A stretch of 64,000 bases of DNA from Marinobacterium sediminicola. Its GTDB lineage: Bacteria; Pseudomonadota; Gammaproteobacteria; Pseudomonadales; Balneatricaceae. The stretch's first letter is position 1. Each line of letters opens with the position of its first letter. Of this stretch, positions 1-64,000 are shown one piece after another. The translations under genes and the position numbers were made by a program. The stretch is taken from NCBI RefSeq assembly GCF_022343685.1, contig NZ_CP092123.1:868001-932000 (forward strand), in the 5' to 3' direction. The notes under the pieces were generated by a model. That model worked only from the letters and a program-made list of their open reading frames with translations. It was not told the origin of the DNA and ran no database searches.

Positions 1-346
1 AATGTGACAGTGCCAGTGAAACTTCCAGTGTCGCAATTGCCAGCAGCAGCAGGCTGATGGAAAAGGCGGGGAAAAAACTGATCTGGATCGGGTGGTTGAA
101 TTCGGCCAGCACCTGTTCGCGGTAACGCAGGGACTTGAACAGGTAGGTGCAGGTGATGCTCAACAGTACGCACGCGGTGAACACCAGTAACAGACGCCCC
201 ACGATCGGCTCCAGACCAAGACTGTGAGCGGCCTTCTGCCAGCTCAGGGTCAGGCCGCTCAGCCCCATGACACTGGCAAAAAAGGTCACCGGGAAGAAGG
301 GGAGCCAGTGGCTCACCCCGGATTCTGAAGATGATCGCTCCGGCAT
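1..346 (-). CDS. TDT/SLAC1-family anion channel or exporter (partial)
   Basis: Partial gene: the window edge removes the C-terminal part and about 115 N-terminal residues are visible. Three hydrophobic segments are seen (about residues 14-34, 49-71 and 90-112), together with the motifs FFPVTFFASVMGLSG and FNHPIQISFFPAF, which are typical of the tellurite-resistance/dicarboxylate transporter (TehA, Mae1, SLAC1) family of inner-membrane channels. An AAGGAG box lies 6 bases before the ATG, which fixes the start. It lies 60 bp downstream of the RND pump gene on the same strand and may be the last gene of that group. The substrate (tellurite, sulfite, malate or another anion) cannot be told from this fragment. 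Confidence 0.8.
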   Translation of the reverse strand, partial: MPERSSSESGVSHWLPFFPVTFFASVMGLSGLTLSWQKAAHSLGLEPIVGRLLLVFTACVLLSITCTYLFKSLRYREQVLAEFNHPIQISFFPAFSISLLLLAIATLEVSLALSH

Positions 347-406
347 CTCGAGCTCCTTGTGTTATTCAGTTTTGATGACAGGGGGCTGTGGTCTTTTCAG
401 GCCACG

Positions 407-3400
407 TCAGTATTTGATTCTGTAGATCAGTGCATAGAGAACGGGCACCACAACCAGCGTCAGCAAGGTGGCAAAGCCCAGTCCAAACATGATCGTCACG
501 GCAAGAGGACGGAAAAATGCGTCCATCAGCAGAGGCAACATGCCCAGAATGGTTGTCAGGGCCGCCATCGAGACCGGACGTAGTCGGCTTACGGTGGCGT
601 CAACAATAGCATCATGCCAGCTGTACTTTTCCTCGTCATACAGGCGCTTGATCTCCTCCACCAGCACGATGCTGTTTTTGATCAGCATACCGCTCAGACT
701 CAGAACCCCCAGCAACGCGGTAAAGGCAAATGCGGTCTGCATGCTGAGCAGGCCGATCGTAACCCCGATGATCGCCATGGGAACCGTCAGCCAGATGACC
801 AGTGTCTGGCGGACCGAACCGAACAGCAATACGGTAATCACAACCATCGTCAGCAACCCGATGGGAACAAACGCGAACAGCGCCTTGTTTGCATCCTGCT
901 GTGCCTCATATTCGCCACCCCAGCTGAGGCTGTAACCCGGTGGCAAATCTACAGCCTCGGCTCTCGGGCGTACCTGGCTGAAGAGTGCGGCGGCTGTCAG
1001 GCCGCTGTCCGGGTCAGGATCGGCCATGACGGTCAGGGTGCGCTTGCGGTCACGTCGCATGATCAAGGGATCTTCCCAACCGACCTCTATACCCTGTAAT
1101 ACCTGACCAGCATCGACCCATTGTTGCAGGGTTTGGCTGTAAATGGGCAGGGATTCCAGCTGTTCCGGGCTTTGGCGCTGTGCGGCAGGCGGGCGCAGAA
1201 TAACCGGCAGCAGTTGACTGCCATCTCGAATCAGGCCACTGGGCTGGCCTTCGACATTGCGTGCGATGGCCGAGGCAAGATCGGCTTGGGTGATCCCCAG
1301 GCGGCGTCCCTCGGCTTCATCGAAACGCGGGATGATAACCGGTGTTCGCTCGCGCCAGTCATGCCGGATGTTGATCGCCCCCGGGGTCTGATCAAACACG
1401 TCAGTCATCATGGTGTGGCCCAGCTGTCGCAGTACTTCGGCATCAGGGCCGCTGATACGAGCCTCAATTTTTGACTTGGTTGTAGGGCCGATTGAGATCC
1501 GACTCAGTTTGCTCTGTGCCTGTGGATAATGCGTTTGCAGATAGGTTCGCAGTTCAGGTAACAGGCGCTCCAGACTGTCACGGCTATCGGCTTCCACCAG
1601 CAGCTGGGCATAGCTGGCATACTGACGTTCAGGAGCATAGGTGAGCATGAAACGTTCAGCGCCTCGTCCAATGGTGCTGGTGACTTGATGAACCCCTTTC
1701 ATCGCCAGCAGATCCTGTTCAATCTGGCTGATATCGCGTTCGGTGGTACGGATATCGCTGCTCTGAGGCAGCCAGTAATCCACCTGTACCAGTGGCAGTG
1801 TCGCATCTGGAAAAAATCCCTGACGTACATGCTTGAAGCTGATCAGCGAGGTGCCCAGCAGGGCAACAGCCAACAACAGGGTCAGCCAGCGCCACTGCAG
1901 CGCCTGCTTCAGTAAACTGCGGAATAGCTGATAGAACAGGCTTTGGTATGGCTCCCGAGTGGGCGCATCGGCCAGTTGTTCGCGAAACAGGACCGAAGCC
2001 AGAAAGGGGGTAATGGTAATCGCCAGCAGCCAGCTGAGCATGAGCGAAATGCATAGCACCCAGAACAGGCTGCCGGTGAATTCACCGGTCGCATCGGGGG
2101 ACAGGCCAATAGGAGCAAAGGCGGTAATGGAAATCAGCGTGGCGCCCAGCAAGGGCCAGCGAGTATGGCTCACGATACGTATTGCGGCTTCCAGTCTTGA
2201 GTAGCCCCGCTGAAGGTTGATCAGTATGCCCTCGGTGATGACGATCGCATTATCGACGAGCATGCCCAAAGCGATGATCAACGCACCCAGAGATACCCGG
2301 TGCAGGCTGATCGAGGCCATGTTCATGATGATGAACGTTCCCAGAATGGTGAGCAGCAGTACCAGACTCATCAGTAAACCCGAACGGGCACCCATGGTGA
2401 TTAACAGCACCAGCACCACAATCGCGATGGCCTGCGCCAGGCTGATCAGGAAGTCATTGACCGATACGTCCACGTGGTGGGGCTGGTCATAGATGGTATC
2501 CAGCATCATGCCGACCGGCAGACGATAGTCCAGCTCTGCCAGTCGGGCCTTAACGGCCTTGCCCACATCAACCACATTGACACCTGACATAAAGGAAACA
2601 CCGAGCGTAAGTGCCGGCTGACCATTAAAACGGTAGAGATGGGTTGGGGGCTCGGCGTAATCCAGATAGACCCGGGCGACATCACTGAGATAGACCAGCC
2701 GGCCACCGGTTTGGCCCAACAGCAGATCGTTGAGCTGCTCGGCTGAAGTAGCAGTGCCTTCCGGGGCGATGCGCAACCGATCCCCGTTCAGGCGGATGCT
2801 GCCCGCATTGCTGATCAGACTCTGGGAGTTGATCGCAAGTTGAATCATCTGCGGCGAAACCTGCATCGCGGCCATTCGGTTGCGGTCAACTTCGACGATG
2901 ATCTGTTGCTGATGCTTGCCTCCGATAATCACCTTGCTGACGCCATCGACCAGCACCAGCTCGCGACGTAAAAAGTCAGCGTGGTCGGCCAGGGCTCGAT
3001 AGCCAAAGCCTTCGCCCGTCAAGGCCAGGAAAATGCCGTAGACATCACCGAAGTCATCATTAATCTGAATCGGACCAACCCCTGGGGGCAGTTTCGGCTT
3101 CAGATCATTGAGCTTACGTCGCATTTCGTCCCAGATCTGACGAAGTTCCTGCTCACGGTAGGTACTTTTCATCGTCACCATGATCTGGGCGAGTCCGGCG
3201 GACGAGATCGAATCCAGAGTGTCTACCTGGGCCAGCTGCTGGATAGCCATTTCGACAGGAAGGGTAACCTCCTCCTCGACCTCCTGCGCAGAAGCACCCG
3301 GATAGGGAACGGCGATGATCGCCTCCTTGACGGTAAACTCGGGGTCTTCAAGCTGTCCCAGGCCGAAAAAGGAGATAATGCCGCCGGCCAGCAACAGCAG

Positions 3401-3454
3401 AATACACATCCAGCTGACCACCCGCTGGCGGATGGCATATTCGGTCAGATTCAT
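407..3454 (-). CDS. RND efflux pump inner-membrane permease (AcrB family)
   Basis: A 1015-residue protein of the resistance-nodulation-division family, the proton-driven inner-membrane part of a tripartite exporter. The N-terminal helix is followed by the periplasmic PN1 start (FTVKEAIIAVPYPGAS), a helix bundle from about residue 335, and the duplicated second half. The TM4 proton-relay segment reads LGMLVDNAIVITE (about 396-408): it has one Asp (401) with Asn next to it, where AcrB has two Asp. TM10 keeps a Lys in GMLIKNSIVLVEE. The gene follows the membrane-fusion gene by 11 bases and has a GGAGACAGGG box. No outer-membrane channel gene is adjacent, so a shared TolC-type partner is inferred. 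The substrate is unknown. Confidence 0.93.
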   Translation of the reverse strand: MNLTEYAIRQRVVSWMCILLLLAGGIISFFGLGQLEDPEFTVKEAIIAVPYPGASAQEVEEEVTLPVEMAIQQLAQVDTLDSISSAGLAQIMVTMKSTYREQELRQIWDEMRRKLNDLKPKLPPGVGPIQINDDFGDVYGIFLALTGEGFGYRALADHADFLRRELVLVDGVSKVIIGGKHQQQIIVEVDRNRMAAMQVSPQMIQLAINSQSLISNAGSIRLNGDRLRIAPEGTATSAEQLNDLLLGQTGGRLVYLSDVARVYLDYAEPPTHLYRFNGQPALTLGVSFMSGVNVVDVGKAVKARLAELDYRLPVGMMLDTIYDQPHHVDVSVNDFLISLAQAIAIVVLVLLITMGARSGLLMSLVLLLTILGTFIIMNMASISLHRVSLGALIIALGMLVDNAIVITEGILINLQRGYSRLEAAIRIVSHTRWPLLGATLISITAFAPIGLSPDATGEFTGSLFWVLCISLMLSWLLAITITPFLASVLFREQLADAPTREPYQSLFYQLFRSLLKQALQWRWLTLLLAVALLGTSLISFKHVRQGFFPDATLPLVQVDYWLPQSSDIRTTERDISQIEQDLLAMKGVHQVTSTIGRGAERFMLTYAPERQYASYAQLLVEADSRDSLERLLPELRTYLQTHYPQAQSKLSRISIGPTTKSKIEARISGPDAEVLRQLGHTMMTDVFDQTPGAINIRHDWRERTPVIIPRFDEAEGRRLGITQADLASAIARNVEGQPSGLIRDGSQLLPVILRPPAAQRQSPEQLESLPIYSQTLQQWVDAGQVLQGIEVGWEDPLIMRRDRKRTLTVMADPDPDSGLTAAALFSQVRPRAEAVDLPPGYSLSWGGEYEAQQDANKALFAFVPIGLLTMVVITVLLFGSVRQTLVIWLTVPMAIIGVTIGLLSMQTAFAFTALLGVLSLSGMLIKNSIVLVEEIKRLYDEEKYSWHDAIVDATVSRLRPVSMAALTTILGMLPLLMDAFFRPLAVTIMFGLGFATLLTLVVVPVLYALIYRIKY

Positions 3455-3466
3455 CCCTGTCTCCGT

Positions 3467-4555
3467 TTAGAGGCCGCGTTCCTGAGGGATAGGATGTAGT
3501 TTCATCCCCTCCCGCACCTGACTGACTCCTGCCATGACCAGTTGATCGCCGGTTTGCAGATCGCCGTTAACCAGAATGTGGTTTCCACGAATCTGCACCG
3601 GGGTTACTTCCAGTCGACGGGCCCGATTCTCGGCATCCAGCCGCCATACCCAATGCTGTTGCTCATGCATGAAAACAGCACTGACAGGAACCGGTACCCC
3701 CTTGATTTCAATAGGCTGCAGCAGTGGCGCCAGATCCACGGTCAGTTCAACACTCATGCCGGAATGAGCAGGGAAAACCTCCGGTTGTGGCATACGGAAC
3801 ACCACTTCGTAGGTGCGGGTACTCACATCAGAGACCGACTCATGTTCGGCATAACAGGCCGTGAACTCATGTTTCGGATGTGCAGTAAAGCGAACTTGAC
3901 CACAGATATTGCCATCGGGCTGTAGTTCAGGACGCAGGCGACTGATGATCGATTCGGGGACACCGAAGCGGATATCCAGTTGACGCTCGTCCTGCAGCAG
4001 CAGGACCGGTTGCTGGGCCTGAACCTGCTGGAAGTTCTCGGTCTGCAGTCTCGAAACGGTACCGCTGAACGGTGCATGTAACCGTGTATAACTGAGGTTG
4101 TCGCGGGCAATTTCGAGCGCCGCTCGTGCCGCCTTGAGTTCGGCGCGGGCTTCATCGAGGCTGACTTCTGAAGTGTAATTGCGTGATAGCAGGGATTGTT
4201 GCTGGTCGAAGCGTATTTGAGCCAGCTCGAATCGAGCCTCACGCTCAGTCAGAATTCGACGAAAATCGGTGCTGTCCAGTTGTGCAAGCAGATCGCCCTG
4301 TTTGACCTCCAGCCCTGCCTGAGCCGGAAGCAATTCGAGGGTGCCGGGTACCCTGAAGGCCAGAGTGGCGCTGCGCCATGCCTCAACAGTGGCGGGAAAT
4401 TGGCGCTGCAGCCCCGTGTCGATATCGGGCACCACAAACAGGCTGGCCGGGCGAGATTGCTCCTTGACCGGTGCGTTTTCGGGAGCAGGGCCGCAGCCGC
4501 TTAACAGCAGCACCAACAGGATTGCAGAAGGGAAGAGGCACTTCCGTATGCGCAT
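3467..4555 (-). CDS. RND efflux membrane fusion lipoprotein (HlyD/AcrA family)
   Basis: A 362-residue periplasmic adaptor. The N-terminal signal sequence ends in a lipobox, LLSGC with Cys21, so the mature protein should be lipid-anchored. Next come a biotinyl-lipoyl-like half motif (GTLELLPAQAGLEVKQGDLLAQLD split around a hairpin), an alpha-helical hairpin about residues 100-155, the second lipoyl half (YTRLHAPFSGTVSRL) and beta-barrel/MP domains. It bridges the RND permease to an outer-membrane channel. It starts 3 bases after the trmO stop and is followed closely by the permease gene, so the three are very probably cotranscribed. Confidence 0.92.
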   Translation of the reverse strand: MRIRKCLFPSAILLVLLLSGCGPAPENAPVKEQSRPASLFVVPDIDTGLQRQFPATVEAWRSATLAFRVPGTLELLPAQAGLEVKQGDLLAQLDSTDFRRILTEREARFELAQIRFDQQQSLLSRNYTSEVSLDEARAELKAARAALEIARDNLSYTRLHAPFSGTVSRLQTENFQQVQAQQPVLLLQDERQLDIRFGVPESIISRLRPELQPDGNICGQVRFTAHPKHEFTACYAEHESVSDVSTRTYEVVFRMPQPEVFPAHSGMSVELTVDLAPLLQPIEIKGVPVPVSAVFMHEQQHWVWRLDAENRARRLEVTPVQIRGNHILVNGDLQTGDQLVMAGVSQVREGMKLHPIPQERGL

Positions 4556-4558
4556 GGT

Positions 4559-5278
4559 TCAGAGCTCCATGTTGGGTTCAATGCTAATGACGTCGATCTG
4601 TTCTTGAGTGATGCGGAAACGGATATTCTGGCCATAGAGGCTGATGCCGTAGACCCGTTCACTGTCCTCTTTCTTATAGGCTGGACGGGGGTCACAACTC
4701 AGAATTTCACTGATCTGGCGTGCCAAGGGCTGATTCAGATCCCGGCTAAGCTGTTCACAGCTTTTGGCGGCGGAAGGGCTGAATACCACTGGTTGCTGAA
4801 GACGTTCGATTTTGGACGCCAGACTGAATTCCGCATCCGGCAGACTGTCCGAATAGGGCAGATAGGGCTTGATATCCAGAATAGGGGTGCCATTGAGCAG
4901 GTCAGCACCCTCAATGTCCAGTTTTATGCTGTCATGTTCGCAGCGGATGTCGATCAGGCGAACACAGGATAATCCTATGGGGTTGGGCCTGAAAGGGGAC
5001 CGTGTCGCAAAGACCCCCAGACGCTGGTTGCCACCGAGGCGAGGTGGTCGCACGGTTGGACTCCACCCCTTGTCGGCGGTCGCGCTGAACAGAAACACCA
5101 GCCAGATATGGGAGCAATGCTCGAGGCCACGTACAGCATCCGCATTCGCATAGGGCGGTACAAGCTCCACTTCGGCACGAATGGACGCCAGGCCTGGCTG
5201 GCGCGGGATGCCGAATTTCTCATCGAAAGGGCTGTGGATATAACCAATTGCTTGCATCGGGAACTGGGGCTGACTCAT
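4559..5278 (-). CDS. trmO: tRNA (N6-threonylcarbamoyladenosine(37)-N6)-methyltransferase TrmO
   Basis: A 239-residue protein of the TsaA/YaeB family that uses S-adenosylmethionine to methylate t6A37 of ACY-decoding tRNA-Thr. The family core is seen at the start: IGYIHSPFDEKFGIPRQPGL at about 11-30, then GLEHCSHIWLVFLF and RSPFRPNPIGLS, the SAM-binding beta-barrel motifs. Length matches E. coli TrmO (235). It is the first gene of a minus-strand group with the RND adaptor and pump. A TATACT-like -10 lies about 30 bases upstream, between this gene and the Na/Pi gene. Confidence 0.93.
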   Translation of the reverse strand: MSQPQFPMQAIGYIHSPFDEKFGIPRQPGLASIRAEVELVPPYANADAVRGLEHCSHIWLVFLFSATADKGWSPTVRPPRLGGNQRLGVFATRSPFRPNPIGLSCVRLIDIRCEHDSIKLDIEGADLLNGTPILDIKPYLPYSDSLPDAEFSLASKIERLQQPVVFSPSAAKSCEQLSRDLNQPLARQISEILSCDPRPAYKKEDSERVYGISLYGQNIRFRITQEQIDVISIEPNMEL

Positions 5279-5318
5279 TTGCTGCTCCGCTGGGTTAGCT
5301 GAAGCGCAGTATATCCTA

Positions 5319-6950
5319 TCAGTCCTGCTCCAGCAGCGGTGCCCTGTGTTGTACCGGTGTCGTGCTGCTCCAGTAGCGTGATGCTTTCTCGGCCTGCTCG
5401 GCCAGGCGGTGAATATGACTCAGTGCATCCAGCAGTTGCACTGAGTCAGCCGGCGTCAACTGACGGGAAATTGTCTGGTCAAGCAGGCCGCTTTTGAGAT
5501 GCTGGTATTCCCGTTCCATCTCGCGTTTCATCTGATGCGTTTCATAGCCTTGAATGGCCATGTCATCGCGGACTTCGCAGGCATCGATCAAGTGAACAAC
5601 CGCCTGTTGATAATCATGGACGTTGGAGCGAATGCCTGACTCCTGCAGCTGTTCGAACACCGGGTAGTACTCGGGCAGTCGAGCTGCAAGCCGAGCCATT
5701 TCGTTGAAGTAACGGGCAACGCGCAATGATATTGGCAGGGTTTCGCTGATTTCGACGCTGAGGTTCTGCCGAGCCAGTTCCTGGTTGAATTCACCGATGC
5801 TACTGACCAGCTGGTTCAGACTTTCATATTGCTGTTGCAAGCGCTCGGCAGCCCCTCGTTCTGCACTGATGGCTTCTCGAGCCATACGGCTGCAAATGCG
5901 GCTCACCCGAGCCAACTCCATATTGATTGCCTCTACCGCCAGAGATGGGGTGGTCAGTATGTTGCTGTCCAGATAACGGGGCTTGGCTTCGCTTTCCTCC
6001 AGGGTGCGAAAACGTTTCTTTAAAAATGCCACCATTCGGTCAGTCAGGGGCCACATCAACAAGACGCCAGCGATATTGAACAGGGTATGGAACAGGGCCA
6101 GCAGCGCGACCAGGTCGAATGCCGAAGGGTCCAGTTGGTTGAGCAGGCCACCCAGTGTTACCAGTAGTACCAAACCGACCAGGCCGGTCAGCAGGTTGAA
6201 CAGCACGTGAGCCGCCGAGATGCGCTTGGCGTTAGGTGTGGCGCCGATGGAAGCCAGCAGCGCGGTGGTCGTGGTGCCGACATTGGCACCGATCACCAGC
6301 GCGGCGGCAGCGGCCAGAGAGATACTTTCGGTATGTACCAGAGACAGGGCAATCGCAATAACCGCGGCTGAGGCCTGCATCAGGAAGGTCAGCACTATGC
6401 CCGCAACGACAAAGAGTGCCAATGCCAGCGGCCCGGCTCCCAGTTCAGCCAGCGGAACGGAATTACTCAGGCCATCAAAGCTGGCACGAAGGAAGTCGAG
6501 GCCGATGAAGAAAATGCCAAAACCGGCAATGGCAGTCCCTATGTGTGCCCGTCGGCTGTTGCCGCCGCTGACGCGAAGCACCATGCCGGCACCAATCAGA
6601 GGCAGGGCAAAGGCGCTGATCTTGAACTTGAAACCAATCAAGGCGACCAGCCAGCCCACCATGGTAGTGCCGATATTGCTGCCATAGATGATCGAAACCG
6701 ACTGAGCCAGCGACAGCAAACCGGCGTTGACAAAGCCCAACGTGGCGACAGTGACGGCACTGGATGACTGTACAAGAGCAGTGATAAGGGCACCTGATAC
6801 CACACCTTTCAGTCTTGAGCCGGTGGCATGCTCCAGCGCGGCCTTGAGTGAGCGACCTGCGGCCTGCTTGAGACCATTGGTCAACAGCTGCATCCCGAGC
6901 AGGAACAGTCCTATGCCGCCAAAAAGCTGTCCCAGCATTTCCAGTGTCAT
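5319..6950 (-). CDS. Na/Pi cotransporter II-related family protein with PhoU-like tail
   Basis: A 543-residue inner-membrane protein. The N-terminal half holds the two inverted PNaS repeats that mark the family: ALVQSSSAVTVATLGF at about 59-74 and FLMQASAAVIAIALSL near 190-205, each in a run of membrane segments. The C-terminal half (from about 340) is soluble, mostly helical and PhoU-like. Members (YjbB, NptA) move phosphate, often outward. A GGGA box precedes the ATG by 9 bases. It stands alone, between the mod operon and trmO. Direction of transport is not shown by the sequence. Confidence 0.88.
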   Translation of the reverse strand: MTLEMLGQLFGGIGLFLLGMQLLTNGLKQAAGRSLKAALEHATGSRLKGVVSGALITALVQSSSAVTVATLGFVNAGLLSLAQSVSIIYGSNIGTTMVGWLVALIGFKFKISAFALPLIGAGMVLRVSGGNSRRAHIGTAIAGFGIFFIGLDFLRASFDGLSNSVPLAELGAGPLALALFVVAGIVLTFLMQASAAVIAIALSLVHTESISLAAAAALVIGANVGTTTTALLASIGATPNAKRISAAHVLFNLLTGLVGLVLLVTLGGLLNQLDPSAFDLVALLALFHTLFNIAGVLLMWPLTDRMVAFLKKRFRTLEESEAKPRYLDSNILTTPSLAVEAINMELARVSRICSRMAREAISAERGAAERLQQQYESLNQLVSSIGEFNQELARQNLSVEISETLPISLRVARYFNEMARLAARLPEYYPVFEQLQESGIRSNVHDYQQAVVHLIDACEVRDDMAIQGYETHQMKREMEREYQHLKSGLLDQTISRQLTPADSVQLLDALSHIHRLAEQAEKASRYWSSTTPVQHRAPLLEQD

Positions 6951-7044
6951 TCCCTTAGCATCTCCCTTGATTGTTGTCTCAAAATTAGCAGAGCATTAGG
7001 TGCAGGTCGAGCAAGTGTTTGTCGCAAAAGTGATTTTCAGGTTT

Positions 7045-8115
7045 TCAATATTCAACGGCAACGGATTTCACCAGAGCCCAAAGTTGAAGACCCGGTCGCA
7101 AGTCCAGTTCTTCCAGTGCGCGGTGGCTGATGCTGACCGGCAGAGCATGACGGCCAAAACGGACCTGAATACAGGGACGGTCAGGATCGGGATGCTCGAT
7201 ATTCGTGATGGTCACCGGTAACTGGTTCTGCAGGCTGGTACCGGAGAGAGGCTGCAGTGACAGGGCTATATCTTCAGCCTGAAGGCTCAGCGTCAAGGGT
7301 GTTCCGGGAGTATGCGTAGCGCCTGCTATCCAGATCGGGGGCAGATCCTCTTCAATAAGAATGGCGGTCATCCGGCTCCGGACATCAAGATTGCATACGC
7401 GTCCGCGCAGCAGTGCGCGGTTGCTCAATTGAGGAATGCAGCCTTGCTGACCGAAAAGGGTAGCAGGGTCTCCTTCGGCGATCACTCTTCCCTGTTGCAG
7501 GCAAACCATATGATTTGCCAGTCTCAAAACCTCGTCGACCGCGTGAGTCACATACAGCACAGGCAGGGAGTGACTCTGCTGAAGCTGTTCAATCAAGGCC
7601 ATAATCAACAGGCGTGATTCCTGGTCGAGTGCACTCAGGGGCTCGTCCAGCAAGAGCAGCCGCGGGCGACTAAGCAGGGCGCGGGCCAGCGCAACGCGCT
7701 GTTTTTGACCGCCAGACAGGGTTGCAGGCTTTTGTCTGAGCAGGGGGCCCAGTTGCAACTGTTCGATCAGAAGGGCCTTGTCCAGTTGAACACCCAGGCG
7801 CCGATAGGGGGTAGCGAAGTTGAGATTGTCCTGCACGTTCAGGTGGGGAAATAACCGGGCATCCTGAAAGACCATGCCGATATTGCGCTGTTCAGGCGGT
7901 ATAAAAGTACCCCGATCACAGTCCTGCCAGCAATCGTTCCCGAAGCGGATGACGCCCTGTTGTGCTGGCTCCAGGCCGGACAGCAATCGCATCAGGGTGG
8001 ATTTGCCGCATCCGGAGGGGCCAAAGAGCGCGGTGATGCCCTGGCAGGCCAGCTGCAATTCAACTTCAAGTTCAAAGGTCGAATAACGGTGCTGCAGCGA
8101 GAGGGACAGACTCAT
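7045..8115 (-). CDS. modC: Molybdate ABC transporter ATP-binding protein ModC
   Basis: A 356-residue ATPase. Walker A (GPSGCGKST, about 33-41), signature LSGGQKQRVALARAL and Walker B with D-loop (LLLLDEPLSALD) are all intact. The C-terminal region from about 290 is a TOBE/Mop domain, which binds molybdate in ModC proteins and separates it from other importer ATPases. Its start overlaps the modB stop by 4 bases, so translation is coupled. Length equals the usual ModC (352-360). Confidence 0.95.
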   Translation of the reverse strand: MSLSLSLQHRYSTFELEVELQLACQGITALFGPSGCGKSTLMRLLSGLEPAQQGVIRFGNDCWQDCDRGTFIPPEQRNIGMVFQDARLFPHLNVQDNLNFATPYRRLGVQLDKALLIEQLQLGPLLRQKPATLSGGQKQRVALARALLSRPRLLLLDEPLSALDQESRLLIMALIEQLQQSHSLPVLYVTHAVDEVLRLANHMVCLQQGRVIAEGDPATLFGQQGCIPQLSNRALLRGRVCNLDVRSRMTAILIEEDLPPIWIAGATHTPGTPLTLSLQAEDIALSLQPLSGTSLQNQLPVTITNIEHPDPDRPCIQVRFGRHALPVSISHRALEELDLRPGLQLWALVKSVAVEY

Positions 8116-8798
8116 CGAATCACCTCTGTGCGTTGACGATGATTGATGCTGTAAAGCACCAGCAGCAAACTAACGGAAAACAGCAGTAGCCCACCCGCCA
8201 GCCAGTGAGCCCGGCCGTAATCGAGGGTTTCCACGTGATCGTAAAGAGCGATCGACAGGACCTGGGTGCTGCCCGGGATATTGCCGCCGATCATCAGTAC
8301 CACACCGAACTCGCCGACCGTATGCGCGAAGCCCAGCGTGACAGCCGTCAGAAAACTGCGTCGACACAGTGGCAGCACGATGCGCCTGAAACAGGACCAG
8401 CGTCCGGCACCCAGTGAGCGTGCCGCCTGCAGCATGCCTTGATCCAGTTGCTCGAAGCCGCCTTGTAAAGGCTGAACAACAAACGGCAGGGAATAGAGAA
8501 CGGAACCGATCAACAAACCGGTGAACGTAAAAGCCAGCCCCGAGCCCGTAAGCCATTGCCAGGGCGCACCCAAAGCACCGTCCGGAGCGAATGCCAATAA
8601 CAGGTAGAAGCCGAGTACCGTCGGCGGCAGTATCAATGGCAGGGCTACCAATGCTTCGGGTATCACTTTCCAGCGGTGGCGGGTATTCGCCAGCCACCAG
8701 GCGAACGGCGTGCCGAGCAGCAGCAGAATGATGGTTGTCAGACTCGCCAGTTGCAGCGTCAGCCAAAGAGCGGTCAGGTCCTGTTCAGTGGGCAGCAT
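8112..8798 (-). CDS. modB: Molybdate ABC transporter permease ModB
   Basis: A 228-residue inner-membrane permease with about five hydrophobic segments and the EAA loop (AARSLGAGRWSCFRRIVLPL) that docks on ModC. I use the ATG at 8798 and not the upstream in-frame ATG at 8813: an AAGGAG box lies 6 bases before 8798, and the upstream codon would put that box inside the gene. The 5' end overlaps the end of modA by 14 bases. It forms the import channel with ModA and ModC. Confidence 0.94.
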   Translation of the reverse strand: MLPTEQDLTALWLTLQLASLTTIILLLLGTPFAWWLANTRHRWKVIPEALVALPLILPPTVLGFYLLLAFAPDGALGAPWQWLTGSGLAFTFTGLLIGSVLYSLPFVVQPLQGGFEQLDQGMLQAARSLGAGRWSCFRRIVLPLCRRSFLTAVTLGFAHTVGEFGVVLMIGGNIPGSTQVLSIALYDHVETLDYGRAHWLAGGLLLFSVSLLLVLYSINHRQRTEVIR

Positions 8799-9531
8799 GG
8801 TTGGCTCCTTCAATGGAGATATAGCCGCTTTGTGTGATCAGCTCTTGTGCGGGTTCCGAGTGCAGAAACTCGATGAAGCGCTCAGCAAGCGGGTTGCCGG
8901 CACTGCGCCGCAACCGGATTAATTGCTGCTCAACCGGTAGATGCAGTCGTGGGTCAACTGGGGCCCATTGTGAGGCGGGAATATTCTGCTGAATCAGTAA
9001 GGCTTGAGCCACCAACCCCTGACTGACGTTACCACTGTGGATAAATTGGAATGCCTGGGCGATGTTGCTGCCTTGAATGACTCGGATATCGTTCCATCGA
9101 CCGATGGCGGTCAGGGCCTGTTGTGCAGCCAGACCGTAGGGGGCCGTGCGAGGGTTGGCGATGGCAAGAGCCCCTGAGCTCAGGTCGGCAATTGATACCG
9201 GCTGTCCTGCCGGCTGCCAAAGTGCCAGTTGGCCGGTGGCATAGGTCATGCGGCTGCCGGGGAGACCGAGTCCCTCCCGCTCCAATCGCTCTGGCCGAAC
9301 CCGGTCAGCAGCGAAAAAGATATCGAAGGGAGCGCCTTGATGAATCTGGGTATAGAGCATGCCCGTCGATGCACTGCTGATGGTGATGTCGTGTTCGTGC
9401 CGAGGATCAAAAAGTGCGACCAGCTGTTCCAGCGGACGCTTGAAGTTGGCGGCGACGGCCAGGTTGAGGCCGTCGGCCAGAGCAAGGCTCGGCAGCAGCA
9501 GGCAAAGCGCGCAGAGCAGGCGTGTGAACAT
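8785..9531 (-). CDS. modA: Molybdate-binding periplasmic protein ModA
   Basis: A 248-residue solute-binding protein. A signal peptide ends near residue 19 (LALA|DG). The mature start LNLAVAANFKRPLEQL and the segment SSASTGMLYTQIHQGAPFDIFFAAD are typical of the ModA family, whose Ser residues bind the oxyanion. It is the first gene of modA-modB-modC. Only 32 bases separate it from the end of comF, so the operon may be read through from comF or have a short promoter inside that gene. No ModE regulator gene is present in the window. Confidence 0.94.
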   Translation of the reverse strand: MFTRLLCALCLLLPSLALADGLNLAVAANFKRPLEQLVALFDPRHEHDITISSASTGMLYTQIHQGAPFDIFFAADRVRPERLEREGLGLPGSRMTYATGQLALWQPAGQPVSIADLSSGALAIANPRTAPYGLAAQQALTAIGRWNDIRVIQGSNIAQAFQFIHSGNVSQGLVAQALLIQQNIPASQWAPVDPRLHLPVEQQLIRLRRSAGNPLAERFIEFLHSEPAQELITQSGYISIEGANHAAH

Positions 9532-9563
9532 GTGCTTCCCTGACGTTGCGATGGCATTTCAAT

Positions 9564-10271
9564 TTATCGAACCTCCGGCGTTCTGGCCAGCACCCAGATG
9601 TCGACGTGTTCAGCACCGGCTGACTTGAGTAGCCGGGCAAGGGTGTTGGCGGTGGTACCGGTGGTCATAACATCATCGACAACTGCCAGGTGTCGCGGTG
9701 GTTGTCGAGTGACCTTGAAAGCATGCTGCAGGTTTTGCCTTCGCTCGTCCAACCCCAGTGTCATCTGCTGCGGGGTACGCCGAGTCTTGCTCAGGCAGTG
9801 GCACAGTGGCAATTTCAGGTCGCTCGACAGAACGTTAGCAAGCAGCCGGGCCTGATTAAAGCCACGCGTGAACTCGCTGAGTGGATGCATGGGCACCGCG
9901 ACAAGGGCATCGGGCCATTCCTGTTCGTACTGTTCACGCAAAAAAGTGGCAAATACTCGGCCCATCCATCCCAGATGCCCCGGCTGGCGCCGGTATTTGA
10001 TTCTGGGCAGTAACTGGCTTATCGGAAAATCATAGTTAAAAGCAGCCACAACGCGATCAAAACAGGGACTCTCCTTTAGGCAACGTACACACAGGCTTCC
10101 CGGGGGCGTAAACGGAGGCAAAGGCATGGCACAGCCGCGACACCTGCTTAACAGCCATGGCAGGTCGGCGTGGCAATCAGCGCAGATGCCATGAGGATCG
10201 GCACCGGGAAAGCCACATAGCACGCAGGACTGGTTAATTAATAACCAGTTGTTTATTTTTGATAAAAACAT
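9564..10271 (-). CDS. comF: ComF family phosphoribosyltransferase-like protein
   Basis: A 235-residue protein of the ComF/GntX family. An N-terminal zinc-binding region has four CxxC-type pairs (CVLCG, CADC, CRGC, CVRC within residues 16-63), followed by a type I phosphoribosyltransferase fold whose PRPP loop reads LAVVDDVMTTGTTANTL near 200-216. The family is tied to DNA uptake and gluconate-linked phenotypes; the reaction is not established. It is divergent from bioB, an arrangement shared with pseudomonads. The first codons contain a long palindrome (10229-10249). Confidence 0.9.
   Translation of the reverse strand: MFLSKINNWLLINQSCVLCGFPGADPHGICADCHADLPWLLSRCRGCAMPLPPFTPPGSLCVRCLKESPCFDRVVAAFNYDFPISQLLPRIKYRRQPGHLGWMGRVFATFLREQYEQEWPDALVAVPMHPLSEFTRGFNQARLLANVLSSDLKLPLCHCLSKTRRTPQQMTLGLDERRQNLQHAFKVTRQPPRHLAVVDDVMTTGTTANTLARLLKSAGAEHVDIWVLARTPEVR
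10229..10249. repeat. Palindrome at the start of comF
   Basis: Two 8-base arms, ACTGGTTA and TAACCAGT, are separated by ATTAA. It lies inside the first codons of comF and about 25 bases upstream of the -35 of the bioB promoter. It could be an operator for the divergent pair; it does not match the BirA half-site. Coding constraint or chance cannot be excluded. Confidence 0.4.
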
Positions 10272-10274
10272 AGG

Positions 10275-10302
10275 TTGACAGCTCCTTCTGTCGCTTTATG
10301 AT
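10275..10302 (+). promoter_or_regulatory. Sigma-70 promoter for the bio operon
   Basis: TTGACA at 10275-10280 is a perfect -35, and TATGAT at 10297-10302 is a 5/6 -10 with a 16-base spacer. It is the only near-consensus pair in the comF-bioB gap and points toward bioB, about 70 bases before its ATG. Confidence 0.7.
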
Positions 10303-10370
10303 CAACACCATATTGCCGGCACCCGTCCTTGGGTGCGCATCACCGATTATGTCACAAGGGGATTGGAGTC

Positions 10371-11426
10371 ATGCAAAACCTGGCTGAAGTGCGCCACGAC
10401 TGGACCGAACAGGAAGTCCGTGAGCTGTTTGAGCTGCCGATGAACGATCTGCTGTTCCAGGCGCAAAGCGTGCACCGTCAGCACTTTAATCCCAATGAAG
10501 TTCAGGTCAGCACTTTGCTGTCGATCAAAACCGGTTCCTGCCCTGAAGACTGCAAGTACTGCCCACAGAGTGCTCACTACAATACCGGTCTTGAAAAGCA
10601 GCGTCTGATGGAGGTCGAGGCGGTATTGAACAAGGCTCGCCAGGCCAAGGAGTCCGGTTCAACCCGTTTCTGCATGGGCGCGGCCTGGAAGCACCCCACT
10701 GACCGTGACATGCCCTACGTCATCGAGATGATCAAGGGCGTGAAGGAGATGGGGCTGGAAACCTGCATGACCTTGGGCATGCTGAAGGAGTCTCAGGCGC
10801 AGCAGTTGGCAGACGCCGGTCTGGACTATTACAACCACAACCTTGACACCTCGCCTGAATTCTACGACAAGATCATCACCACTCGAACCTACGAGGATCG
10901 CCTCAACACCCTGCAGCATGTGCGTGATTCCGGCATGAAAATCTGCAGCGGCGGTATTCTGGGTATGGGGGAGACGGCCAAGGACCGCTATGGCCTGTTG
11001 ATGCAGTTGGCTAATTTGCCACAGCAGCCGGAGTCGGTGCCGATCAACATGCTGGTCAAGGTACAGGGGACTCCGCTGGAAGATGTCGAGGATCTGGATC
11101 CGCTGGAGTTCATCCGTACCATCGCCGTGGCGCGTATCATGATGCCGAAGTCACATGTGCGCCTGTCCGCCGGTCGTGAGCAGATGTCTGATGAGCTTCA
11201 GGCGATGGCTTTCTTCGCGGGCGCCAACTCCATTTTCTACGGTGAGTGTCTGCTGACGACGCCGAATCCGGAAACCCATCGCGATCTCCAACTGTTCAGG
11301 CGTTTGGGCATTCGTCCAGAGCAGCGTATAGAAGATTCCGATGCCGATCAGGAGCAGCGTCTGGTACAGAAAATTCAGGCCCAACAGGATGCCGAACTGT
11401 TCGTTGATGCTACCTCGGCTCACTGA
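10371..11426 (+). CDS. bioB: Biotin synthase BioB
   Basis: A 351-residue radical-SAM enzyme that inserts sulfur into dethiobiotin. The CxxxCxxC motif that binds the [4Fe-4S] cluster reads CPEDCKYC, and the family segments [12 protein letters not shown] and [10 protein letters not shown] follow. The ATG at 10371 is preferred over an in-frame TTG at 10329: it follows an AAGGGGATTGGAG box and gives the usual length (E. coli 346). It is the first gene of bioB-F-H-C-D. No bioA is present nearby. Confidence 0.97.
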
Positions 11427-11438
11427 GGCACTTCTCCT

Positions 11439-12605
11439 ATGTCTTTCAATGATCTCGCTGCCGCGCTGCAAGCGCGGCGGCAGGGCAACCTTTACCGCCA
11501 GCGCCGGGTACTGGAGTCGGCGCAGGGACCTGAAGTCAGTGTCGACGGTCGCCGCTATCTGGCATTTTGCTCCAATGACTACCTGGGGCTCGCCAACCAT
11601 CCTGACGTGATCACCGCACTCAAGCGTGGAGCGGATACCTATGGTGTTGGTGGGGGGGCTTCTCATCTGGTCAATGGCCACTCACGCGCACACCATGCGC
11701 TGGAAGAAGAGCTGGCTGCCTTTACCGGTCGTGAGCGGGTATTGCTCTTTTCCACCGGCTACATGGCTAATATCGGTGCCATCAACGCATTGATCGACAG
11801 GCAGGATGCCGTGTTTCAAGACCGCCTCAACCACGCCTCTTTGCTGGATGCGGGTCTGCTCAGTGGTGCCCGGTTCCAGCGCTATCTCCATAATGATCCC
11901 GAGAGCCTTGCTCAGCGTATGGCGCGTTCTGAAGCGCGCCGGAAGCTGGTCGTTACGGATGGCGTGTTCAGTATGGATGGCGATATTGCCGACCTGCCCG
12001 AGCTGAGTCGTGTGACACGGGAGCAGGGGGGCTGGCTGATGGTCGATGATGCACATGGTTTTGGCTGCCTGGGCAATAACGGTGGCGGTTGTGTTGAACA
12101 TTTTGGCCTGAGCAGTGAAGACGTCCCCGTTTTGATCGGCACGCTGGGCAAGGGGTTCGGTACCTCTGGTGCCTTCGTGGCCGGCTCTGAAGTGTTGATT
12201 GAAACCCTGATCCAGTTTGCCCGGACCTATATCTATACCACCAGCATGTCGCCTGCAGTTGCGGAAGCGACCCGTACCAGTCTCGGGCTGTTGCAAGCCG
12301 AGAGCTGGCGCCGTGACAAGTTGGCACAACTGATCCAGCGATTTCGTCGAGGCTGCTCACAGCTGGGCTATGAGCTCATGGACTCGCCGACACCGATCCA
12401 GCCGATCCTGATTGGCGAGGCGGGTGAAGCCATGCGCATCAGTGCGGAGCTTGAAGCGCGTGGCATTTTCATCAGTGCCATTCGCCCGCCAACCGTGCCG
12501 GCGGGCAGCTCACGCCTCAGGGTCACAATCAGTGCTGCCCACAGTGAGGCGCAGATTGATCGCCTGCTTGAGGCGCTGGACGCGGTGCGTGGAGAGGTAA
12601 AATGA
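11439..12605 (+). CDS. bioF: 8-amino-7-oxononanoate synthase BioF
   Basis: A 388-residue PLP enzyme that condenses pimeloyl-ACP with alanine. The segments [37 protein letters not shown] and the PLP-lysine motif [10 protein letters not shown] are all present. Length is as in E. coli (384). It follows bioB by 12 bases, and its stop overlaps the start of bioH by 4 bases. Confidence 0.97.
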
Positions 12606-13378
12606 GCCTGTGGACCGAAACGCGCGGCTATGGGCCCGAGCTGGTGTTATTGCACGGCTGGGGATTGAGCTCGGAGATCTGGGGCGAGTTTGCCGACCGT
12701 TTGAGCGAGCGCTACCGGGTGACGCTGATTGACTTGCCCGGGCTTGGACGTTCAGTGCCGGCTGGTGACATGTCGTTGCATGCGGTTGTCCAGTCATTGC
12801 TGGAGGTTGCTCCAGAGCAGGCTCATTGGGTGGGCTGGTCACTGGGCGGGCAACTGGCACTGGCCGTAGCCGAGCACGCTCCAGAGCGGGTGAAAAGCCT
12901 GAGTCTGGTTGCCTCCAATCCCTGCTTTGTGGCTCGCGATGACTGGCCCTGCGCCATGGCGCCGGAGGTGTTCGGGGCCTTTGTGGATTCGCTGGCTGAT
13001 AATGAGGCCAAGACGCTGCAGCGCTTCGCTGCATTGCAAACTCGGGGCTCAGACAGTGCCCGTGATGAATTGAAACGACTCAAGTCCGTCATTGTGAACA
13101 CGGCTCCTGAGGCATTGGCTGCGGCACTCATGCTGCTTGAATCGGATCTGCGTAAAGGGCTTGCAGGTATCCGTTGTCCGGTTCAGTTGATATTGGGGGC
13201 TGAAGATCAGTTGGTACCGGTGTCACTTGCAGCGAACGTTAGCCGGTTAAACCAACATCTTGATGTATGGGTGCTGGAACGGGGTGCGCATCTGCCTTTC
13301 ATCAGTCATGCCGATCAGGTGCTTCAGGCCCTGAATTCACTTACTGGAAATACAGAAGGTGTGAATGCAGCGGGATAA
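12602..13378 (+). CDS. bioH: Pimeloyl-ACP methyl ester carboxylesterase BioH
   Basis: A 258-residue alpha/beta hydrolase that ends the BioC-primed fatty-acid route by removing the methyl ester from pimeloyl-ACP. The nucleophile elbow GWSLGG, the acid in [11 protein letters not shown] and the His in [11 protein letters not shown] form the triad, and [13 protein letters not shown] is the oxyanion region. It overlaps bioF by 4 and bioC by 14 bases, so translation of the three is coupled. Confidence 0.95.
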
Positions 13379-14147
13379 GCGCAAGGTTGCCCAGGCGTTC
13401 AGTCGGGCCGCGCAGAGTTATGACTCGGTTGCACAGCTACAGCGGGATATTGCTGACCGGCTTTTGCACTGGTTGCCACCTGAGGTCGATGGAGAGCTGC
13501 TTGATCTGGGCTGTGGTACCGGCTATGCAGCACCGCTGTTACGAGAGCGCTATCCACAGGCGCCATTGATTCACCTGGATCTGGCGCATGGCATGCTGGC
13601 GTATGCTCGCGAGCAGCGCCCGGTTCCCGGAGCGTACTATTTATGTGGTGATGCGGAGCAGCTGCCGCTGGCCGACGCCAGCGTGGATCTGGTCTGGTCG
13701 AGCCTGGCGATCCAGTGGTGTGAGCAGCCTGATCGTTTGCTGTCCGAGCTGGCTCGCGTGCTGAGGCCAGGAGGACGTTGTCTGCTGGCTACATTGGGCC
13801 CGGATACGCTGCATGAGCTTAAACAGGCCTGGGCAGCGGTAGATGATGATGTGCATGTGAACAGCTTTATTCCGCTGCAGCAATTGTTGGAGCACCCTGC
13901 TGGCCTGGAGCTGGTGCGCAGTGAAACTGAATATCGCGTACTTCGTTATGGCCGCCTGCAGCAGCTGATGCACGAGCTCAAGGCTTTGGGAGCTCACAAC
14001 GTCAACCATCGTCGAGAGCAGGGGCTCAGTAGTCGTCAACGTCTTGTTCGTCTGCTGAATGCCTATGAGCAGCAGCGTCAGGCTGATGGTGCTCTGCCAG
14101 CTACTTATGAAGTCTATTATGTGGAATTGAGTAAGGATCTGCCGTGA
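13365..14147 (+). CDS. bioC: Malonyl-ACP O-methyltransferase BioC
   Basis: A 260-residue class I SAM-dependent methyltransferase that primes biotin synthesis by methylating malonyl-ACP. It opens with KVAQAFSRAAQSYDSVAQLQ, the BioC N-terminal signature; the SAM motif is LLDLGCGTGYAAPLL (about 45-59). It overlaps bioH at its 5' end and bioD by 4 bases at its 3' end. Its pairing with bioH means the window encodes the BioC-BioH type of pimelate synthesis. Confidence 0.95.
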   Translation: MQRDKRKVAQAFSRAAQSYDSVAQLQRDIADRLLHWLPPEVDGELLDLGCGTGYAAPLLRERYPQAPLIHLDLAHGMLAYAREQRPVPGAYYLCGDAEQLPLADASVDLVWSSLAIQWCEQPDRLLSELARVLRPGGRCLLATLGPDTLHELKQAWAAVDDDVHVNSFIPLQQLLEHPAGLELVRSETEYRVLRYGRLQQLMHELKALGAHNVNHRREQGLSSRQRLVRLLNAYEQQRQADGALPATYEVYYVELSKDLP

Positions 14148-14830
14148 AAAAGCGTTTCTTTATCGCCGGTACCGATACCGATGCCGGCAAGACCTTGGTG
14201 ACGACCGGTCTTTTGGCAGCGGCGAATCGTCAGGGGTTGAGAACCATGGGTCTCAAACCCGTAGCCGCAGGCTGCGAGCAGACACCGGATGGGCTGCGCA
14301 ACAGCGATGCACTTCAGTTGCAGCAGACGGCCAGTGTCAAGTTGAGCTATGAGCAGGTGAATCCAATCGCCTTTGAACCACCCATCGCTCCGCATATTGC
14401 AGCAGAGCAGGAAGGGCGGGCCCTGAGTGCGGATCGACTTGCGGCCTACTGCCGGGGCGCCATGATGCAGCCGGCGGATCTGGTGTTGGTAGAAGGGGCC
14501 GGAGGCTGGCGGGTACCGCTGAGTATGCGTGAAAGCCTGGCGCGCCTGCCTCAGCTGTTGGAGCTGGACGTCATTCTGGTGGTAGGCATGAAGCTGGGAT
14601 GTATCAATCATGCCATCTTGACGGCTGAGGCGATTGCGCGTGATGGTCTGCGTCTGGCGGGTTGGGTCGCCAACCATATCGATCCTGCGATGAGTTGTCC
14701 GGATGAGAACCTGGCGACCCTGGAACGCCTTTTCCGAGCCCCTCTTCTGGGGCGTGTGCCCTGGCTTGAAGCGCCTACTGCGGATGCTGTTGCCGATCAC
14801 CTTGACTTGAGGCTGCTTTTGGGTGAGTAA
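14144..14830 (+). CDS. bioD: Dethiobiotin synthetase BioD
   Basis: A 228-residue ATP-dependent carboxylase that closes the ureido ring of dethiobiotin. The P-loop FIAGTDTDAGKTLVTTGL (6-23) and LVEGAGGWRVPL are diagnostic. Length matches E. coli BioD1 (225). It is the last gene of the operon. No U-tailed terminator follows; a new promoter and a structured leader start within 5 bases of its stop. Confidence 0.96.
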   Translation: MKKRFFIAGTDTDAGKTLVTTGLLAAANRQGLRTMGLKPVAAGCEQTPDGLRNSDALQLQQTASVKLSYEQVNPIAFEPPIAPHIAAEQEGRALSADRLAAYCRGAMMQPADLVLVEGAGGWRVPLSMRESLARLPQLLELDVILVVGMKLGCINHAILTAEAIARDGLRLAGWVANHIDPAMSCPDENLATLERLFRAPLLGRVPWLEAPTADAVADHLDLRLLLGE

Positions 14831-14833
14831 AAA

Positions 14834-14862
14834 GTGACCAGTGATTGGGTTTGATCTATACT
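14834..14862 (+). promoter_or_regulatory. Promoter for the small gene after bioD
   Basis: GTGACC at 14834-14839 (4/6 to the -35 consensus), a 17-base spacer, and TATACT at 14857-14862 (5/6 to -10). It would start transcription at about 14868-14870, giving a leader of about 80 bases. Confidence 0.55.
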
Positions 14863-14948
14863 GGCAGCAATCCCGTAACCGGGTACATGATCAACTCTAA
14901 TGACCCGGCAACGCTAAGCTGGCCCCAAGGATCATAGGAAGGTGTGGC
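14863..14948 (+). ncRNA. Candidate structured cis-regulatory leader with pseudoknot
   Basis: Nested pairings are visible by eye. The outer stem is GGCAGC (14863-14868) with GCTgGCC (14918-14924). The inner hairpin is CCGGGT (14879-14884) with ACCCGG (14903-14908). The internal loop is purine-rich on both sides. The hairpin loop carries ATGATC (14887-14892), complementary to GATCAT (14930-14935) just before the AGGAAGG ribosome site, so a pseudoknot could reach the translation start. Two NGGA motifs (AAGGA, TAGGA) overlap the same site, as in CsrA/RsmA targets. It matches no riboswitch class I can name. If transcription starts 6-7 bases after the -10, the 5' side of the outer stem would be shortened. 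Confidence 0.45.
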
Positions 14949-15188
14949 ATGAATGTGACAACCGCCAACAGCCTGTTCAACGTAAATCGAACTCTGGATA
15001 ACGTCCCCAAGGCATCCAGTGATACTCTGGGCAGTGGGCAAGTTGAAAACCCTGAAATGGCCTCAGGTCGCCCTGTGAATCCGGCGATTGCTGATACTGC
15101 TGTTGATCGTACGGCAGACGCGGCGGCGACAAAAGTTGTCAATCAGGCCAGTGAAGTGCTGGGTAACCTGATCGATACCCGGGTCTGA
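14949..15188 (+). CDS. Small conserved-looking hypothetical protein
   Basis: A 79-residue soluble protein of unknown function: no signal peptide, no membrane segment, no Cys. It is Asn/Ala/Thr rich and ends in a short helix, VVNQASEVLGNLI. The start is supported by an AGGAAGG box 6 bases upstream. It has its own promoter and the structured leader described at 14863-14948, and is followed after 35 bases by a putative metalloprotease gene. The N-terminus (MNVTTANSLF) and C-terminal helix loosely recall small flagellum-linked proteins, but this is not enough to name it. Confidence 0.7.
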   Translation: MNVTTANSLFNVNRTLDNVPKASSDTLGSGQVENPEMASGRPVNPAIADTAVDRTADAAATKVVNQASEVLGNLIDTRV

Positions 15189-15223
15189 CTCGTTCAGGCT
15201 GATTGGCTTCGTTGCTATTTGTC

Positions 15224-15988
15224 ATGAGCACGGTTATTTCGAGCACTCCCACTCCCTTAATGCCCATTGCAACTCCCGGCAGTGGCGCTACTCCTGCTGC
15301 TGGTGATGAACTGCCGGGCCGTGCTTCCGCTGCCGGCTCGGCGCGAGAAAATCGTTCGGACTCTCTGACACCGGAATCCGACAAGGCTCGACAGCCATCG
15401 GAGATGTCCACAAAGGAACGTGCCCAGGAGCTGCAGGAGCAGCAGGTGGTACGTCAGCTGAGTGCCCGTGATCGAGAAGTTCGCCAGCACGAAATGGCGC
15501 ATCAGGCGGCAGGTGGCGGTCATACGGGGGCTGTTTCCTATACGTTTCAGCGTGGACCGGATGGGCGCATGTATGCCGTGGGTGGTGAGGTCAGTATCGA
15601 CACCTCCGCCGTCAGTGGCGACCCTCGGGCTACGCTGGAAAAAGCGGAAGCCATTATCAGGGCGGCAATGGCGCCGGCCGAGCCTTCATCACAGGATTAC
15701 CGGGTAGCCGCCAGTGCGCGGGCCATGGCTGCAGAGGCCCGGGCAGAGTTGGCAAAGCTTGAAGAAAGCGAGCAGGAAGATACTGCTGAAGCCGATGATG
15801 CAGGCAAGGATGAGTCAGTGTCCGAGGCCGAAAGCACTCAGAGCAAAGCGACGGGCAATGCACAGCTGCAAGACACAGCTCGGCAGGCTGCGCCTCAGCC
15901 CTTGAATACGGTCCAGCAGCAGCTGATTGAAGCGGGCGTGTACACTTCGCTCTATCCTTCGGGGTCCCTGCTCAACCTACAGGCCTGA
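15224..15988 (+). CDS. Putative zinc metalloprotease, SprA-related (CJM1_0395-like) family
   Basis: A 254-residue protein. A low-complexity N-terminus rich in Pro/Thr/Ala/Ser is followed by the family core [13 protein letters not shown] at about 86-98 and [29 protein letters not shown] (89-93) is a shortened HExxH-like zinc motif typical of this family. The C-terminal part is Ala/Glu rich and helical. No signal peptide is seen. I place the start at ATG 15224; a TTG at 15203 is possible, and neither has a strong ribosome site. Substrate and role are unknown. It probably shares a transcript with the small gene before it. Confidence 0.75.
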
Positions 15989-15995
15989 CCTCCGG

Positions 15996-16757
15996 TCACT
16001 GTGCAAGAAAGTTTTCCACCAATCGCGTGAAGGCAGTCGGCTTCTCCACATGGGGGAGGTGTCCTGCTCCTGCGATAATCTTGAAACTCGCGTGGGGAAA
16101 CAGCTGCTGGATCGGCTGCTGATGTTCCGCCATGAGATAGTTGGACTCCCCACCCTTGATGAACAGTACCTCACCGGTATAGCGGCTGCCTTCAGGCGAC
16201 TCGCTGATGCGAGCGTATTGCTGCTCAAGCACTGGAAGGTTCATGCGCCAGGCAAACTGCTTGTGCTCGTTGCGATACAGGTTTTTCAGCAGGAAGGCGC
16301 GGGTCGCGGCTGAATCGATATATTCGCTCAACGTGCGATCGGCATCTCCTCGGCTTTTCAAATTGAGCAGATCAATCTGATTCAGGCCGGCAATAACGTC
16401 GTTGTGGTGGGGGGGATACTCGACCGGTGCGATATCAACAACGATCAGTCGTTTGACACGTTCGGGATGGTCCAGTGCGAACTGCATTGCGGCTTTGCCG
16501 CCCATGGAATGCCCCATCAGGTTGATGTGCTCGAGTTGCAAATGATCCAGCAGATCCAGCAGGTCGTTGCTCATGGCTTGATAGTTCATCTCATCGCTGT
16601 GCGGTGAGCGGCCATGGTTGCGCAGATCCGCCGCGATAACATCGAAATGCTCGCTCAGTTCCTTGATCTGTGCGCCCCAGTTTTCCAAAGTGCCAAACAA
16701 GCCGTGAAGAATGACCAGTGGCTCGCCCTGGCCGTGACGTTGAAAGTGCAACAACAT
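15996..16757 (-). CDS. ybfF: Alpha/beta hydrolase, YbfF-like esterase
   Basis: A 253-residue alpha/beta hydrolase. The oxyanion/entry motif ILHGLFGTLENWG (17-29), the nucleophile elbow GHSMGGKAAMQFAL and the His motif AGAGHLPHVEKP are present. YbfF-type enzymes hydrolyse short acyl esters and acyl-CoA thioesters in vitro; the cellular substrate is not established. It follows fklB on the same strand after a 53-base gap holding a GC-rich hairpin, and is convergent with the metalloprotease gene. Confidence 0.85.
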   Translation of the reverse strand: MLLHFQRHGQGEPLVILHGLFGTLENWGAQIKELSEHFDVIAADLRNHGRSPHSDEMNYQAMSNDLLDLLDHLQLEHINLMGHSMGGKAAMQFALDHPERVKRLIVVDIAPVEYPPHHNDVIAGLNQIDLLNLKSRGDADRTLSEYIDSAATRAFLLKNLYRNEHKQFAWRMNLPVLEQQYARISESPEGSRYTGEVLFIKGGESNYLMAEHQQPIQQLFPHASFKIIAGAGHLPHVEKPTAFTRLVENFLAQ

Positions 16758-16782
16758 GATAAAGGTCTCTCGGTCGACAGAC

Positions 16783-16802
16783 GGGGCGCCTTTGAGCGCC
16801 CC
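16783..16802 (-). terminator. GC-rich hairpin between fklB and ybfF
   Basis: GGGGCGC and GCGCCCC arms close a 6-base loop just after the fklB stop. No run of T follows on the minus strand, so it is a weak terminator or a mRNA-stabilising stem. Confidence 0.4.
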
Positions 16803-16809
16803 GCTTGGA

Positions 16810-17436
16810 TCAGAGGATGTCGATCAGCTCGACATCGAAGATCAGGGTCGAGTAGGGCGGGATGCCACCCGGTGAGCCCTGCGCGCCATAGGCCAGCTGG
16901 TAGGGTACGTACAGGCGCCATTTGGCACCCTTGCTCATCAGCTGCAATGCTTCGGTCCAGCCAGCGATAACGCCACCCACCGGGAATTCGGCTGGCTGAC
17001 CACGCTCGTAGGAGCTGTCGAATACCTTGCCGTCGATGAAAGTGCCATGGTAGTGAGTGCGCACCTTGCTCTGCTTGGTCGGCTTGTCGCCGTCTTCTTC
17101 ACCGGCTTCGATGATTTCGTACTGCAGACCGGATTCCAGGGTGATAACGCCTTCACGTGTGGCATTGTCGGCCAGGAACTGCTCGCCGGCTTCAGCGGCT
17201 TCCTTGGCCAGGGCCTCCTGAGCTTCACGGATGCGCTGGCTGATTTCGTTGAAAGCCGCCTGAATCTGCTCAGCCGGCACACGCAGTGCTTCACCATGGA
17301 AGGAGTCGCGCAGACCTGTGATGACGGCTTCTACGTCAACACCGTCGAAGCTGCCTTGAGCCAGTTGATCGCCCATCTGGCGCCCGATGCCGTAACTGGC
17401 ACGTTGTTCTGTGGTTTCCAAAGCCTGTTCTGACAT
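16810..17436 (-). CDS. fklB: FKBP-type peptidyl-prolyl isomerase FklB
   Basis: A 208-residue protein: a helical N-terminal dimerisation domain (1-100, SYGIGRQMGDQLAQ) and a C-terminal FKBP domain (about 105-208) with VRTHYHGTFIDGKVFDSS, FPVGGVIAGWTEALQLM and GIPPYSTLIFDVELIDI. It catalyses cis-trans isomerisation at proline. No signal peptide is seen, so the product is cytoplasmic, like E. coli FklB (206 residues). Confidence 0.94.
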   Translation of the reverse strand: MSEQALETTEQRASYGIGRQMGDQLAQGSFDGVDVEAVITGLRDSFHGEALRVPAEQIQAAFNEISQRIREAQEALAKEAAEAGEQFLADNATREGVITLESGLQYEIIEAGEEDGDKPTKQSKVRTHYHGTFIDGKVFDSSYERGQPAEFPVGGVIAGWTEALQLMSKGAKWRLYVPYQLAYGAQGSPGGIPPYSTLIFDVELIDIL

Positions 17437-17501
17437 AGTACTTGCCTGTTTGGTTGTGTTAATGCAAAGGGGCGTGATCCTACCACAACGGGGATGCGGG
17501 T

Positions 17502-18848
17502 TCAGTCTGCATAACGGTCGACGGTACAGATCAACGTGCCTTCATGCAGCCGAGCGCTGATTTGATCGCCTGGGCTGACCTGTTCCTGCCGGGTGATGGC
17601 TTGTCCGTTCTCGTTCTGTACGATCGCATAACCCCGCTCCAGTGTTGCCAGCGGGCTGACGCCGTTCAACTGGCGTGCCTGAAACAGCAATTGCTGCCGA
17701 CGCTGGCGCAATAGCAGGTCAATGGCATGCTGAAGTCGTTGTTGTAACGGAGAAAGTAACTGGCGTTTACGTTCCAGTATTCGCTGTGGAGAGCTGCGTT
17801 GCAGCCTCCGATGTAAGGCGTCCAGATGTTGGTCACTCTGCTGCAAGCGCAGTGAAAGGGCCCGCTGAAGTCGAAGTTCAAGCTGGTCAAGACGTTGCGA
17901 TTGCTCGCGAAGGCGTTCGCCGGGGTGTCGTAAGCGTGCGCGCAAGTGCTCCAGACGTGTGCGGTGCAGGCTCAAATAGCGCAGAGTTTGACGCGTCAAT
18001 CGTTGCTGGAGCGTTTGAAGCTGCTGCTGGAGTGATGCCTGGTCAGTACTCAACAGCTCTGCGGCTGCTGAGGGGGTGGGCGCACGCAGGTCAGCCACCA
18101 GATCGCTGATTGATATATCAACCTCGTGGCCCACAGCCGATACCACCGGGATTGCGGAAGCGGCAATTGCGCGCGCCACAATTTCCTCGTTGAAAGGCCA
18201 GAGATCTTCCAGCGAACCGCCGCCACGACCGACTATCAATGCGTCGCAGCGGCCATCGCGGTTGGCCAGTTCAATTGCGCGCACAATCTGTGCCGCTGCT
18301 TCGCTTCCCTGTACGGCGGTTGGATAGAGTGCGACCGGCAGTGATGGGCAGCGTCTTGCCAGTACCTGCAGAATATCGTGTATGGCTGCTCCCGTGGGTG
18401 ATGTGATCACACCCACATGACGTACGGGACGGGGAATTGGGCGTTTGCGTGCCTGATCGAACAGCCCTTCCTGACTGAGCTGCAGTTTGAGTCGCTCGTA
18501 TGCCTGCTGCAGTCGGCCTTGTCCGCTCTCCTGCATCTGTTCACAGATCAGCTGGAAGTCGCCTCTGCCTTCGTACAGGCTGACCTTGGCCATGACCACA
18601 ACCTGGTCGCCTTCCTTGGGGCGAAAGCGGACTTGCAGGTTGCGGTTGCGAAACATGGCGCAGCGAACCTGTGCGCGATCATCCTTAAGGGTAAAATACC
18701 AGTGGCCCGAGGAGGGTCTGGCGAGGTTGCTGATTTCGCCTTCGACCTGCACGGTCATAAATGAATGCTCCAGCAGGGATTTGACCTGGCGATTGAGCTC
18801 GCTGACGCTGACGGCGCCGCTGTTCCGAGAGGCTATGTAATTGTTCAT
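17502..18848 (-). CDS. xseA: Exodeoxyribonuclease VII large subunit XseA
   Basis: A 448-residue nuclease subunit. The N-terminal OB fold ([20 protein letters not shown] to about residue 100), the catalytic region [23 protein letters not shown], and [21 protein letters not shown] are conserved. A long Gln/Arg/Leu-rich coiled coil (about 265-390) binds the small subunit. XseA with XseB degrades single-stranded DNA into acid-soluble pieces. It is divergent from guaB; xseB is not in the window. Confidence 0.95.
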
Positions 18849-18899
18849 GCGAACATCTTAAACGACCCCGCTGGTGAAGGCATCCTTGGTTATTGCTGA

Positions 18900-18928
18900 T
18901 TGTTGTTCGGGCAGTTTTGATGTACAAT
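18900..18928 (+). promoter_or_regulatory. Promoter for guaB
   Basis: TTGTTG (18900-18905), a 17-base spacer and TACAAT (18923-18928) lie 40 bases before the guaB ATG, in the gap shared with the divergent xseA. Confidence 0.6.
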
Positions 18929-18968
18929 TTCTCGTTTAATTTTTCACGGAAATACGGGCTGGTTCAGT

Positions 18969-20438
18969 ATGTTGCGAATCGTTGAAGAAGCGCTTACTTT
19001 TGATGATGTTTTGCTGGTTCCGGGGTACTCCGAAGTGCTCCCGAAAGACGTCTCGCTGAAAACCCGTCTGACCAAGGGTATTGAACTGAACATTCCGCTG
19101 GTCTCTGCGGCAATGGATACGGTGACCGAGTCCCGTCTGGCAATCGCCATGGCTCAGGAAGGTGGTATTGGTATCATCCACAAGAACCTCACCATCGAAA
19201 AGCAGGCTGACGAAGTACGCCGCGTGAAGAAGTTCGAAGCGGGTGTGGTTACGGATCCGGTGACCTGCAGTTCAGATACGACCGTGCGCGAGATCATCAA
19301 CCTGTCGAGCGAACTGAATTTCTCCGGCTTCCCGGTAGTCGATAATGGCGAGCTGGTCGGTATCGTGACCAGTCGCGATGTGCGTTTCGAGCACGATCTG
19401 GATGCCAAGGTTTCCACCATTATGACACCCAAGGATCGCCTGGTAACCGCCAAAGAGGGTGAAGACCAGGAAGTGATTCGCGAGCTGCTGCGTCGTCATC
19501 GCATCGAGAAAATCCTGTTGGTTGACGATAACTTCTCACTGCGTGGCATGATGACCGTTAAGGACATGAACAAGGCGCAGGCATTCCCGAATGCGGCCAA
19601 GGACAGTCGTGGTCGCCTGATCGTGGGTGCGGCCGTAGGCACTGGTCCGGAGACGCCTGATCGTGTTGCTGCGCTGGTTGCGGCCGGTGTGGACCTGGTT
19701 GTAGTTGATACTGCCCACGGTCATTCCAAGGGTGTCATTGATCGCGTGGCGTGGGTAAAACAGAACTTCCCGCAGGTTCAGGTGATCGGCGGTAACATCG
19801 CTACGGCTGAAGCGGCGGTCGCGCTGGCAGAAGCGGGTGCTGATGGCGTCAAGGTTGGTATCGGTCCGGGTTCTATCTGTACAACTCGTATCGTTGCCGG
19901 TGTCGGTGTGCCTCAGATTTCTGCCGTGGCCAACGTGGCTGCAGCGCTGCGCGAGCATGGTGTTCCCTTGATTGCAGATGGCGGTGTTCGTTTCTCCGGT
20001 GACCTGGCCAAGGCTATAGCTGCCGGTGCTTCTGCGGTCATGGTAGGCTCCATGCTGGCGGGTACTGACGAAGCGCCTGGTGAAGTCGAGCTGTTCCAGG
20101 GGCGTGCATTCAAGTCCTATCGTGGCATGGGTTCCCTGGGGGCCATGTCAGGCCTGACCGGTTCGTCTGATCGTTACTTCCAGGATGCTAAAGAAGGTGC
20201 CGAAAAGCTGGTGCCGGAAGGCATCGAAGGTCGTGTGCCTTGCAAGGGGCCAATGGGTGGTGTGCTACATCAGTTGATGGGTGGTCTGCGAGCCTCCATG
20301 GGCTACACCGGTTGCTCCACTATTGAAGAGATGCGTAACAAGCCGAAGTTTGTGCGTATCACCAATGCGGGCATCACTGAAAGCCATGTACACGACGTCA
20401 GCATCACCAAGGAAGCGCCCAACTATCGTGTGGGCTAA
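18969..20438 (+). CDS. guaB: IMP dehydrogenase GuaB
   Basis: A 489-residue enzyme that oxidises IMP to XMP, the committed step to GMP. The TIM barrel is interrupted by a CBS pair (about 93-205, [16 protein letters not shown] and ITVKEGEDQE-type repeats). The catalytic loop [20 protein letters not shown] holds the active Cys, and the flap region [20 protein letters not shown] follows. Length is as in E. coli (488). It is followed by a strong terminator and guaA. Confidence 0.97.
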
Positions 20439-20460
20439 ACAGATTTAACACTAACCAGTA

Positions 20461-20488
20461 AGTGGGGCGTCAGATTGCCCCACTTTTT
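20461..20488 (+). terminator. Intrinsic terminator after guaB
   Basis: AGTGGGGC and GCCCCACT arms close an 8-base loop and run into TTTTT. It lies 23 bases after the guaB stop and before guaA, so it may only partly separate the two genes. Confidence 0.8.
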
Positions 20489-20531
20489 GTTTGCGCCGCC
20501 TGGCGGCCAGCATTCGGTGGAGTCACTGAGT

Positions 20532-22112
20532 ATGAGCAAAGACATTCACGCGCAACGCATCCTGATTCTGGACTTCGGTTCCCAGTACACCCAGCTGATC
20601 GCACGTCGAGTGCGTGAAATCGGGGTTTACTGTGAGATCCATGCTTTTGATATGGATGAGGCGGCGATTCGTGAATTTGCCCCCAAGGGCATCATTCTGG
20701 CCGGCGGCCCTGAGTCCGTAACCGAGCTGGATTCTCCGCGCGCACCCGAGTGTGTCTTCAACATGGGGTTGCCGGTTCTGGGTATCTGCTACGGTATGCA
20801 GACCATGGCTGAACAGTTAGGTGGCAAGGTCAGCAGCTCTGACCAGCGAGAGTTCGGCTATGCCCGCGTGCGCCTGGCTGATAGCCCCAGTCGCCTGCTG
20901 GAAGGTATTGAGGACCATATCGCCAACAACGGCAGCCTTTCTCTGGATGTCTGGATGAGCCATGGTGACAAGGTCACTGAGCTGCCGGAAGGCTTCCATG
21001 TGATTGCAGCCACCGACTCTGCGCCGATTGCGGCCATGTGTGATCCCAAGCGCAATCTCTATGGCGTTCAGTTCCACCCGGAAGTGACTCACACCAAGCA
21101 GGGACTGCGAATTCTGGAGCGCTTCGTTCGCGAGATCTGTGGTACCGAAGCTCTGTGGACGGCTGCCAACATCATTCAGGACCTCATTGAGAAGGTCCAG
21201 CAGCAGGTTGGTGATGCCAAGGTATTGTTGGGCCTGTCTGGCGGCGTGGACTCATCCGTAGTAGCAGCGCTGCTGCACAAGGCGATCGGTGACAAACTGA
21301 CCTGCGTGTTTGTGGATAACGGTCTGCTGCGCAAGGGTGAAGGCGACCAGGTAATGGACATGTTTGCCCGTAATATGGGTGTGAATGTGATCCGTGCCAA
21401 TGCAGAGGATCAGTTCCTGAGTCGTTTGAAAGGCGAAGCCGATCCTGAGGCCAAGCGCAAGATCATCGGCAACACCTTCATTGAAGTATTTGATACGGAA
21501 GCCGAAAAACTCAAGGATTGCCGCTTCCTGGCCCAGGGGACCATCTATCCGGACGTGATTGAATCGGCCGCTGCCAAGACCGGCAAGGCGCATGTGATCA
21601 AGTCGCACCACAACGTGGGTGGCCTGCCGGAAGACATGAAGTTCGAACTGGTCGAGCCGCTGCGCGAGCTGTTCAAGGATGAGGTACGCAAGATCGGTCT
21701 GGAGCTGGGGCTGCCATACGATATGGTCTACCGTCATCCGTTCCCGGGTCCGGGTCTGGGTGTACGTATCCTTGGAGAGGTGAAGAAGGAATACGCGGAT
21801 ATCCTGCGCGAGGCTGATGCGATCTTCATCGAAGAGTTGCACAATGCTGACTGGTATCACAAGACCAGCCAGGCGTTCGCAGTATTCCTGCCGGTGAAGT
21901 CCGTGGGGGTTGTGGGTGACGGACGTCGCTACGAGTACGTGATCGCGTTGCGTGCTGTCGAAACCATCGACTTCATGACAGCGCGTTGGGCTCACCTGCC
22001 ATATGAGCTTCTGGAGAAGGTGTCTGGTCGAATCATCAACGAAATCGCACAGGTTTCGCGTGTGACCTACGACGTATCCAGCAAACCGCCGGCTACTATT
22101 GAGTGGGAATGA
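20532..22112 (+). CDS. guaA: GMP synthase (glutamine-hydrolysing) GuaA
   Basis: A 526-residue enzyme that aminates XMP to GMP. The N-terminal class I amidotransferase has the nucleophile in [15 protein letters not shown] and His/Glu in [10 protein letters not shown]. The ATP-pyrophosphatase loop is [17 protein letters not shown], and the dimerisation domain ends in KPPATIEWE. The ATG at 20532 is chosen because it gives the family start ([21 protein letters not shown]) and follows GGTGGAG; an in-frame start at 20475 would lie inside the upstream terminator. Confidence 0.97.
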
Positions 22113-22137
22113 TCGGCGCGTCTGGATGATCAGATTG

Positions 22138-22162
22138 AAAAGCCCGCTGTTGCGGGCTTTTT
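22138..22162 (+). terminator. Intrinsic terminator after guaA
   Basis: AAAAGCCCGC, loop TGTT, GCGGGC and TTTTT. It lies 26 bases after the guaA stop and before tadA. Confidence 0.85.
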
Positions 22163-22191
22163 CATGTTTGAGGGCAAGGCGGTAAGTAACG

Positions 22192-22698
22192 ATGGATCAG
22201 GAGCAGTTGGATCGTTTCTACATGCAGCAGGCGTTACGGCTGGCCGAAAAAGCGGCACAGTTGGGTGAGGTTCCGGTTGGCGCTCTGCTGGTAATGGATG
22301 GTGAGGTCATCGGCGAGGGATGGAACCGCCCCATCAGTGGTCATGATCCCACGGCGCATGCCGAAATCATGGCCTTGCGTGAGGCCGCTGCACGAGTGGG
22401 TAACTACAGGCTGGTTGGGGCAACTCTGTACGTCACCATTGAGCCCTGTACCATGTGCGCAGGAGCGTTGGTGCATGCGCGTGTAGCCAGGGTAGTGTTC
22501 GGGACCACGGAGCCGAAGGCGGGTGCGGTTGTGAGTAATCAGCAGTTGTTCGATCAGCCCTGGGTGAATCATCGCCCGGAACATGAAGGCGGTGTGCTTG
22601 AGGGGGCTTGCGCGTCAGTGATCAGCGAGTTCTTCCGGCTTCGGCGAGACGAGCAGAAACGACAGAAGCGGCTTCGGCGAGAAGCTGCCGGGGACTGA
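22192..22698 (+). CDS. tadA: tRNA-specific adenosine deaminase TadA
   Basis: A 168-residue zinc deaminase that makes inosine at wobble position 34 of tRNA-Arg(ACG). HAEIMALREA supplies the His ligand and proton-shuttle Glu, and PCTMCAGALVHARV supplies two Cys ligands. Length matches E. coli TadA (167). The C-terminus is strongly basic (RRDEQKRQKRLRR). It is convergent with mltF, with 10 bases between stops. Confidence 0.95.
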   Translation: MDQEQLDRFYMQQALRLAEKAAQLGEVPVGALLVMDGEVIGEGWNRPISGHDPTAHAEIMALREAAARVGNYRLVGATLYVTIEPCTMCAGALVHARVARVVFGTTEPKAGAVVSNQQLFDQPWVNHRPEHEGGVLEGACASVISEFFRLRRDEQKRQKRLRREAAGD

Positions 22699-22708
22699 AG
22701 TTTACCTC

Positions 22709-24205
22709 TTAAAGTGCGCTGGGCAGATTGCTTAATGGCAGTTCCGGCAGGGTAGTGCTTGGCTCGACTTCGGCTGCGTCGCTGTCAGAGTCCGGTGATG
22801 GTGCCAAGTCGCGCGCGCTGGCAGTGTCCACCTCCCAGCGCAGCAACTCCATGTACTTGCGAATATTACTGACATACTGGACCGGTTCATGACCGCGTGC
22901 ATAGCCATAGCGTGTCTGCGGGTAATACTTTGGATTGCTCAGTCGAGGCAGAAAGTCGCGAACGTGTTGCCACTTGTCCGGGTTCTTGCCAGCCTTTTGC
23001 GTCAGAATGCGGGCATCCTCCAGGTGTCCAAACCCAACGTTGTAGCCCGCCAGTGCGAACCAGGTGTGATCCGGATCAGGTATGCGTTCGGGGATTTTCT
23101 TTTTGACATTCACCAGATAACGAGCTCCGCCCAGAATGCTTTGCTGAGGGTCTGTTCGGTCGCTCACACCGACTTCATCGGCTGCGGCCTGGGTAAGCAT
23201 CATGATGCCTCGGACGCCTGTCGGCGACACGGCATCGGCCCTCCAGTGTGACTCCTGATAAGCGATAGCTGCCAGCAGTAACCAGCTGATGCCGGTCTCC
23301 TCTTCAGCCTGTTTGAACCAGGGGTAAAGGGGAAGGAAGCGTTCCTGAAGATCTCGCCGGAAGGTCACAGTGTCGAAGAAGTTGAGCGGGTTGGTGCGCG
23401 AAAAGTAACGTTCCTCGAGCTGTTTGATCAGAGTCTGTGTGCTTTCAAGCTGAAACCAGTTTTCCAGCTCAGCCTTGAGAGTGCCGTCGTGATGTCGGTT
23501 CAGCATCCAGGCGATAGGCTGAGGCTCCTGAAGTTCAAAGGCAGCTTTGAGGCCGGGATAAAATGACTTTTGTGCATCGAAGACGGCAGAATCCAGCAGA
23601 GTGTAATCCAGGGTGCCGTCATGTACGAGGTCGAGCAGGTCGGTGACGGAGTCATCATCGGTGCTGGACCATTTCAGATCAGGATGTTGCTTCTGTATTT
23701 GCTTGAGCAGCTCTGCATAGCTGGAGCCTGCAAGCACACGAATATTGCGGTTATACAGATCTTCCAGGGTTTTGGGGGCGGGGTTGCCGCGCCGGACGCG
23801 GTAGATTACGACCGGTGCGCTGCTGCGATATGCAGGCGAGAAATCAAACTGTTTGCGTCTTTCTGGTGTTGCCGTCAGGCTGGCGGCAGCAATGTGAGCA
23901 TTCCTTGCCTTAAGTACCTGAAACAGACCGGCAAAACTGTCGGGCAGGGCCAGCTCCAGCTTGACGCCCAGGTGATCGGCAAAGGCCTGGGCCAGTTCAT
24001 ATTCGAATCCGGCCGGTTCTCCCTTGCGGATGTAATACGTCATCGGCGTATTAGTTGTGGCAAAGCGGATCAGACCGTTCTGCTTGATTGCCTCCAGCTG
24101 GGTAGGAGTACTCAGGCTGAGCATGGCCAGTCCGAAAGTCATGACGACCAGGAAGCCGAAGTAGATCAGCTCTCGTAAGTGCGGGGACTGGCGCAGTTCA
24201 AACAT
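22709..24205 (-). CDS. mltF: Membrane-bound lytic murein transglycosylase F
   Basis: A 498-residue enzyme that cleaves peptidoglycan with formation of 1,6-anhydro ends. One N-terminal membrane segment (about 15-33) anchors it. A family 3 solute-binding-like domain (about 40-270, IRFATTNTPMTYYIRKGEPAGFEYELA) precedes the SLT catalytic domain, where the acid is the Glu in AIAYQESHW, followed by SPTGVRGIMMLT. The C-terminal tail is acidic and Ser/Pro rich. It is divergent from purL; the mltF-purL pair is a common gammaproteobacterial arrangement. Confidence 0.94.
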   Translation of the reverse strand: MFELRQSPHLRELIYFGFLVVMTFGLAMLSLSTPTQLEAIKQNGLIRFATTNTPMTYYIRKGEPAGFEYELAQAFADHLGVKLELALPDSFAGLFQVLKARNAHIAAASLTATPERRKQFDFSPAYRSSAPVVIYRVRRGNPAPKTLEDLYNRNIRVLAGSSYAELLKQIQKQHPDLKWSSTDDDSVTDLLDLVHDGTLDYTLLDSAVFDAQKSFYPGLKAAFELQEPQPIAWMLNRHHDGTLKAELENWFQLESTQTLIKQLEERYFSRTNPLNFFDTVTFRRDLQERFLPLYPWFKQAEEETGISWLLLAAIAYQESHWRADAVSPTGVRGIMMLTQAAADEVGVSDRTDPQQSILGGARYLVNVKKKIPERIPDPDHTWFALAGYNVGFGHLEDARILTQKAGKNPDKWQHVRDFLPRLSNPKYYPQTRYGYARGHEPVQYVSNIRKYMELLRWEVDTASARDLAPSPDSDSDAAEVEPSTTLPELPLSNLPSAL

Positions 24206-24313
24206 AGGCTCTGCTATTCTGTATCTCGATGGCCTGATCAGGTAAAATCGTCATTTAAATTTTTGCTCTCCAACGCCTGATTCGCAGGTAGAACCAAGAG
24301 GCTCGATATCAAC

Positions 24314-27300
24314 ATGCTCGTACTGCGTGGAGCTCCCGCTCTTTCGTCTTTTCGTCATGCCAAACTACTGTCCCAGATTCAGTCCCTGCTGCCTGCTGTG
24401 ACTGGCCTGTACGCAGAATACACTCATTTTGCAGATCTGCAGCGTGATCTGGAAGCGCAGGAGTCTCAGGTTCTTGATCGTATCCTGCGCTATGGCCCTA
24501 AAGCCAGTGCTGAAGAGCCGATCGGTGAGCTGTTTCTGGTTGTGCCGCGTCCGGGCACCATTTCTCCCTGGTCAAGCAAGGCGACTGATATTGCCCATAA
24601 CTGCGGTCTGAATGCAATCGAGCGTTTGGAGCGTGGTGTTGCCTATTATGTTCGCAGCGAACAGGCACTGTCAGCTGAGCAGCGTGAACAGGTCGCTTCA
24701 TTGCTTCACGACCGCATGGTTGAAGCGATCATGACTGACCTCAGCCAGGCTGAAAGCCTCTTCCGTCATGAGCAGCCCCGTCCGATGACCCAGGTTGATA
24801 TTCTGGGTGGTGGGCGCGACGCTCTGGCTAACGCTAACGTTGAGCTGGGTCTGGCGCTGGCTGAAGATGAGATCGATTATCTGGTTGAAAGTTTCACCGG
24901 GCTGGGACGTAACCCCAACGACGTTGAGCTGATGATGTTCGCCCAGGCGAACTCCGAACACTGTCGTCACAAGATCTTCAATGCCAGCTGGGATATCGAT
25001 GGCGTGCGTCAGGAGCATTCCCTGTTCGCCATGATTCGCAATACCTATAACCAGGGTGGCGAAAACGTACTGTCCGCCTACAAAGACAACGCATCCGTGA
25101 TCGTGGGCAGCAAGGCGGGGCGTTTCTTCCCGGATCCGGCCACGGGGCAGTACGGTTATAACCCTGAAGCGATCCATATCCTGATGAAGGTGGAAACCCA
25201 TAACCACCCGACCGCGATTGCGCCCTTTTCGGGTGCGGCCACCGGCTCCGGCGGCGAAATCCGCGATGAAGGTGCGACTGGCCGTGGTTCAAAGCCGAAG
25301 GCAGGCCTGACCGGCTTTACCGTCTCCGACCTGCGTATTCCGAATTTCGAGCAGCCCTGGGAATCCACTTACGGCAAGCCTGAGCGCATTGCATCCGCAC
25401 TGGATATCATGATCGAAGGCCCCATCGGCGGTGCGGCATTCAACAACGAGTTCGGTCGTCCCAACCTGACCGGTTATTTCCGTACCTTCGAGCAGCAGGT
25501 GCCCGGCGCTAACGGTAACGAGGTGCGTGGTTACCACAAGCCGATCATGATCGCCGGTGGTCTGGGCAACATCCGTGAAGAGCATGTCGAGAAAGGCGAG
25601 ATTACGGTTGGTGCCAAGCTGATCTGCCTGGGTGGTCCCGCGATGCTGATCGGCCTGGGTGGCGGCGCCGCTTCCTCCATGTCTTCTGGCAGCTCTTCTG
25701 CAGATCTGGATTTTGCTTCTGTACAGCGCGGCAACCCGGAGATCGAGCGTCGTTGTCAGGAAGTAATCGATCGCTGCTGGCAGCTTGGCGAAGACAATCC
25801 GATCGCTTTTATCCACGATGTAGGTGCCGGTGGCCTGTCCAATGCCTTCCCTGAATTGGTGAAGGACGGTGGCCGAGGCGGTAACTTCGAACTGCGTAAC
25901 GTCAACAACGACGAACCGGGCATGTCGCCGCTGGAGATCTGGTGTAACGAAGCCCAGGAACGTTATGTTCTGGCTGTTAAGCCGGAAGATCTGGCCCGTT
26001 TTGAGGCGATTTGTGAACGTGAGCGCTGCCCGTTTGCGGTGGTCGGTGAAGCAACAGAAGAGCACCACCTGACGCTGGGTGACACTCACTTCGAGAACAA
26101 GCCGGTCGATCTGCCGATGAGCGTGTTGTTTGGCAAGCCGCCGAAGATGCATCGCTCCATCGAACGCAAGGCTTACGAAGTGCCCGAGTTCGATACCAGC
26201 AAGATTGAGCTGGTCGATGCGGTTGAGCGCGTTCTCAAGCTGCCGGCAGTTGCATCCAAGTCCTTCCTGATCACCATCGGTGACCGCTCCATCACCGGAA
26301 CTGTGGCGCGTGACCAAATGGTCGGCCCCTGGCAGGTGCCGGTAGCAGATTGTGCTGTGACAACGGCGTCCTATGACACCTATGCCGGTGAAGCCATGGC
26401 GATGGGTGAGCGCACTCCGCTGGCACTGGTAGATTCTCCGGCTTCCGGCCGCATGGCAGTCGGTGAGACCATCACCAACCTGGCGGCTGCACGTATCGGT
26501 CAGTTGTCTGACATCAAACTGTCGGCCAACTGGATGTGTGCTGCTGGGCATGCGGGAGAAGACGAGAAGCTCTACGACACTGTCAAGGCAGTGGGTATGG
26601 AGCTGTGCCCTGAGTTGGGTATTACCATTCCGGTAGGCAAGGACTCCATGTCCATGCGTACCGTCTGGGATGACAACGGCGAGCAGAAGAGTGTCACTGC
26701 GCCTATGTCGCTGATTATTTCCGGCTTCGCGCCGGTGCTGGATGCACGCAAGACGCTGACCCCGCAGTTGCGCACGGACAAGGGTGAGACCGACCTGATC
26801 CTGCTGGATCTGGGGAATGGTCAGAATCGCATGGGTCTGTCCGCGCTGGCGCAGGTGTACAACGAAGTGGGTCGGGACGTTCCGGACGTGGATGACGCCG
26901 AACTGCTGGCCAATTTCTTCGCCGCCATTCAGGAGCTCAACGAACAGGGTCTGATCCTGGCTTACCACGATCGTGCCGATGGCGGTCTGCTGGCTACCGT
27001 CGCCGAGATGGGCTTCGCCGGTCGCACTGGTGTCGATCTGAACCTGGATCTGCTCGCGGAAGATACGTCCGAGCTGGCGGCGGCGCTGTTCAATGAAGAG
27101 TTGGGTGCCGTGATCCAGATCCGTCGCGATGACATGGAAACTGTCCTCAATGAACTGAACGCGGCTGGCCTGGGGGATGTGGCCAAGGTGATTGGTACCC
27201 TGAACCCGGATCTGCAGTTGAACTGCTTCTTTGACGATGAAGAAGTGTACAGCGCTGACCTGATTCAGCTGCAGCGCTGGTGGGCCGAAACCTCCTTCCG

Positions 27301-28219
27301 CATCCAGTCGCTGCGTGACAACTCGGAATGTGCTCAGCAGGAATTCGATCGTCTGCTGGATCGTGAAGATCCGGGTCTGAATGCAAGTCTGAGCTTCGAC
27401 CAGAATGAAGATGTGGCCGCTGAGCTGATCGCCTCCGGTGTGCGTCCGAAAGTGGCGATCCTGCGTGAGCAGGGCGTAAATGGTCAGGTTGAGATGGCAG
27501 CAGCATTTGATCGTGCTGGTTTCGAGGCGATTGATGTCCATATGAGTGACATTCTGTCTGGCCGTATTACCCTGGATCAGTTCCGTGGGTTGGTGGCCTG
27601 TGGTGGCTTCTCCTATGGCGATGTGCTGGGTGCCGGTGAAGGCTGGGCCAAGTCCATCCTGTTCAACCCGGTTGCACGTGAACAGTTCTCTGCTTTCTTC
27701 GAGCGTGAAGATACCTTCACGCTGGGCGTGTGTAACGGCTGTCAGATGCTGTCCAACCTGCATGAGCTAATTCCGGGTGCCGATCTCTGGCCGCACTTCG
27801 TGCGCAACCAGTCCGAGCAGTTTGAAGCGCGTGTGGCCATGGTGGAAGTGCAGGATAGCCCATCCATCTTCCTGCAGGGCATGGCGGGCTCCCGCATGCC
27901 GATCGCGGTGGCCCATGGCGAAGGTCGTGCCGAGTTTGAAGACGATGCGCAGCTGCGCATGTTGAATGAGTCCGGTACCGTGTCTCTGCGTTATGTGGAT
28001 AACCGTGGCGATGCTACAACAGTCTATCCGGCCAACCCCAACGGTTCTCCATTGGGTATTACTGGTCTGACTACGCCTGATGGCCGTGTCACCATCATGA
28101 TGCCGCATCCGGAGCGTGTCTTCCGTGCTGTGCAGAACTCGTGGTCACCGGATGACTGGTCAGAAGATGGTGCATGGATGCGCATGTTCCGTAATGCACG
28201 CGTCTGGGTTGGAGAATAA
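24314..28219 (+). CDS. purL: Phosphoribosylformylglycinamidine synthase PurL
   Basis: A 1301-residue single-chain enzyme that converts FGAR to FGAM with glutamine and ATP in purine synthesis. Domain order: N-terminal PurS-like part, linker, two AIRS-type halves (the first with [29 protein letters not shown] split near 290-320, the second around [15 protein letters not shown] and [10 protein letters not shown]), then the glutaminase with nucleophile Cys in [12 protein letters not shown] and His/Glu in MPHPERVFR. Length is near E. coli (1295). A terminator follows immediately. Confidence 0.98.
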
Positions 28220-28241
28220 GTACAGCTTTCCTTCAGATAAG

Positions 28242-28268
28242 AAAACGGCAGCTTCGGCTGCCGTTTTT
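28242..28268. terminator. Bidirectional terminator between purL and the DsrE-like gene
   Basis: AAAACGGCAGC, loop TTCG, GCTGCCGTTTTT. The A-run and T-run on opposite sides let it serve both convergent genes. Confidence 0.88.
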
Positions 28269-28288
28269 ATTGCATACGGATAATTCAT

Positions 28289-28720
28289 TCAGGGGCGTAC
28301 ATATACAAAGCCTTGTTGCTGCAGGAAAACGATTTCGGGTAGTCCTGCCTGAACCATATCTTCCGCATTGACGTCATACAGCTGTTCACGGGTAATTCGG
28401 TATGCATCCAGAGTGTTGCCACAGATAATAAAGCGAGTGCCGTTAAGGCGGAGGGTATCGAGAGTAACCTGTTTGGTCTTATCCTGCTTGGCGCTTATAA
28501 AATACTCGATAGCCTTGCCGTGGATGACGGCACTCAAATCTATATTTCCTTCACCGACTGTCTGTATGTGGTTACGGATGTTGGTAAAAGTCGCTGCCAG
28601 GCGTGAAGGGTCGCTGTAGTTAATGTGATAAATGACTTTCTGGGGTGGATAGGTCTTGTCCGCGAAGGCGTGAGTTGTGACAAGAAGTAATGCCCACGCC
28701 AGTAAACAGGATCTGAGCAT
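28289..28720 (-). CDS. Secreted DsrE/DsrF-like protein
   Basis: A 143-residue protein with a signal peptide ending near residue 20 (HAFA|DK), so it is likely periplasmic. The mature part has the DsrE/F-like fold pattern: KVIYHINYSDPSRLAATFTNIRNHI, then DLSAVIHGKAIEYF, and a single Cys in FIICGNTLDAY. Cytoplasmic DsrE proteins pass sulfur, but exported relatives of this kind are uncharacterised. It is alone between two terminators, downstream of the OmpA-family gene on the same strand. Confidence 0.8.
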   Translation of the reverse strand: MLRSCLLAWALLLVTTHAFADKTYPPQKVIYHINYSDPSRLAATFTNIRNHIQTVGEGNIDLSAVIHGKAIEYFISAKQDKTKQVTLDTLRLNGTRFIICGNTLDAYRITREQLYDVNAEDMVQAGLPEIVFLQQQGFVYVRP

Positions 28721-28767
28721 GACTGGATTCTCTTTAATTTGGGTGGTCTGGCAAGAAATGAAGGCGC

Positions 28768-28796
28768 AAAAAAGCCGGCATCAAGCCGGCTTTTTT
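28768..28796 (-). terminator. Terminator after the OmpA-family gene
   Basis: Read on the minus strand: AAAAAAGCCGGC, a 5-base loop, GCCGGCTTTTTT. It separates the OmpA-family gene from the DsrE-like gene. Confidence 0.87.
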
Positions 28797-28820
28797 GTGA
28801 GCTTCAGGCGGTTGAGCAGA

Positions 28821-29414
28821 TTACTGCTGAACGCGCTTCTGACCCATGATTTCAACGTCTACACGACGGTCCGGACGCAGACATGCAATCAGCTCAGCGC
28901 CACGGCCGGTGCAGTTTGCAACCGGGGCGGACTCGCCCATGAAGCCGATAGCCATTTTGCTTGCGTCAACACCAGCCTGTTCCAGCTTGGCAGCAACGGC
29001 GCGTGCGCGACGCTCAGACAGCTTTTCGTTGTAAGCTGCAGAACCGATGAAGTCTGCGTAACCTACCAGCTTAACGCTCTGCAGGCTGGCCAGAGAGCCG
29101 ATGTAGTTAACGATGTTGCTTACATCACCAACCTGGGTGCTGTCGAAGTCGAAGTACAGGGCGAACTTCTTCTCAACGTCAGCCATGGCAGCCGGAGCCG
29201 GAGCCGGAGCCGGTTCTTCAGCTTTGGCCATTACGTTGTCGCAGCCTTCAACCGCCTGTTCCTGAGTCCAGAAACCAGTGTGCCAGCACTCACCGAAGCT
29301 GGTGCGCCAGATAGTGTCGCTGGAGTTTGTGGCATAACCCGGTACTGCAGCCTGAGCGGCAGAAGCGCCCAGGGCGATCGCCAATCCAGCAGCAATTGCA
29401 ATTTTTTTCATCAT
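28821..29414 (-). CDS. OmpA-family outer-membrane/periplasmic protein
   Basis: A 197-residue protein. A signal peptide ends near ASAAQA|AV. A short unique region (TIWRTSFGECWHTGFW) with the Cys residues of a probable disulfide is followed by a linker of repeated Pro-Ala after EE (about 80-92) and a C-terminal OmpA domain: LYFDFDSTQV, VGYADFIGSAAYNEKLSERRARAV and CLRPDRRVDVEI, which binds peptidoglycan. There is no eight-strand barrel: the N-terminal part is too short, so it is a Pal/OmpA-C type anchor and not a porin. The start at 29414 follows AAGGATATA; an ATG one codon later is equally possible. Confidence 0.88.
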   Translation of the reverse strand: MMKKIAIAAGLAIALGASAAQAAVPGYATNSSDTIWRTSFGECWHTGFWTQEQAVEGCDNVMAKAEEPAPAPAPAAMADVEKKFALYFDFDSTQVGDVSNIVNYIGSLASLQSVKLVGYADFIGSAAYNEKLSERRARAVAAKLEQAGVDASKMAIGFMGESAPVANCTGRGAELIACLRPDRRVDVEIMGQKRVQQ

Positions 29415-29496
29415 TATATCCTTGTGCCAGGTGGATGTTTGAATTTGCAAACAGTTTAGTACATTACAGCAAATTTCGCCTTAACAGCAGCAGAAC

Positions 29497-29526
29497 GCTT
29501 GTATTCCATACAAGCTGTTGTTTCAA
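29497..29526 (-). promoter_or_regulatory. Candidate promoter with overlapping palindrome, OmpA-family gene
   Basis: On the minus strand, TTGAAA (29526-29521), a 17-base spacer and TACAAG (29503-29498). The spacer and -10 are covered by a perfect 8+8 palindrome, GCTTGTATTCCATACAAGC (29497-29515). It could be an operator or, if transcription starts further upstream, a 5' stabilising hairpin. About 80 bases remain to the start codon. Confidence 0.45.
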
Positions 29527-29554
29527 GGCTGCATCAGCTAACAGCTATACTAGC

Positions 29555-29854
29555 TTAAGGCAGAACTTTTTTATACGGTTTGACGGTGACTTTCTGATAA
29601 ACACCGGCCGCGAAGTAAGGGTCGGCATCGGCCCAATTCTGGGCATCTGCAAGTGAATCAAATTCGGCAATAACGAGGCTGCCAGTAAAGCCCGCCGGGC
29701 CTGGGTCCTCACTGTCGATGGCGGGATGCGGCCCGGCGACGAGCAGTCGTCCCTGCTGTTTAAGCTGCTCCAGTCGCTCCAGATGATCCGGGCGCGCTGC
29801 CATGCGTTTATCAAGGACGTTTGGCTTATCTTCAGCCATGATGGCGTAATACAT
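29555..29854 (-). CDS. yciI: YciI family protein
   Basis: A 99-residue small protein of the YCII dimeric alpha-beta barrel family. It has the typical start [17 protein letters not shown], then [25 protein letters not shown] with the conserved His-Asp pair, and [13 protein letters not shown]. The enzymatic role in this subgroup is unknown. Its ATG shares one base with the yciB stop (TAATG), so the pair is translationally coupled, as in many gammaproteobacteria. Confidence 0.92.
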
Positions 29855-30408
29855 TATTGTTCTCCGTTATGTTGATCCTGCTGAGGCATATGACGGGAAA
29901 TGTACACCCCCTGGGCAATGATAAACACCAGTGTGCAGCCAAGCATGCCGAAGAGTTTGAAATTGACCCAGGCTTCTTCGCTCATGGTGTGGACAACTGC
30001 CAGATTAAGTATTCCCATCAGGACGAAAAAGACGGTCCAGCCCATATTCAGTTGGCGCCAGATACGCTCGGGAAGTTCAATGCTGCTCTCCATCATGCGC
30101 TGGACGATGGGTTTTTGGCCGATAAAGTGACTGCCGAGAAATGCCAGCGCGAATAACCAGTTAACTACAGTCGGTTTCCACTGAATGAACGCCTTATCGT
30201 CAAGTAACACTGTGGCCCCCCCAAGCACAACGACCAGACCGAGAGTAACCAGCTGCATTTTTTCGATGCGATGAGTCTTGATCCAGGTGTAAGCCATTTG
30301 TAACAACGTGGCAGGAATCAGGACGGCAGTGGCCAAAATGATGTCGCCACTGAATTTATATACGGCAAAGAATATAATGACTGGAAGAAAGTCGAGTAAT
30401 AGTTTCAT
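29854..30408 (-). CDS. yciB: Inner-membrane septation-linked protein YciB
   Basis: A 184-residue integral membrane protein with about five membrane segments ([17 protein letters not shown] at the start; then [52 protein letters not shown]). It is the IspZ/intracellular septation A family, linked to cell-envelope integrity. The ATG at 30408 follows AGGAC and matches the family start; an upstream in-frame codon would extend it by 19 unusual residues and run into rnm. Confidence 0.93.
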
Positions 30409-30457
30409 CGTCCTGCTAATCTGACCAGTAAGTGAATATGAAGGTGCGCCCCTAATC

Positions 30458-31333
30458 GTGACCAACCTGAACCTTGCAGAGCAATTGAAGTTTGATCTGC
30501 ATATGCATAGTACAGCATCTGATGGTGCGCTGTCCCCGGCTGAGCTGGTTGAGCAGGCAGCCGAGAATTCGATCCGCTGTCTGGCTTTGACTGATCACGA
30601 CACCCTTGCTGGTTTAAAGGAAGCGCAGATTGCCGCAGATCGGTTGGGAATCAGATTTATACCCGGGGTTGAATTAACCTGCCTCTGGAATAAGCGTACG
30701 CTTCACCTGCTTGGGCTCGGGATTGATCCGGACTATGAGGGCTGGCGAGATTATGAATCACGTCTGCAAGTGTTGCGTGAGAAGCGGGCCGAGGTTATTG
30801 CCACCAAGTTGCGCGCCAAGCGCGCTCCAGAGGATATTCTGGAGCGCGCTCGAAAGTTTGCAGGCTGTGGACAGATAGGTAGGCCGCATTTTGCCAAAGC
30901 GCTTGTGGAAGCAGGGTTCGTAAGCAGTGAAAACGAAGCTTTTGATCGTTATCTTGGCCAGGGTAAAACGGGTGATGTAAAGGCTGAGTGGCCAGAGGTG
31001 AGCGAGTCCATTGCTATTGTTCAAGAGAGTGGCGGATTTGCGATTTTGGCTCATCCAACCAAATACAATATGACCTTTTCCAGACTCAGACTGCTTTTAT
31101 CGTCATTGTCTGAAGCTGGTATGGATGGGTTTGAGGTTGCCTATCCCGGTATTAGCCAGGATTACATTCGATTAATGCTCAAACAAGCCGAAGCGCTGGA
31201 TTTGAAGGTTTCCTCCGGGAGTGATTTCCATAACCCGGCGCATCATTGGACCGGTTTGGGGCGCTTTCCTAAGGTGGATTCGCCCAGACATCTTATTCAT
31301 CAGTTTTATACGGATATGCCCCTTCGAGCCTGA
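30458..31333 (+). CDS. rnm: PHP-domain 5'-3' exoribonuclease RNase AM (YciV/TrpH)
   Basis: A 291-residue metal-dependent phosphoesterase. PHP motifs are clear: FDLHMHSTASDGALSP (12-27), LTDHDTLAGL, PGVELTC, a His in FAILAHPTKY and SGSDFHNP near the C-terminus, which together bind the metal cluster. The E. coli orthologue matures 5' ends of rRNA and small RNAs. The start is GTG at 30458. It is divergent from yciB with 49 bases between, and is followed by yciO, the usual order. Confidence 0.9.
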   Translation: MTNLNLAEQLKFDLHMHSTASDGALSPAELVEQAAENSIRCLALTDHDTLAGLKEAQIAADRLGIRFIPGVELTCLWNKRTLHLLGLGIDPDYEGWRDYESRLQVLREKRAEVIATKLRAKRAPEDILERARKFAGCGQIGRPHFAKALVEAGFVSSENEAFDRYLGQGKTGDVKAEWPEVSESIAIVQESGGFAILAHPTKYNMTFSRLRLLLSSLSEAGMDGFEVAYPGISQDYIRLMLKQAEALDLKVSSGSDFHNPAHHWTGLGRFPKVDSPRHLIHQFYTDMPLRA

Positions 31334-31366
31334 TACAGGGTGCACATTGATACAGGAGGCTTAAGC

Positions 31367-31987
31367 ATGAGCCAGTTTTTTCAGATTCATCCAGATAACC
31401 CTCAGCAACGTTTGATTCAGCAGGCGGTTGAAATTCTCCATCAAGGGGGAGTCATCATTTACCCAACGGACTGCGCGTACGCACTGGGGTGTCACTTGGG
31501 TGACAAAAAAGCAGTCGATCGAATCAAGCAGATTCGTCGTCTGGATGATAAGCACAACTTTACTCTGGTCTGTGACGATTTGTCCTCAATTGGTACGTAT
31601 GCCAAAGTTGATAATCAGCAGTTCAGGTTATTAAAAGCGCACACGCCAGGCGCTTACACGTTTATTCTACCAGCCACAACTGAGGTACCACGCCGTTTAT
31701 TGCATCCAAAGCGTCGGACCATCGGTATTCGTGTACCTGATAATGCGATAGTGTCGGCCCTGTTGTCTCAGTTGGGTGAGCCCATAATGAGTACCTCATT
31801 GATAATGCCTGGAGAGGAGTTGCCAATGACGGACCCATATGAAATGCGTGATCTCTTGCAGCATCAGGTTGATCTCATCATTGATGGTGGTTATTGCGGT
31901 ATGGAAGCCACCAGCGTAATCAATATGGTGGATGATGTTCCTGAAGTTGTTCGAGAAGGGGCTGGTAATACCGAACATTTTAAATAA
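31367..31987 (+). CDS. yciO: Sua5/YciO/YrdC family protein YciO
   Basis: A 206-residue YrdC-fold protein, the same length as E. coli YciO. Motifs include GGVIIYPTDCAYALGC, KRRTIGIRVPDN and PIMSTSLIMPGEE. YrdC/Sua5 relatives make threonylcarbamoyl-AMP for t6A; YciO itself has a similar but less certain role. The ATG at 31367 is set by AGGAGG at 31354-31359; the upstream ATG at 31340 lacks a site. Confidence 0.9.
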   Translation: MSQFFQIHPDNPQQRLIQQAVEILHQGGVIIYPTDCAYALGCHLGDKKAVDRIKQIRRLDDKHNFTLVCDDLSSIGTYAKVDNQQFRLLKAHTPGAYTFILPATTEVPRRLLHPKRRTIGIRVPDNAIVSALLSQLGEPIMSTSLIMPGEELPMTDPYEMRDLLQHQVDLIIDGGYCGMEATSVINMVDDVPEVVREGAGNTEHFK

Positions 31988-32001
31988 TTATTCTCTTTTT
32001 A

Positions 32002-32029
32002 TTGAAAAAAAGTCTTTTATAGCGATAAT
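32002..32029 (+). promoter_or_regulatory. Promoter for the hns-like gene
   Basis: TTGAAA (32002-32007), a 16-base spacer and GATAAT (32024-32029) sit in the most AT-rich stretch of this part of the window (31985-32060), which is itself the kind of DNA H-NS binds, so autoregulation is plausible. Confidence 0.55.
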
Positions 32030-32065
32030 TAAACGTAATTAACGACTGACTAATGGCGCTTTAAA

Positions 32066-32461
32066 ATGACTGACTTCATTAAGATACTGACTCGCAAGAA
32101 CTCTTTACGCAAACAGTGCCAGGAAATGAGTCTGGCAGACATCGACAAGGTAATTGCGGACCTGAACGATATTCGTGCTGAAATCGAGGAAACTGCCCAG
32201 CGTCAGGCTGAAATGGAGCAGGCCAAGAAGCAGCAGGTTGAAGAAATTCAGCGTCTGATGAAGGAAGCGGGAATCGGCCTTGATGAGCTCAAGCAGGGAG
32301 TTGAGCCTGTTTCGCGTAAATCAGTCAAGGCAAAGTATGTTATCACCGATAGCGAAGGTAATGAGCATAGCTGGTCTGGCCGTGGTCGTACCCCGATCGC
32401 TTTCCGTGAGTACATGGATCAGCATAACCTGACCAAGGAAGAGTTGCCGACTCTGGATTGA
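32066..32461 (+). CDS. hns: H-NS family nucleoid-associated protein
   Basis: A 131-residue protein with H-NS layout: an N-terminal helical oligomerisation region (LRKQCQEMSLADIDKVIADL and a coiled coil to about 75), a linker, and a C-terminal DNA-binding domain (about 90-131). The core YVITDSEGNEHSWSGRGRTP parallels the E. coli YVDENGETKTWTGQGRTP; the minor-groove loop is RGR, where E. coli has QGR. Such proteins silence AT-rich genes. It has its own promoter and terminator, and lies between yciO and rluB, where many relatives have scpA-scpB. Confidence 0.9.
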   Translation: MTDFIKILTRKNSLRKQCQEMSLADIDKVIADLNDIRAEIEETAQRQAEMEQAKKQQVEEIQRLMKEAGIGLDELKQGVEPVSRKSVKAKYVITDSEGNEHSWSGRGRTPIAFREYMDQHNLTKEELPTLD

Positions 32462-32484
32462 TCAGGCATCATGCTTTCGGTTCG

Positions 32485-32518
32485 AAGCCTCTTCGGGAAT
32501 ACCTGAAGGGGCTTTTTT
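32485..32518 (+). terminator. Terminator after the hns-like gene
   Basis: A long imperfect stem, AAGCCTCTTCGGG with CCTGAAGGGGCTT around loop AATA, then TTTTTT. It makes the hns-like gene a single-gene unit before rluB. Confidence 0.82.
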
Positions 32519-32575
32519 AATTTTTCAGGATATATTCGGGCGGTCCTTACCTGGAGCGCCTCAGGAGACGTCAAA

Positions 32576-33505
32576 ATGCATGATGAAAAATTGCAGAAAG
32601 TTTTGGCGCGTTCCGGTTTTGGCTCGCGTCGTGAGATGGAGCGTTGGATAGAAAGTGGTCGTATAACCTTGAACGACCATCCAGCGACCCTTGGTGACCG
32701 GGTAACAGCTGAGGATCGCGTGTGTGTCGATGGCAAGGAAGTTGAGCTGACCTTTTCGGCAACGGCCGAACGTCGAGTGCTGGTTTATAACAAGCCGCTG
32801 GGTGAAGTTTGCACTCGTCATGACCCGGAAGGTCGTCCTACTGTCTTCGACAATCTGCCACCACTGAAGCAGGGGCGTTGGGTGGCGATTGGGCGTTTGG
32901 ATATCAATACCAGTGGTCTGCTGATTTTTACCACCGATGGTGAGCTGGCTAATTGCATGATGCACCCATCAATGCAAATTGATCGTGAGTATGCTGTAAG
33001 GGTATTGGGTGATGTGGATGAGGCGATGTTGGAGCGCCTCAAGCAGGGGGTCTTGCTGGACGACGGCATGGCACGTTTTACTGACGTGCGTTACTTCGAT
33101 GGTGAGGGCGCCAACAAGTGGTATCACTGCGTGGTTATGGAAGGTCGTAACCGTGAAGTTCGTCGTCTCTGGGAATCTCAGGGTTTACAGGTGAACCGTC
33201 TGAAGCGGGTTCGTTTTGGTCCCGTCTTCCTGCCCAGTGATATCAAGGTGGGTACCTGGCGTGAGCTGGCCCCGAAAGAGGTTGACCTCTTGTCGAAAGA
33301 GGTGGGGCTGGATGTGGCGCGTACTCACCATCCGACACCGCTGGAGTCTGAAAAGGAAAAACGTCTATACAAGCGTCAGCGTGTGCGTCAGGAAGTAATC
33401 AAGGGACAAAGTGAAGAAGAGAAGCCACGCACTGCAGGTAAGAAGCGAAGCAAAGCTCGTTCGGTTGGTAAGCGTAATGTCAGTCGCCGCGGTCGTCGCG
33501 TGTAA
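32576..33505 (+). CDS. rluB: 23S rRNA pseudouridine(2605) synthase RluB
   Basis: A 309-residue RsuA-family pseudouridine synthase. It has an N-terminal S4 RNA-binding domain (KLQKVLARSGFGSRREMERWI) and a catalytic domain with the active Asp in GRLDINTSGLLIFTTDGELAN. MEGRNREVRRLWESQGLQVNRL is the family signature. The last 50 residues are a basic Lys/Arg tail ending in VSRRGRRV, as is usual for RluB. It modifies U2605 of 23S rRNA. Confidence 0.94.
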   Translation: MHDEKLQKVLARSGFGSRREMERWIESGRITLNDHPATLGDRVTAEDRVCVDGKEVELTFSATAERRVLVYNKPLGEVCTRHDPEGRPTVFDNLPPLKQGRWVAIGRLDINTSGLLIFTTDGELANCMMHPSMQIDREYAVRVLGDVDEAMLERLKQGVLLDDGMARFTDVRYFDGEGANKWYHCVVMEGRNREVRRLWESQGLQVNRLKRVRFGPVFLPSDIKVGTWRELAPKEVDLLSKEVGLDVARTHHPTPLESEKEKRLYKRQRVRQEVIKGQSEEEKPRTAGKKRSKARSVGKRNVSRRGRRV

Positions 33506-33522
33506 ACACGGCAGCAGTGCTT

Positions 33523-33551
33523 AAAAAAAGGGGGCTTAGCCCCCTTTTTTT
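33523..33551. terminator. Bidirectional terminator between rluB and yciK
   Basis: A run of 7 A, GGGGGC, loop TTA, GCCCCC and 7 T. It is symmetric and shared by the two convergent genes. Confidence 0.88.
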
Positions 33552-33567
33552 GTTTCATGGATGGGGC

Positions 33568-34323
33568 TCAGGCGCTTTCATCACCCTGAGCGTCCAGAGA
33601 TTGGCCGTTGATCTGGCGGCTGTCCGCTCCCATTAAATACAGATACAAAGGCATGATTTCGGCGGGTGTCGGGTTGCTTTCAGGTGGCTCGGCCGGATAG
33701 GCATATGCACGCATTTGAGTGCGTGTCGCCCCGGGATTGATTGCATTGACCCTGATGTTGGGAGTATTTTCCAGTTCGTCTGCCAGTACCTGCATCATGC
33801 CTTCGGTTGCAAACTTGGAGACTGCATAGGCACCCCAGTAGGCGCGCCCTTTGCGGCCGACACCGGAGGACGTGAAGATGATTGATGCGTCCTCGGAGCG
33901 CTGCAGCAGTGGAAGCAGGGATTGCGTCATCAGAAAGGGGGCGTGCACATTGACACGCATTACCTGTTCCCAGGTGATGGGGTCGTATGTTTCCAGCGGG
34001 GTACGCATCCCCAGAAGTCCCGCGTTGTGAAGGACGCCGTCCAAGCGGCCAAACTCGTCAAACAGCTGGTTGCTCAGTTCGATGTAGTCATGCTCGGTGG
34101 CAGAGTCGAGGTTCATCGGTACGATGGCAGGTTGAGGGTAGCCTGCATTCTCTATCTCATCGTAGAGTGACTCCAGCTTTTCCAGGGTTCGCCCCAGCAG
34201 TACCACAGTGGCGCCGTGCGCCGCATACTGCCAGGCGGCGGCTCGGCCTATACCCTCGCCAGCGCCAGTCACCAGAATGATGCGGTCTTTGAGTAGGCCG
34301 GCTGGGGCGTCGTAGTGAAACAT
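33568..34323 (-). CDS. yciK: Short-chain dehydrogenase YciK
   Basis: A 251-residue SDR oxidoreductase. The cofactor motif is VTGAGEGIGRAAA (about 19-31), with NAG in LHNAGLLG, the catalytic Ser in IIFTSSGVGRKG and YxxxK in YAVSK. The start MFHYDAPAGLLKDR is the YciK signature. The substrate is unknown. It is the last gene of ubiG-mupP-yciK; the gap of 38 bases to mupP is short. Confidence 0.9.
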   Translation of the reverse strand: MFHYDAPAGLLKDRIILVTGAGEGIGRAAAWQYAAHGATVVLLGRTLEKLESLYDEIENAGYPQPAIVPMNLDSATEHDYIELSNQLFDEFGRLDGVLHNAGLLGMRTPLETYDPITWEQVMRVNVHAPFLMTQSLLPLLQRSEDASIIFTSSGVGRKGRAYWGAYAVSKFATEGMMQVLADELENTPNIRVNAINPGATRTQMRAYAYPAEPPESNPTPAEIMPLYLYLMGADSRQINGQSLDAQGDESA

Positions 34324-34361
34324 CCTAAGCTCCTTGGTATGAGTCGGGCGAAAAGCAGATA

Positions 34362-35036
34362 TTAACTGGCCTTCATGATTGAGTGTAGCAGCGGTTGAAG
34401 ATCAGTAGAGCGATGGCTGATATGGTCGCTGCACCACTCTTCGGGTGTTTCCCCGGAATTGAGATAGCCCCATCCGGCAGCGATGGTGCACATGTTGGCT
34501 GCACGGCCTGCCTCAATATCCCGGACGTGATCGCCGACGTAGACGCTATGCTCGGGTGCCACACCAAGCTGATGGCATGCCAGCAGCAGCCCTTCAGGGT
34601 CCGGTTTTGCTCGGCTGACGTCTTCCGGGCAGATGATGCTGCCGCAGCGAGTATCCAGGTCCAGAGTTTTCAATAATGGTTGAGTAAAGCGTTTGGGCTT
34701 GTTGGTCACAATACCCCAATGAATCCCGTTGTGGTCCAGCCAGTCCAGCAGCTCGAGCATGCCGGGGAAGAGGCTGCTGCTGATGATCAGTTGCTCGGCA
34801 TAGTAATCCAGTAATTGCTGGTGCAGCCGAGGAAAGTCCTCGGCATCACTCTCGAGCTTGAACGCATGGCAGACCATTGCGCGTGCGCCGTTGGATACTT
34901 GGGTGCGCAGTGAGTCGTAGCCGATTTCGGGGCGGCCTGCTTCAGTCAGCATTCGATTGACGACGCGATGAAAATCTTGAGCCGTGTCAAGCAAAGTACC
35001 GTCCAGATCGAAAAGTACGGCCGCCGGGAAATTCAT
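34362..35036 (-). CDS. mupP: HAD phosphatase, probable MurNAc 6-phosphate phosphatase MupP
   Basis: A 224-residue HAD hydrolase: motif I LFDLDGTLLDT, motif II Thr in VTNKPKRFTQPLL, Lys in VSRAKPDPEG and the acidic pair in VYVGDHVRDIEAG. In pseudomonads the HAD protein between ubiG and yciK is MupP, which dephosphorylates MurNAc-6P in cell-wall recycling; the name rests on that gene order. The alternative is a phosphoglycolate phosphatase. The ATG shares its A with the ubiG stop (TGATG), so the two are coupled. Confidence 0.87.
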   Translation of the reverse strand: MNFPAAVLFDLDGTLLDTAQDFHRVVNRMLTEAGRPEIGYDSLRTQVSNGARAMVCHAFKLESDAEDFPRLHQQLLDYYAEQLIISSSLFPGMLELLDWLDHNGIHWGIVTNKPKRFTQPLLKTLDLDTRCGSIICPEDVSRAKPDPEGLLLACHQLGVAPEHSVYVGDHVRDIEAGRAANMCTIAAGWGYLNSGETPEEWCSDHISHRSTDLQPLLHSIMKAS

Positions 35037-35755
35037 CAATCAACCTCTTTGCGGCAGGCCAGCATGTAGTTTACATCGACATCCGAGCTGTCCAGACGAT
35101 AGGCCTTGGTTAGAGGGTTGTAGACCAGTCCCGTCATCTCCTCAATCTCCAGGCCTGCACTTCGAACCATCTGGCCGAGTTCGGCGGGGCGGATGAATTT
35201 GTTGAAATCATGAGTGCCTGCAGGAACCAGTTTGAGCACCCTTTCTGCACCCAGAATGGCAAACAGGTAGCTTTTGGGATTGCGGTTCAGCGTTGACAGG
35301 AATACCTTGCCGCCGGGTTTGACCAGGCGGGCGCAGGCGCGTACTACCGAGGCGGGGTCGGGGACATGCTCCAGCATCTCCATGCAGGTGACGATGTCGT
35401 ATTGCTCGGGGTGTTCTTCAGCCAGGTCTTCGACAGTAATGCGGCGATACGAGACCTTGACGCCGCTTTCTAAACCGTGAAGTTTGGCTACTTTGAGCGG
35501 TGCTTCACCCATGTCGATGCCACTGACCTCGGCGCCACGATGAGCCATGGCTTCGGACAGGATGCCGCCGCCGCAGCCTACATCCAGCACCTGCTTGCCT
35601 GCCAGTTGGCCAATACGGTCTATGAAGTCGACCCGCAGCGGGTTGATGTCATGCAGAGGTTTGAACTCGCTGTCCCGATCCCACCAGCGGCTGGCGAGTT
35701 CTTCAAATTTGGCAATTTCGGCCGGGTCGAGATTCAGCCCGCGATCCTCTTTCAT
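35036..35755 (-). CDS. ubiG: Ubiquinone biosynthesis O-methyltransferase UbiG
   Basis: A 239-residue SAM methyltransferase that performs both O-methylations of ubiquinone synthesis. The segments [18 protein letters not shown] and NPLRVDFI are UbiG-specific; the SAM motif is [16 protein letters not shown], and later [10 protein letters not shown] and [15 protein letters not shown]. Length equals E. coli (240). It is the first gene of ubiG-mupP-yciK and divergent from the HDOD gene. Confidence 0.96.
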
Positions 35756-35851
35756 GCTCAGTGCCCTTGCTCAAGATTCCAGTAGCGCGCATTCTAGCAT
35801 TATGGCGTTTGGCTCGGAAATCGGGATGCCATTTGTGAGCAGGGGGAAAGT

Positions 35852-37180
35852 ATGATCGATTTGTGGAAGCGCGCTGACAGCACTGTGTCTGAAAACAAGG
35901 GGCAACCCCGAAGAGGCTGGGCCGGATTGTCGGAGCAGGCGATGATAGAGTTGCTCAACCGGGCAGACAGTCTTCATTTTGAGGCTGGTTCGAACCTGTG
36001 GGAGCAGCGTCCGGAGCTTGCACAGCGCATGCTGTTGGTCATGGAAGGTGGGCTGAACCTCAATGGTGTGTCCGAGTCACCCATAGAGATTCCGGCTGGC
36101 CTGGCAATCAATGCCTTGTCGGAGTTCTTATCGGACCTTCGAGGCGTGGCTCTGGAGGCCTCGGTTCGCAGCCATATTCTGGTGTTGTCCAGGTCGCAGT
36201 TTGAACAGCTGCGTGAGCAGACTCAGATCACCCTGCTGCAGAGAGGGCAGTCTGCCGTTGTGCGAATCATGTCTGCGCTGATGGAGGAACAGGCCAGTTT
36301 GAGGCAAAGCTGTCGACAGTTGTCAGTGAATGCCTTGGTCGAAATGAGAGGGCAGCAGGCTGGACTGGAACGCTCTGATGGTCTGCAAGCAATCATTGAA
36401 CGTATTCCGCGATTGCCTGTGTCCAGTCTTGAATTGATGGAGCGTTTGCTGGACCAGGACAGTACTCATGGTCAGGTGATCGAGATGGTCAGGGAAGATC
36501 CGGCTATGACAGCTACTCTGCTCAAGGCGATCAATTCCCCGGCCTACAATTTTGGGCATCAGGTTACAGATGTCAGTCATGCGGTCACTCTGCTTGGCTA
36601 TGAAGGCGTCTATCAAATCATCATGGCTGAAACTCTGCGTAAGGCACTGCCTGATACGGAGGGTTTCAGGGCGAGTCACCAGCGCGCGGTCACCCTTTCA
36701 TACATTGCTTTCGCGATGGCGCAGCTGACCGGTCGAGCGCGTCCTGCTGAGTTATCCACAATTGCGCTGTTGCATGATATCGGTCGTGTCGTTCTGGCTG
36801 TCATGCAGTCTCAGCAACCGGCAAGCAAGCCCTTCATCAGGCAGACGCCATCCGGTGTGGCGGGAGGGCTGCTGTTGCAAAGCTGGCTGTTACCGGAAGC
36901 AATTTGGAAGGTGGTTGCTCAGCAGCACTATCCTTACCGGCTGCCACCAGAGCAGCTGCCTTCCGTCTGGCGTGATGCAGTTGCCCTCATACACCTGTCG
37001 AGCTGGGTTCTGGAATACTTGAATAAACAGAGTCACTCAGCACCCTTTATTGAAGCTTATCAGCGCCAACTTGGGCTGGACCCGATGACGTCGCAAAAGC
37101 TTTGGCAGCAAAAGCTCGTACCGTTGCTGAGCAAGCGACGCAATGCCTTGCCGGCTTCGTTAAGAAGGATGCTGGGTTAA
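35852..37180 (+). CDS. HDOD-domain signalling protein with cNMP-like N-terminus
   Basis: A 442-residue protein with two parts. Residues about 20-120 resemble a worn cyclic-nucleotide-binding fold (HFEAGSNLWEQRPELAQRMLLVMEGGL), without a clear phosphate-binding cassette. Residues about 180-400 are an HDOD domain: IPRLPVSSLELMERLL, REDPAMTATLLKAINSPAYNF, HAVTLLGYEGV and ALLHDIGRVVL, which still has an HD pair. HDOD proteins act in signalling without known catalysis. AGGGGGAAAGT precedes the ATG. It lies between ubiG and gyrA and is monocistronic; its partner is unknown. Confidence 0.8.
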   Translation: MIDLWKRADSTVSENKGQPRRGWAGLSEQAMIELLNRADSLHFEAGSNLWEQRPELAQRMLLVMEGGLNLNGVSESPIEIPAGLAINALSEFLSDLRGVALEASVRSHILVLSRSQFEQLREQTQITLLQRGQSAVVRIMSALMEEQASLRQSCRQLSVNALVEMRGQQAGLERSDGLQAIIERIPRLPVSSLELMERLLDQDSTHGQVIEMVREDPAMTATLLKAINSPAYNFGHQVTDVSHAVTLLGYEGVYQIIMAETLRKALPDTEGFRASHQRAVTLSYIAFAMAQLTGRARPAELSTIALLHDIGRVVLAVMQSQQPASKPFIRQTPSGVAGGLLLQSWLLPEAIWKVVAQQHYPYRLPPEQLPSVWRDAVALIHLSSWVLEYLNKQSHSAPFIEAYQRQLGLDPMTSQKLWQQKLVPLLSKRRNALPASLRRMLG

Positions 37181-37233
37181 AGTCTGCAATTTTGGTCTGG
37201 CTGTCGTATCTAGCGTGAATTGATCCTCGCTGT

Positions 37234-37241
37234 GGTATACT
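37234..37241 (+). promoter_or_regulatory. Extended -10 promoter for gyrA
   Basis: GGTATACT with TG one base before the hexamer (TGGTATACT) forms an extended -10; there is no good -35 at 16-18 bases. It is about 64 bases before the gyrA start. Confidence 0.45.
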
Positions 37242-37304
37242 TCCGCAGTTTATAAGCGCGCCATCAGGGCGTGCTCGGGTACCGGATCAAGGAAAGCTGT
37301 GCGA

Positions 37305-39941
37305 ATGGGTGATTTAGCCAAAGAAGTTCTGCCAGTCAACATTGAAGACGAGCTGAAACAGTCCTACCTCGATTACGCCATGAGTGTGATTGTTGGCCGA
37401 GCTCTGCCGGATGTGCGTGACGGCTTGAAACCGGTTCATCGGCGTGTATTGTTCGCCATGAACGAACTGAACAACGACTGGAATAAGCCGTATAAAAAGT
37501 CGGCGCGTGTAGTCGGCGACGTCATCGGTAAATACCACCCGCACGGTGACAGTGCGGTCTATGACACCATCGTCCGCATGGCGCAGGATTTTTCCATGCG
37601 TTACATGCTGGTCGACGGCCAGGGCAACTTCGGTTCCGTGGATGGCGACTCGGCGGCAGCCATGCGTTATACCGAAATCCGTATGGCCAAGATCTCTCAC
37701 GAGTTATTGGCTGATCTGGACAAGGAAACGGTGGACTTCGTTGATAACTACGATGGCACCGAGAAAATTCCCGCTGTTCTGCCGACCCGCGTTCCGAACC
37801 TGCTGGTCAATGGCTCTGCCGGTATTGCGGTGGGTATGGCGACCAATATACCCCCTCATAACCTGGGTGAAGTGGTCAAGGGCTGTCTGGCGCTGATTGA
37901 TAACCCGGAGATCAGCATCGATGAGCTGATGGAGTCCATTCCAGGTCCCGACTTCCCCACTGGCGGCATTATCAACGGTCGTGCCGGTATCCTGCAGGCC
38001 TACCGCACCGGTCGTGGACGTATCTATGTACGAGCCCGCCATCACGTCGAAGATCATCCCAAAAACGGTCGGCCGATGCTGGTGATCACCGAGATCCCGT
38101 ATCAGCTCAACAAGGCTCGTCTAATCGAGAAGATTGCAGAACTGGTCAAAGAGAAGAAGATCGAGGGGATCAGTGAGCTGCGTGACGAGTCCGACAAGGA
38201 TGGTATGCGCATCGTGATTGAGCTGCGTCGTGGTGAAGTCCCCGAGGTGGTGATCAATAACCTCTTTGCTCAGACTCAGCTGCAGAGCGTCTTTGGCATC
38301 AATATGGTTGCACTGGTCGATGGCCAGCCCAAGATCCTGGATCTGAAAACCATACTGGAATGCTTCGTACGCCACCGTCGCGAAGTCGTGACCCGTCGTA
38401 CCATCTTTGAACTGCGCAAGGCGCGTGAGCGTGGTCACGTTCTGGAAGGCCTGGCGATAGCGCTGGCCAACATTGATCCGGTCATCGAGCTGATCAAGAG
38501 CTCGCCCACTCCGGCTGAAGCCAAGGAACGCCTCATCGCTACGGCATGGGCACCGGGCAACGTCACCGACATGCTGGAACGTGCCGGTGAAACGGCTTGC
38601 CGTCCTGAAGACCTTGAGCCTCAGTTCGGTTTGCGAGATGGCCACTACTACCTGTCGCCGCTTCAGGCGCAGGCAATCCTGGATCTGCGCCTGCACCGTT
38701 TGACCGGCCTGGAACACGAAAAGCTGATTGCGGAATATCGTGAGCTGCTTGAGAAGATCGCGGAATTGCTGCACATCCTGGGGTCCTACGAGCGCCTGAT
38801 GGAAGTGATCCGCGAAGAGCTTGAAGCTTTGGTTGCCGAGTATGCCGATGATCGTCGCACCGAGATTCAGGCCTCCATGCAGGATTTGACCGTAGCAGAC
38901 TTGATCACCGAAGAAGACATGGTGGTGACCATTTCCCATGCCGGCTATGCCAAGACTCAGCCGCTGACCGATTACCAGGCGCAGCGTCGTGGCGGTAAGG
39001 GCAAGTCGGCCACAGCGATGAAGGACGAGGACTTTATCGAGCACCTTCTGATCGCGAATACCCATGATACCGTGCTCTGCTTCACCAATATGGGCAAGGT
39101 GTACTGGCTCAAAGTGTATGAGATCCCGCCGGCAAGTCGTGCTTCACGTGGTCGCCCGGTGGTGAATATCCTGCCGTTGGCCGAGGATGAGTGGATCAGC
39201 ACCATTCTGCCAGTTAAGGAGTTTGACCCTGAACGTTTCATCTTCATGGCGACCGCTAACGGTACCGTCAAGAAGACACCACTGGATGCATTCTCGCGTC
39301 CACGCAGCACCGGCTTGATTGCGTTGGATATCGTTGAAGGTGACCGTTTGATCGGCGCTACCCTGACCAGTGGTCAGGACGATGTCATGTTGGTGAGCAG
39401 TGCCGGCAAGGCAATTCGTTTCAACGAAAATGATGTACGAGCCATGGGCCGAACGGCTCGCGGCGTGCGTGGCGTGAAACTGGACGACGATGCACGCGTT
39501 ATCGCGCTGATCGTGCCTCAGGCAGGCGGTGAAGTGCTGACCGCATCCGAGAACGGCTATGGCAAGAAAACCCGTGTGGACGAGTTCCCGCTGCGTGGTC
39601 GTGGTGGACAGGGTGTAATTGCCATGCAGTGCACCGAGCGTAACGGTCAGTTGGCCGGAGCTGTTCAGGTGTTTGAGGGTGACGACGTGATGCTGATCAG
39701 CGACCGGGGTACCCTGGTACGTACTCGCAGCAGTGAAATCTCCAGCCTGGGTCGAAACACCCAGGGTGTGATGCTTATTCGTCTGGCTGAAGAAGAGGCT
39801 CTGGTCGGTATTGCCCGCATCGAAGAGCCCGAGGAAGACGAAAACGCTGACGAAGGCGAGGAAGTGGCTGCTGAGTCGAATGTTACCGTTGACGCTGATG
39901 AGGCTGCTGGCGAAACGGTGCCTGATACCGGTGATGAATAA
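37305..39941 (+). CDS. gyrA: DNA gyrase subunit A
   Basis: An 878-residue type II topoisomerase subunit that cuts and rejoins DNA. The breakage region has [21 protein letters not shown] split near 25-45, the catalytic Tyr in [11 protein letters not shown], and a quinolone-determining segment [17 protein letters not shown] with Ser and Asp unaltered, so no classical resistance change is present. The C-terminal beta-pinwheel holds the GyrA box [10 protein letters not shown]. It ends in an acidic tail of about 40 residues. The ATG at 37305 fits homologues; a GTG two codons earlier has a better-spaced AGGA and may be used. Confidence 0.97.
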
Positions 39942-39974
39942 TTTCCGTTTATACAAGTGGAAGCAAAAACAGAT

Positions 39975-41057
39975 ATGACGCGCAAATTCAATTTCAGTGC
40001 AGGTCCAGCGGCGTTGCCGGAAGAGGTCCTGTTGCAGGCGCAAGCAGAGCTGCTGGATTGGCATGATAAAGGGCTCTCCATTATGGAGATGAGCCACCGC
40101 AGTGCCGAGTATGTCGGTGTGGCCGAGCAGGCCGAGCAGGACCTGCGTGACCTGATGGGCATCCCTGACAACTACAAGGTGCTCTTCCTGCAGGGTGGTG
40201 CGAGCGCCCAGTTCGCAATGGTACCGATGAACCTGCTACGTGGCGCGGCATCGGCTGACTATATCAATACCGGTATTTGGTCGAAGAAGGCCATCAAGGA
40301 GGCTCAGCGCTACGGCAACGTCAACATCGCTGCCAGCGTTGAGGCCAACAACTTCACTTCGGCACCGGCTCAATCCGAGCTGCAGCTGGATTCGAATGCG
40401 GCCTATCTGCACTACACCACCAATGAAACCATCGGTGGTGTCGAGTTTGACTATATTCCGGATAGTGGCAAGGTGCCGCTGGTTGCCGACATGTCCTCTG
40501 ATATTCTGTCGGCGCCCGTTGATGTCAGCCGCTTTGGCCTGATTTACGCCGGTGCACAGAAGAATATCGGTCCGGCAGGACTGACCGTAGTCATTGTGCG
40601 CGAAGATCTGATCGGCCAGACCCTGGCCGGTACACCCAGCATGTACGACTACAAAATTCATGCTGATGCCGACTCGATGAACAATACGCCGCCGACCTTT
40701 GGCTGGTATTTGGCGGGGCTGGTGTTCCAGTGGCTCAAGCGCCAGGGGGGGGTTGAGGCGATTGCAGAAGTGAACCGTCGCAAGGCCGCCAAACTCTATG
40801 CGGCTATTGATGGCAGTGACTTCTACGCCAACCCGGTCGCGATCAACAACCGCTCGATCATGAATGTTCCCTTCACCCTGGCTGATACGGCTCTGGAAAA
40901 GCGTTTTCTGGAGCTGGCTGAAGCCGAAGGACTGCTCAACCTGAAGGGACATCGTTCTGTTGGCGGCATGCGTGCCAGCATCTACAACGCCGTGCCGGAA
41001 GCAGCAGTGGATGCCCTGATCGACTTCATGCAGCGTTTCGAGAAAGAGCAGGCCTGA
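39975..41057 (+). CDS. serC: Phosphoserine aminotransferase SerC
   Basis: A 360-residue PLP aminotransferase for serine and pyridoxine synthesis. It starts RKFNFSAGPAALPEEVL, with EMSHRSAEY, LHYTTNETIGGVEF and the PLP-Lys in YAGAQKNIGPAGL. Length is as in E. coli (362). The ATG at 39975 is chosen from the family start; the ribosome site is weak. It begins the serC-pheA-hisC-tyrA/aroA-cmk-rpsA run, with pheA starting 1 base after its stop. Confidence 0.96.
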   Translation: MTRKFNFSAGPAALPEEVLLQAQAELLDWHDKGLSIMEMSHRSAEYVGVAEQAEQDLRDLMGIPDNYKVLFLQGGASAQFAMVPMNLLRGAASADYINTGIWSKKAIKEAQRYGNVNIAASVEANNFTSAPAQSELQLDSNAAYLHYTTNETIGGVEFDYIPDSGKVPLVADMSSDILSAPVDVSRFGLIYAGAQKNIGPAGLTVVIVREDLIGQTLAGTPSMYDYKIHADADSMNNTPPTFGWYLAGLVFQWLKRQGGVEAIAEVNRRKAAKLYAAIDGSDFYANPVAINNRSIMNVPFTLADTALEKRFLELAEAEGLLNLKGHRSVGGMRASIYNAVPEAAVDALIDFMQRFEKEQA

Positions 41058-41058
41058 G

Positions 41059-41949
41059 ATGAGTGCGAATCAACCGCCGGCGGGCGGAGCGCAGGAAGCG
41101 GAACTGCGGGTTCTGCGTGACCAAATCGACAGTGTCGATCGCCAGATCCATCAGTTGCTGAACGACCGTGCACGCCTTGCGCAGCAGGTTGCCGAAGTAA
41201 AGGAACGTTTTCGTCAGGGGGATGAAACGCCGGTGTTCTATCGCCCCGAGCGAGAGGCCCAGGTGTTGCGTGCGGTGATGGCTCGCAATGAAGGCCCGCT
41301 GTCGGATGCCACTGTCGGTCGGTTGTTTCGTGAAATAATGTCCGTATGCCTCGCGCTTGAAGAACCCCTCAAGATCGTATTCCTCGGTCCTGAGGGAACG
41401 TTTATCCAGCAGGCGGCACAAAAGCATTTCGGTCAGGCTGCCAAGTGTCAGGCACTCGACAGCCTTGAGCAGGTGTTCACCTCAGTCGAAAACGGTGAGG
41501 CGCACTATGCCGTCGTGCCGATCGAAAGCGAGGATGCAGGCCTGATTAGGCACACACTGGATCTTTTTCGTCGTTTCGATCTTTATATCTGCGGCGAAGT
41601 CGAGTTGTCACCTGACGCTGCGACAGGCCAACTCAACCGTTGTCCTCGTTATCTGGTCGTGGGGCGTGATGCCATTGGTCCCAGCGGCGAAGACAAAACC
41701 TCCCTGTTGTTGGTATGCCGTGATGAGCCGGGGGCCTTGCATGATCTGCTGGCTCCCTTCCATCGGCGTAAGATCAGTTTGACTCGTCTTGAGACTCGTA
41801 GCAGCGGGGAACATGACTGGAAAATGCTGTTCTATATTGATTTTGAAGGGCATGTCAGTGATAGCGGGGTTGCCGAGTTGCTGACCGAGCTGAATGACCT
41901 GCAGGTGGAGGTCAAACATCTGGGATCCTACCCGAAAGCCGTTTTGTAA
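41059..41949 (+). CDS. pheA: PheA-like protein: chorismate mutase and ACT domains, degenerate prephenate dehydratase
   Basis: 296 residues, against about 365 for gammaproteobacterial PheA. The AroQ chorismate mutase domain (about 13-100) looks whole: LRDQIDSVDRQIHQLLNDRA, VAEVK, VFYRPEREAQVL. The C-terminal ACT domain (about 213-296) keeps DEPGALHDLL and the end HLGSYPKAVL. The dehydratase part between them is damaged: GPEGTF is followed by Ile, the ENSxxG motif reads ESEDAG (156-161), about 70 residues are absent after ICGEVEL (177-183), and the catalytic TRF motif reads NRCPRYL. The frame is open and coding-like, so this is not a simple frameshift. I expect chorismate mutase activity without dehydratase activity. 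It lies between serC and hisC in the normal operon position. Confidence 0.85.
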   Translation: MSANQPPAGGAQEAELRVLRDQIDSVDRQIHQLLNDRARLAQQVAEVKERFRQGDETPVFYRPEREAQVLRAVMARNEGPLSDATVGRLFREIMSVCLALEEPLKIVFLGPEGTFIQQAAQKHFGQAAKCQALDSLEQVFTSVENGEAHYAVVPIESEDAGLIRHTLDLFRRFDLYICGEVELSPDAATGQLNRCPRYLVVGRDAIGPSGEDKTSLLLVCRDEPGALHDLLAPFHRRKISLTRLETRSSGEHDWKMLFYIDFEGHVSDSGVAELLTELNDLQVEVKHLGSYPKAVL

Positions 41950-41979
41950 GTTTTTACTCGATCAGAAGGATGCCAACAC

Positions 41980-43083
41980 ATGTCATGCGATTTTATGGCA
42001 CTGGCAACACCTGGCGTGCAGGGACTGCACCCCTATGAAGCCGGCAAACCGGTGGAGGAGCTTGAGCGTGAGCTGGGTATCAGCAACATCATCAAGCTGG
42101 CAAGTAATGAAAACCCGCTGGGTCCCAGCGCAATGGCCATGGCTGCGGTGGAAAGTGCACTGTCGGAATCGACCCGTTATCCGGATAGTAATGGCTTTGG
42201 TCTCAAGCGTGCTTTGCGGCAATACTACGGTCTGGCTGCCGATCAACTGACGCTGGGGAATGGATCCAACGATGTGCTGGAGCTCATCACACGCGCTTTC
42301 CTGAATCCGGATGATGAGGTGGTCTTTTCCGAGTATGCCTTTGCGGTCTACCCGATTCTGACTCAGGCCTGCAGCGCAAAAGCAGTCATTACACCTGCTC
42401 GCGACTACGGCCATAATTTACAGGCAATGGCCGAGGCCATTTCGGACAAAACCCGGTTGCTCTTTATTGCCAACCCAAACAACCCCACCGGCACGGCATT
42501 GATGCGCGAAGAGCTGGTGGCATTTCTGGATTCTGTTCCTCAGACGGTTATTGTCGTGCTCGATGAAGCCTACACCGAGTACGTTGAGTCAGCAGATTTT
42601 CCTGATGGTCTTGAGTTGTTGCCCCAATACCCCAACCTGATAGTTACCCGAACGTTTTCCAAAGCCTGGGGGCTGGCGGGGCTGAGAGTTGGCTTCGCCG
42701 CTGCGAATCCTGAAATCACAGACCTGCTCAATCGGGTAAGGCAGCCTTTCAATGTCTCTCATCTGGCGCTGGCGGCAGCCGAAGCGGTACTGTCTGATCA
42801 TGATTACCTGAAACGCAGCGTTGACCTTAACCGGGATGGCATGCAGCAGCTTGAAGAAGGGCTCAAATTGCAGGGGCTGGGTTTTATTCCCTCGTATGGC
42901 AACTTTGTCACCGTTGATGTGGCGCGCCCAGCTCAGCCTGTGTTCGAGGCGCTGCTGCATGAAGGCGTCATTGTGCGTCCATTGGCACCCTATCGAATGC
43001 CACAGCATCTCAGGATCAGCATCGGTCTGCCGGAAGAAAACGATCGCTTCCTGCGGGCCTTGAGGCAGGTGCTCGCGTGCTGA
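41980..43083 (+). CDS. hisC: Histidinol-phosphate aminotransferase HisC (HisC2 type)
   Basis: A 367-residue class I/II PLP aminotransferase. It starts MSCDFMALATPGVQGLHPYE, the form seen in this operon in pseudomonads, and has KLASNENPLGPS, ANPNNPTGT, LDEAYTEY, the PLP-Lys in TRTFSKAWGLAGLRVG, and the carboxylate-binding Arg in LRISIGLPEENDRFL. Proteins at this locus may also serve as aromatic aminotransferases, which would fit the neighbours. An AAGGATG box supports the start. It overlaps the start of tyrA-aroA by 7 bases. Confidence 0.93.
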   Translation: MSCDFMALATPGVQGLHPYEAGKPVEELERELGISNIIKLASNENPLGPSAMAMAAVESALSESTRYPDSNGFGLKRALRQYYGLAADQLTLGNGSNDVLELITRAFLNPDDEVVFSEYAFAVYPILTQACSAKAVITPARDYGHNLQAMAEAISDKTRLLFIANPNNPTGTALMREELVAFLDSVPQTVIVVLDEAYTEYVESADFPDGLELLPQYPNLIVTRTFSKAWGLAGLRVGFAAANPEITDLLNRVRQPFNVSHLALAAAEAVLSDHDYLKRSVDLNRDGMQQLEEGLKLQGLGFIPSYGNFVTVDVARPAQPVFEALLHEGVIVRPLAPYRMPQHLRISIGLPEENDRFLRALRQVLAC

Positions 43084-45317
43084 ATTACACCTCCACGTCA
43101 AAATATCGTCTCGAGCGTGTTCTGATTATTGGTCTGGGACTGATCGGCGGTTCACTGGCCAAGGCACTGAAAACCCGTTCCTGTGTCGGAGAAGTGGTGG
43201 GCGCCGACCGTAACCTGGATGAATGTCGTCTGGGGCTGCAGTTGGGTGTGATCGACAGGGTCGCTGAGGATCTGGCGGCAGAGGTCTCGAGAGCTGATCT
43301 GATCGTACTGGCAGTGCCTGTAAAGGCAATGGAAACCGTATTGGAGATGATCCGCCCTCATCTGAAGCTCCAAACCCTGGTGACTGATGTGGGCAGTACC
43401 AAGGGGAACCTGGTTCAAGCAGCGCGCCGAATTTTCGGACACCTGCCGGCAACGTTTATCCCAGGGCATCCCATTGCCGGTGCTGAAAAGAGCGGGGTGC
43501 GTGCGTCAGATGCAGACCTGTTCGAACATCATAAAGTCATACTGACCCCATTACCTGAAACCGACCCTAACGCCACTCTTGAGCTGGCGCGCCTTTGGCA
43601 GGCGGTTGGAGCAGAAGTGTTGCAGATGGAGGTGGGGCGGCATGATGAAGTCTTGGCGGCAACCAGTCATCTGCCACATCTGTTGGCGTTCTCACTGGTC
43701 GACACACTTGCACGAGAGGAAGAAAACCTCGATATCTTCCGCTACGCTGCCGGAGGCTTCCGCGACTTTACCCGTATTGCAGCCAGTGATCCCACCATGT
43801 GGCATGACATCTGTATTGCCAATCGGGACGCCATCCTGGCCCAAATTGATCGCTATACCCAAGGCGTGGCACGTTTGCGGCGTGCCATCGATCAGGGTGA
43901 CAGCGAGGGCATGCTGGGAATCTTTACCCGCGCCAAGGCAGCACGTGACCACTTTACCCGTTTGCTGAACAAGGCAAGCTATTCATCGAACGATCATACG
44001 AGAGCGGTAAACTTGCGCGCCCGAGGTGGAGCTCGTTTGAACGGTGAATTCAGTCTGCCCGGTGATAAATCGATTTCGCATCGAGCCATCATCCTTGCGG
44101 CGATCGCTGAAGGGGTAACAGACATTAACGGTTTCCTCGAGAACGAGGACAGTCTGGCGACTTTGCAGGCGCTGCGTGACATGGGTGTGGTGATCGAAGG
44201 ACCGCATCAGGGGCAGGTCAGGGTATTCGGGGTTGGCCTTAACGGACTAAAGCCGCCACCAGGACCCTTGTATCTGGGACATTCGGCTACCGCCATGCGT
44301 TTGTTGGCCGGTGTGTTGGCCGCTCAGTCATTTGATACCGAGTTGTTTGGTGATGAAGCCTTGTGCCTGCGTGACATGACAAGGGTTGCGGAGCCTTTGC
44401 GACAGATGGGGGCGTTGATCGAAACCGGTGAAAAAGGTGGTGCGCCCCTGCGTATAAAAGGTGGGCAGCAGTTGCGGGGGATCGATTACTGTCTGCCGGT
44501 ACCCAGTGCGCAGATCAAGTCATCCCTGCTGCTGGCCAGTCTTTGGGCCGAAGGTGAAACCTGCATTCGTGAGACGGTGGCGACACGGGATCATACCGAG
44601 CGCATGCTGGCAGCGATGGGGGCCGATATTGAGCGTACGGATGCCGGTATCAGGCTGGTTCCGGGCGATAGTTTGAAAGCCACCAACATTGATGTGCCAG
44701 GGGATATGTCCTGGGCGACACTGTTCATGCTTGCCGCCGGTTCTGAGCACAGCTGTGGCCGTTATCGATTGCGTGCCGTGGGGATTAATCCCAGCCGTAT
44801 CGGTGCCTTGGTGTTACTGCAGCAAATGGGTGCAGGCATAACGCTTGAGCATCGGAGAGAGCAACTGGGTGAGCCTGTTGCTGATCTGGTGATTGAGGCA
44901 GGACAGCGACTCAAGGGAATTGATGCTGATGCAGAGCTCTTGGCACCTGCTCTGGATGAGTTGCCACTGTTGCTCGTCGCGGCTGCGGTGGCAGAAGGCG
45001 AGAGCCGTTTCAGTGGTCTGGCCCGCTTGAAGCACAAGGAAGATGATCCTGTGCACAAAACCGTGACCTTGCTCGTTGAGCTTGGTGCGGCGGTTGAGCA
45101 GGATGAAGACAGTATCCGAATCACCGGCGGCAGCTTGCGGGCCGGTAGTGTCGATGCCAAGGGCAGTCTCCGAGTGGCAATGGCCCTGTTGGCAGCCGGT
45201 TTGTGCAGCGTTGAAACGATAACAGTGACCCAGAGTGGAACTCTGCTGGCAGCCTATCCGGATTTTGTTGAACAGGCGCAGCGGGTTGGTCTGAACGTTC
45301 ATAAGGAGGAGGACTGA
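43077..45317 (+). CDS. tyrA: TyrA-AroA fusion: prephenate dehydrogenase with atypical EPSP synthase domain
   Basis: 746 residues, GTG start. Residues 1-298 are a prephenate dehydrogenase with all marks: NAD site [36 protein letters not shown], the catalytic His region [12 protein letters not shown] and [17 protein letters not shown]. Residues about 312-746 have the EPSP synthase fold of the fused, class II-like type: [39 protein letters not shown]. Several near-universal residues differ: GHSATAMRL for GNSGTAMRL (401-409), LRDM for xRPM (431-434), KEDDP for KESDR (654-658, Arg to Pro), GSLRVAM for GDHRxAM and LAAYPDF for ATSFPGF. The fusion itself is normal for this operon; the AroA half may be weak, altered or inactive. 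Confidence 0.9.
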
Positions 45318-46012
45318 TGTCCATCCAGAATAAACAGATAGCAGTCATCGCGGTTGATGGCCCCAGTGGATCAGGCAAGGGCACTATCTGTCAGTTGCTG
45401 GCGAAGGAGTTGGGTTGGCATTTGCTCGACAGCGGGGCGCTGTATCGTCTGACCGCCCTGGCAGCTCGTCATCATGGTGTTGAACTGGATGATGTGGAAG
45501 CGCTGGAAGTCATGGCCGAACATCTGGATGTCCAGTTCAAGGCATCTGATAGCGGCAAGGCTGTGCAGATCATTCTGGAAGGGGAAGAGGTCACCCACGC
45601 AATCCGTAATGAAAGGGTTGGAGAGGATGCGTCTGTGATAGCCGCGCTCGGACCGGTTCGAAGAGCGTTGCTGAACCGTCAACGTGACTTTGCACAGGCC
45701 CCGGGGCTGGTGGCAGACGGTCGTGATATGGGGACTGTTGTGTTCCCGTCGGCCGAATTGAAGGTCTACCTGGATGCCAGTGCGGAAGAGCGAGCAAGAC
45801 GCCGTTATAAGCAGTTGATTAGCAAGGAACCCGGTGCTAGCCTTGATGATATATTGAACGATATTAAAGCCCGTGATGCGCGAGATATGAATCGTGCGAT
45901 TGCGCCGCTGAAGCCAGCACCAGATGCAGTCAGGCTCGACACCACCCAAATGACCATTGATGAGGTGTTGCAAGCCGTACTGGATGAAGCCAGACATAGA
46001 GGGCTGCGTTGA
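45317..46012 (+). CDS. cmk: Cytidylate kinase Cmk
   Basis: A 231-residue nucleoside monophosphate kinase that phosphorylates CMP and dCMP. It has the P-loop [50 protein letters not shown] and [16 protein letters not shown], all typical. Its ATG overlaps the tyrA-aroA stop by 1 base (GATG). It precedes rpsA, the order found across gammaproteobacteria. Confidence 0.97.
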
Positions 46013-46039
46013 TGTAGCCAAACTTGGGAAGGGACGGTA

Positions 46040-47722
46040 ATGAGCGAAAGTTTTGCGGAGCTGTTTGAAGAGAGTTTGAAAGAGCTGGACATGGCGCCCG
46101 GTTCCATTGTGACCGGCACTGTGGTGGCGATTGATAACGATTTTGTGATCGTCAATGCAGGACTCAAGTCTGAAGGGGTTATCCCTCTGGAACAGTTCCG
46201 TGATGACAAGGGTGAGTGCAATCTTCAGGTGGGCGACGAAGTCCGTGTTGCTCTTGAATCCCTGGAAGATGGCTTTGGTTCTACCGTCCTGTCCCGCGAA
46301 CGCGCCAAGCGTATCGAGGCCTGGGCAGTGCTGGAAGATGCCTATGAAGCAGGCAAGAATGTTCAGGGTCACATTGTTGGTCGTGTACGTGGCGGTCTGA
46401 CCATCAATGTCAACGGACTGAATGCCTTCCTTCCCGGTTCTCTCGTTGATATTCGCCCTCTGCGTGACACCTCGCATCTCGAAGGTCAGGAACTGGAGCT
46501 GCGCATCGTCAAGCTTGATGCGCGCAGCAATAACCTGGTGGTGTCTCGTCGAGCTGTTTTGGAAGAGGCCTACAGCCAGGAACGTGAAAAGCTGCTGGAG
46601 AAGATGGAAGAAGGTCTGGTCGTCAAAGGTATCGTGAAGAACCTGACCGACTACGGTGCTTTCATCGACCTGGGTGGTATTGATGGCCTGCTGCACATTA
46701 CCGATATTGCCTGGAAGCGCGTCAAGCACCCGAGCGAAGTGCTGACCGTTGGTGATGAAATCGACGTTAAAGTGCTGAAGTATGATGCCGAACGCAAGCG
46801 CGTTTCCCTGGGTCTAAAACAGTTGCAGGAAGATCCATGGAACAAGCTGACCTCCGAATACTCCGTTGGTAGCCGGGTTAAGGCCAAAGTCAGTAACCTG
46901 ACAGATTATGGTTGCTTTGCTGAAATTGCGCCGGGTATCGAAGGGCTGGTTCATGTATCCGAAATGGACTGGACCAACAAGAATATCCATCCCTCCAAAG
47001 TGGTCCAGCTCGGTGATGAAGTCGAGGTCATGATTCTGGATATCGACCAGCAGCGTCGCCGCATTTCTCTGGGCATGAAGCAGTGCCAGACCAACCCATG
47101 GGAGAAGTTTGCCAGCGAACATGCCAAGGGGGATGTGCTGAAGGGCCGTGTCCGCTCCATTACTGATTTTGGTGTCTTCATCGGTCTTGATGGTGGCATT
47201 GATGGTCTGGTGCACCTGTCGGATCTCTCCTGGGATCTGCCGGGTGAAGAAGCGATGAAAGCCTACAGCAAGGGCGATGAAGTTGAAGCTCTGGTATTGT
47301 CCGTTGATCCGGAACGGGAACGAATCGCTCTGGGTGTCAAGCAGCTGAACTCTGATCCTTTTGCACAGTTTGCTGACCAGCATCCGAAAGGCAGTATCGT
47401 CACCGGTGTTATCCAGGAGGTGGATCCACGTCAGGCGACGGTTGCTCTGGCTGAGGGTGTCGAAGGTGTGCTCAAGGTCTCCGAGCTGTCTGAAGCTCAT
47501 GTTGCTGACTTGACCACTGAGCTCAAGGTCGGCGATGAGCTTGAAGCCGCCATCCTGAGTGTGGATCGCCGTAATCGCGCACTGAACCTTTCTGTGCGTC
47601 AAATGGAACGAGCTCAGGCAAAACAGGCTATGAAGGCGGTGCAGGAGCAGGCACCTCAGGAGCAGGGACCGACCACTATCGGTGACCTGATCAAACAACA
47701 GATGAAAAAGCAGGATTCCTGA
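46040..47722 (+). CDS. rpsA: 30S ribosomal protein S1
   Basis: 560 residues with six S1 RNA-binding repeats, the first two binding the ribosome and the last four binding mRNA (repeat starts visible as [100 protein letters not shown]). It melts structured mRNA at initiation. GGGAAGGGACGG precedes the ATG. Length matches E. coli (557). Confidence 0.98.
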
Positions 47723-47744
47723 TCCCAGCGTCGCTCTAGTCTGA

Positions 47745-47764
47745 GGCTCCGTGCTCACGGAGCC
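47745..47764 (+). terminator. Hairpin between rpsA and ihfB
   Basis: GGCTCCGT and ACGGAGCC around GCTC, with only TT after it. It is more likely an attenuator or processing stem than a full terminator. Confidence 0.4.
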
Positions 47765-47786
47765 TTCGGTCTCAACCGGAGGTGTT

Positions 47787-48083
47787 ATGACCAAGTCAGA
47801 GTTAATCGAGCGTTTGATTGATGCCCATCCCGAATTGTCGGTCAAAGATGTAGAATTGGCTGTCAAGACCATGCTGGACCACATGACCGATGCCCTGTCG
47901 ACAGGCGAGCGCATCGAAATTCGCGGTTTCGGCAGCTTCTCGTTACACTATCGTGCACCCCGGATGGGGCGTAACCCGAAAACGGGAGAAGCCGTTCCCC
48001 TGGCGGCCAAATATGTTCCTCACTTCAAACCCGGTAAGGAGCTTCGAGACCAGGTGAACGATGGGCTTAAAGCCGGCTATTGA
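47787..48083 (+). CDS. ihfB: Integration host factor beta subunit
   Basis: A 98-residue HU/IHF-fold protein that sharply bends DNA as a dimer with Ihf[27 protein letters not shown] is the arm that enters the minor groove, with the intercalating Pro. The start is fixed by GGAGGTGTT. Its place after rpsA is conserved. Confidence 0.97.
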
Positions 48084-48127
48084 GTTCCCTGTCATAATTA
48101 TGCCGGTCAACTGCAGAGGATGAAGGC

Positions 48128-48433
48128 GTGAACTGGCTGAAAAAACTGATCCTGACCCTGCTGGCACTGATTGTGATCGGCATAGGCATTCTATTCACCA
48201 TCCATAACACCCAACCGGTGCAAATTGATCTGGTGTTCCTGACGCTGCCTGAAGCCAGTCTTTCTCTCTGGCTGATTGCGGTATTTGTGCTGGGTGGAGT
48301 TTGCGGCATGGTGTTGAGTTCTTTCACTCTGCTTGCGCTCAAAACCCGACTGAGGTCTGCTCGTCGCAAAGAACAGGCGTTCCGTAAGGAGCTTGATCAA
48401 TTGCGCACGGCGGGCCTGAAAAACTCAAACTGA
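48128..48433 (+). CDS. lapA: Lipopolysaccharide assembly protein LapA (YciS)
   Basis: A 101-residue inner-membrane protein with two membrane segments (about 6-26 and 43-68), FTIHNTQPVQIDLVF between them, and a basic cytoplasmic tail (RLRSARRKEQAFRKELDQL). With LapB it takes part in control of LpxC turnover. One base separates its stop from lapB. Confidence 0.9.
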   Translation: MNWLKKLILTLLALIVIGIGILFTIHNTQPVQIDLVFLTLPEASLSLWLIAVFVLGGVCGMVLSSFTLLALKTRLRSARRKEQAFRKELDQLRTAGLKNSN

Positions 48434-48434
48434 A

Positions 48435-49619
48435 ATGCTGTCTGACTACCTGCTGATTGTTCCGCTGTTTCTGGCAGTGGGCGCAGGCTGGTGGTTGGGC
48501 CGTATACAGTCATTGAACCGTCAGGAAGCTGAACCCGCCAACAACCTGAACAAGGAATACTTCATCGGTCTTGATCACTTGATCAACGAAAATACCGATG
48601 AAGCCATCGAAAGTTTTATTCGCGCACTTGAGATCAACTCTGATACGATTCCGGCACATTTGACCCTGGCAAAGCTGTTCCGTCGTAAGGGAGAAGTGGA
48701 TCGCGCCGTTGGCATTCATCAAAAGCTTTTGGCACGTCCCGACCTGCAAGAATCTGACTTTCTCCGCATTCAGATGGCCTTGGCTCGTGATTATGACGCC
48801 TTGGGGCTTCTGGATCGTTCAGAAAATCTGCTGCGAGATATTATCCTGCGTGCCGCTGATGCAGGTGCGCGTCGCAAGGCTCAACTGCTGCTGATCAAGC
48901 TGTACGAAAAGGAAAGGGAATGGCAGCAGGCACTGGATATGGCGCGCGAGCTTCATGGCAGTGACCTTGTTGAGGTTCAGCATGAGCTGGCTCACTACTG
49001 TTGTGAGCGTGCCGAAGTTGTTCTTCGTCAGGGAGATATCGCAGCAGCCGAGCAGTATCTTCGTCAGGCCTTGAGTTATGATCGTGCCTGCTGCAGGGCA
49101 AGCCTTATCAGGGCAAAAATGCAGATAGCACAATCAAACTGGCGTCAGGCGATCAAGTCACTTAAGCAGGTGCTGGAGCAGGATTCACAGTATGTGTCTG
49201 AAACCATTGCGCCTTTGGCTGAATGTTATCGGGCATTGGGGGCCGAACCAGAGTTCGAAACCTATCTGCGCAGGTGCCTGCAACAGGCTCCATCGGCAAC
49301 GGTCATCATGGCTTTGGCTGAGATGATCTGGCAGCAAAAAGATGTGTATGCTGCGGGGAAATTTCTCACGGAAGAGTTGAAAAAGCGTCCATCGATCAGG
49401 GGGTTCAACCGGTTGATCGATATGCATATTGACTATGGTTCCCAGAGTGCCAGACAGAGCCTCAGTGTTTTGCGGGGACTGACCGGCCAATTGGAACTGA
49501 GTAAACCCATTTATCAGTGCGGCCAATGCGGTTTTTCAGGGCGGACGTTGCATTGGCAATGCCCGTCCTGCAAGCAGTGGGGCACGATAGGGCCCATACA
49601 GGGCCTTGAAGGCGAGTAA
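48435..49619 (+). CDS. lapB: Lipopolysaccharide assembly protein LapB (YciM)
   Basis: A 394-residue protein: an N-terminal membrane anchor (about 4-22), then TPR repeats ([26 protein letters not shown] and following) and a C-terminal rubredoxin-type zinc domain with CGQCGFSG and CPSCKQWG. In E. coli it guides FtsH to degrade LpxC and so balances LPS with phospholipid. Length is as in E. coli (389). Confidence 0.95.
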
Positions 49620-49630
49620 GAGATATTAAA

Positions 49631-50356
49631 ATGACCACCGATACCAAACGAATCATTGTCGCTCTCGATTATCCCGATCAGGATGCTGCGTTGCGAATGG
49701 CAAAACAGCTGGATCCGGCATTATGCCGTGTCAAAGTGGGCAAGGAGCTGTTTACCCGCTGTGGCCCCGGAATTGTTGAGGCTTTGCACCGTTTGGGATT
49801 CGAGGTTTTTCTGGACCTTAAGTTTCATGATATTCCCAATACCACGGCGCGCGCCGTACGTGCAGCCGCCGAGATGGGAGTCTGGATGGTTAATGTGCAT
49901 GCGTCCGGTGGTCGTCGCATGATGGAAGCTGCACGCGAGCAACTGGAGCAGGTACAGAATAACCGTACACTGCTGATAGCTGTTACTGTGCTGACCAGTA
50001 TGGAGCGTGAAGATCTGGCCGAAATTGGCCTGGATCTGGATCCTATGGAGCAGGTGGTAAGGCTCGCCAGGCTGACTCAATCTTCCGGTCTGGATGGGGT
50101 GGTCTGCTCGGCACAAGAGGTTTCAGCGATTCGTGAGGCGATTGATCAGCCCTTTGCCCTGGTGACGCCCGGGATTCGGCCTGCCGATGCCGATCAGGGA
50201 GATCAGCGTCGTATCATGACACCGGCACAAGCAATTGAAATCGGCAGTGATTATCTGGTGGTTGGCAGGCCGATTACCCAGGCCGAGTCGCCAGCTGAGG
50301 TTGCTGTGCGTATTCAGCAAGAAGTTTCTGCCGCTCTTTTGGCCCGTAAAGGCTGA
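49631..50356 (+). CDS. pyrF: Orotidine 5'-phosphate decarboxylase PyrF
   Basis: A 241-residue TIM-barrel enzyme that makes [18 protein letters not shown], the catalytic [11 protein letters not shown] with Lys and Asp, and [23 protein letters not shown] are diagnostic. It lies after lapB, as in E. coli. A second weak hairpin, GGCAAG with CTTGCC (50378-50410), follows the gene. Confidence 0.96.
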
Positions 50357-50471
50357 TCAGAGTCAATAACTCACCGGGCAAGGCTTCAGCTTGGGAAAGC
50401 TCTTGCCTATGATGATCCAAGCCGGTCAAGGAATGGCTGGCTTTCTTCCCCTTGAACGAAAGGACTCGATC

Positions 50472-50756
50472 ATGATTAAACGTCTGCTGAGCACAGTGCT
50501 GCTCTCGTCTGCCCTGTTTTTTTCTCCCCTGTCACTGGCTGCAGAACCGGTGGATATCAATACTGCAACTGCCAGTGAGATCGCTGCTGCACTGAATGGG
50601 GTAGGGCCTGCCAAAGCGGAAGCCATTGTTGCCTACCGTGAAGCCAATGGTCCGTTCGTGGCGGTCGATCAACTGAGTGATGTCAAAGGAATAGGACCGG
50701 CCACGGTTGAGAAGAATCGCGAGCTGATTCTGCTCCAGACCGGCGGCTCTCAGTAA
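50472..50756 (+). CDS. Secreted ComEA-like helix-hairpin-helix protein
   Basis: A 94-residue protein with a signal peptide (MIKRLLSTVLLSSALFFSPL, cleavage near SLAA|EP) and a double helix-hairpin-helix unit: VDINTATASEIAAALNGVGPAKAEAIVAYR and LSDVKGIGPATVEKNRELI, split here by a linker. Such periplasmic proteins bind double-stranded DNA and take part in DNA uptake in competent bacteria. The start at 50472 follows AAAGGA; an earlier in-frame ATG has no site and would bury the signal peptide. Confidence 0.9.
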   Translation: MIKRLLSTVLLSSALFFSPLSLAAEPVDINTATASEIAAALNGVGPAKAEAIVAYREANGPFVAVDQLSDVKGIGPATVEKNRELILLQTGGSQ

Positions 50757-50770
50757 AACGATACAGACAC

Positions 50771-50796
50771 AGGGCCGGCATATGCCGGCCCTTTTT
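50771..50796. terminator. Terminator after the ComEA-like gene
   Basis: AGGGCCGGC, loop ATAT... folding to GCCGGCCC, then TTTTT. It lies between this gene and the convergent AEC transporter gene. Confidence 0.85.
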
Positions 50797-50805
50797 ACAT
50801 TCCTG

Positions 50806-51708
50806 TCAGCTGACCTGAAGCGCAAAGGCCAGAGCGACGGGGATGACAACCAGGCTGCTGATATTGCCCAGCAACACGATTGAGGCAACCTGTTGGGGCT
50901 CCTGATTGTAGCGCTCTGCCATCATGTAGTTGAGTACGGCAGGCGGCAGCGCGCCGAACATCAACAGATAGCTGAACTGTATGGGTTCAAGCTGCAAGAT
51001 GGGTTGTAGCGCTAGTGCCATGATGATGCCACTGACCGGAGCCAGCAAACTGCCCCAAAGGCCTATTTTCCAGTTGGAAAAATCGACACTGGTCATCCGA
51101 ACGCCCAATGCAAACAGCATTAACGGGATCGCGATCTGTCCCAGCATGTCAATGGGTACTTGCACAGCACCTGGCAGGGTCCAGTCGAAGGAGCTGACCA
51201 GCAAACCTGCAATGGTCGCAATGATCATGGGCATCCGCAGAACGTTAAACGGATTGGTACGGTGGTCGAGCATATAAATGCCAACGGTGAAGTGCAGCAG
51301 GTTTTCCACCAGGAACAGCACGACAGCAGCCGGCAGTGCCTGTTCTCCAAACGCCAGAACCAGCAGTGGAATGCCAAGGTTGCCGCTGTTGTTGAACATC
51401 ATTGGTGGCAGAAAGGTTTTTACCTGGACACCCAGAAATCGACATAAAGGCCAGATCAGCAGGCCTGAGCCCAATACGACGATCAAAGCGCCAATCGCAA
51501 GGTTGGAATAAGTCGGCAAGTCGAAGGACTTGGCGGACATGACCGAAAAGATCAGCGCCGGACAAAAAACATCAATGTTGATGCGGTTGGCAATTGCCAT
51601 ATCGGTATGCCTGGCCTTGGCATAAAAAAAACCGACACTGACAATGGCTGTCAGAGGGAAAACCGTAAGAAAGATGCGTTCCAGCAGCGCGAGCGAAGTG
51701 CTGTCCAT
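50806..51708 (-). CDS. AEC-family transporter
   Basis: A 300-residue membrane protein of the auxin efflux carrier family, with about ten segments in two inverted halves. Family marks include NRINIDVFCPALIFSVM near the start of the first half and PMMFNNSGNLGIPLLVLAFGEQA with the conserved NSGN. Bacterial members (MdcF, MleP) carry malonate or malate. It is the third gene after dld and usp, controlled from the dld/pdhR region, so a lactate- or pyruvate-type carboxylate is a reasonable guess. Confidence 0.85.
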   Translation of the reverse strand: MDSTSLALLERIFLTVFPLTAIVSVGFFYAKARHTDMAIANRINIDVFCPALIFSVMSAKSFDLPTYSNLAIGALIVVLGSGLLIWPLCRFLGVQVKTFLPPMMFNNSGNLGIPLLVLAFGEQALPAAVVLFLVENLLHFTVGIYMLDHRTNPFNVLRMPMIIATIAGLLVSSFDWTLPGAVQVPIDMLGQIAIPLMLFALGVRMTSVDFSNWKIGLWGSLLAPVSGIIMALALQPILQLEPIQFSYLLMFGALPPAVLNYMMAERYNQEPQQVASIVLLGNISSLVVIPVALAFALQVS

Positions 51709-51720
51709 GAAGATTCCTTT

Positions 51721-51745
51721 GGCTGGCCCCTTCAGCGGGCCAGCC
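51721..51745 (-). other. Intercistronic hairpin between usp and AEC genes
   Basis: GGCTGGCCC and GGGCCAGCC form a 9-base perfect stem with a 7-base loop in the 49-base gap. No T-run follows on the minus strand, so it may stabilise or set the ratio of the two messages without ending them. Confidence 0.5.
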
Positions 51746-51757
51746 CGCCCTCAGGGA

Positions 51758-52246
51758 TCAGATATAGTCTTTACCGGTAGGGACCACATACACGGGGATT
51801 TTGGCGTAACGGATAACCTGATTTGCCGTATGACTGTGATGTCCGAACCTGTTTTCTGCGCCCATGATGATAACATCCGCGCCCAGTTTTTCAGCCTGTT
51901 CAAGAATTACATCTGAATGAGGGCCCTCTGCGACAACGGGAGTGATTTTCGGAGTGCCGTTGTCAGGCAGGATGGACAGTTCATCCTCGATGAACTTATC
52001 AACACGTTCACGCATTTGATCAAGCACCTTGTGAATGCCTTCTTCGTGCATCCTGTGGATCATATCCTCCGGCAGGTAGTTTCGGATCAATGCATGTCCC
52101 ATTTCGCCGATCGGCTCAATGACGTGCAGCATGTGGATATGTGCACCCGTCAGGCGTGCAAGTTGAACGGCGTGGCGGAAAACCGGCCGTGAATAATCGT
52201 CCAGCAGCGTGGTGTAGAGAATAGTCTTGATATCAGGAAGCGACAT
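51758..52246 (-). CDS. Universal stress protein family
   Basis: A 162-residue single-domain Usp: TILYTTLLDDYSRPVFRHAVQLARLTGAHIHMLHVIEP at the start, and VILEQAEKLGADVIIMGAENR near the end. The ATP-binding Gly pattern after MGAENR is altered (FGHHSHTAN), so nucleotide binding is doubtful. Its ATG overlaps the end of dld by 14 bases, so it is translated with dld. Role here is unknown. Confidence 0.85.
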   Translation of the reverse strand: MSLPDIKTILYTTLLDDYSRPVFRHAVQLARLTGAHIHMLHVIEPIGEMGHALIRNYLPEDMIHRMHEEGIHKVLDQMRERVDKFIEDELSILPDNGTPKITPVVAEGPHSDVILEQAEKLGADVIIMGAENRFGHHSHTANQVIRYAKIPVYVVPTGKDYI

Positions 52247-55082
52247 GACAAGTGTCCTCAATAGGCTTGGGGTGTGAGCAACGGTCAAGCAGGTAGACCA
52301 CGGAGCGATATTCAATGCCACTGTGATGGCTAAGGCCTATCTCGCAGGTACGGCTGGTTGAGTACCCTCCACTGCATTGCTGGACCTGGGATTTCAGCGA
52401 ACGCAAAGCGCTCGCATTCAATTCAGGGGTCGAAAAGCCCTTGTCACCCGCAAAGCCGCAACAGGTGATCTGGTCCGGAACGATCACGTTGGTGCTGCAG
52501 GCCTCGAGGATTCGCTTGAGGGCAATATCCTGACCCTGACGCTGGCTGCTGCAGGTAATATGCAGTGCCACCGCTTCATCTATAGGCGTGATCTCGAGTC
52601 TGGGCAATACAAAGCGGTCAAGGAACTCGACACTGTCGAAGATCTGTAGTTCTGAGGGCAGCCCTTCCTGCAAGCGCAAACTGCAGGGGCTGGTGTCCGA
52701 GTAGACCGGGATCTGACCCTGGTTGCTCACTTTCATCAAGTGTATGCCGAGCTCGCTGCGCTTGCGTTCGGCGGCATTGAACATGCCTTTGGACTGAAAG
52801 GGCATACCGCAACACAGGCCCTCCAGTGCATCAGGGAGAATGACCTCAAACCCTGCCTTGCGCAGCAGGTGTATGGTCTTGTCGGCCAGTGAAATGGGTT
52901 CTTCACTGCCACGCATCGGGCCCATGGTACGGCTGGCGCAACTGGGCAGATAAACGACTTTTCCTGCAGGCGTATTGCCGGGTTCTGTAACGGGGAGTGT
53001 CATTTTGGCCGCCGTAGGCATGGCGGGGGTCCACTGCTGGACTCGGTTTCCGCTGAGTCGACGAACACCTTGGGTGATCGCCCCCATGCGGGCAGTGCCC
53101 AGTACCTTGTGTGTCACATCGGCAAGCCTGAAGAGCCCACGGCTGGCTTTCATGACGCCGCCATAGTGCTCGGCAACCCACGCGGCCAGGTTTTCTCTGT
53201 GCTCATGATTGTAGTGCCGTATCAGTCGCGTCAGGTCGCCAGTGTTGATGCCGACAGGGCAGCTGGTGGAGCACAATCCGCAGGCGGCGCAGGTTTCCTC
53301 GCCCTGATAGGCATATTGTTTTTTGAATAACTGCAAGCGTTTGGGGTCATCGCCGCTGCGATCCAGCTCATTGATTTCACGCCAGATCACAATGCGCTGA
53401 CGAGGTGTCAGCGTCAGGTCCCGTGAAGGGCAGACCGGTTCGCAGAAGCCGCATTCAATGCACTTGTCGATCAAGGGGTTCGCGGCCGGCATCGGCTTCA
53501 GGTTTTTAAGATGAACCTTGGCATCATCGTTGAGTATCACGCCGGGGTTGAGCAGTCCAGCAGGGTCCAGCAGAGACTTGATTTCCTTCATCAGGCGATA
53601 GGCATCTTGTCCCCACTCCAGTTCCACGTAGGGGGCCATATTGCGGCCGGTGCCATGCTCGGCTTTGAGTGACCCTCCATATCGGTTGACCACCAGGTCG
53701 GCCACATCATCCATCAAGCCCTCATAGCGGCGTAGTGCTTCATCAGTGTCGAACGACTGGGTGAAGACAAAATGGAGGTTGCCTTCGAGCGCATGGCCGA
53801 AAATAAGTGCTTCAGGATAATCCCAGCGCAGAAAAAGCTCGTGCAGGTCGGCTACGGCATCTGCCAGCTGCTCGACCGGGAAGGCGACGTCCTCAATGAT
53901 CACGGTGGTGCCGGTTTCTCGAACAGCGCCAACCGCTGGGAAGAGGCCCTTGCGGATGGCCCAGTAACGAGCACATTCAACTGGATCGGTGCTGAACTCA
54001 TACGGCTGGCTGGTTGGGAGTGCTTCGATGCTGGCCATGATGGTTTTAATCTGTTGATGCAACTCCGCTTCTGACTCTGCACGCGTTTCGATCAGCAGGG
54101 CTGCAGCATTCTCAGGCAGAGATCTGATGAAGTCGGGCATGCCAGGCTTGTCCTCCACTGAGCGAAGTCCGGCACGGTCCATCAGCTCAACGGCTGCCAC
54201 CGGGGTCGATTTAAGGCGTGCGACAGCTTCGCAGGTGGTGCGAACCTGGTCAAAAAAGACCAGTGCAGATGCCTTGTAAGGATGATCGGGGACGGTGTTG
54301 TAGGTGATGGCAGAGATGAAGCCCAGGGTGCCCTCGGAGCCGATCATCAGGTGTTGCAGAATATCGATGGGGTCTTCAAAGTCGATCAATGCATTCAAGG
54401 CATAGCCGGTAGTGTTCTTGAGCCGATACTTGTGTTCAATCTTTTGCTTCAGTGCACTGTTGCTGCGGGTCAGCTTGGCCAGAGAGTCGAGACTGTCCAG
54501 CAGGGCGTGATGCTGCTGACGAAACTGAGCGACCGAGTCCCGGTCAGCGGTATCCAGAACGGACCCGTCGGACAGCACCATGCGCATGCTGTGGAGTGTG
54601 CGGTAGCTGTTTTGTGCCGTGCCGCAGCACATGCCGCTGGCATTATTGGCCGCAATACCCCCGATCTTGGCCGCATTGATGGATGCCGGGTCGGGGCCTA
54701 TCTTGCGCTGGAAAGGGGCCAGATAGCGGTTGGCGTGGGCGCCGATCACCCCGGGTTGCAGACGGATGGTGCTGGCGTCTTCGCTGATTTCATAGCCTTT
54801 CCAGCCATCTCCCAGCTGGACGAGAACAGAGTCGGTAATGGCCTGTCCGGACAGGCTGGTTCCTGCTGCACGAAAGGTCAGCGGCAGGGCATGTTCATGG
54901 GCCAGGCCAATCAGGCGCACAACTTCTGTTTCACTTTCAACCCTGACCACGATTTGAGGGATCAGGCGATAGAAGCTGGCATCGGTTCCATAGGCCAGCG
55001 TCCTCAAGGGATCGGTAATCAAGCGTTCGGGCGGGATGAAGCTCTGCAGTTGCTGATGGAATGCTTGGAACTCAGGTTTCAT
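52233..55082 (-). CDS. dld: FAD- and Fe-S-dependent D-lactate dehydrogenase (Dld-II type)
   Basis: A 949-residue quinone-linked oxidoreductase. An N-terminal FAD-linked oxidase domain (about 15-480; PQIVVRVESETEVVRLIGLAH, GTSLSGQAITDSVLV) is followed by a two-cluster ferredoxin region (CIECGFCEPVCP, CAACGLCSTSCP) and a C-terminal CCG domain (CCGMPFQSKG, CCGFAGDKGF). This is the layout of Dld-II of Shewanella and pseudomonads. The ATG at 55082 matches the family start; the in-frame extension to 55433 would cross both operators and the divergent gene. It leads the dld-usp-AEC group. Confidence 0.92.
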   Translation of the reverse strand: MKPEFQAFHQQLQSFIPPERLITDPLRTLAYGTDASFYRLIPQIVVRVESETEVVRLIGLAHEHALPLTFRAAGTSLSGQAITDSVLVQLGDGWKGYEISEDASTIRLQPGVIGAHANRYLAPFQRKIGPDPASINAAKIGGIAANNASGMCCGTAQNSYRTLHSMRMVLSDGSVLDTADRDSVAQFRQQHHALLDSLDSLAKLTRSNSALKQKIEHKYRLKNTTGYALNALIDFEDPIDILQHLMIGSEGTLGFISAITYNTVPDHPYKASALVFFDQVRTTCEAVARLKSTPVAAVELMDRAGLRSVEDKPGMPDFIRSLPENAAALLIETRAESEAELHQQIKTIMASIEALPTSQPYEFSTDPVECARYWAIRKGLFPAVGAVRETGTTVIIEDVAFPVEQLADAVADLHELFLRWDYPEALIFGHALEGNLHFVFTQSFDTDEALRRYEGLMDDVADLVVNRYGGSLKAEHGTGRNMAPYVELEWGQDAYRLMKEIKSLLDPAGLLNPGVILNDDAKVHLKNLKPMPAANPLIDKCIECGFCEPVCPSRDLTLTPRQRIVIWREINELDRSGDDPKRLQLFKKQYAYQGEETCAACGLCSTSCPVGINTGDLTRLIRHYNHEHRENLAAWVAEHYGGVMKASRGLFRLADVTHKVLGTARMGAITQGVRRLSGNRVQQWTPAMPTAAKMTLPVTEPGNTPAGKVVYLPSCASRTMGPMRGSEEPISLADKTIHLLRKAGFEVILPDALEGLCCGMPFQSKGMFNAAERKRSELGIHLMKVSNQGQIPVYSDTSPCSLRLQEGLPSELQIFDSVEFLDRFVLPRLEITPIDEAVALHITCSSQRQGQDIALKRILEACSTNVIVPDQITCCGFAGDKGFSTPELNASALRSLKSQVQQCSGGYSTSRTCEIGLSHHSGIEYRSVVYLLDRCSHPKPIEDTCHVAS

Positions 55083-55092
55083 AGATTCACCA

Positions 55093-55111
55093 TAATTGGT
55101 CTTACCAATTA
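55093..55111. promoter_or_regulatory. PdhR/LldR-type operator O1
   Basis: AATTGGTCTTACCAATT, extended by one T/A pair on each side, is a perfect palindrome matching the known PdhR/LldR core of ATTGGT and ACCAAT arms with a 3-base centre. It lies 11 bases before the dld ATG, where bound repressor would block dld. A further ACCA-TAT-TGGT repeat follows at 55112-55122. Confidence 0.85.
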
Positions 55112-55197
55112 ACCATATTGGTTTTGGTGACTTTATGATCAGCACATATTGTCTGTCAATCTTGTAATGTGGATATTTCAATATTGGATACTTGTAA

Positions 55198-55214
55198 AAT
55201 TGGTCAAACCAATT
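55198..55214. promoter_or_regulatory. PdhR/LldR-type operator O2
   Basis: AATTGGTCAAACCAATT, the same arms as O1 with centre CAA. It lies 51 bases before the pdhR start and 104 bases from O1, so autoregulation or looping between the two is possible. Confidence 0.85.
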
Positions 55215-55265
55215 TAGCTTCTTGAGAAGTATCCGGTTATCCACAATCAGGTCATTAATGTTCTT

Positions 55266-56030
55266 ATGGTGTACAAACGCGTCAAACAGCCTCGAATCTC
55301 CGATGTGATCATGCAGCAGTTGGAAACAATGATTCTTGAAGGGGCGCTCAAGCCAGGTCAGCGCCTGCCTCCGGAGCGAGAGCTGGCTGCTCAGTTCGAG
55401 GTTTCCCGGCCTTCTGTGCGCGAAGCCATGCAAAAGCTGGCGGCACGCGGTTTACTGGTCAGTCGTCAGGGGGGAGGCACTTTTGTTGCCGAAGATTTAG
55501 GAGCCGGACTCTCTGATCCACTGTTGGAGTTGTTCAAGTCACACCCTGAATCACAGTATGACTTGCTTGAGTTTCGCCATGCACTTGAGGGTGTCAGCGC
55601 GTACTACGCAGCCATGCGATCTACGCCAGCTGACAAGGCTGCCATTCAGGCTTGTTACGATCAATTGCAGCGATTCCATGAGGAAAAGGCGTTCGATAAG
55701 GAAGTGGCGGCTGATGTGGAGTTTCACCTTGCGATTGCGGCGGCTACACATAATGTTGTGCTGCTGCATATGATGCGTGCCCTGTTCACGCTGCTGCGAC
55801 AGCATATTTGGGACAATCTGGAGCAGATATATCCGAAAGGCGAGATGCGCAGCCGCATCCACGAACAGCACCGCCTGTTGCTTCAGGCCATTCTTGAATC
55901 CAGACCTGAAGCGGCCCGCCAGGCAGCCCATGATCACCTTGCCTTTGTCGAAGAGGTGCTGCTTGAGCAGGGGCGCGAACGAACTCGACTGGAAAGAGCC
56001 TTGAGGCGGTCTAACCTTGAATCAAGGTAA
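55266..56030 (+). CDS. pdhR: FadR-subfamily GntR regulator PdhR/LldR
   Basis: A 254-residue regulator. The winged-helix domain (1-75) has ISDVIMQQLETMILEGALKPGQRLPPERELAAQFEVSRPSVREAMQKLAARGLL split around residue 40; the C-terminal FCD ligand domain (about 95-235) has metal/ligand His and Asp positions in LEFRHALEG, DVEFHLAIAAATHN and HRLLLQAI. PdhR responds to pyruvate and LldR to lactate; both operator types are the same. Position before aceE-aceF favours PdhR, and the divergent dld favours a double role. Confidence 0.9.
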   Translation: MVYKRVKQPRISDVIMQQLETMILEGALKPGQRLPPERELAAQFEVSRPSVREAMQKLAARGLLVSRQGGGTFVAEDLGAGLSDPLLELFKSHPESQYDLLEFRHALEGVSAYYAAMRSTPADKAAIQACYDQLQRFHEEKAFDKEVAADVEFHLAIAAATHNVVLLHMMRALFTLLRQHIWDNLEQIYPKGEMRSRIHEQHRLLLQAILESRPEAARQAAHDHLAFVEEVLLEQGRERTRLERALRRSNLESR

Positions 56031-56050
56031 ATAGCAGTAGAAGTGTCAAA

Positions 56051-56062
56051 ATACTACAGTAT
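56051..56062. repeat. Short palindrome in the pdhR-aceE gap
   Basis: ATACT-AC-AGTAT, 21 bases after the pdhR stop. It shares TACTAC with the larger palindrome at 56127-56141. Confidence 0.4.
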
Positions 56063-56126
56063 AAAGGGTTTTTGTACGCGTTAACCCGTACGTATTGCTT
56101 GGTAATAGACAAAAGTATGGGGCAAA

Positions 56127-56141
56127 TGTAGTATTACTACA
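56127..56141. promoter_or_regulatory. Candidate operator upstream of aceE
   Basis: TGTAGTA-T-TACTACA is a perfect 15-base palindrome about 110 bases before aceE. It is not a PdhR site. The gap of about 220 bases also holds GTACG/CGTAC arms at 56074-56091. No clear promoter could be assigned. Confidence 0.4.
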
Positions 56142-56249
56142 CATAAAACCACAATAACCAGGACAGCTTAGTGTGCTCAGCGTGCAATCCATGCAGAGTA
56201 CGCACTAGTCTTGGCACATCCACGCTTACAAGTGATCGGAGAAGGCAAA

Positions 56250-58907
56250 GTGCGAGACATGATTGAAGATATCGATCCAATCGAAACTCAGGAATGGATG
56301 GATGCTCTTGAATCCGTCGCCAAAAACGACGGAGATGAGCGCGCGCGCTACCTGCTGCGCGAATTGGGCGCCAAGGCGGCCAACATGGGTGTTGATGCGG
56401 GTGCTACCATCAATACCTCATATGTGAATACCATCTCGCCGCGTGAAGAAGTGCGCATGCCGGGTGACCTGTTCATGGAGCGTCGTATCCGCTCCTTCAT
56501 TCGCTGGAATGCGATGGCAATGGTCATGCGAGCCAACGACAATGAAGACGCACTTGGCGGTCACATCTCCAGTTTCTCCTCCTCCGCAACTCTTTACGAT
56601 ATCGGCTTCAACTATTTCTTCCACGGTCCTGAAGGTGATCGTGAGTCCGATATGGTGTTTTTCCAGGGCCACATCTCACCAGGCATCTATGCCCGTGCCT
56701 ATCTGGAAGGTCGCCTGACCGAAGAGCAGCTGGACAACTTCCGCCGCGAAGTGGATGGCAACGGCTTGTCTTCCTATCCGCATCCCTGGCTGATGCCGGA
56801 CTTCTGGCAGTTCCCGACTGTGTCCATGGGTCTGGGTCCGATCCAGGCAATTTATCAGGCGCACGTGATGCGCTATCTGTCTGCGCGTGATCTGGTCAAG
56901 CGTGGTGATCGCAAGGTATGGGCGTTCCTCGGTGATGGTGAGTGCGACGAGCCGGAAACGCTGGGCGCTATTTCTCTGGCAGGTCGTGAGCAGCTGGAAA
57001 ACCTGATTTTCGTGATCAACTGTAACCTGCAGCGTCTGGATGGTCCTGTACGCGGCAACGGCAAGATCGTTCAGGAACTCGAAGGCGTGTTCAAGGGCGC
57101 TGGCTGGAACGTGATCAAGGTGCTTTGGGGGCGTCACTGGGATCCGCTGTTCGAGAAAGACGATAAGGGCCTGCTGCGCAAGCGTATGGACGAAGTCTGT
57201 GACGGCGAATTGCAGAACTACAAAGCCAACGGCGGTGCCTACACCCGTGAGCATTTCTTCGGTAAATATCCTGAGCTGGCCGAGATGGTCAAGGATATGT
57301 CTGATGACGAGATCATGAACCTGAACCGCGGTGGTCACGACCCTTACAAGGTATATGCGGCCTACCACAAGGCGTTCCATCACAAGGGACAGCCGACCGT
57401 TATTCTGGCACAGACCGTTAAAGGTTATGGTACCGGCCAGTCGGGTCAGGCGAAGAACGACACCCACTCCATGAAGAAAGTGGCGCTGGATGACCTCAAG
57501 GCGTTCCGCGACAACTTCAATATTCCGCTGTCTGATGAACAGCTGAAGAGTGTGCCTTATTACCGTCCGTCTCCGGATTCAGCGGAGATGAAGTACATGT
57601 TTGAACGTCGTAAGCAGCTGGGTGGCTTCTATCCGGCGCGCCGGACAGAGTTCGAGCAGTTGCAGGTGCCAGAGCTTGAAGCCTTCAAGGGGCAGCTCAA
57701 ATCCAGCGGTGAGCGTACCATGTCAACCCAGATGGCCCTGAACCGTGTGCTCAGCACTCTGGTCAAGGACAAGCAGATGGGTGAGCGTGTCGTGCCGATC
57801 GTGCCGGATGAGGCACGTACCTTCGGTATGGAGGGCATGTTCCGTCAGTTGGGTATCTACTCTTCTGAAGGTCAGCGCTACGTGCCGCACGACTCTGACC
57901 AGATCATGTACTACAAGGAGTCCAAGAACGGTCAGATTCTGCAGGAAGGTATCAACGAAGCGGGCGCCATGTCTGCCTGGATCGCAGCGGCAACGTCCTA
58001 TGCCAATAACGGCTGCACCATGGTGCCGTTCTATATCTTCTATTCCATGTTTGGTTTCCAGCGCATCATGGACCTGGCCTGGGCAGCAGGTGACTCTCAG
58101 GCAAGAGGCTTCCTGATTGGTGCAACCTCTGGCCGTACTACGCTGAACGGGGAAGGTCTGCAGCATCAGGATGGCCACAGTCACCTGATGGCGCAGATGA
58201 TTCCGAACTGTATCTCCTACGATCCGACCTATGGCTACGAAGTGGCTGTGATCGTTCAGGATGGTCTGCGTCGCATGTACCAGGAGCAGGAGAACAAGTT
58301 CTATTACATCACCACGTTGAACGAGAACTATCAGCATCCGGAAATGCCGCAGGGTGCTGAAGAAGGCATCATCAAGGGCATGTACCTGCTCGAGGAAGGC
58401 AAGCAGGCCGATCTCAAGGTACAGCTGATGGGCTGTGGTTCCATTCTGCGTGAAGTTCGTGAGGCCGCGACCATTCTGCGTGATGAGTTCGGTGTCGAGG
58501 CAGATGTATGGAGCGCTACCTCTATCAACGAACTGCGCCGTGATGCTCAGGCTGTCAGTCGCTGGAACATGCTGAACCCTGAACAGGCAGCGCGTAAATC
58601 CTACATTGAAGAATGTCTCGAAGGACGTGAGGGGCCGGTTGTAGCCTCCACCGACTACATGCGTCTGTATGCCGATCAGCTGCGCGAGTACATCCCGCGT
58701 CGTTACAAGGTGCTGGGTACCGACGGTTTCGGTCGCTCCGACAGCCGTACCAAACTGCGTGAATTCTTTGAAGTGAATCGCTACTACGTCACCGTAGCTG
58801 CACTCAAGGCGCTGCAGGAAGAGGGCAAGCTGGAGGCTTCGGTTGTCGCCAAGGCCATTCAGAAGTTCAACATCAATCCGGACAAGCCGGCCCCCTGGAC
58901 ACTGTAA
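56250..58907 (+). CDS. aceE: Pyruvate dehydrogenase E1 component AceE (homodimeric)
   Basis: About 885 residues, the thiamin-diphosphate-dependent decarboxylase of the pyruvate dehydrogenase complex. It has IDPIETQEWMDALESV at the start; the ThDP motif runs from GDGECDEPETLGAI to INCNLQRLDGPVRGN; and PFYIFYSMFGFQR and SYANNGCTMVPF occur in the second half. The start is uncertain: GTG 56250 has GGAGAAGG well spaced, ATG 56259 is three codons later, and an in-frame TTG lies at 56211. It is followed after 48 bases by aceF. Confidence 0.95.
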   Translation: MRDMIEDIDPIETQEWMDALESVAKNDGDERARYLLRELGAKAANMGVDAGATINTSYVNTISPREEVRMPGDLFMERRIRSFIRWNAMAMVMRANDNEDALGGHISSFSSSATLYDIGFNYFFHGPEGDRESDMVFFQGHISPGIYARAYLEGRLTEEQLDNFRREVDGNGLSSYPHPWLMPDFWQFPTVSMGLGPIQAIYQAHVMRYLSARDLVKRGDRKVWAFLGDGECDEPETLGAISLAGREQLENLIFVINCNLQRLDGPVRGNGKIVQELEGVFKGAGWNVIKVLWGRHWDPLFEKDDKGLLRKRMDEVCDGELQNYKANGGAYTREHFFGKYPELAEMVKDMSDDEIMNLNRGGHDPYKVYAAYHKAFHHKGQPTVILAQTVKGYGTGQSGQAKNDTHSMKKVALDDLKAFRDNFNIPLSDEQLKSVPYYRPSPDSAEMKYMFERRKQLGGFYPARRTEFEQLQVPELEAFKGQLKSSGERTMSTQMALNRVLSTLVKDKQMGERVVPIVPDEARTFGMEGMFRQLGIYSSEGQRYVPHDSDQIMYYKESKNGQILQEGINEAGAMSAWIAAATSYANNGCTMVPFYIFYSMFGFQRIMDLAWAAGDSQARGFLIGATSGRTTLNGEGLQHQDGHSHLMAQMIPNCISYDPTYGYEVAVIVQDGLRRMYQEQENKFYYITTLNENYQHPEMPQGAEEGIIKGMYLLEEGKQADLKVQLMGCGSILREVREAATILRDEFGVEADVWSATSINELRRDAQAVSRWNMLNPEQAARKSYIEECLEGREGPVVASTDYMRLYADQLREYIPRRYKVLGTDGFGRSDSRTKLREFFEVNRYYVTVAALKALQEEGKLEASVVAKAIQKFNINPDKPAPWTL

Positions 58908-58955
58908 GTGACAGGCGAGTGAACATCTGACTGGTTTATTGCGAGAGGATTTATT

Positions 58956-60932
58956 GTGACTACGACTACCATTACAGTGCCTGATATCGGCGGTAGCGAA
59001 AACGTCGACATCGTTGAAGTATGCGTCAGTGTGGGTGACACCATTGCCGAAGGTGATTCCCTGATCGTACTGGAAACCGACAAGGCTTCCATGGAAGTGC
59101 CGTCCACCCATGCCGGAGTGGTAAAAAACATCATCGTGTCTGAGGGTGGTACCTGTAACGAAGGTGACGCCATCCTGGAGCTGGAAGTAGATGGAGCGGG
59201 TGAGGTTGAACAGCCTGCTCCGGCTGCCGCTGCTGCGGTCAAAGCCTCCGAATCTCCGATCGACTCTGTTGCGGCGCCTGCTGCCACGACCTCAACACGT
59301 ATCGAACAGGTCCTGGTTCCCGACCTTTCCGGTGCTGCTGATGTCGATGTCATCGAAGTGCTGGTCAAGGCCGGTGACGAGATTGCAGAAGGCGACAGTC
59401 TGATCACACTGGAAACCGACAAGGCCTCCATGGAAGTACCGGCACCGAAGGGTGGCAAGGTTGTTTCCGTGAAGATCAAGGAAGGTGATCAGGTCAATGA
59501 GGGTGATCTGCTGCTGGAGCTGGAAATCAGCGAAGGTGGAGCTGCCGGTGCTGACTCGGCTTCGGCTGCAGAGCAGTCTTCCGCGCCTGCTGCAGAACCT
59601 GCGCCTGCTTCCGTGGCAGCACCGGTACCGGTTCAGGCTGGTGGTGTGGAGCCGGTGACTGTTCCGGATCTGTCCGGTGCTTCTGATGTGGATGTCATCG
59701 AAGTGCTGGTCAAGGTTGGTGATGAGATTGCAGAAGGTGACAGCCTGATTACTCTGGAAACCGACAAGGCCTCCATGGAAGTACCGGCACCGAAGGGTGG
59801 CAAGGTTGTTTCCGTGAAGATCAAGGAAGGTGATCAGGTCAATGAAGGGGATCTGATTCTTGAGCTTGAAGTGGCAGGTGCGCCGGCCGCGGCCCCGGTT
59901 GCCGAAGCACCTAAGGCGGCTCCGGCTCAAGCGCCCGCTGCAGCCTCTCCGTCTGCACCATCCAAGGCTCCGGCTGTGGATAAAAATGTTGATCTGGCGG
60001 TTTTGGAGAAGAAGAACCGTAATGTTCATGCTGGTCCGGCTGTGCGTGCATTGGCGCGTGAGTTCGGTGTCGAGCTGGAAAACGTATCCGGTTCCGGTCG
60101 TAAGGGACGTATCCTGAAAGAAGATGTCCAGACTTACGTGAAGTCGGCGCTCAAGCAGCTGGCTGAAAAAGGACCGGCCGCGGTGACCGGTGGCAGCGGC
60201 ATCCCGGCAATTCCGGCTGTGGATTTCAGCAAGTTCGGTGAAACCGAGATGGTGAAGCTGAGCAAGGTCGACAAGATCACTCGTGATAACATGTCGCGTT
60301 GCTGGTTGAACATCCCGCATGTGACCCAGTTCGACGAAGCGGACATCACCGAGCTGGAAGCTTTCCGCAAGGAGATGAAGGATGTTGCCGCGAAAGAGGG
60401 TGTCAAGCTGACTCCGCTTCCTTTCATGATCAAGGCAGCAGCGATTGCGCTCAAGCGTCATCAGAAATTCAATGCTTCCTTGCATCATGATGGCGAGCAC
60501 ATCGTGTACAAGAAGTATGTCAACATCGGCATTGCGGTTGATACACCGAATGGTTTGATGGTCCCGGTGATTAAAGATGCTGACAAGAAGAGCGTCTACG
60601 AGCTGTCCCGTGAGGCCACTGAGCTGGCGGGCAAGGCCAAGGATCGCAAGCTGAAGCCAAACGAGATGCAGGGAGCCTGCTTCACTATCTCCAGCCTTGG
60701 AGGTATTGGTGGCACTGGGTTCACACCGATCGTGAATGCGCCGGAAGTGGCGATTCTGGGTGTGTCAAAGGCAGACATCAAGCCGCGCTGGAATGGCAAG
60801 GAGTTTGAGCCGCGCATGATGCTGCCGCTTTGCCTCTCCTATGACCACCGTGCTATCAATGGTGGTGATGCGGGGCGTTTCCTGACCGAGCTTAACGGTC
60901 TGCTCAGCGATATCCGCCGTCTTCTGCTCTGA
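58956..60932 (+). CDS. aceF: Dihydrolipoamide acetyltransferase AceF (E2), three lipoyl domains
   Basis: 658 residues. Three lipoyl domains (about 2-76, 110-190, 226-305) each have ETDKASMEV with the lipoylated Lys (first at 43), joined by Ala/Pro linkers. The E1/E3-binding domain (about 350-390) is AGPAVRALAREFGVELENV; the catalytic domain (about 425-658) ends with SYDHRAINGGDAGRF carrying the active His. Lipoyl domains 2 and 3 share an identical 92-base stretch. GTG start after GAGAGG. No lpd follows, so E3 must be encoded elsewhere. Confidence 0.96.
   Translation: MTTTTITVPDIGGSENVDIVEVCVSVGDTIAEGDSLIVLETDKASMEVPSTHAGVVKNIIVSEGGTCNEGDAILELEVDGAGEVEQPAPAAAAAVKASESPIDSVAAPAATTSTRIEQVLVPDLSGAADVDVIEVLVKAGDEIAEGDSLITLETDKASMEVPAPKGGKVVSVKIKEGDQVNEGDLLLELEISEGGAAGADSASAAEQSSAPAAEPAPASVAAPVPVQAGGVEPVTVPDLSGASDVDVIEVLVKVGDEIAEGDSLITLETDKASMEVPAPKGGKVVSVKIKEGDQVNEGDLILELEVAGAPAAAPVAEAPKAAPAQAPAAASPSAPSKAPAVDKNVDLAVLEKKNRNVHAGPAVRALAREFGVELENVSGSGRKGRILKEDVQTYVKSALKQLAEKGPAAVTGGSGIPAIPAVDFSKFGETEMVKLSKVDKITRDNMSRCWLNIPHVTQFDEADITELEAFRKEMKDVAAKEGVKLTPLPFMIKAAAIALKRHQKFNASLHHDGEHIVYKKYVNIGIAVDTPNGLMVPVIKDADKKSVYELSREATELAGKAKDRKLKPNEMQGACFTISSLGGIGGTGFTPIVNAPEVAILGVSKADIKPRWNGKEFEPRMMLPLCLSYDHRAINGGDAGRFLTELNGLLSDIRRLLL
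59409..59845 (+). repeat. Two copies of a 92-base identical repeat inside aceF
   Basis: Bases 59409-59500 and 59754-59845 are identical, with an offset of 345 bases; similarity continues at lower identity on both sides. They encode the lipoyl-Lys core of domains 2 and 3. Confidence 0.95.
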
Positions 60933-60948
60933 TCGATACGGCAGGCAT

Positions 60949-60986
60949 AAAAAAGGGTGAAGGCCATTGGCCTTCACCCTTTTTTT
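60949..60986. terminator. Terminator after aceF
   Basis: A-run, GGGTGAAGGCC, loop ATT, GGCCTTCACCC and 7 T. It is symmetric and lies between aceF and the convergent permease gene. Confidence 0.9.
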
Positions 60987-61038
60987 ATACCTCTGCCAAG
61001 CTCTTGCCAGAGGTTAATATGACATCGGCGCGTGTTGA

Positions 61039-62331
61039 TTAACCGTAGTAGGCCATCTTAACGATGAACAGGGCCGACAGTATCCATAGAGCTGGATTGA
61101 GCTGATGGGTTCGGCCACTAAGTGCCTTGATGGCGGTGTAGGAGATCATGCCAAATGCGATGCCGGTGGTGATTGAGAAGGTCAAGGGCATGCTGACGGC
61201 AGCAATCACGACGGGCGCTGCTTCGGTTATGTCATCCCAATCGATCAGCACAAGGCTGTGAGTCATCAAAACCGCCACAAACAGCAGGGCTGGCGCGGTA
61301 GCATAGGCAGGAATGGTGCCAGCGAGCGGGGAAAGAAACAGGCAGGCCAGAAACAGCAGGCCAACAACCACTGCGGTAAGGCCGGTACGTCCTCCGGCTG
61401 CAATACCTGCGCCTGATTCTATATAACTGGTGGTGGTCGAGGTGCCCATGACAGAGCCAGCCATGGTGGCAGTTGAGTCAGCCATGAGTGCACGCCCCAG
61501 GCGGGGAAGCTTGCCGTCAGGAGTCAGCATCTTTCCTTTTTGCGCAACGGCAATCAGCGTACCGGAAGTATCGAAAAGATCGACGAACAGGAAAGAAAAG
61601 ATCACGCTAACGAGGCCAATGCTCAGTGCTCCGGCAATATCCAGCTGACCGAATGTGGGAGCCAGGGAGGGGGGAGTTGAAGCGATGCCGTTGAACTCAA
61701 TCTGGCCGGCAGCAAGGCTGATCAGTGTAATGGCCAGAATGCCGATCATGACGGAACCGGTTACTTTCTTGTGATAAAGCGCCGCGATGATGACGAAGCC
61801 TGCGCACGCCATAATGGCACCCCACTGGCTCATGTCACCAATGGTGACCAGTGTGGCCGGATTGTCAGTGACGATGCCGGCATTCTTCAGTCCAATAAAA
61901 CCCAAAAAAAGGCCGATACCGGCACCAATGCCGCCCTTGAGCGACAGGGGAATGCTGTTGATGATCCATTCACGGATGCGGAACAGTGATAGCAGGAAGA
62001 AGCAAACCCCGGAGATAAAGACGGCCCCGAGAGCGGTTTCCCAGCTGTATCCCATCTGGCCGACGACCGTGAAGCTGAAAAAGGCGTTCAAGCCCATTCC
62101 GGGAGCCAGGGCAATCGGGTAGTTGGCGCCAAACCCCATGACAAAGCAGCCGATGGCCGCTGCCAGGCAGGTGGCCACGAACACGGCACCCGAATCCATG
62201 CCGGCAGCAGCCAGCATCGAGGGGTTGACGAAGATGATATATGCCATTGTCAGGAAGGTGGTCAGGCCTGCAATGACTTCCGTTTTGATATTGGTTTGGT
62301 GCTCGGAGAGCTTGAAGAGCTTGTCCAGCAT
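61039..62331 (-). CDS. NCS2-family purine permease (AzgA/GhxP type)
   Basis: A 430-residue membrane transporter. It starts FKLSEHQTNIKTEVIAGLTTFLTMAYIIFVNP, with ANYPIALAPGMGLNAFF, GIGAGIGLFLGFIGL and the ESGAGIAAGGRTGLTAVV loop, the marks of the AzgA branch of NCS2. These carry adenine, guanine or hypoxanthine with protons. About twelve to fourteen segments are expected. The neighbours do not narrow the substrate. Confidence 0.92.
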   Translation of the reverse strand: MLDKLFKLSEHQTNIKTEVIAGLTTFLTMAYIIFVNPSMLAAAGMDSGAVFVATCLAAAIGCFVMGFGANYPIALAPGMGLNAFFSFTVVGQMGYSWETALGAVFISGVCFFLLSLFRIREWIINSIPLSLKGGIGAGIGLFLGFIGLKNAGIVTDNPATLVTIGDMSQWGAIMACAGFVIIAALYHKKVTGSVMIGILAITLISLAAGQIEFNGIASTPPSLAPTFGQLDIAGALSIGLVSVIFSFLFVDLFDTSGTLIAVAQKGKMLTPDGKLPRLGRALMADSTATMAGSVMGTSTTTSYIESGAGIAAGGRTGLTAVVVGLLFLACLFLSPLAGTIPAYATAPALLFVAVLMTHSLVLIDWDDITEAAPVVIAAVSMPLTFSITTGIAFGMISYTAIKALSGRTHQLNPALWILSALFIVKMAYYG

Positions 62332-62424
62332 TGAAACGATCCACTGAATTACAGGAAAGGCAGTATTCTACCTTAGTCTTAAAAATTGATCAGTGGGTAA
62401 TGAATGATGTGCGGGAAAAGAAAA

Positions 62425-62501
62425 TGGTCGGGGTGACAGGATTTGAACCTACGACCCCTGCCTCCCGAAGACAGTGCTCTACCAGGCTGAGCTACACCCC
62501 G
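62425..62501 (-). tRNA. tRNA-Pro (CGG), copy 2
   Basis: 77 bases with encoded CCA. The acceptor CGGGGTG/CACCCCG, D stem GCTC/GAGC, anticodon stem CTGTC/GGCAG, loop TTCGGGA with anticodon CGG, and T loop TTCAAAT all fit. It is identical to the copy 100 bases away and reads CCG codons. It is distal to the promoter. Confidence 0.97.
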
Positions 62502-62506
62502 ACGCA

Positions 62507-62621
62507 GTACTTAGTTTCAGCAAATGGTCGGGGTGACAGGATTTGAACCTACGACCCCTGCCTCCCGAAGACAGTGCTCTACCAGGCTGAGCTACACCCC
62601 GACAAAGCTGAAGCTAAGTGC
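62507..62621 (-). repeat. Inverted repeat enclosing tRNA-Pro copy 1
   Basis: GTACTTAGTTTCAGC (62507-62521) and GCTGAAGCTAAGTGC (62607-62621) are inverted with 2 mismatches and sit just outside the mature tRNA ends. Confidence 0.8.
62525..62601 (-). tRNA. tRNA-Pro (CGG), copy 1
   Basis: Identical in sequence to 62425-62501 and proximal to the promoter at 62675-62703. It is flanked by complementary 15-base arms (62507-62521 and 62607-62621, 13 pairs), which would enclose this tRNA in a longer stem in the precursor. Confidence 0.97.
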
Positions 62622-62674
62622 TTGTTCTGATTGGTAGAATGGCGTTATAGATGCCTCAATCAGGAACGGAGCGC

Positions 62675-62703
62675 ATTATAGAGAGGGTTGGGCTGTTTGC
62701 CAA
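62675..62703 (-). promoter_or_regulatory. Consensus promoter for the tRNA-Pro pair
   Basis: On the minus strand, TTGGCA (62703-62698), a 17-base spacer and a perfect TATAAT (62680-62675), followed by a GC-rich discriminator GCGCTCC as in stringently controlled stable-RNA promoters. It is about 70 bases before the first mature tRNA base. Confidence 0.85.
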
Positions 62704-62779
62704 GAGTAGAAGAGAAAAATGTTAAGAAAATAAGTACACTTCGCCTCTTGCCTGAATGATATACACAGGGGGATGGCTG

Positions 62780-63145
62780 ATGTTGGTTGGGCTTCTGCTG
62801 TTGCTGATATGCCAGTTGCTGGGTGAATGGATCGTGTTGGCTTTAGGGCTTCCTGTACCGGGGCCCGTGATGGGGATGGTCTTACTGCTGACTGGACTCG
62901 TCATGGCCAAGAGGGTGCCGAAAGTTGTACGAACTCCGGCAGAAGGTCTGCTACAGCACCTGGCGCTGCTCTTTGTACCTGCGGGTGTCGGGTTAATGGT
63001 GCATGCCGAATTAATCGCGGCCGAATGGCTGATCATTTTGATTGCACTGGTCAGTAGTACGGTGATCACCATTGTTGTGACGGCGCTGGTACTGAAGCGG
63101 CTGACCCGAAACCTCAGGCTGGGTGAGACGGAGGAGTCGCCATGA
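62780..63145 (+). CDS. lrgA: LrgA/CidA-family holin-like protein
   Basis: A 121-residue membrane protein with four hydrophobic segments and the family motif LGLPVPGPVMGMVLLL, then LLFVPAGVGLMVH. LrgA/CidA proteins influence murein hydrolase export or carboxylate movement; the exact function is debated. The start at 62780 follows GGGGGATGGCTG; an ATG 8 codons earlier lacks a site. The stop overlaps lrgB by 4 bases (ATGA). Confidence 0.88.
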   Translation: MLVGLLLLLICQLLGEWIVLALGLPVPGPVMGMVLLLTGLVMAKRVPKVVRTPAEGLLQHLALLFVPAGVGLMVHAELIAAEWLIILIALVSSTVITIVVTALVLKRLTRNLRLGETEESP

Positions 63146-63852
63146 CGAGCTTTTGGGTTTATTTTGCTGCCAAGCCGCTCTGGTGGATCATTGTCACCAT
63201 CGCCACGTTTCTGTTCACGTCCTGGTTAAACCGTCGTGTTGGTGGAACCCCGTTACTGCACCCGGTGTTGGTGGCCTTGTCACTGATAATTCTGCTGCTG
63301 CAGATCACGGATACGGACTACGATACTTACTTTCAGGGTGCCCAATTCATCCACTTCCTGCTGGGGCCTGCAACGGTTGCCTTGGCAGTACCCCTCTATG
63401 ATCACTTTGAGCGCATCAAGAAGATGCTGCTGCCACTACTGGTTGCCTGTACCTGCGGCGCGCTGACTGCGGCTTTATCAGTTATTGCGACTGCCTGGGC
63501 ACTGGGGGCATCTGATAACACCTTGCTGTCGCTGGCGCCAAAGTCGGTAACCTCACCGATTGCCATTGGCATAGCTGAAAAGATTGGAGGCTATCCCTCG
63601 CTGGCGGCCGGACTGGTACTGATCACCGGTGCCATCGGTTGCCTGACGGCGCCGCCACTGTTTCGTTGGCTCAAAATTGAGGATGATGCAGTTAAAGGAT
63701 TTACCCTCGGTCTGTCTTCTCATGGCTTTGGAACGGCTTACGCGTTTGAGTTCAGTACTCTGGCAGGTGCTTTTGCTGGTCTGGCGATGGGATTGACCGG
63801 GTTGCTGACGGCCTTCCTGGTGCCGGTGCTGGTCCGGCTGCTCGGACTCTGA
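63142..63852 (+). CDS. lrgB: LrgB/CidB-family membrane protein
   Basis: A 236-residue polytopic protein. Family marks are FLLGPATVALAVPLYDH, LAPKSVTSPIAIGIAEKIGG, and SSHGFGTAYAFEFS near the end. It is always paired with LrgA/CidA; plant and bacterial relatives move glycolate, pyruvate or similar acids. It is coupled to lrgA and followed by a 119-base gap with no strong hairpin. Confidence 0.92.
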   Translation: MTSFWVYFAAKPLWWIIVTIATFLFTSWLNRRVGGTPLLHPVLVALSLIILLLQITDTDYDTYFQGAQFIHFLLGPATVALAVPLYDHFERIKKMLLPLLVACTCGALTAALSVIATAWALGASDNTLLSLAPKSVTSPIAIGIAEKIGGYPSLAAGLVLITGAIGCLTAPPLFRWLKIEDDAVKGFTLGLSSHGFGTAYAFEFSTLAGAFAGLAMGLTGLLTAFLVPVLVRLLGL

Positions 63853-63971
63853 GCCTGTTTTCTGCAAAAGAACAGGATTTTGAGGCTGTCGGGTTTGCGC
63901 AAAAACGCCTTCAGCAGTAAAGTTCGCCACCGTTGTGGTGTGCATAAACCGATCAGAGGTACAAACTGAAG

Positions 63972-64000
63972 ATGACTCCGCTTGAGCGATACCAGCAGGA
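63972..64000 (+). CDS. zapE: Probable ZapE (AFG1-like ATPase), first codons only
   Basis: Only nine whole codons are inside the window: MTPLERYQQ. This is the typical start of the ZapE/AFG1 ATPase, a cell-division factor that acts at the Z ring. The call rests on that short match and an ATG with a modest GAGG box upstream. Confidence 0.5.

Follow-up and report, generated by a model that had tools for sequence, protein, structure and literature searches.

The pheA gene of Escherichia coli encodes a P-protein (PRK10622) in which a chorismate mutase (CM) domain, a prephenate dehydratase (PDT) domain and an ACT domain are joined. TRF is critical for catalysis, and GALV and ESRP are the ligand motifs of ACT (PMC10845154). 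The dehydratase active site has been proposed to lie in the cleft between two lobes (PMC8192741), and the same work describes a GqqA crystal structure (7ALZ) from which subdomain 86-170 had been removed by proteolysis and whose remainder superposes at 0.76 Å. PMC1173090 lists, as event 16 of Table 6 in the enteric lineage, that the "pheA domain of aroQ-pheA becomes a pseudogene", and states that the ancestor of the alpha Proteobacteria lost the aroQ-pheA fusion.

Here we describe a short pheA in Marinobacterium sediminicola that retains the mutase and ACT domains and has lost one lobe of the dehydratase. The window is the whole stretch of 64,000 nucleotides that was analysed (contig NZ_CP092123.1, positions 868,001 to 932,000).

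The short pheA and its neighbours

The gene is a single ATG frame of 296 aa on the forward strand (41059-41949), within a cluster ordered gyrA-serC-pheA-hisC-tyrA/aroA-cmk-rpsA; the names of serC, hisC and tyrA-aroA are presumed from their sequences and from the gene order in PMC1173090, and those of the other members are presumed as well. Upstream on the same strand, serC (39957-41057) has a frame from GTG at 39957, with an ATG at 39975, and one base separates its stop from pheA, whose ATG starts two bases after the last stop base. Downstream, also on the forward strand, lie hisC (41980-43083) and a tyrA-aroA fusion (43077-45317) that carries no CM_2 domain of its own. The cluster order is that described for upper gamma Proteobacteria (PMC1173090). 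A promoter and terminator scan gave fewer matches than shuffled sequence, and a composition check showed no anomaly.

An AroQ chorismate mutase domain occupies residues 15-102 (41101-41364, forward; Pfam CM_2, 7.8e-23), with Pfam CM_2 complete at residues 19-102, and the CM part scores above the TIGR01807 cut-off (93.8 versus 69.55 bits). The residues aligned to R11, R28 and K39 of the E. coli CM are identical. The other site pairs were set by hand (E. coli R51/E52 to R65/E66 of the window protein, S84 to Cys97 and Q88 to Glu101), and R65/E66, Cys97 and Glu101 are invariant across the 37 sequences of alignment A1, long forms included.

The dehydratase, by comparison, is represented by lobe a. 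Its leftover spans residues 103-184 (41365-41610, forward), where Pfam PDT matches residues 106-183 to profile positions 1-78 of 181, leaving positions 79-181 unmatched. GPEGTF is kept and followed by Ile, and ESEDAG replaces ENSxxG at residues 156-161 (41524-41541, forward), so that the Glu of ENS survives and the N and S are replaced. A scar of the deleted lobe b follows at residues 185-193 (41611-41637, forward), and then the closing strand of lobe a (41638-41667, forward), in which PRY (41644-41652) stands for TRF; in the surrounding NRCPRYL (residues 193-199) the T is therefore replaced. Equivalents of E. coli S208, Q215 and E232 fall within the gap, and H190 aligns to Ala. Counted from the G of GEVE as far as the TRF position, short PheA has 17 residues where 82 long sequences, among which some genomes figure twice, have 93-100 (median 95); about 78 residues are thus missing.

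The ACT domain covers residues 212-296 (41692-41946, forward), as judged from Pfam ACT at 214-278 and the AF2 model. It retains GAL, and its ESRP-type motif reads ETRS. Because P-proteins of Neptuniibacter whose PDT motifs are intact have ETRS too, it argues neither for nor against Phe binding. Of the features that define a P-protein, short PheA has the AroQ mutase domain and lacks the two-lobed PDT with its ENS and TRF motifs.

An earlier note, made from the window alone, had reported a 296-residue frame in which mutase and ACT domains are kept and the dehydratase has collapsed. The frame and the Pfam matches bear this out, and ESEDAG, NRCPRYL and the Ile after GPEGTF are all found as it described them. 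Its "roughly 70" missing residues was correct as to the loss and slightly low as to the figure, and its claim that ACT keeps its motifs holds for the domain and for GAL, the ESRP-type motif reading ETRS. An assembly or sequencing error was considered and rejected, because the short form recurs in independently sequenced species, namely six further Marinobacterium species (L003-L008, 81-85% identity), with 26 of the 116 family genomes carrying it in all.

The deleted segment corresponds to a structural lobe

The AF2 model of short PheA (pLDDT 86.7, pTM 0.81) retains a five-stranded lobe a, with strands including residues 105-109, 129-133, 150-156 and 176-182, together with an ACT fold. Its top Foldseek match is 7alz_A, which is GqqA without lobe b (TMt 0.83). 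Ranks 1, 3 and 4 are all sparsely modelled chains: 7alz_A with 194 of 281 residues, 4lub_B with 190 of 276 (TMt 0.84) and 4lub_A with 188 of 276 (TMt 0.82). To judge from modelled chain length, 4LUB would lack the same lobe as 7ALZ. The ends left in proteolysed GqqA, V85 and H171, correspond to residues 185 and 193 of the window protein, which have seven residues between them; give or take a few residues, the natural deletion therefore took out the lobe that proteolysis removed. The alignment behind this mapping agrees with PMC8192741 at Y16, S17, V85, H171 and T174, and sets the ENS Glu at 56 where that source gives E55.

A second dehydratase and a single mutase

The M. sediminicola genome encodes one other PDT, outside the window (P0002, 290 aa), which is complete, carries ENS, TRF and its own ACT-like end, scores above the PRK11899 equivalog cut-off (406.6 versus 359 bits) and is close to PDTs of solved structure (Brucella 6VH5 and GqqA). 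The earlier note had proposed that phenylpyruvate is made by another enzyme, either a separate dehydratase or a PheC-type cyclohexadienyl dehydratase, and this genome search found an enzyme of the first kind. Phe auxotrophy, another of its suggestions, is not favoured because the second PDT is complete. Orthologues of P0002 were matched in 114 of the 116 family genomes (E <= 2.4e-44; in two pieces in G013, partial in G100 and with two stops in G017), including all 26 with a short form; the short form is absent from 88 of these 114. The two genomes without an orthologue are G012, which is 75% complete and gave no match, and G065, a draft whose only match is its P-protein, a single case with ENS and TRF intact. 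All 50 P0002-type loci read, from 49 genomes, have an intact ENS, and all but that of G036, which has THF, an intact TRF.

Short PheA is the sole CM_2 protein of the M. sediminicola genome, the one genome in which AroH was also sought, and none was found. Together these results support the earlier interpretation of the protein as a probable chorismate mutase. In each of the 26 short-form genomes, likewise, there is no CM_2 other than PheA. Elsewhere in the family a second CM_2 occurs in group g16 (7/7 genomes, frames of 97-120 aa) and, more weakly, in G016 and G103, and two CM_2 matches of G017 are apparently pieces of one gene.

Selection on the retained parts was proposed in the earlier note, and dN/dS run over the three parts gave low omega in each. 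Because synonymous sites are saturated (total tree lengths of 2.5-28 per codon), only the low level of omega is usable, as a rough guide: for CM, the PDT remainder and ACT it was 0.057/0.070/0.093 in g1 (serC 0.053, hisC 0.072), 0.012/0.019/0.044 among the g12 short forms (serC 0.040, hisC 0.063), 0.027/0.051/0.157 in g8 (serC 0.042, hisC 0.045) and 0.031/0.036/0.013 in the long forms of g7. Selection on ACT is not uniform, as its motifs are eroded in g8 and in L055.

Distribution and graded decay

Short PheA, which the earlier note had treated as a single oddity, is one stage of a graded process across related genera. The 26 short-form genomes fall in g1 (8/8), g12 (10/11), g7 (2/8) and g8 (6/6), with the genus Marinobacterium represented by eight of eight genomes, and the best match contains no stop codon in any of them. 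Across 390 genomes of the order, none of the matches listed from outside the family spans the deletion. A recheck covered 15 weak, short-frame or odd-scoring genomes of the order (the short frames of G173 and G204 lay outside it), and in eight of them the CM match sits in a frame of 363-397 aa. Three candidates were rejected as broken or cut genes: G167 (238 aa, divided between two contigs), G205 (where CM has a 108-aa frame to itself) and G315 (where CM lies on a different contig). No CM match was found in the rechecked G158, G194, G405 and G331.

Motifs were read in 111 P-protein sequences, some genomes entering twice, and in another 20, which covers part of the P-proteins of the 116 genomes. 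Each of the long forms read that share a clade with short forms has lost ENS, with ENA in six of six from g7 and ESA in G077/L032 of g12. As the nearest full-length relatives thus have a broken ENS, their sequences suggest that motif mutations probably came first and lobe deletions later. Outside this clade, full-length P-proteins carry ARF in g16 (7/7) and g6 (3/4) and SRF in g5 (7/7), and many others read in the family keep both ENS and TRF; a second PDT therefore permits decay and does not force it. Among 29 short sequences, the distance separating GEVE and the TRF position varies between 7 and 19 residues. In the model of the eroded L055 (pLDDT 78.0), lobe a and an ACT-like fold can still be recognised.

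Several other genes in the survey were unusual. ESS replaces ENS in two full-length Amphritea P-proteins (L020, L021), another possible start of decay. The full-length proteins of g16 (L268-L273, L148) have an altered SNxxA stretch beside their ARF, in genomes that all seven hold the second small CM_2 gene noted above. L132, from the 2.3 Mb genome G019, is full-length with GTAGSF, ENLSDN and an eroded ESRP motif (ASSS). At L144, L151 and L152 (G079, G080 and G082, Nitrincola group) the frame in the tyrA-aroA place is only 316 aa, and the fusion seems to be split or shortened there; the serC match of L152 sits in a 25-aa frame.

Related proteins in another class

The NCBIfam profile PRK06034, named "hypothetical protein", matches short PheA at residues 15-159, below its cut-off (57.3 versus 311 bits). 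At 0.001 this profile matches 220 of 299 genomes of the phylum, two of the 299 exceeding the PRK06034.1-1 cut-off, and many of the 220 matches lie in frames of 360-420 aa, which suggests ordinary P-proteins. From the 220 we hand-picked 22 genomes in which the match reaches beyond CM, a non-random sample, and read 12 loci among them; we infer that these genomes are probably Alphaproteobacteria. The control set of eight genomes, also non-random, was chosen for full-length P-proteins.

The twelve loci encode proteins of 206-317 aa, with hisC adjacent in 11. Seven entered alignment A2, of which only L243 and L244 come from genomes above the PRK06034.1-1 cut-off; L245-L248, without a full CM half, and L253, short and without a hisC match, were left out. 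When the regions after CM of these seven were compared with those of the short forms, HHalign gave a probability of 97.2% (E 3e-11), with lobe b absent, against 0.3% for the reversed control and no more than 2.0% when columns were shuffled 20 times. In the three proteins that were run against Pfam, neither PDT nor ACT was seen. Ten of the 22 genomes have no CM_2 besides the PRK06034-like frame; the other 12 have additional CM_2 genes or, in the case of G618, a separate CM_2 alone.

A stand-alone PDT accompanies these proteins in 19 of the 22 genomes (E <= 2.2e-78; the G543 copy has a stop in the aligned stretch) and none of the eight controls. In the remaining three (g210) the PDT matches are shorter and the arrangement is re-split. 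In L246, L247 and L248 (G595, G506 and G756), a hisC-adjacent relic of 206-215 aa has no mutase half, and the same genomes hold a PDT match without an ACT part (frames of 197-235 aa) immediately ahead of a frame of 249-292 aa that bears CM; the pathway is apparently re-split in them. The pattern by class, with P0002-type PDT absent from eight of eight gamma genomes, a set biased by its choice for full-length P-proteins, and present in 19 of the 22 hand-picked genomes of the other class, hints at an old transfer into the family of Marinobacterium.

Like short PheA, these proteins combine CM with a leftover lobe a and an ACT-like end, lack lobe b and adjoin hisC; unlike it, they are much more eroded. 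By their sequences they resemble older remnants of this type, suggesting that aroQ-pheA was eroded rather than lost in the alpha lineage. On balance, we lean towards lobe b loss as a repeated route in company with a PRK11899-type PDT, with PRK06034-like proteins as an old end state in which remains of the fusion persist, often as the sole CM_2, and with lobe a and ACT as a lasting structural or allosteric module of the mutase.

Interpretation and alternatives

Short PheA is, with high probability, the relic of a P-protein, serving now as a chorismate mutase after loss of a redundant dehydratase. We infer that CM activity is retained and PDT activity lost. The AroQ domain would convert chorismate to prephenate, which TyrA would draw into the Tyr branch and the stand-alone PDT would convert to phenylpyruvate in the Phe branch. 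With a stand-alone dehydratase present throughout the family, the P-protein's own PDT domain would be redundant there, and its catalytic motifs may have mutated in several lineages. Lobe b, set apart from the rest of the fold, would then have been deleted in frame in some of these, and repeatedly so should the marker-gene tree be correct. Lobe a and ACT would stay folded and under selection as a scaffold for the mutase, and may sense Phe and place the mutase under its control. Given that ACT is eroded in g8, in L055 and among the PRK06034-like proteins, a scaffold is favoured over a sensor in those lineages.

Selection on the leftover, useless on its own for dehydration, together with the presence of both proteins in all 26 short-form genomes, could mean that lobe a and ACT serve beyond the mutase, as a subunit or Phe-responsive partner of the stand-alone PDT. 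We regard this as improbable, since that enzyme has its own ACT-like end, most genomes that encode it have no short form, and g8 retains only a degenerate ACT. A pseudogene on its way out, its frame open by chance, would suit the lost dehydratase motifs and the eroded ACT of g8 and L055. This fits poorly with a gene that supplies the only CM_2 in 26 of 26 genomes, has no stop in the best match of any of them, shows omega of about 0.06-0.09 in every part in g1, near that of serC and hisC, and keeps its CM site residues invariant throughout A1 (14 short forms; g8 and L055 are not in A1), and we rate it as very improbable. Survival of PDT activity through a rearranged site between subunits is scarcely credible: GPEGTF and the Glu of ENS are retained, but one of the two lobes that would frame the proposed site (PMC8192741) is gone, and neither the N and S of ENS nor the T of TRF has been kept.

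A separate matter, one of history and not of function, is how often the deletion occurred. The marker tree (GyrA, SerC, TyrA/AroA and Cmk) requires four changes between short and long, three of them forced by starred branches, and rejects a single clade of short forms (p-AU 1.6e-35, 18 short forms) as well as one clade of the g1, g8 and Nitrincola short forms without the long L032 (p-AU 1.0e-6). These clade tests used quick trees of 36 of 48 rows, the 12 left out being distant outgroups, long branches, a duplicate, the fragmentary short L127 and three near relatives. If a deleted lobe is unable to return, the four changes imply four to five losses. On the pheA tree alone two changes suffice and a single origin is not rejected (p-AU 0.105), and thus transfer of pheA is possible. 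A short form that arose once and spread by transfer or recombination of pheA is nevertheless a doubtful alternative to parallel deletions, given the marker tree and the variation among short forms from 7 to 19 residues between GEVE and TRF.

Comparison with known systems

In a literature search that covered few subscription journals, no title or abstract opening named the short form, and an earlier description is possible; PRK06034 was mentioned nowhere in the literature searched. The family offers what appear to be living stages of a fused enzyme losing one activity, from a broken motif through a lobe-exact deletion to erosion of the rest. A conserved NCBIfam "hypothetical" family gains a testable function, chorismate mutase, and an origin, and the target of ACT regulation after loss of its catalytic partner becomes testable as well. 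Annotation as bifunctional should be avoided for short pheA-type genes. If the relationship to PRK06034-like proteins is true, the loss of the aroQ-pheA fusion in the ancestor of the alpha Proteobacteria (PMC1173090) would need revision.

Short PheA shares the CM-PDT-ACT order of the E. coli P-protein and the gene cluster of P-proteins in upper gamma Proteobacteria (PMC1173090), and differs from the former in its missing lobe b and in the replacement of ENS and TRF. It scores far below the PRK10622 cut-off (112.5 versus 577 bits), which alone says little because the full-length relative L034 is also below it (155.5). As in event 16 of PMC1173090, the dehydratase part of a P-protein has been lost; that event, in the available text, is called a pseudogene, whereas the lobe-exact deletion, the kept ACT and the link to a second PDT are features of short PheA. 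A structural parallel is the SeGqqA crystal form (PDB 7ALZ), which likewise consists of PDT lobe a and ACT with lobe b absent. It was produced by proteolysis during crystallisation and has no mutase domain, and its parent GqqA, unlike short PheA, is a stand-alone PDT reported to complement (PMC8192741).
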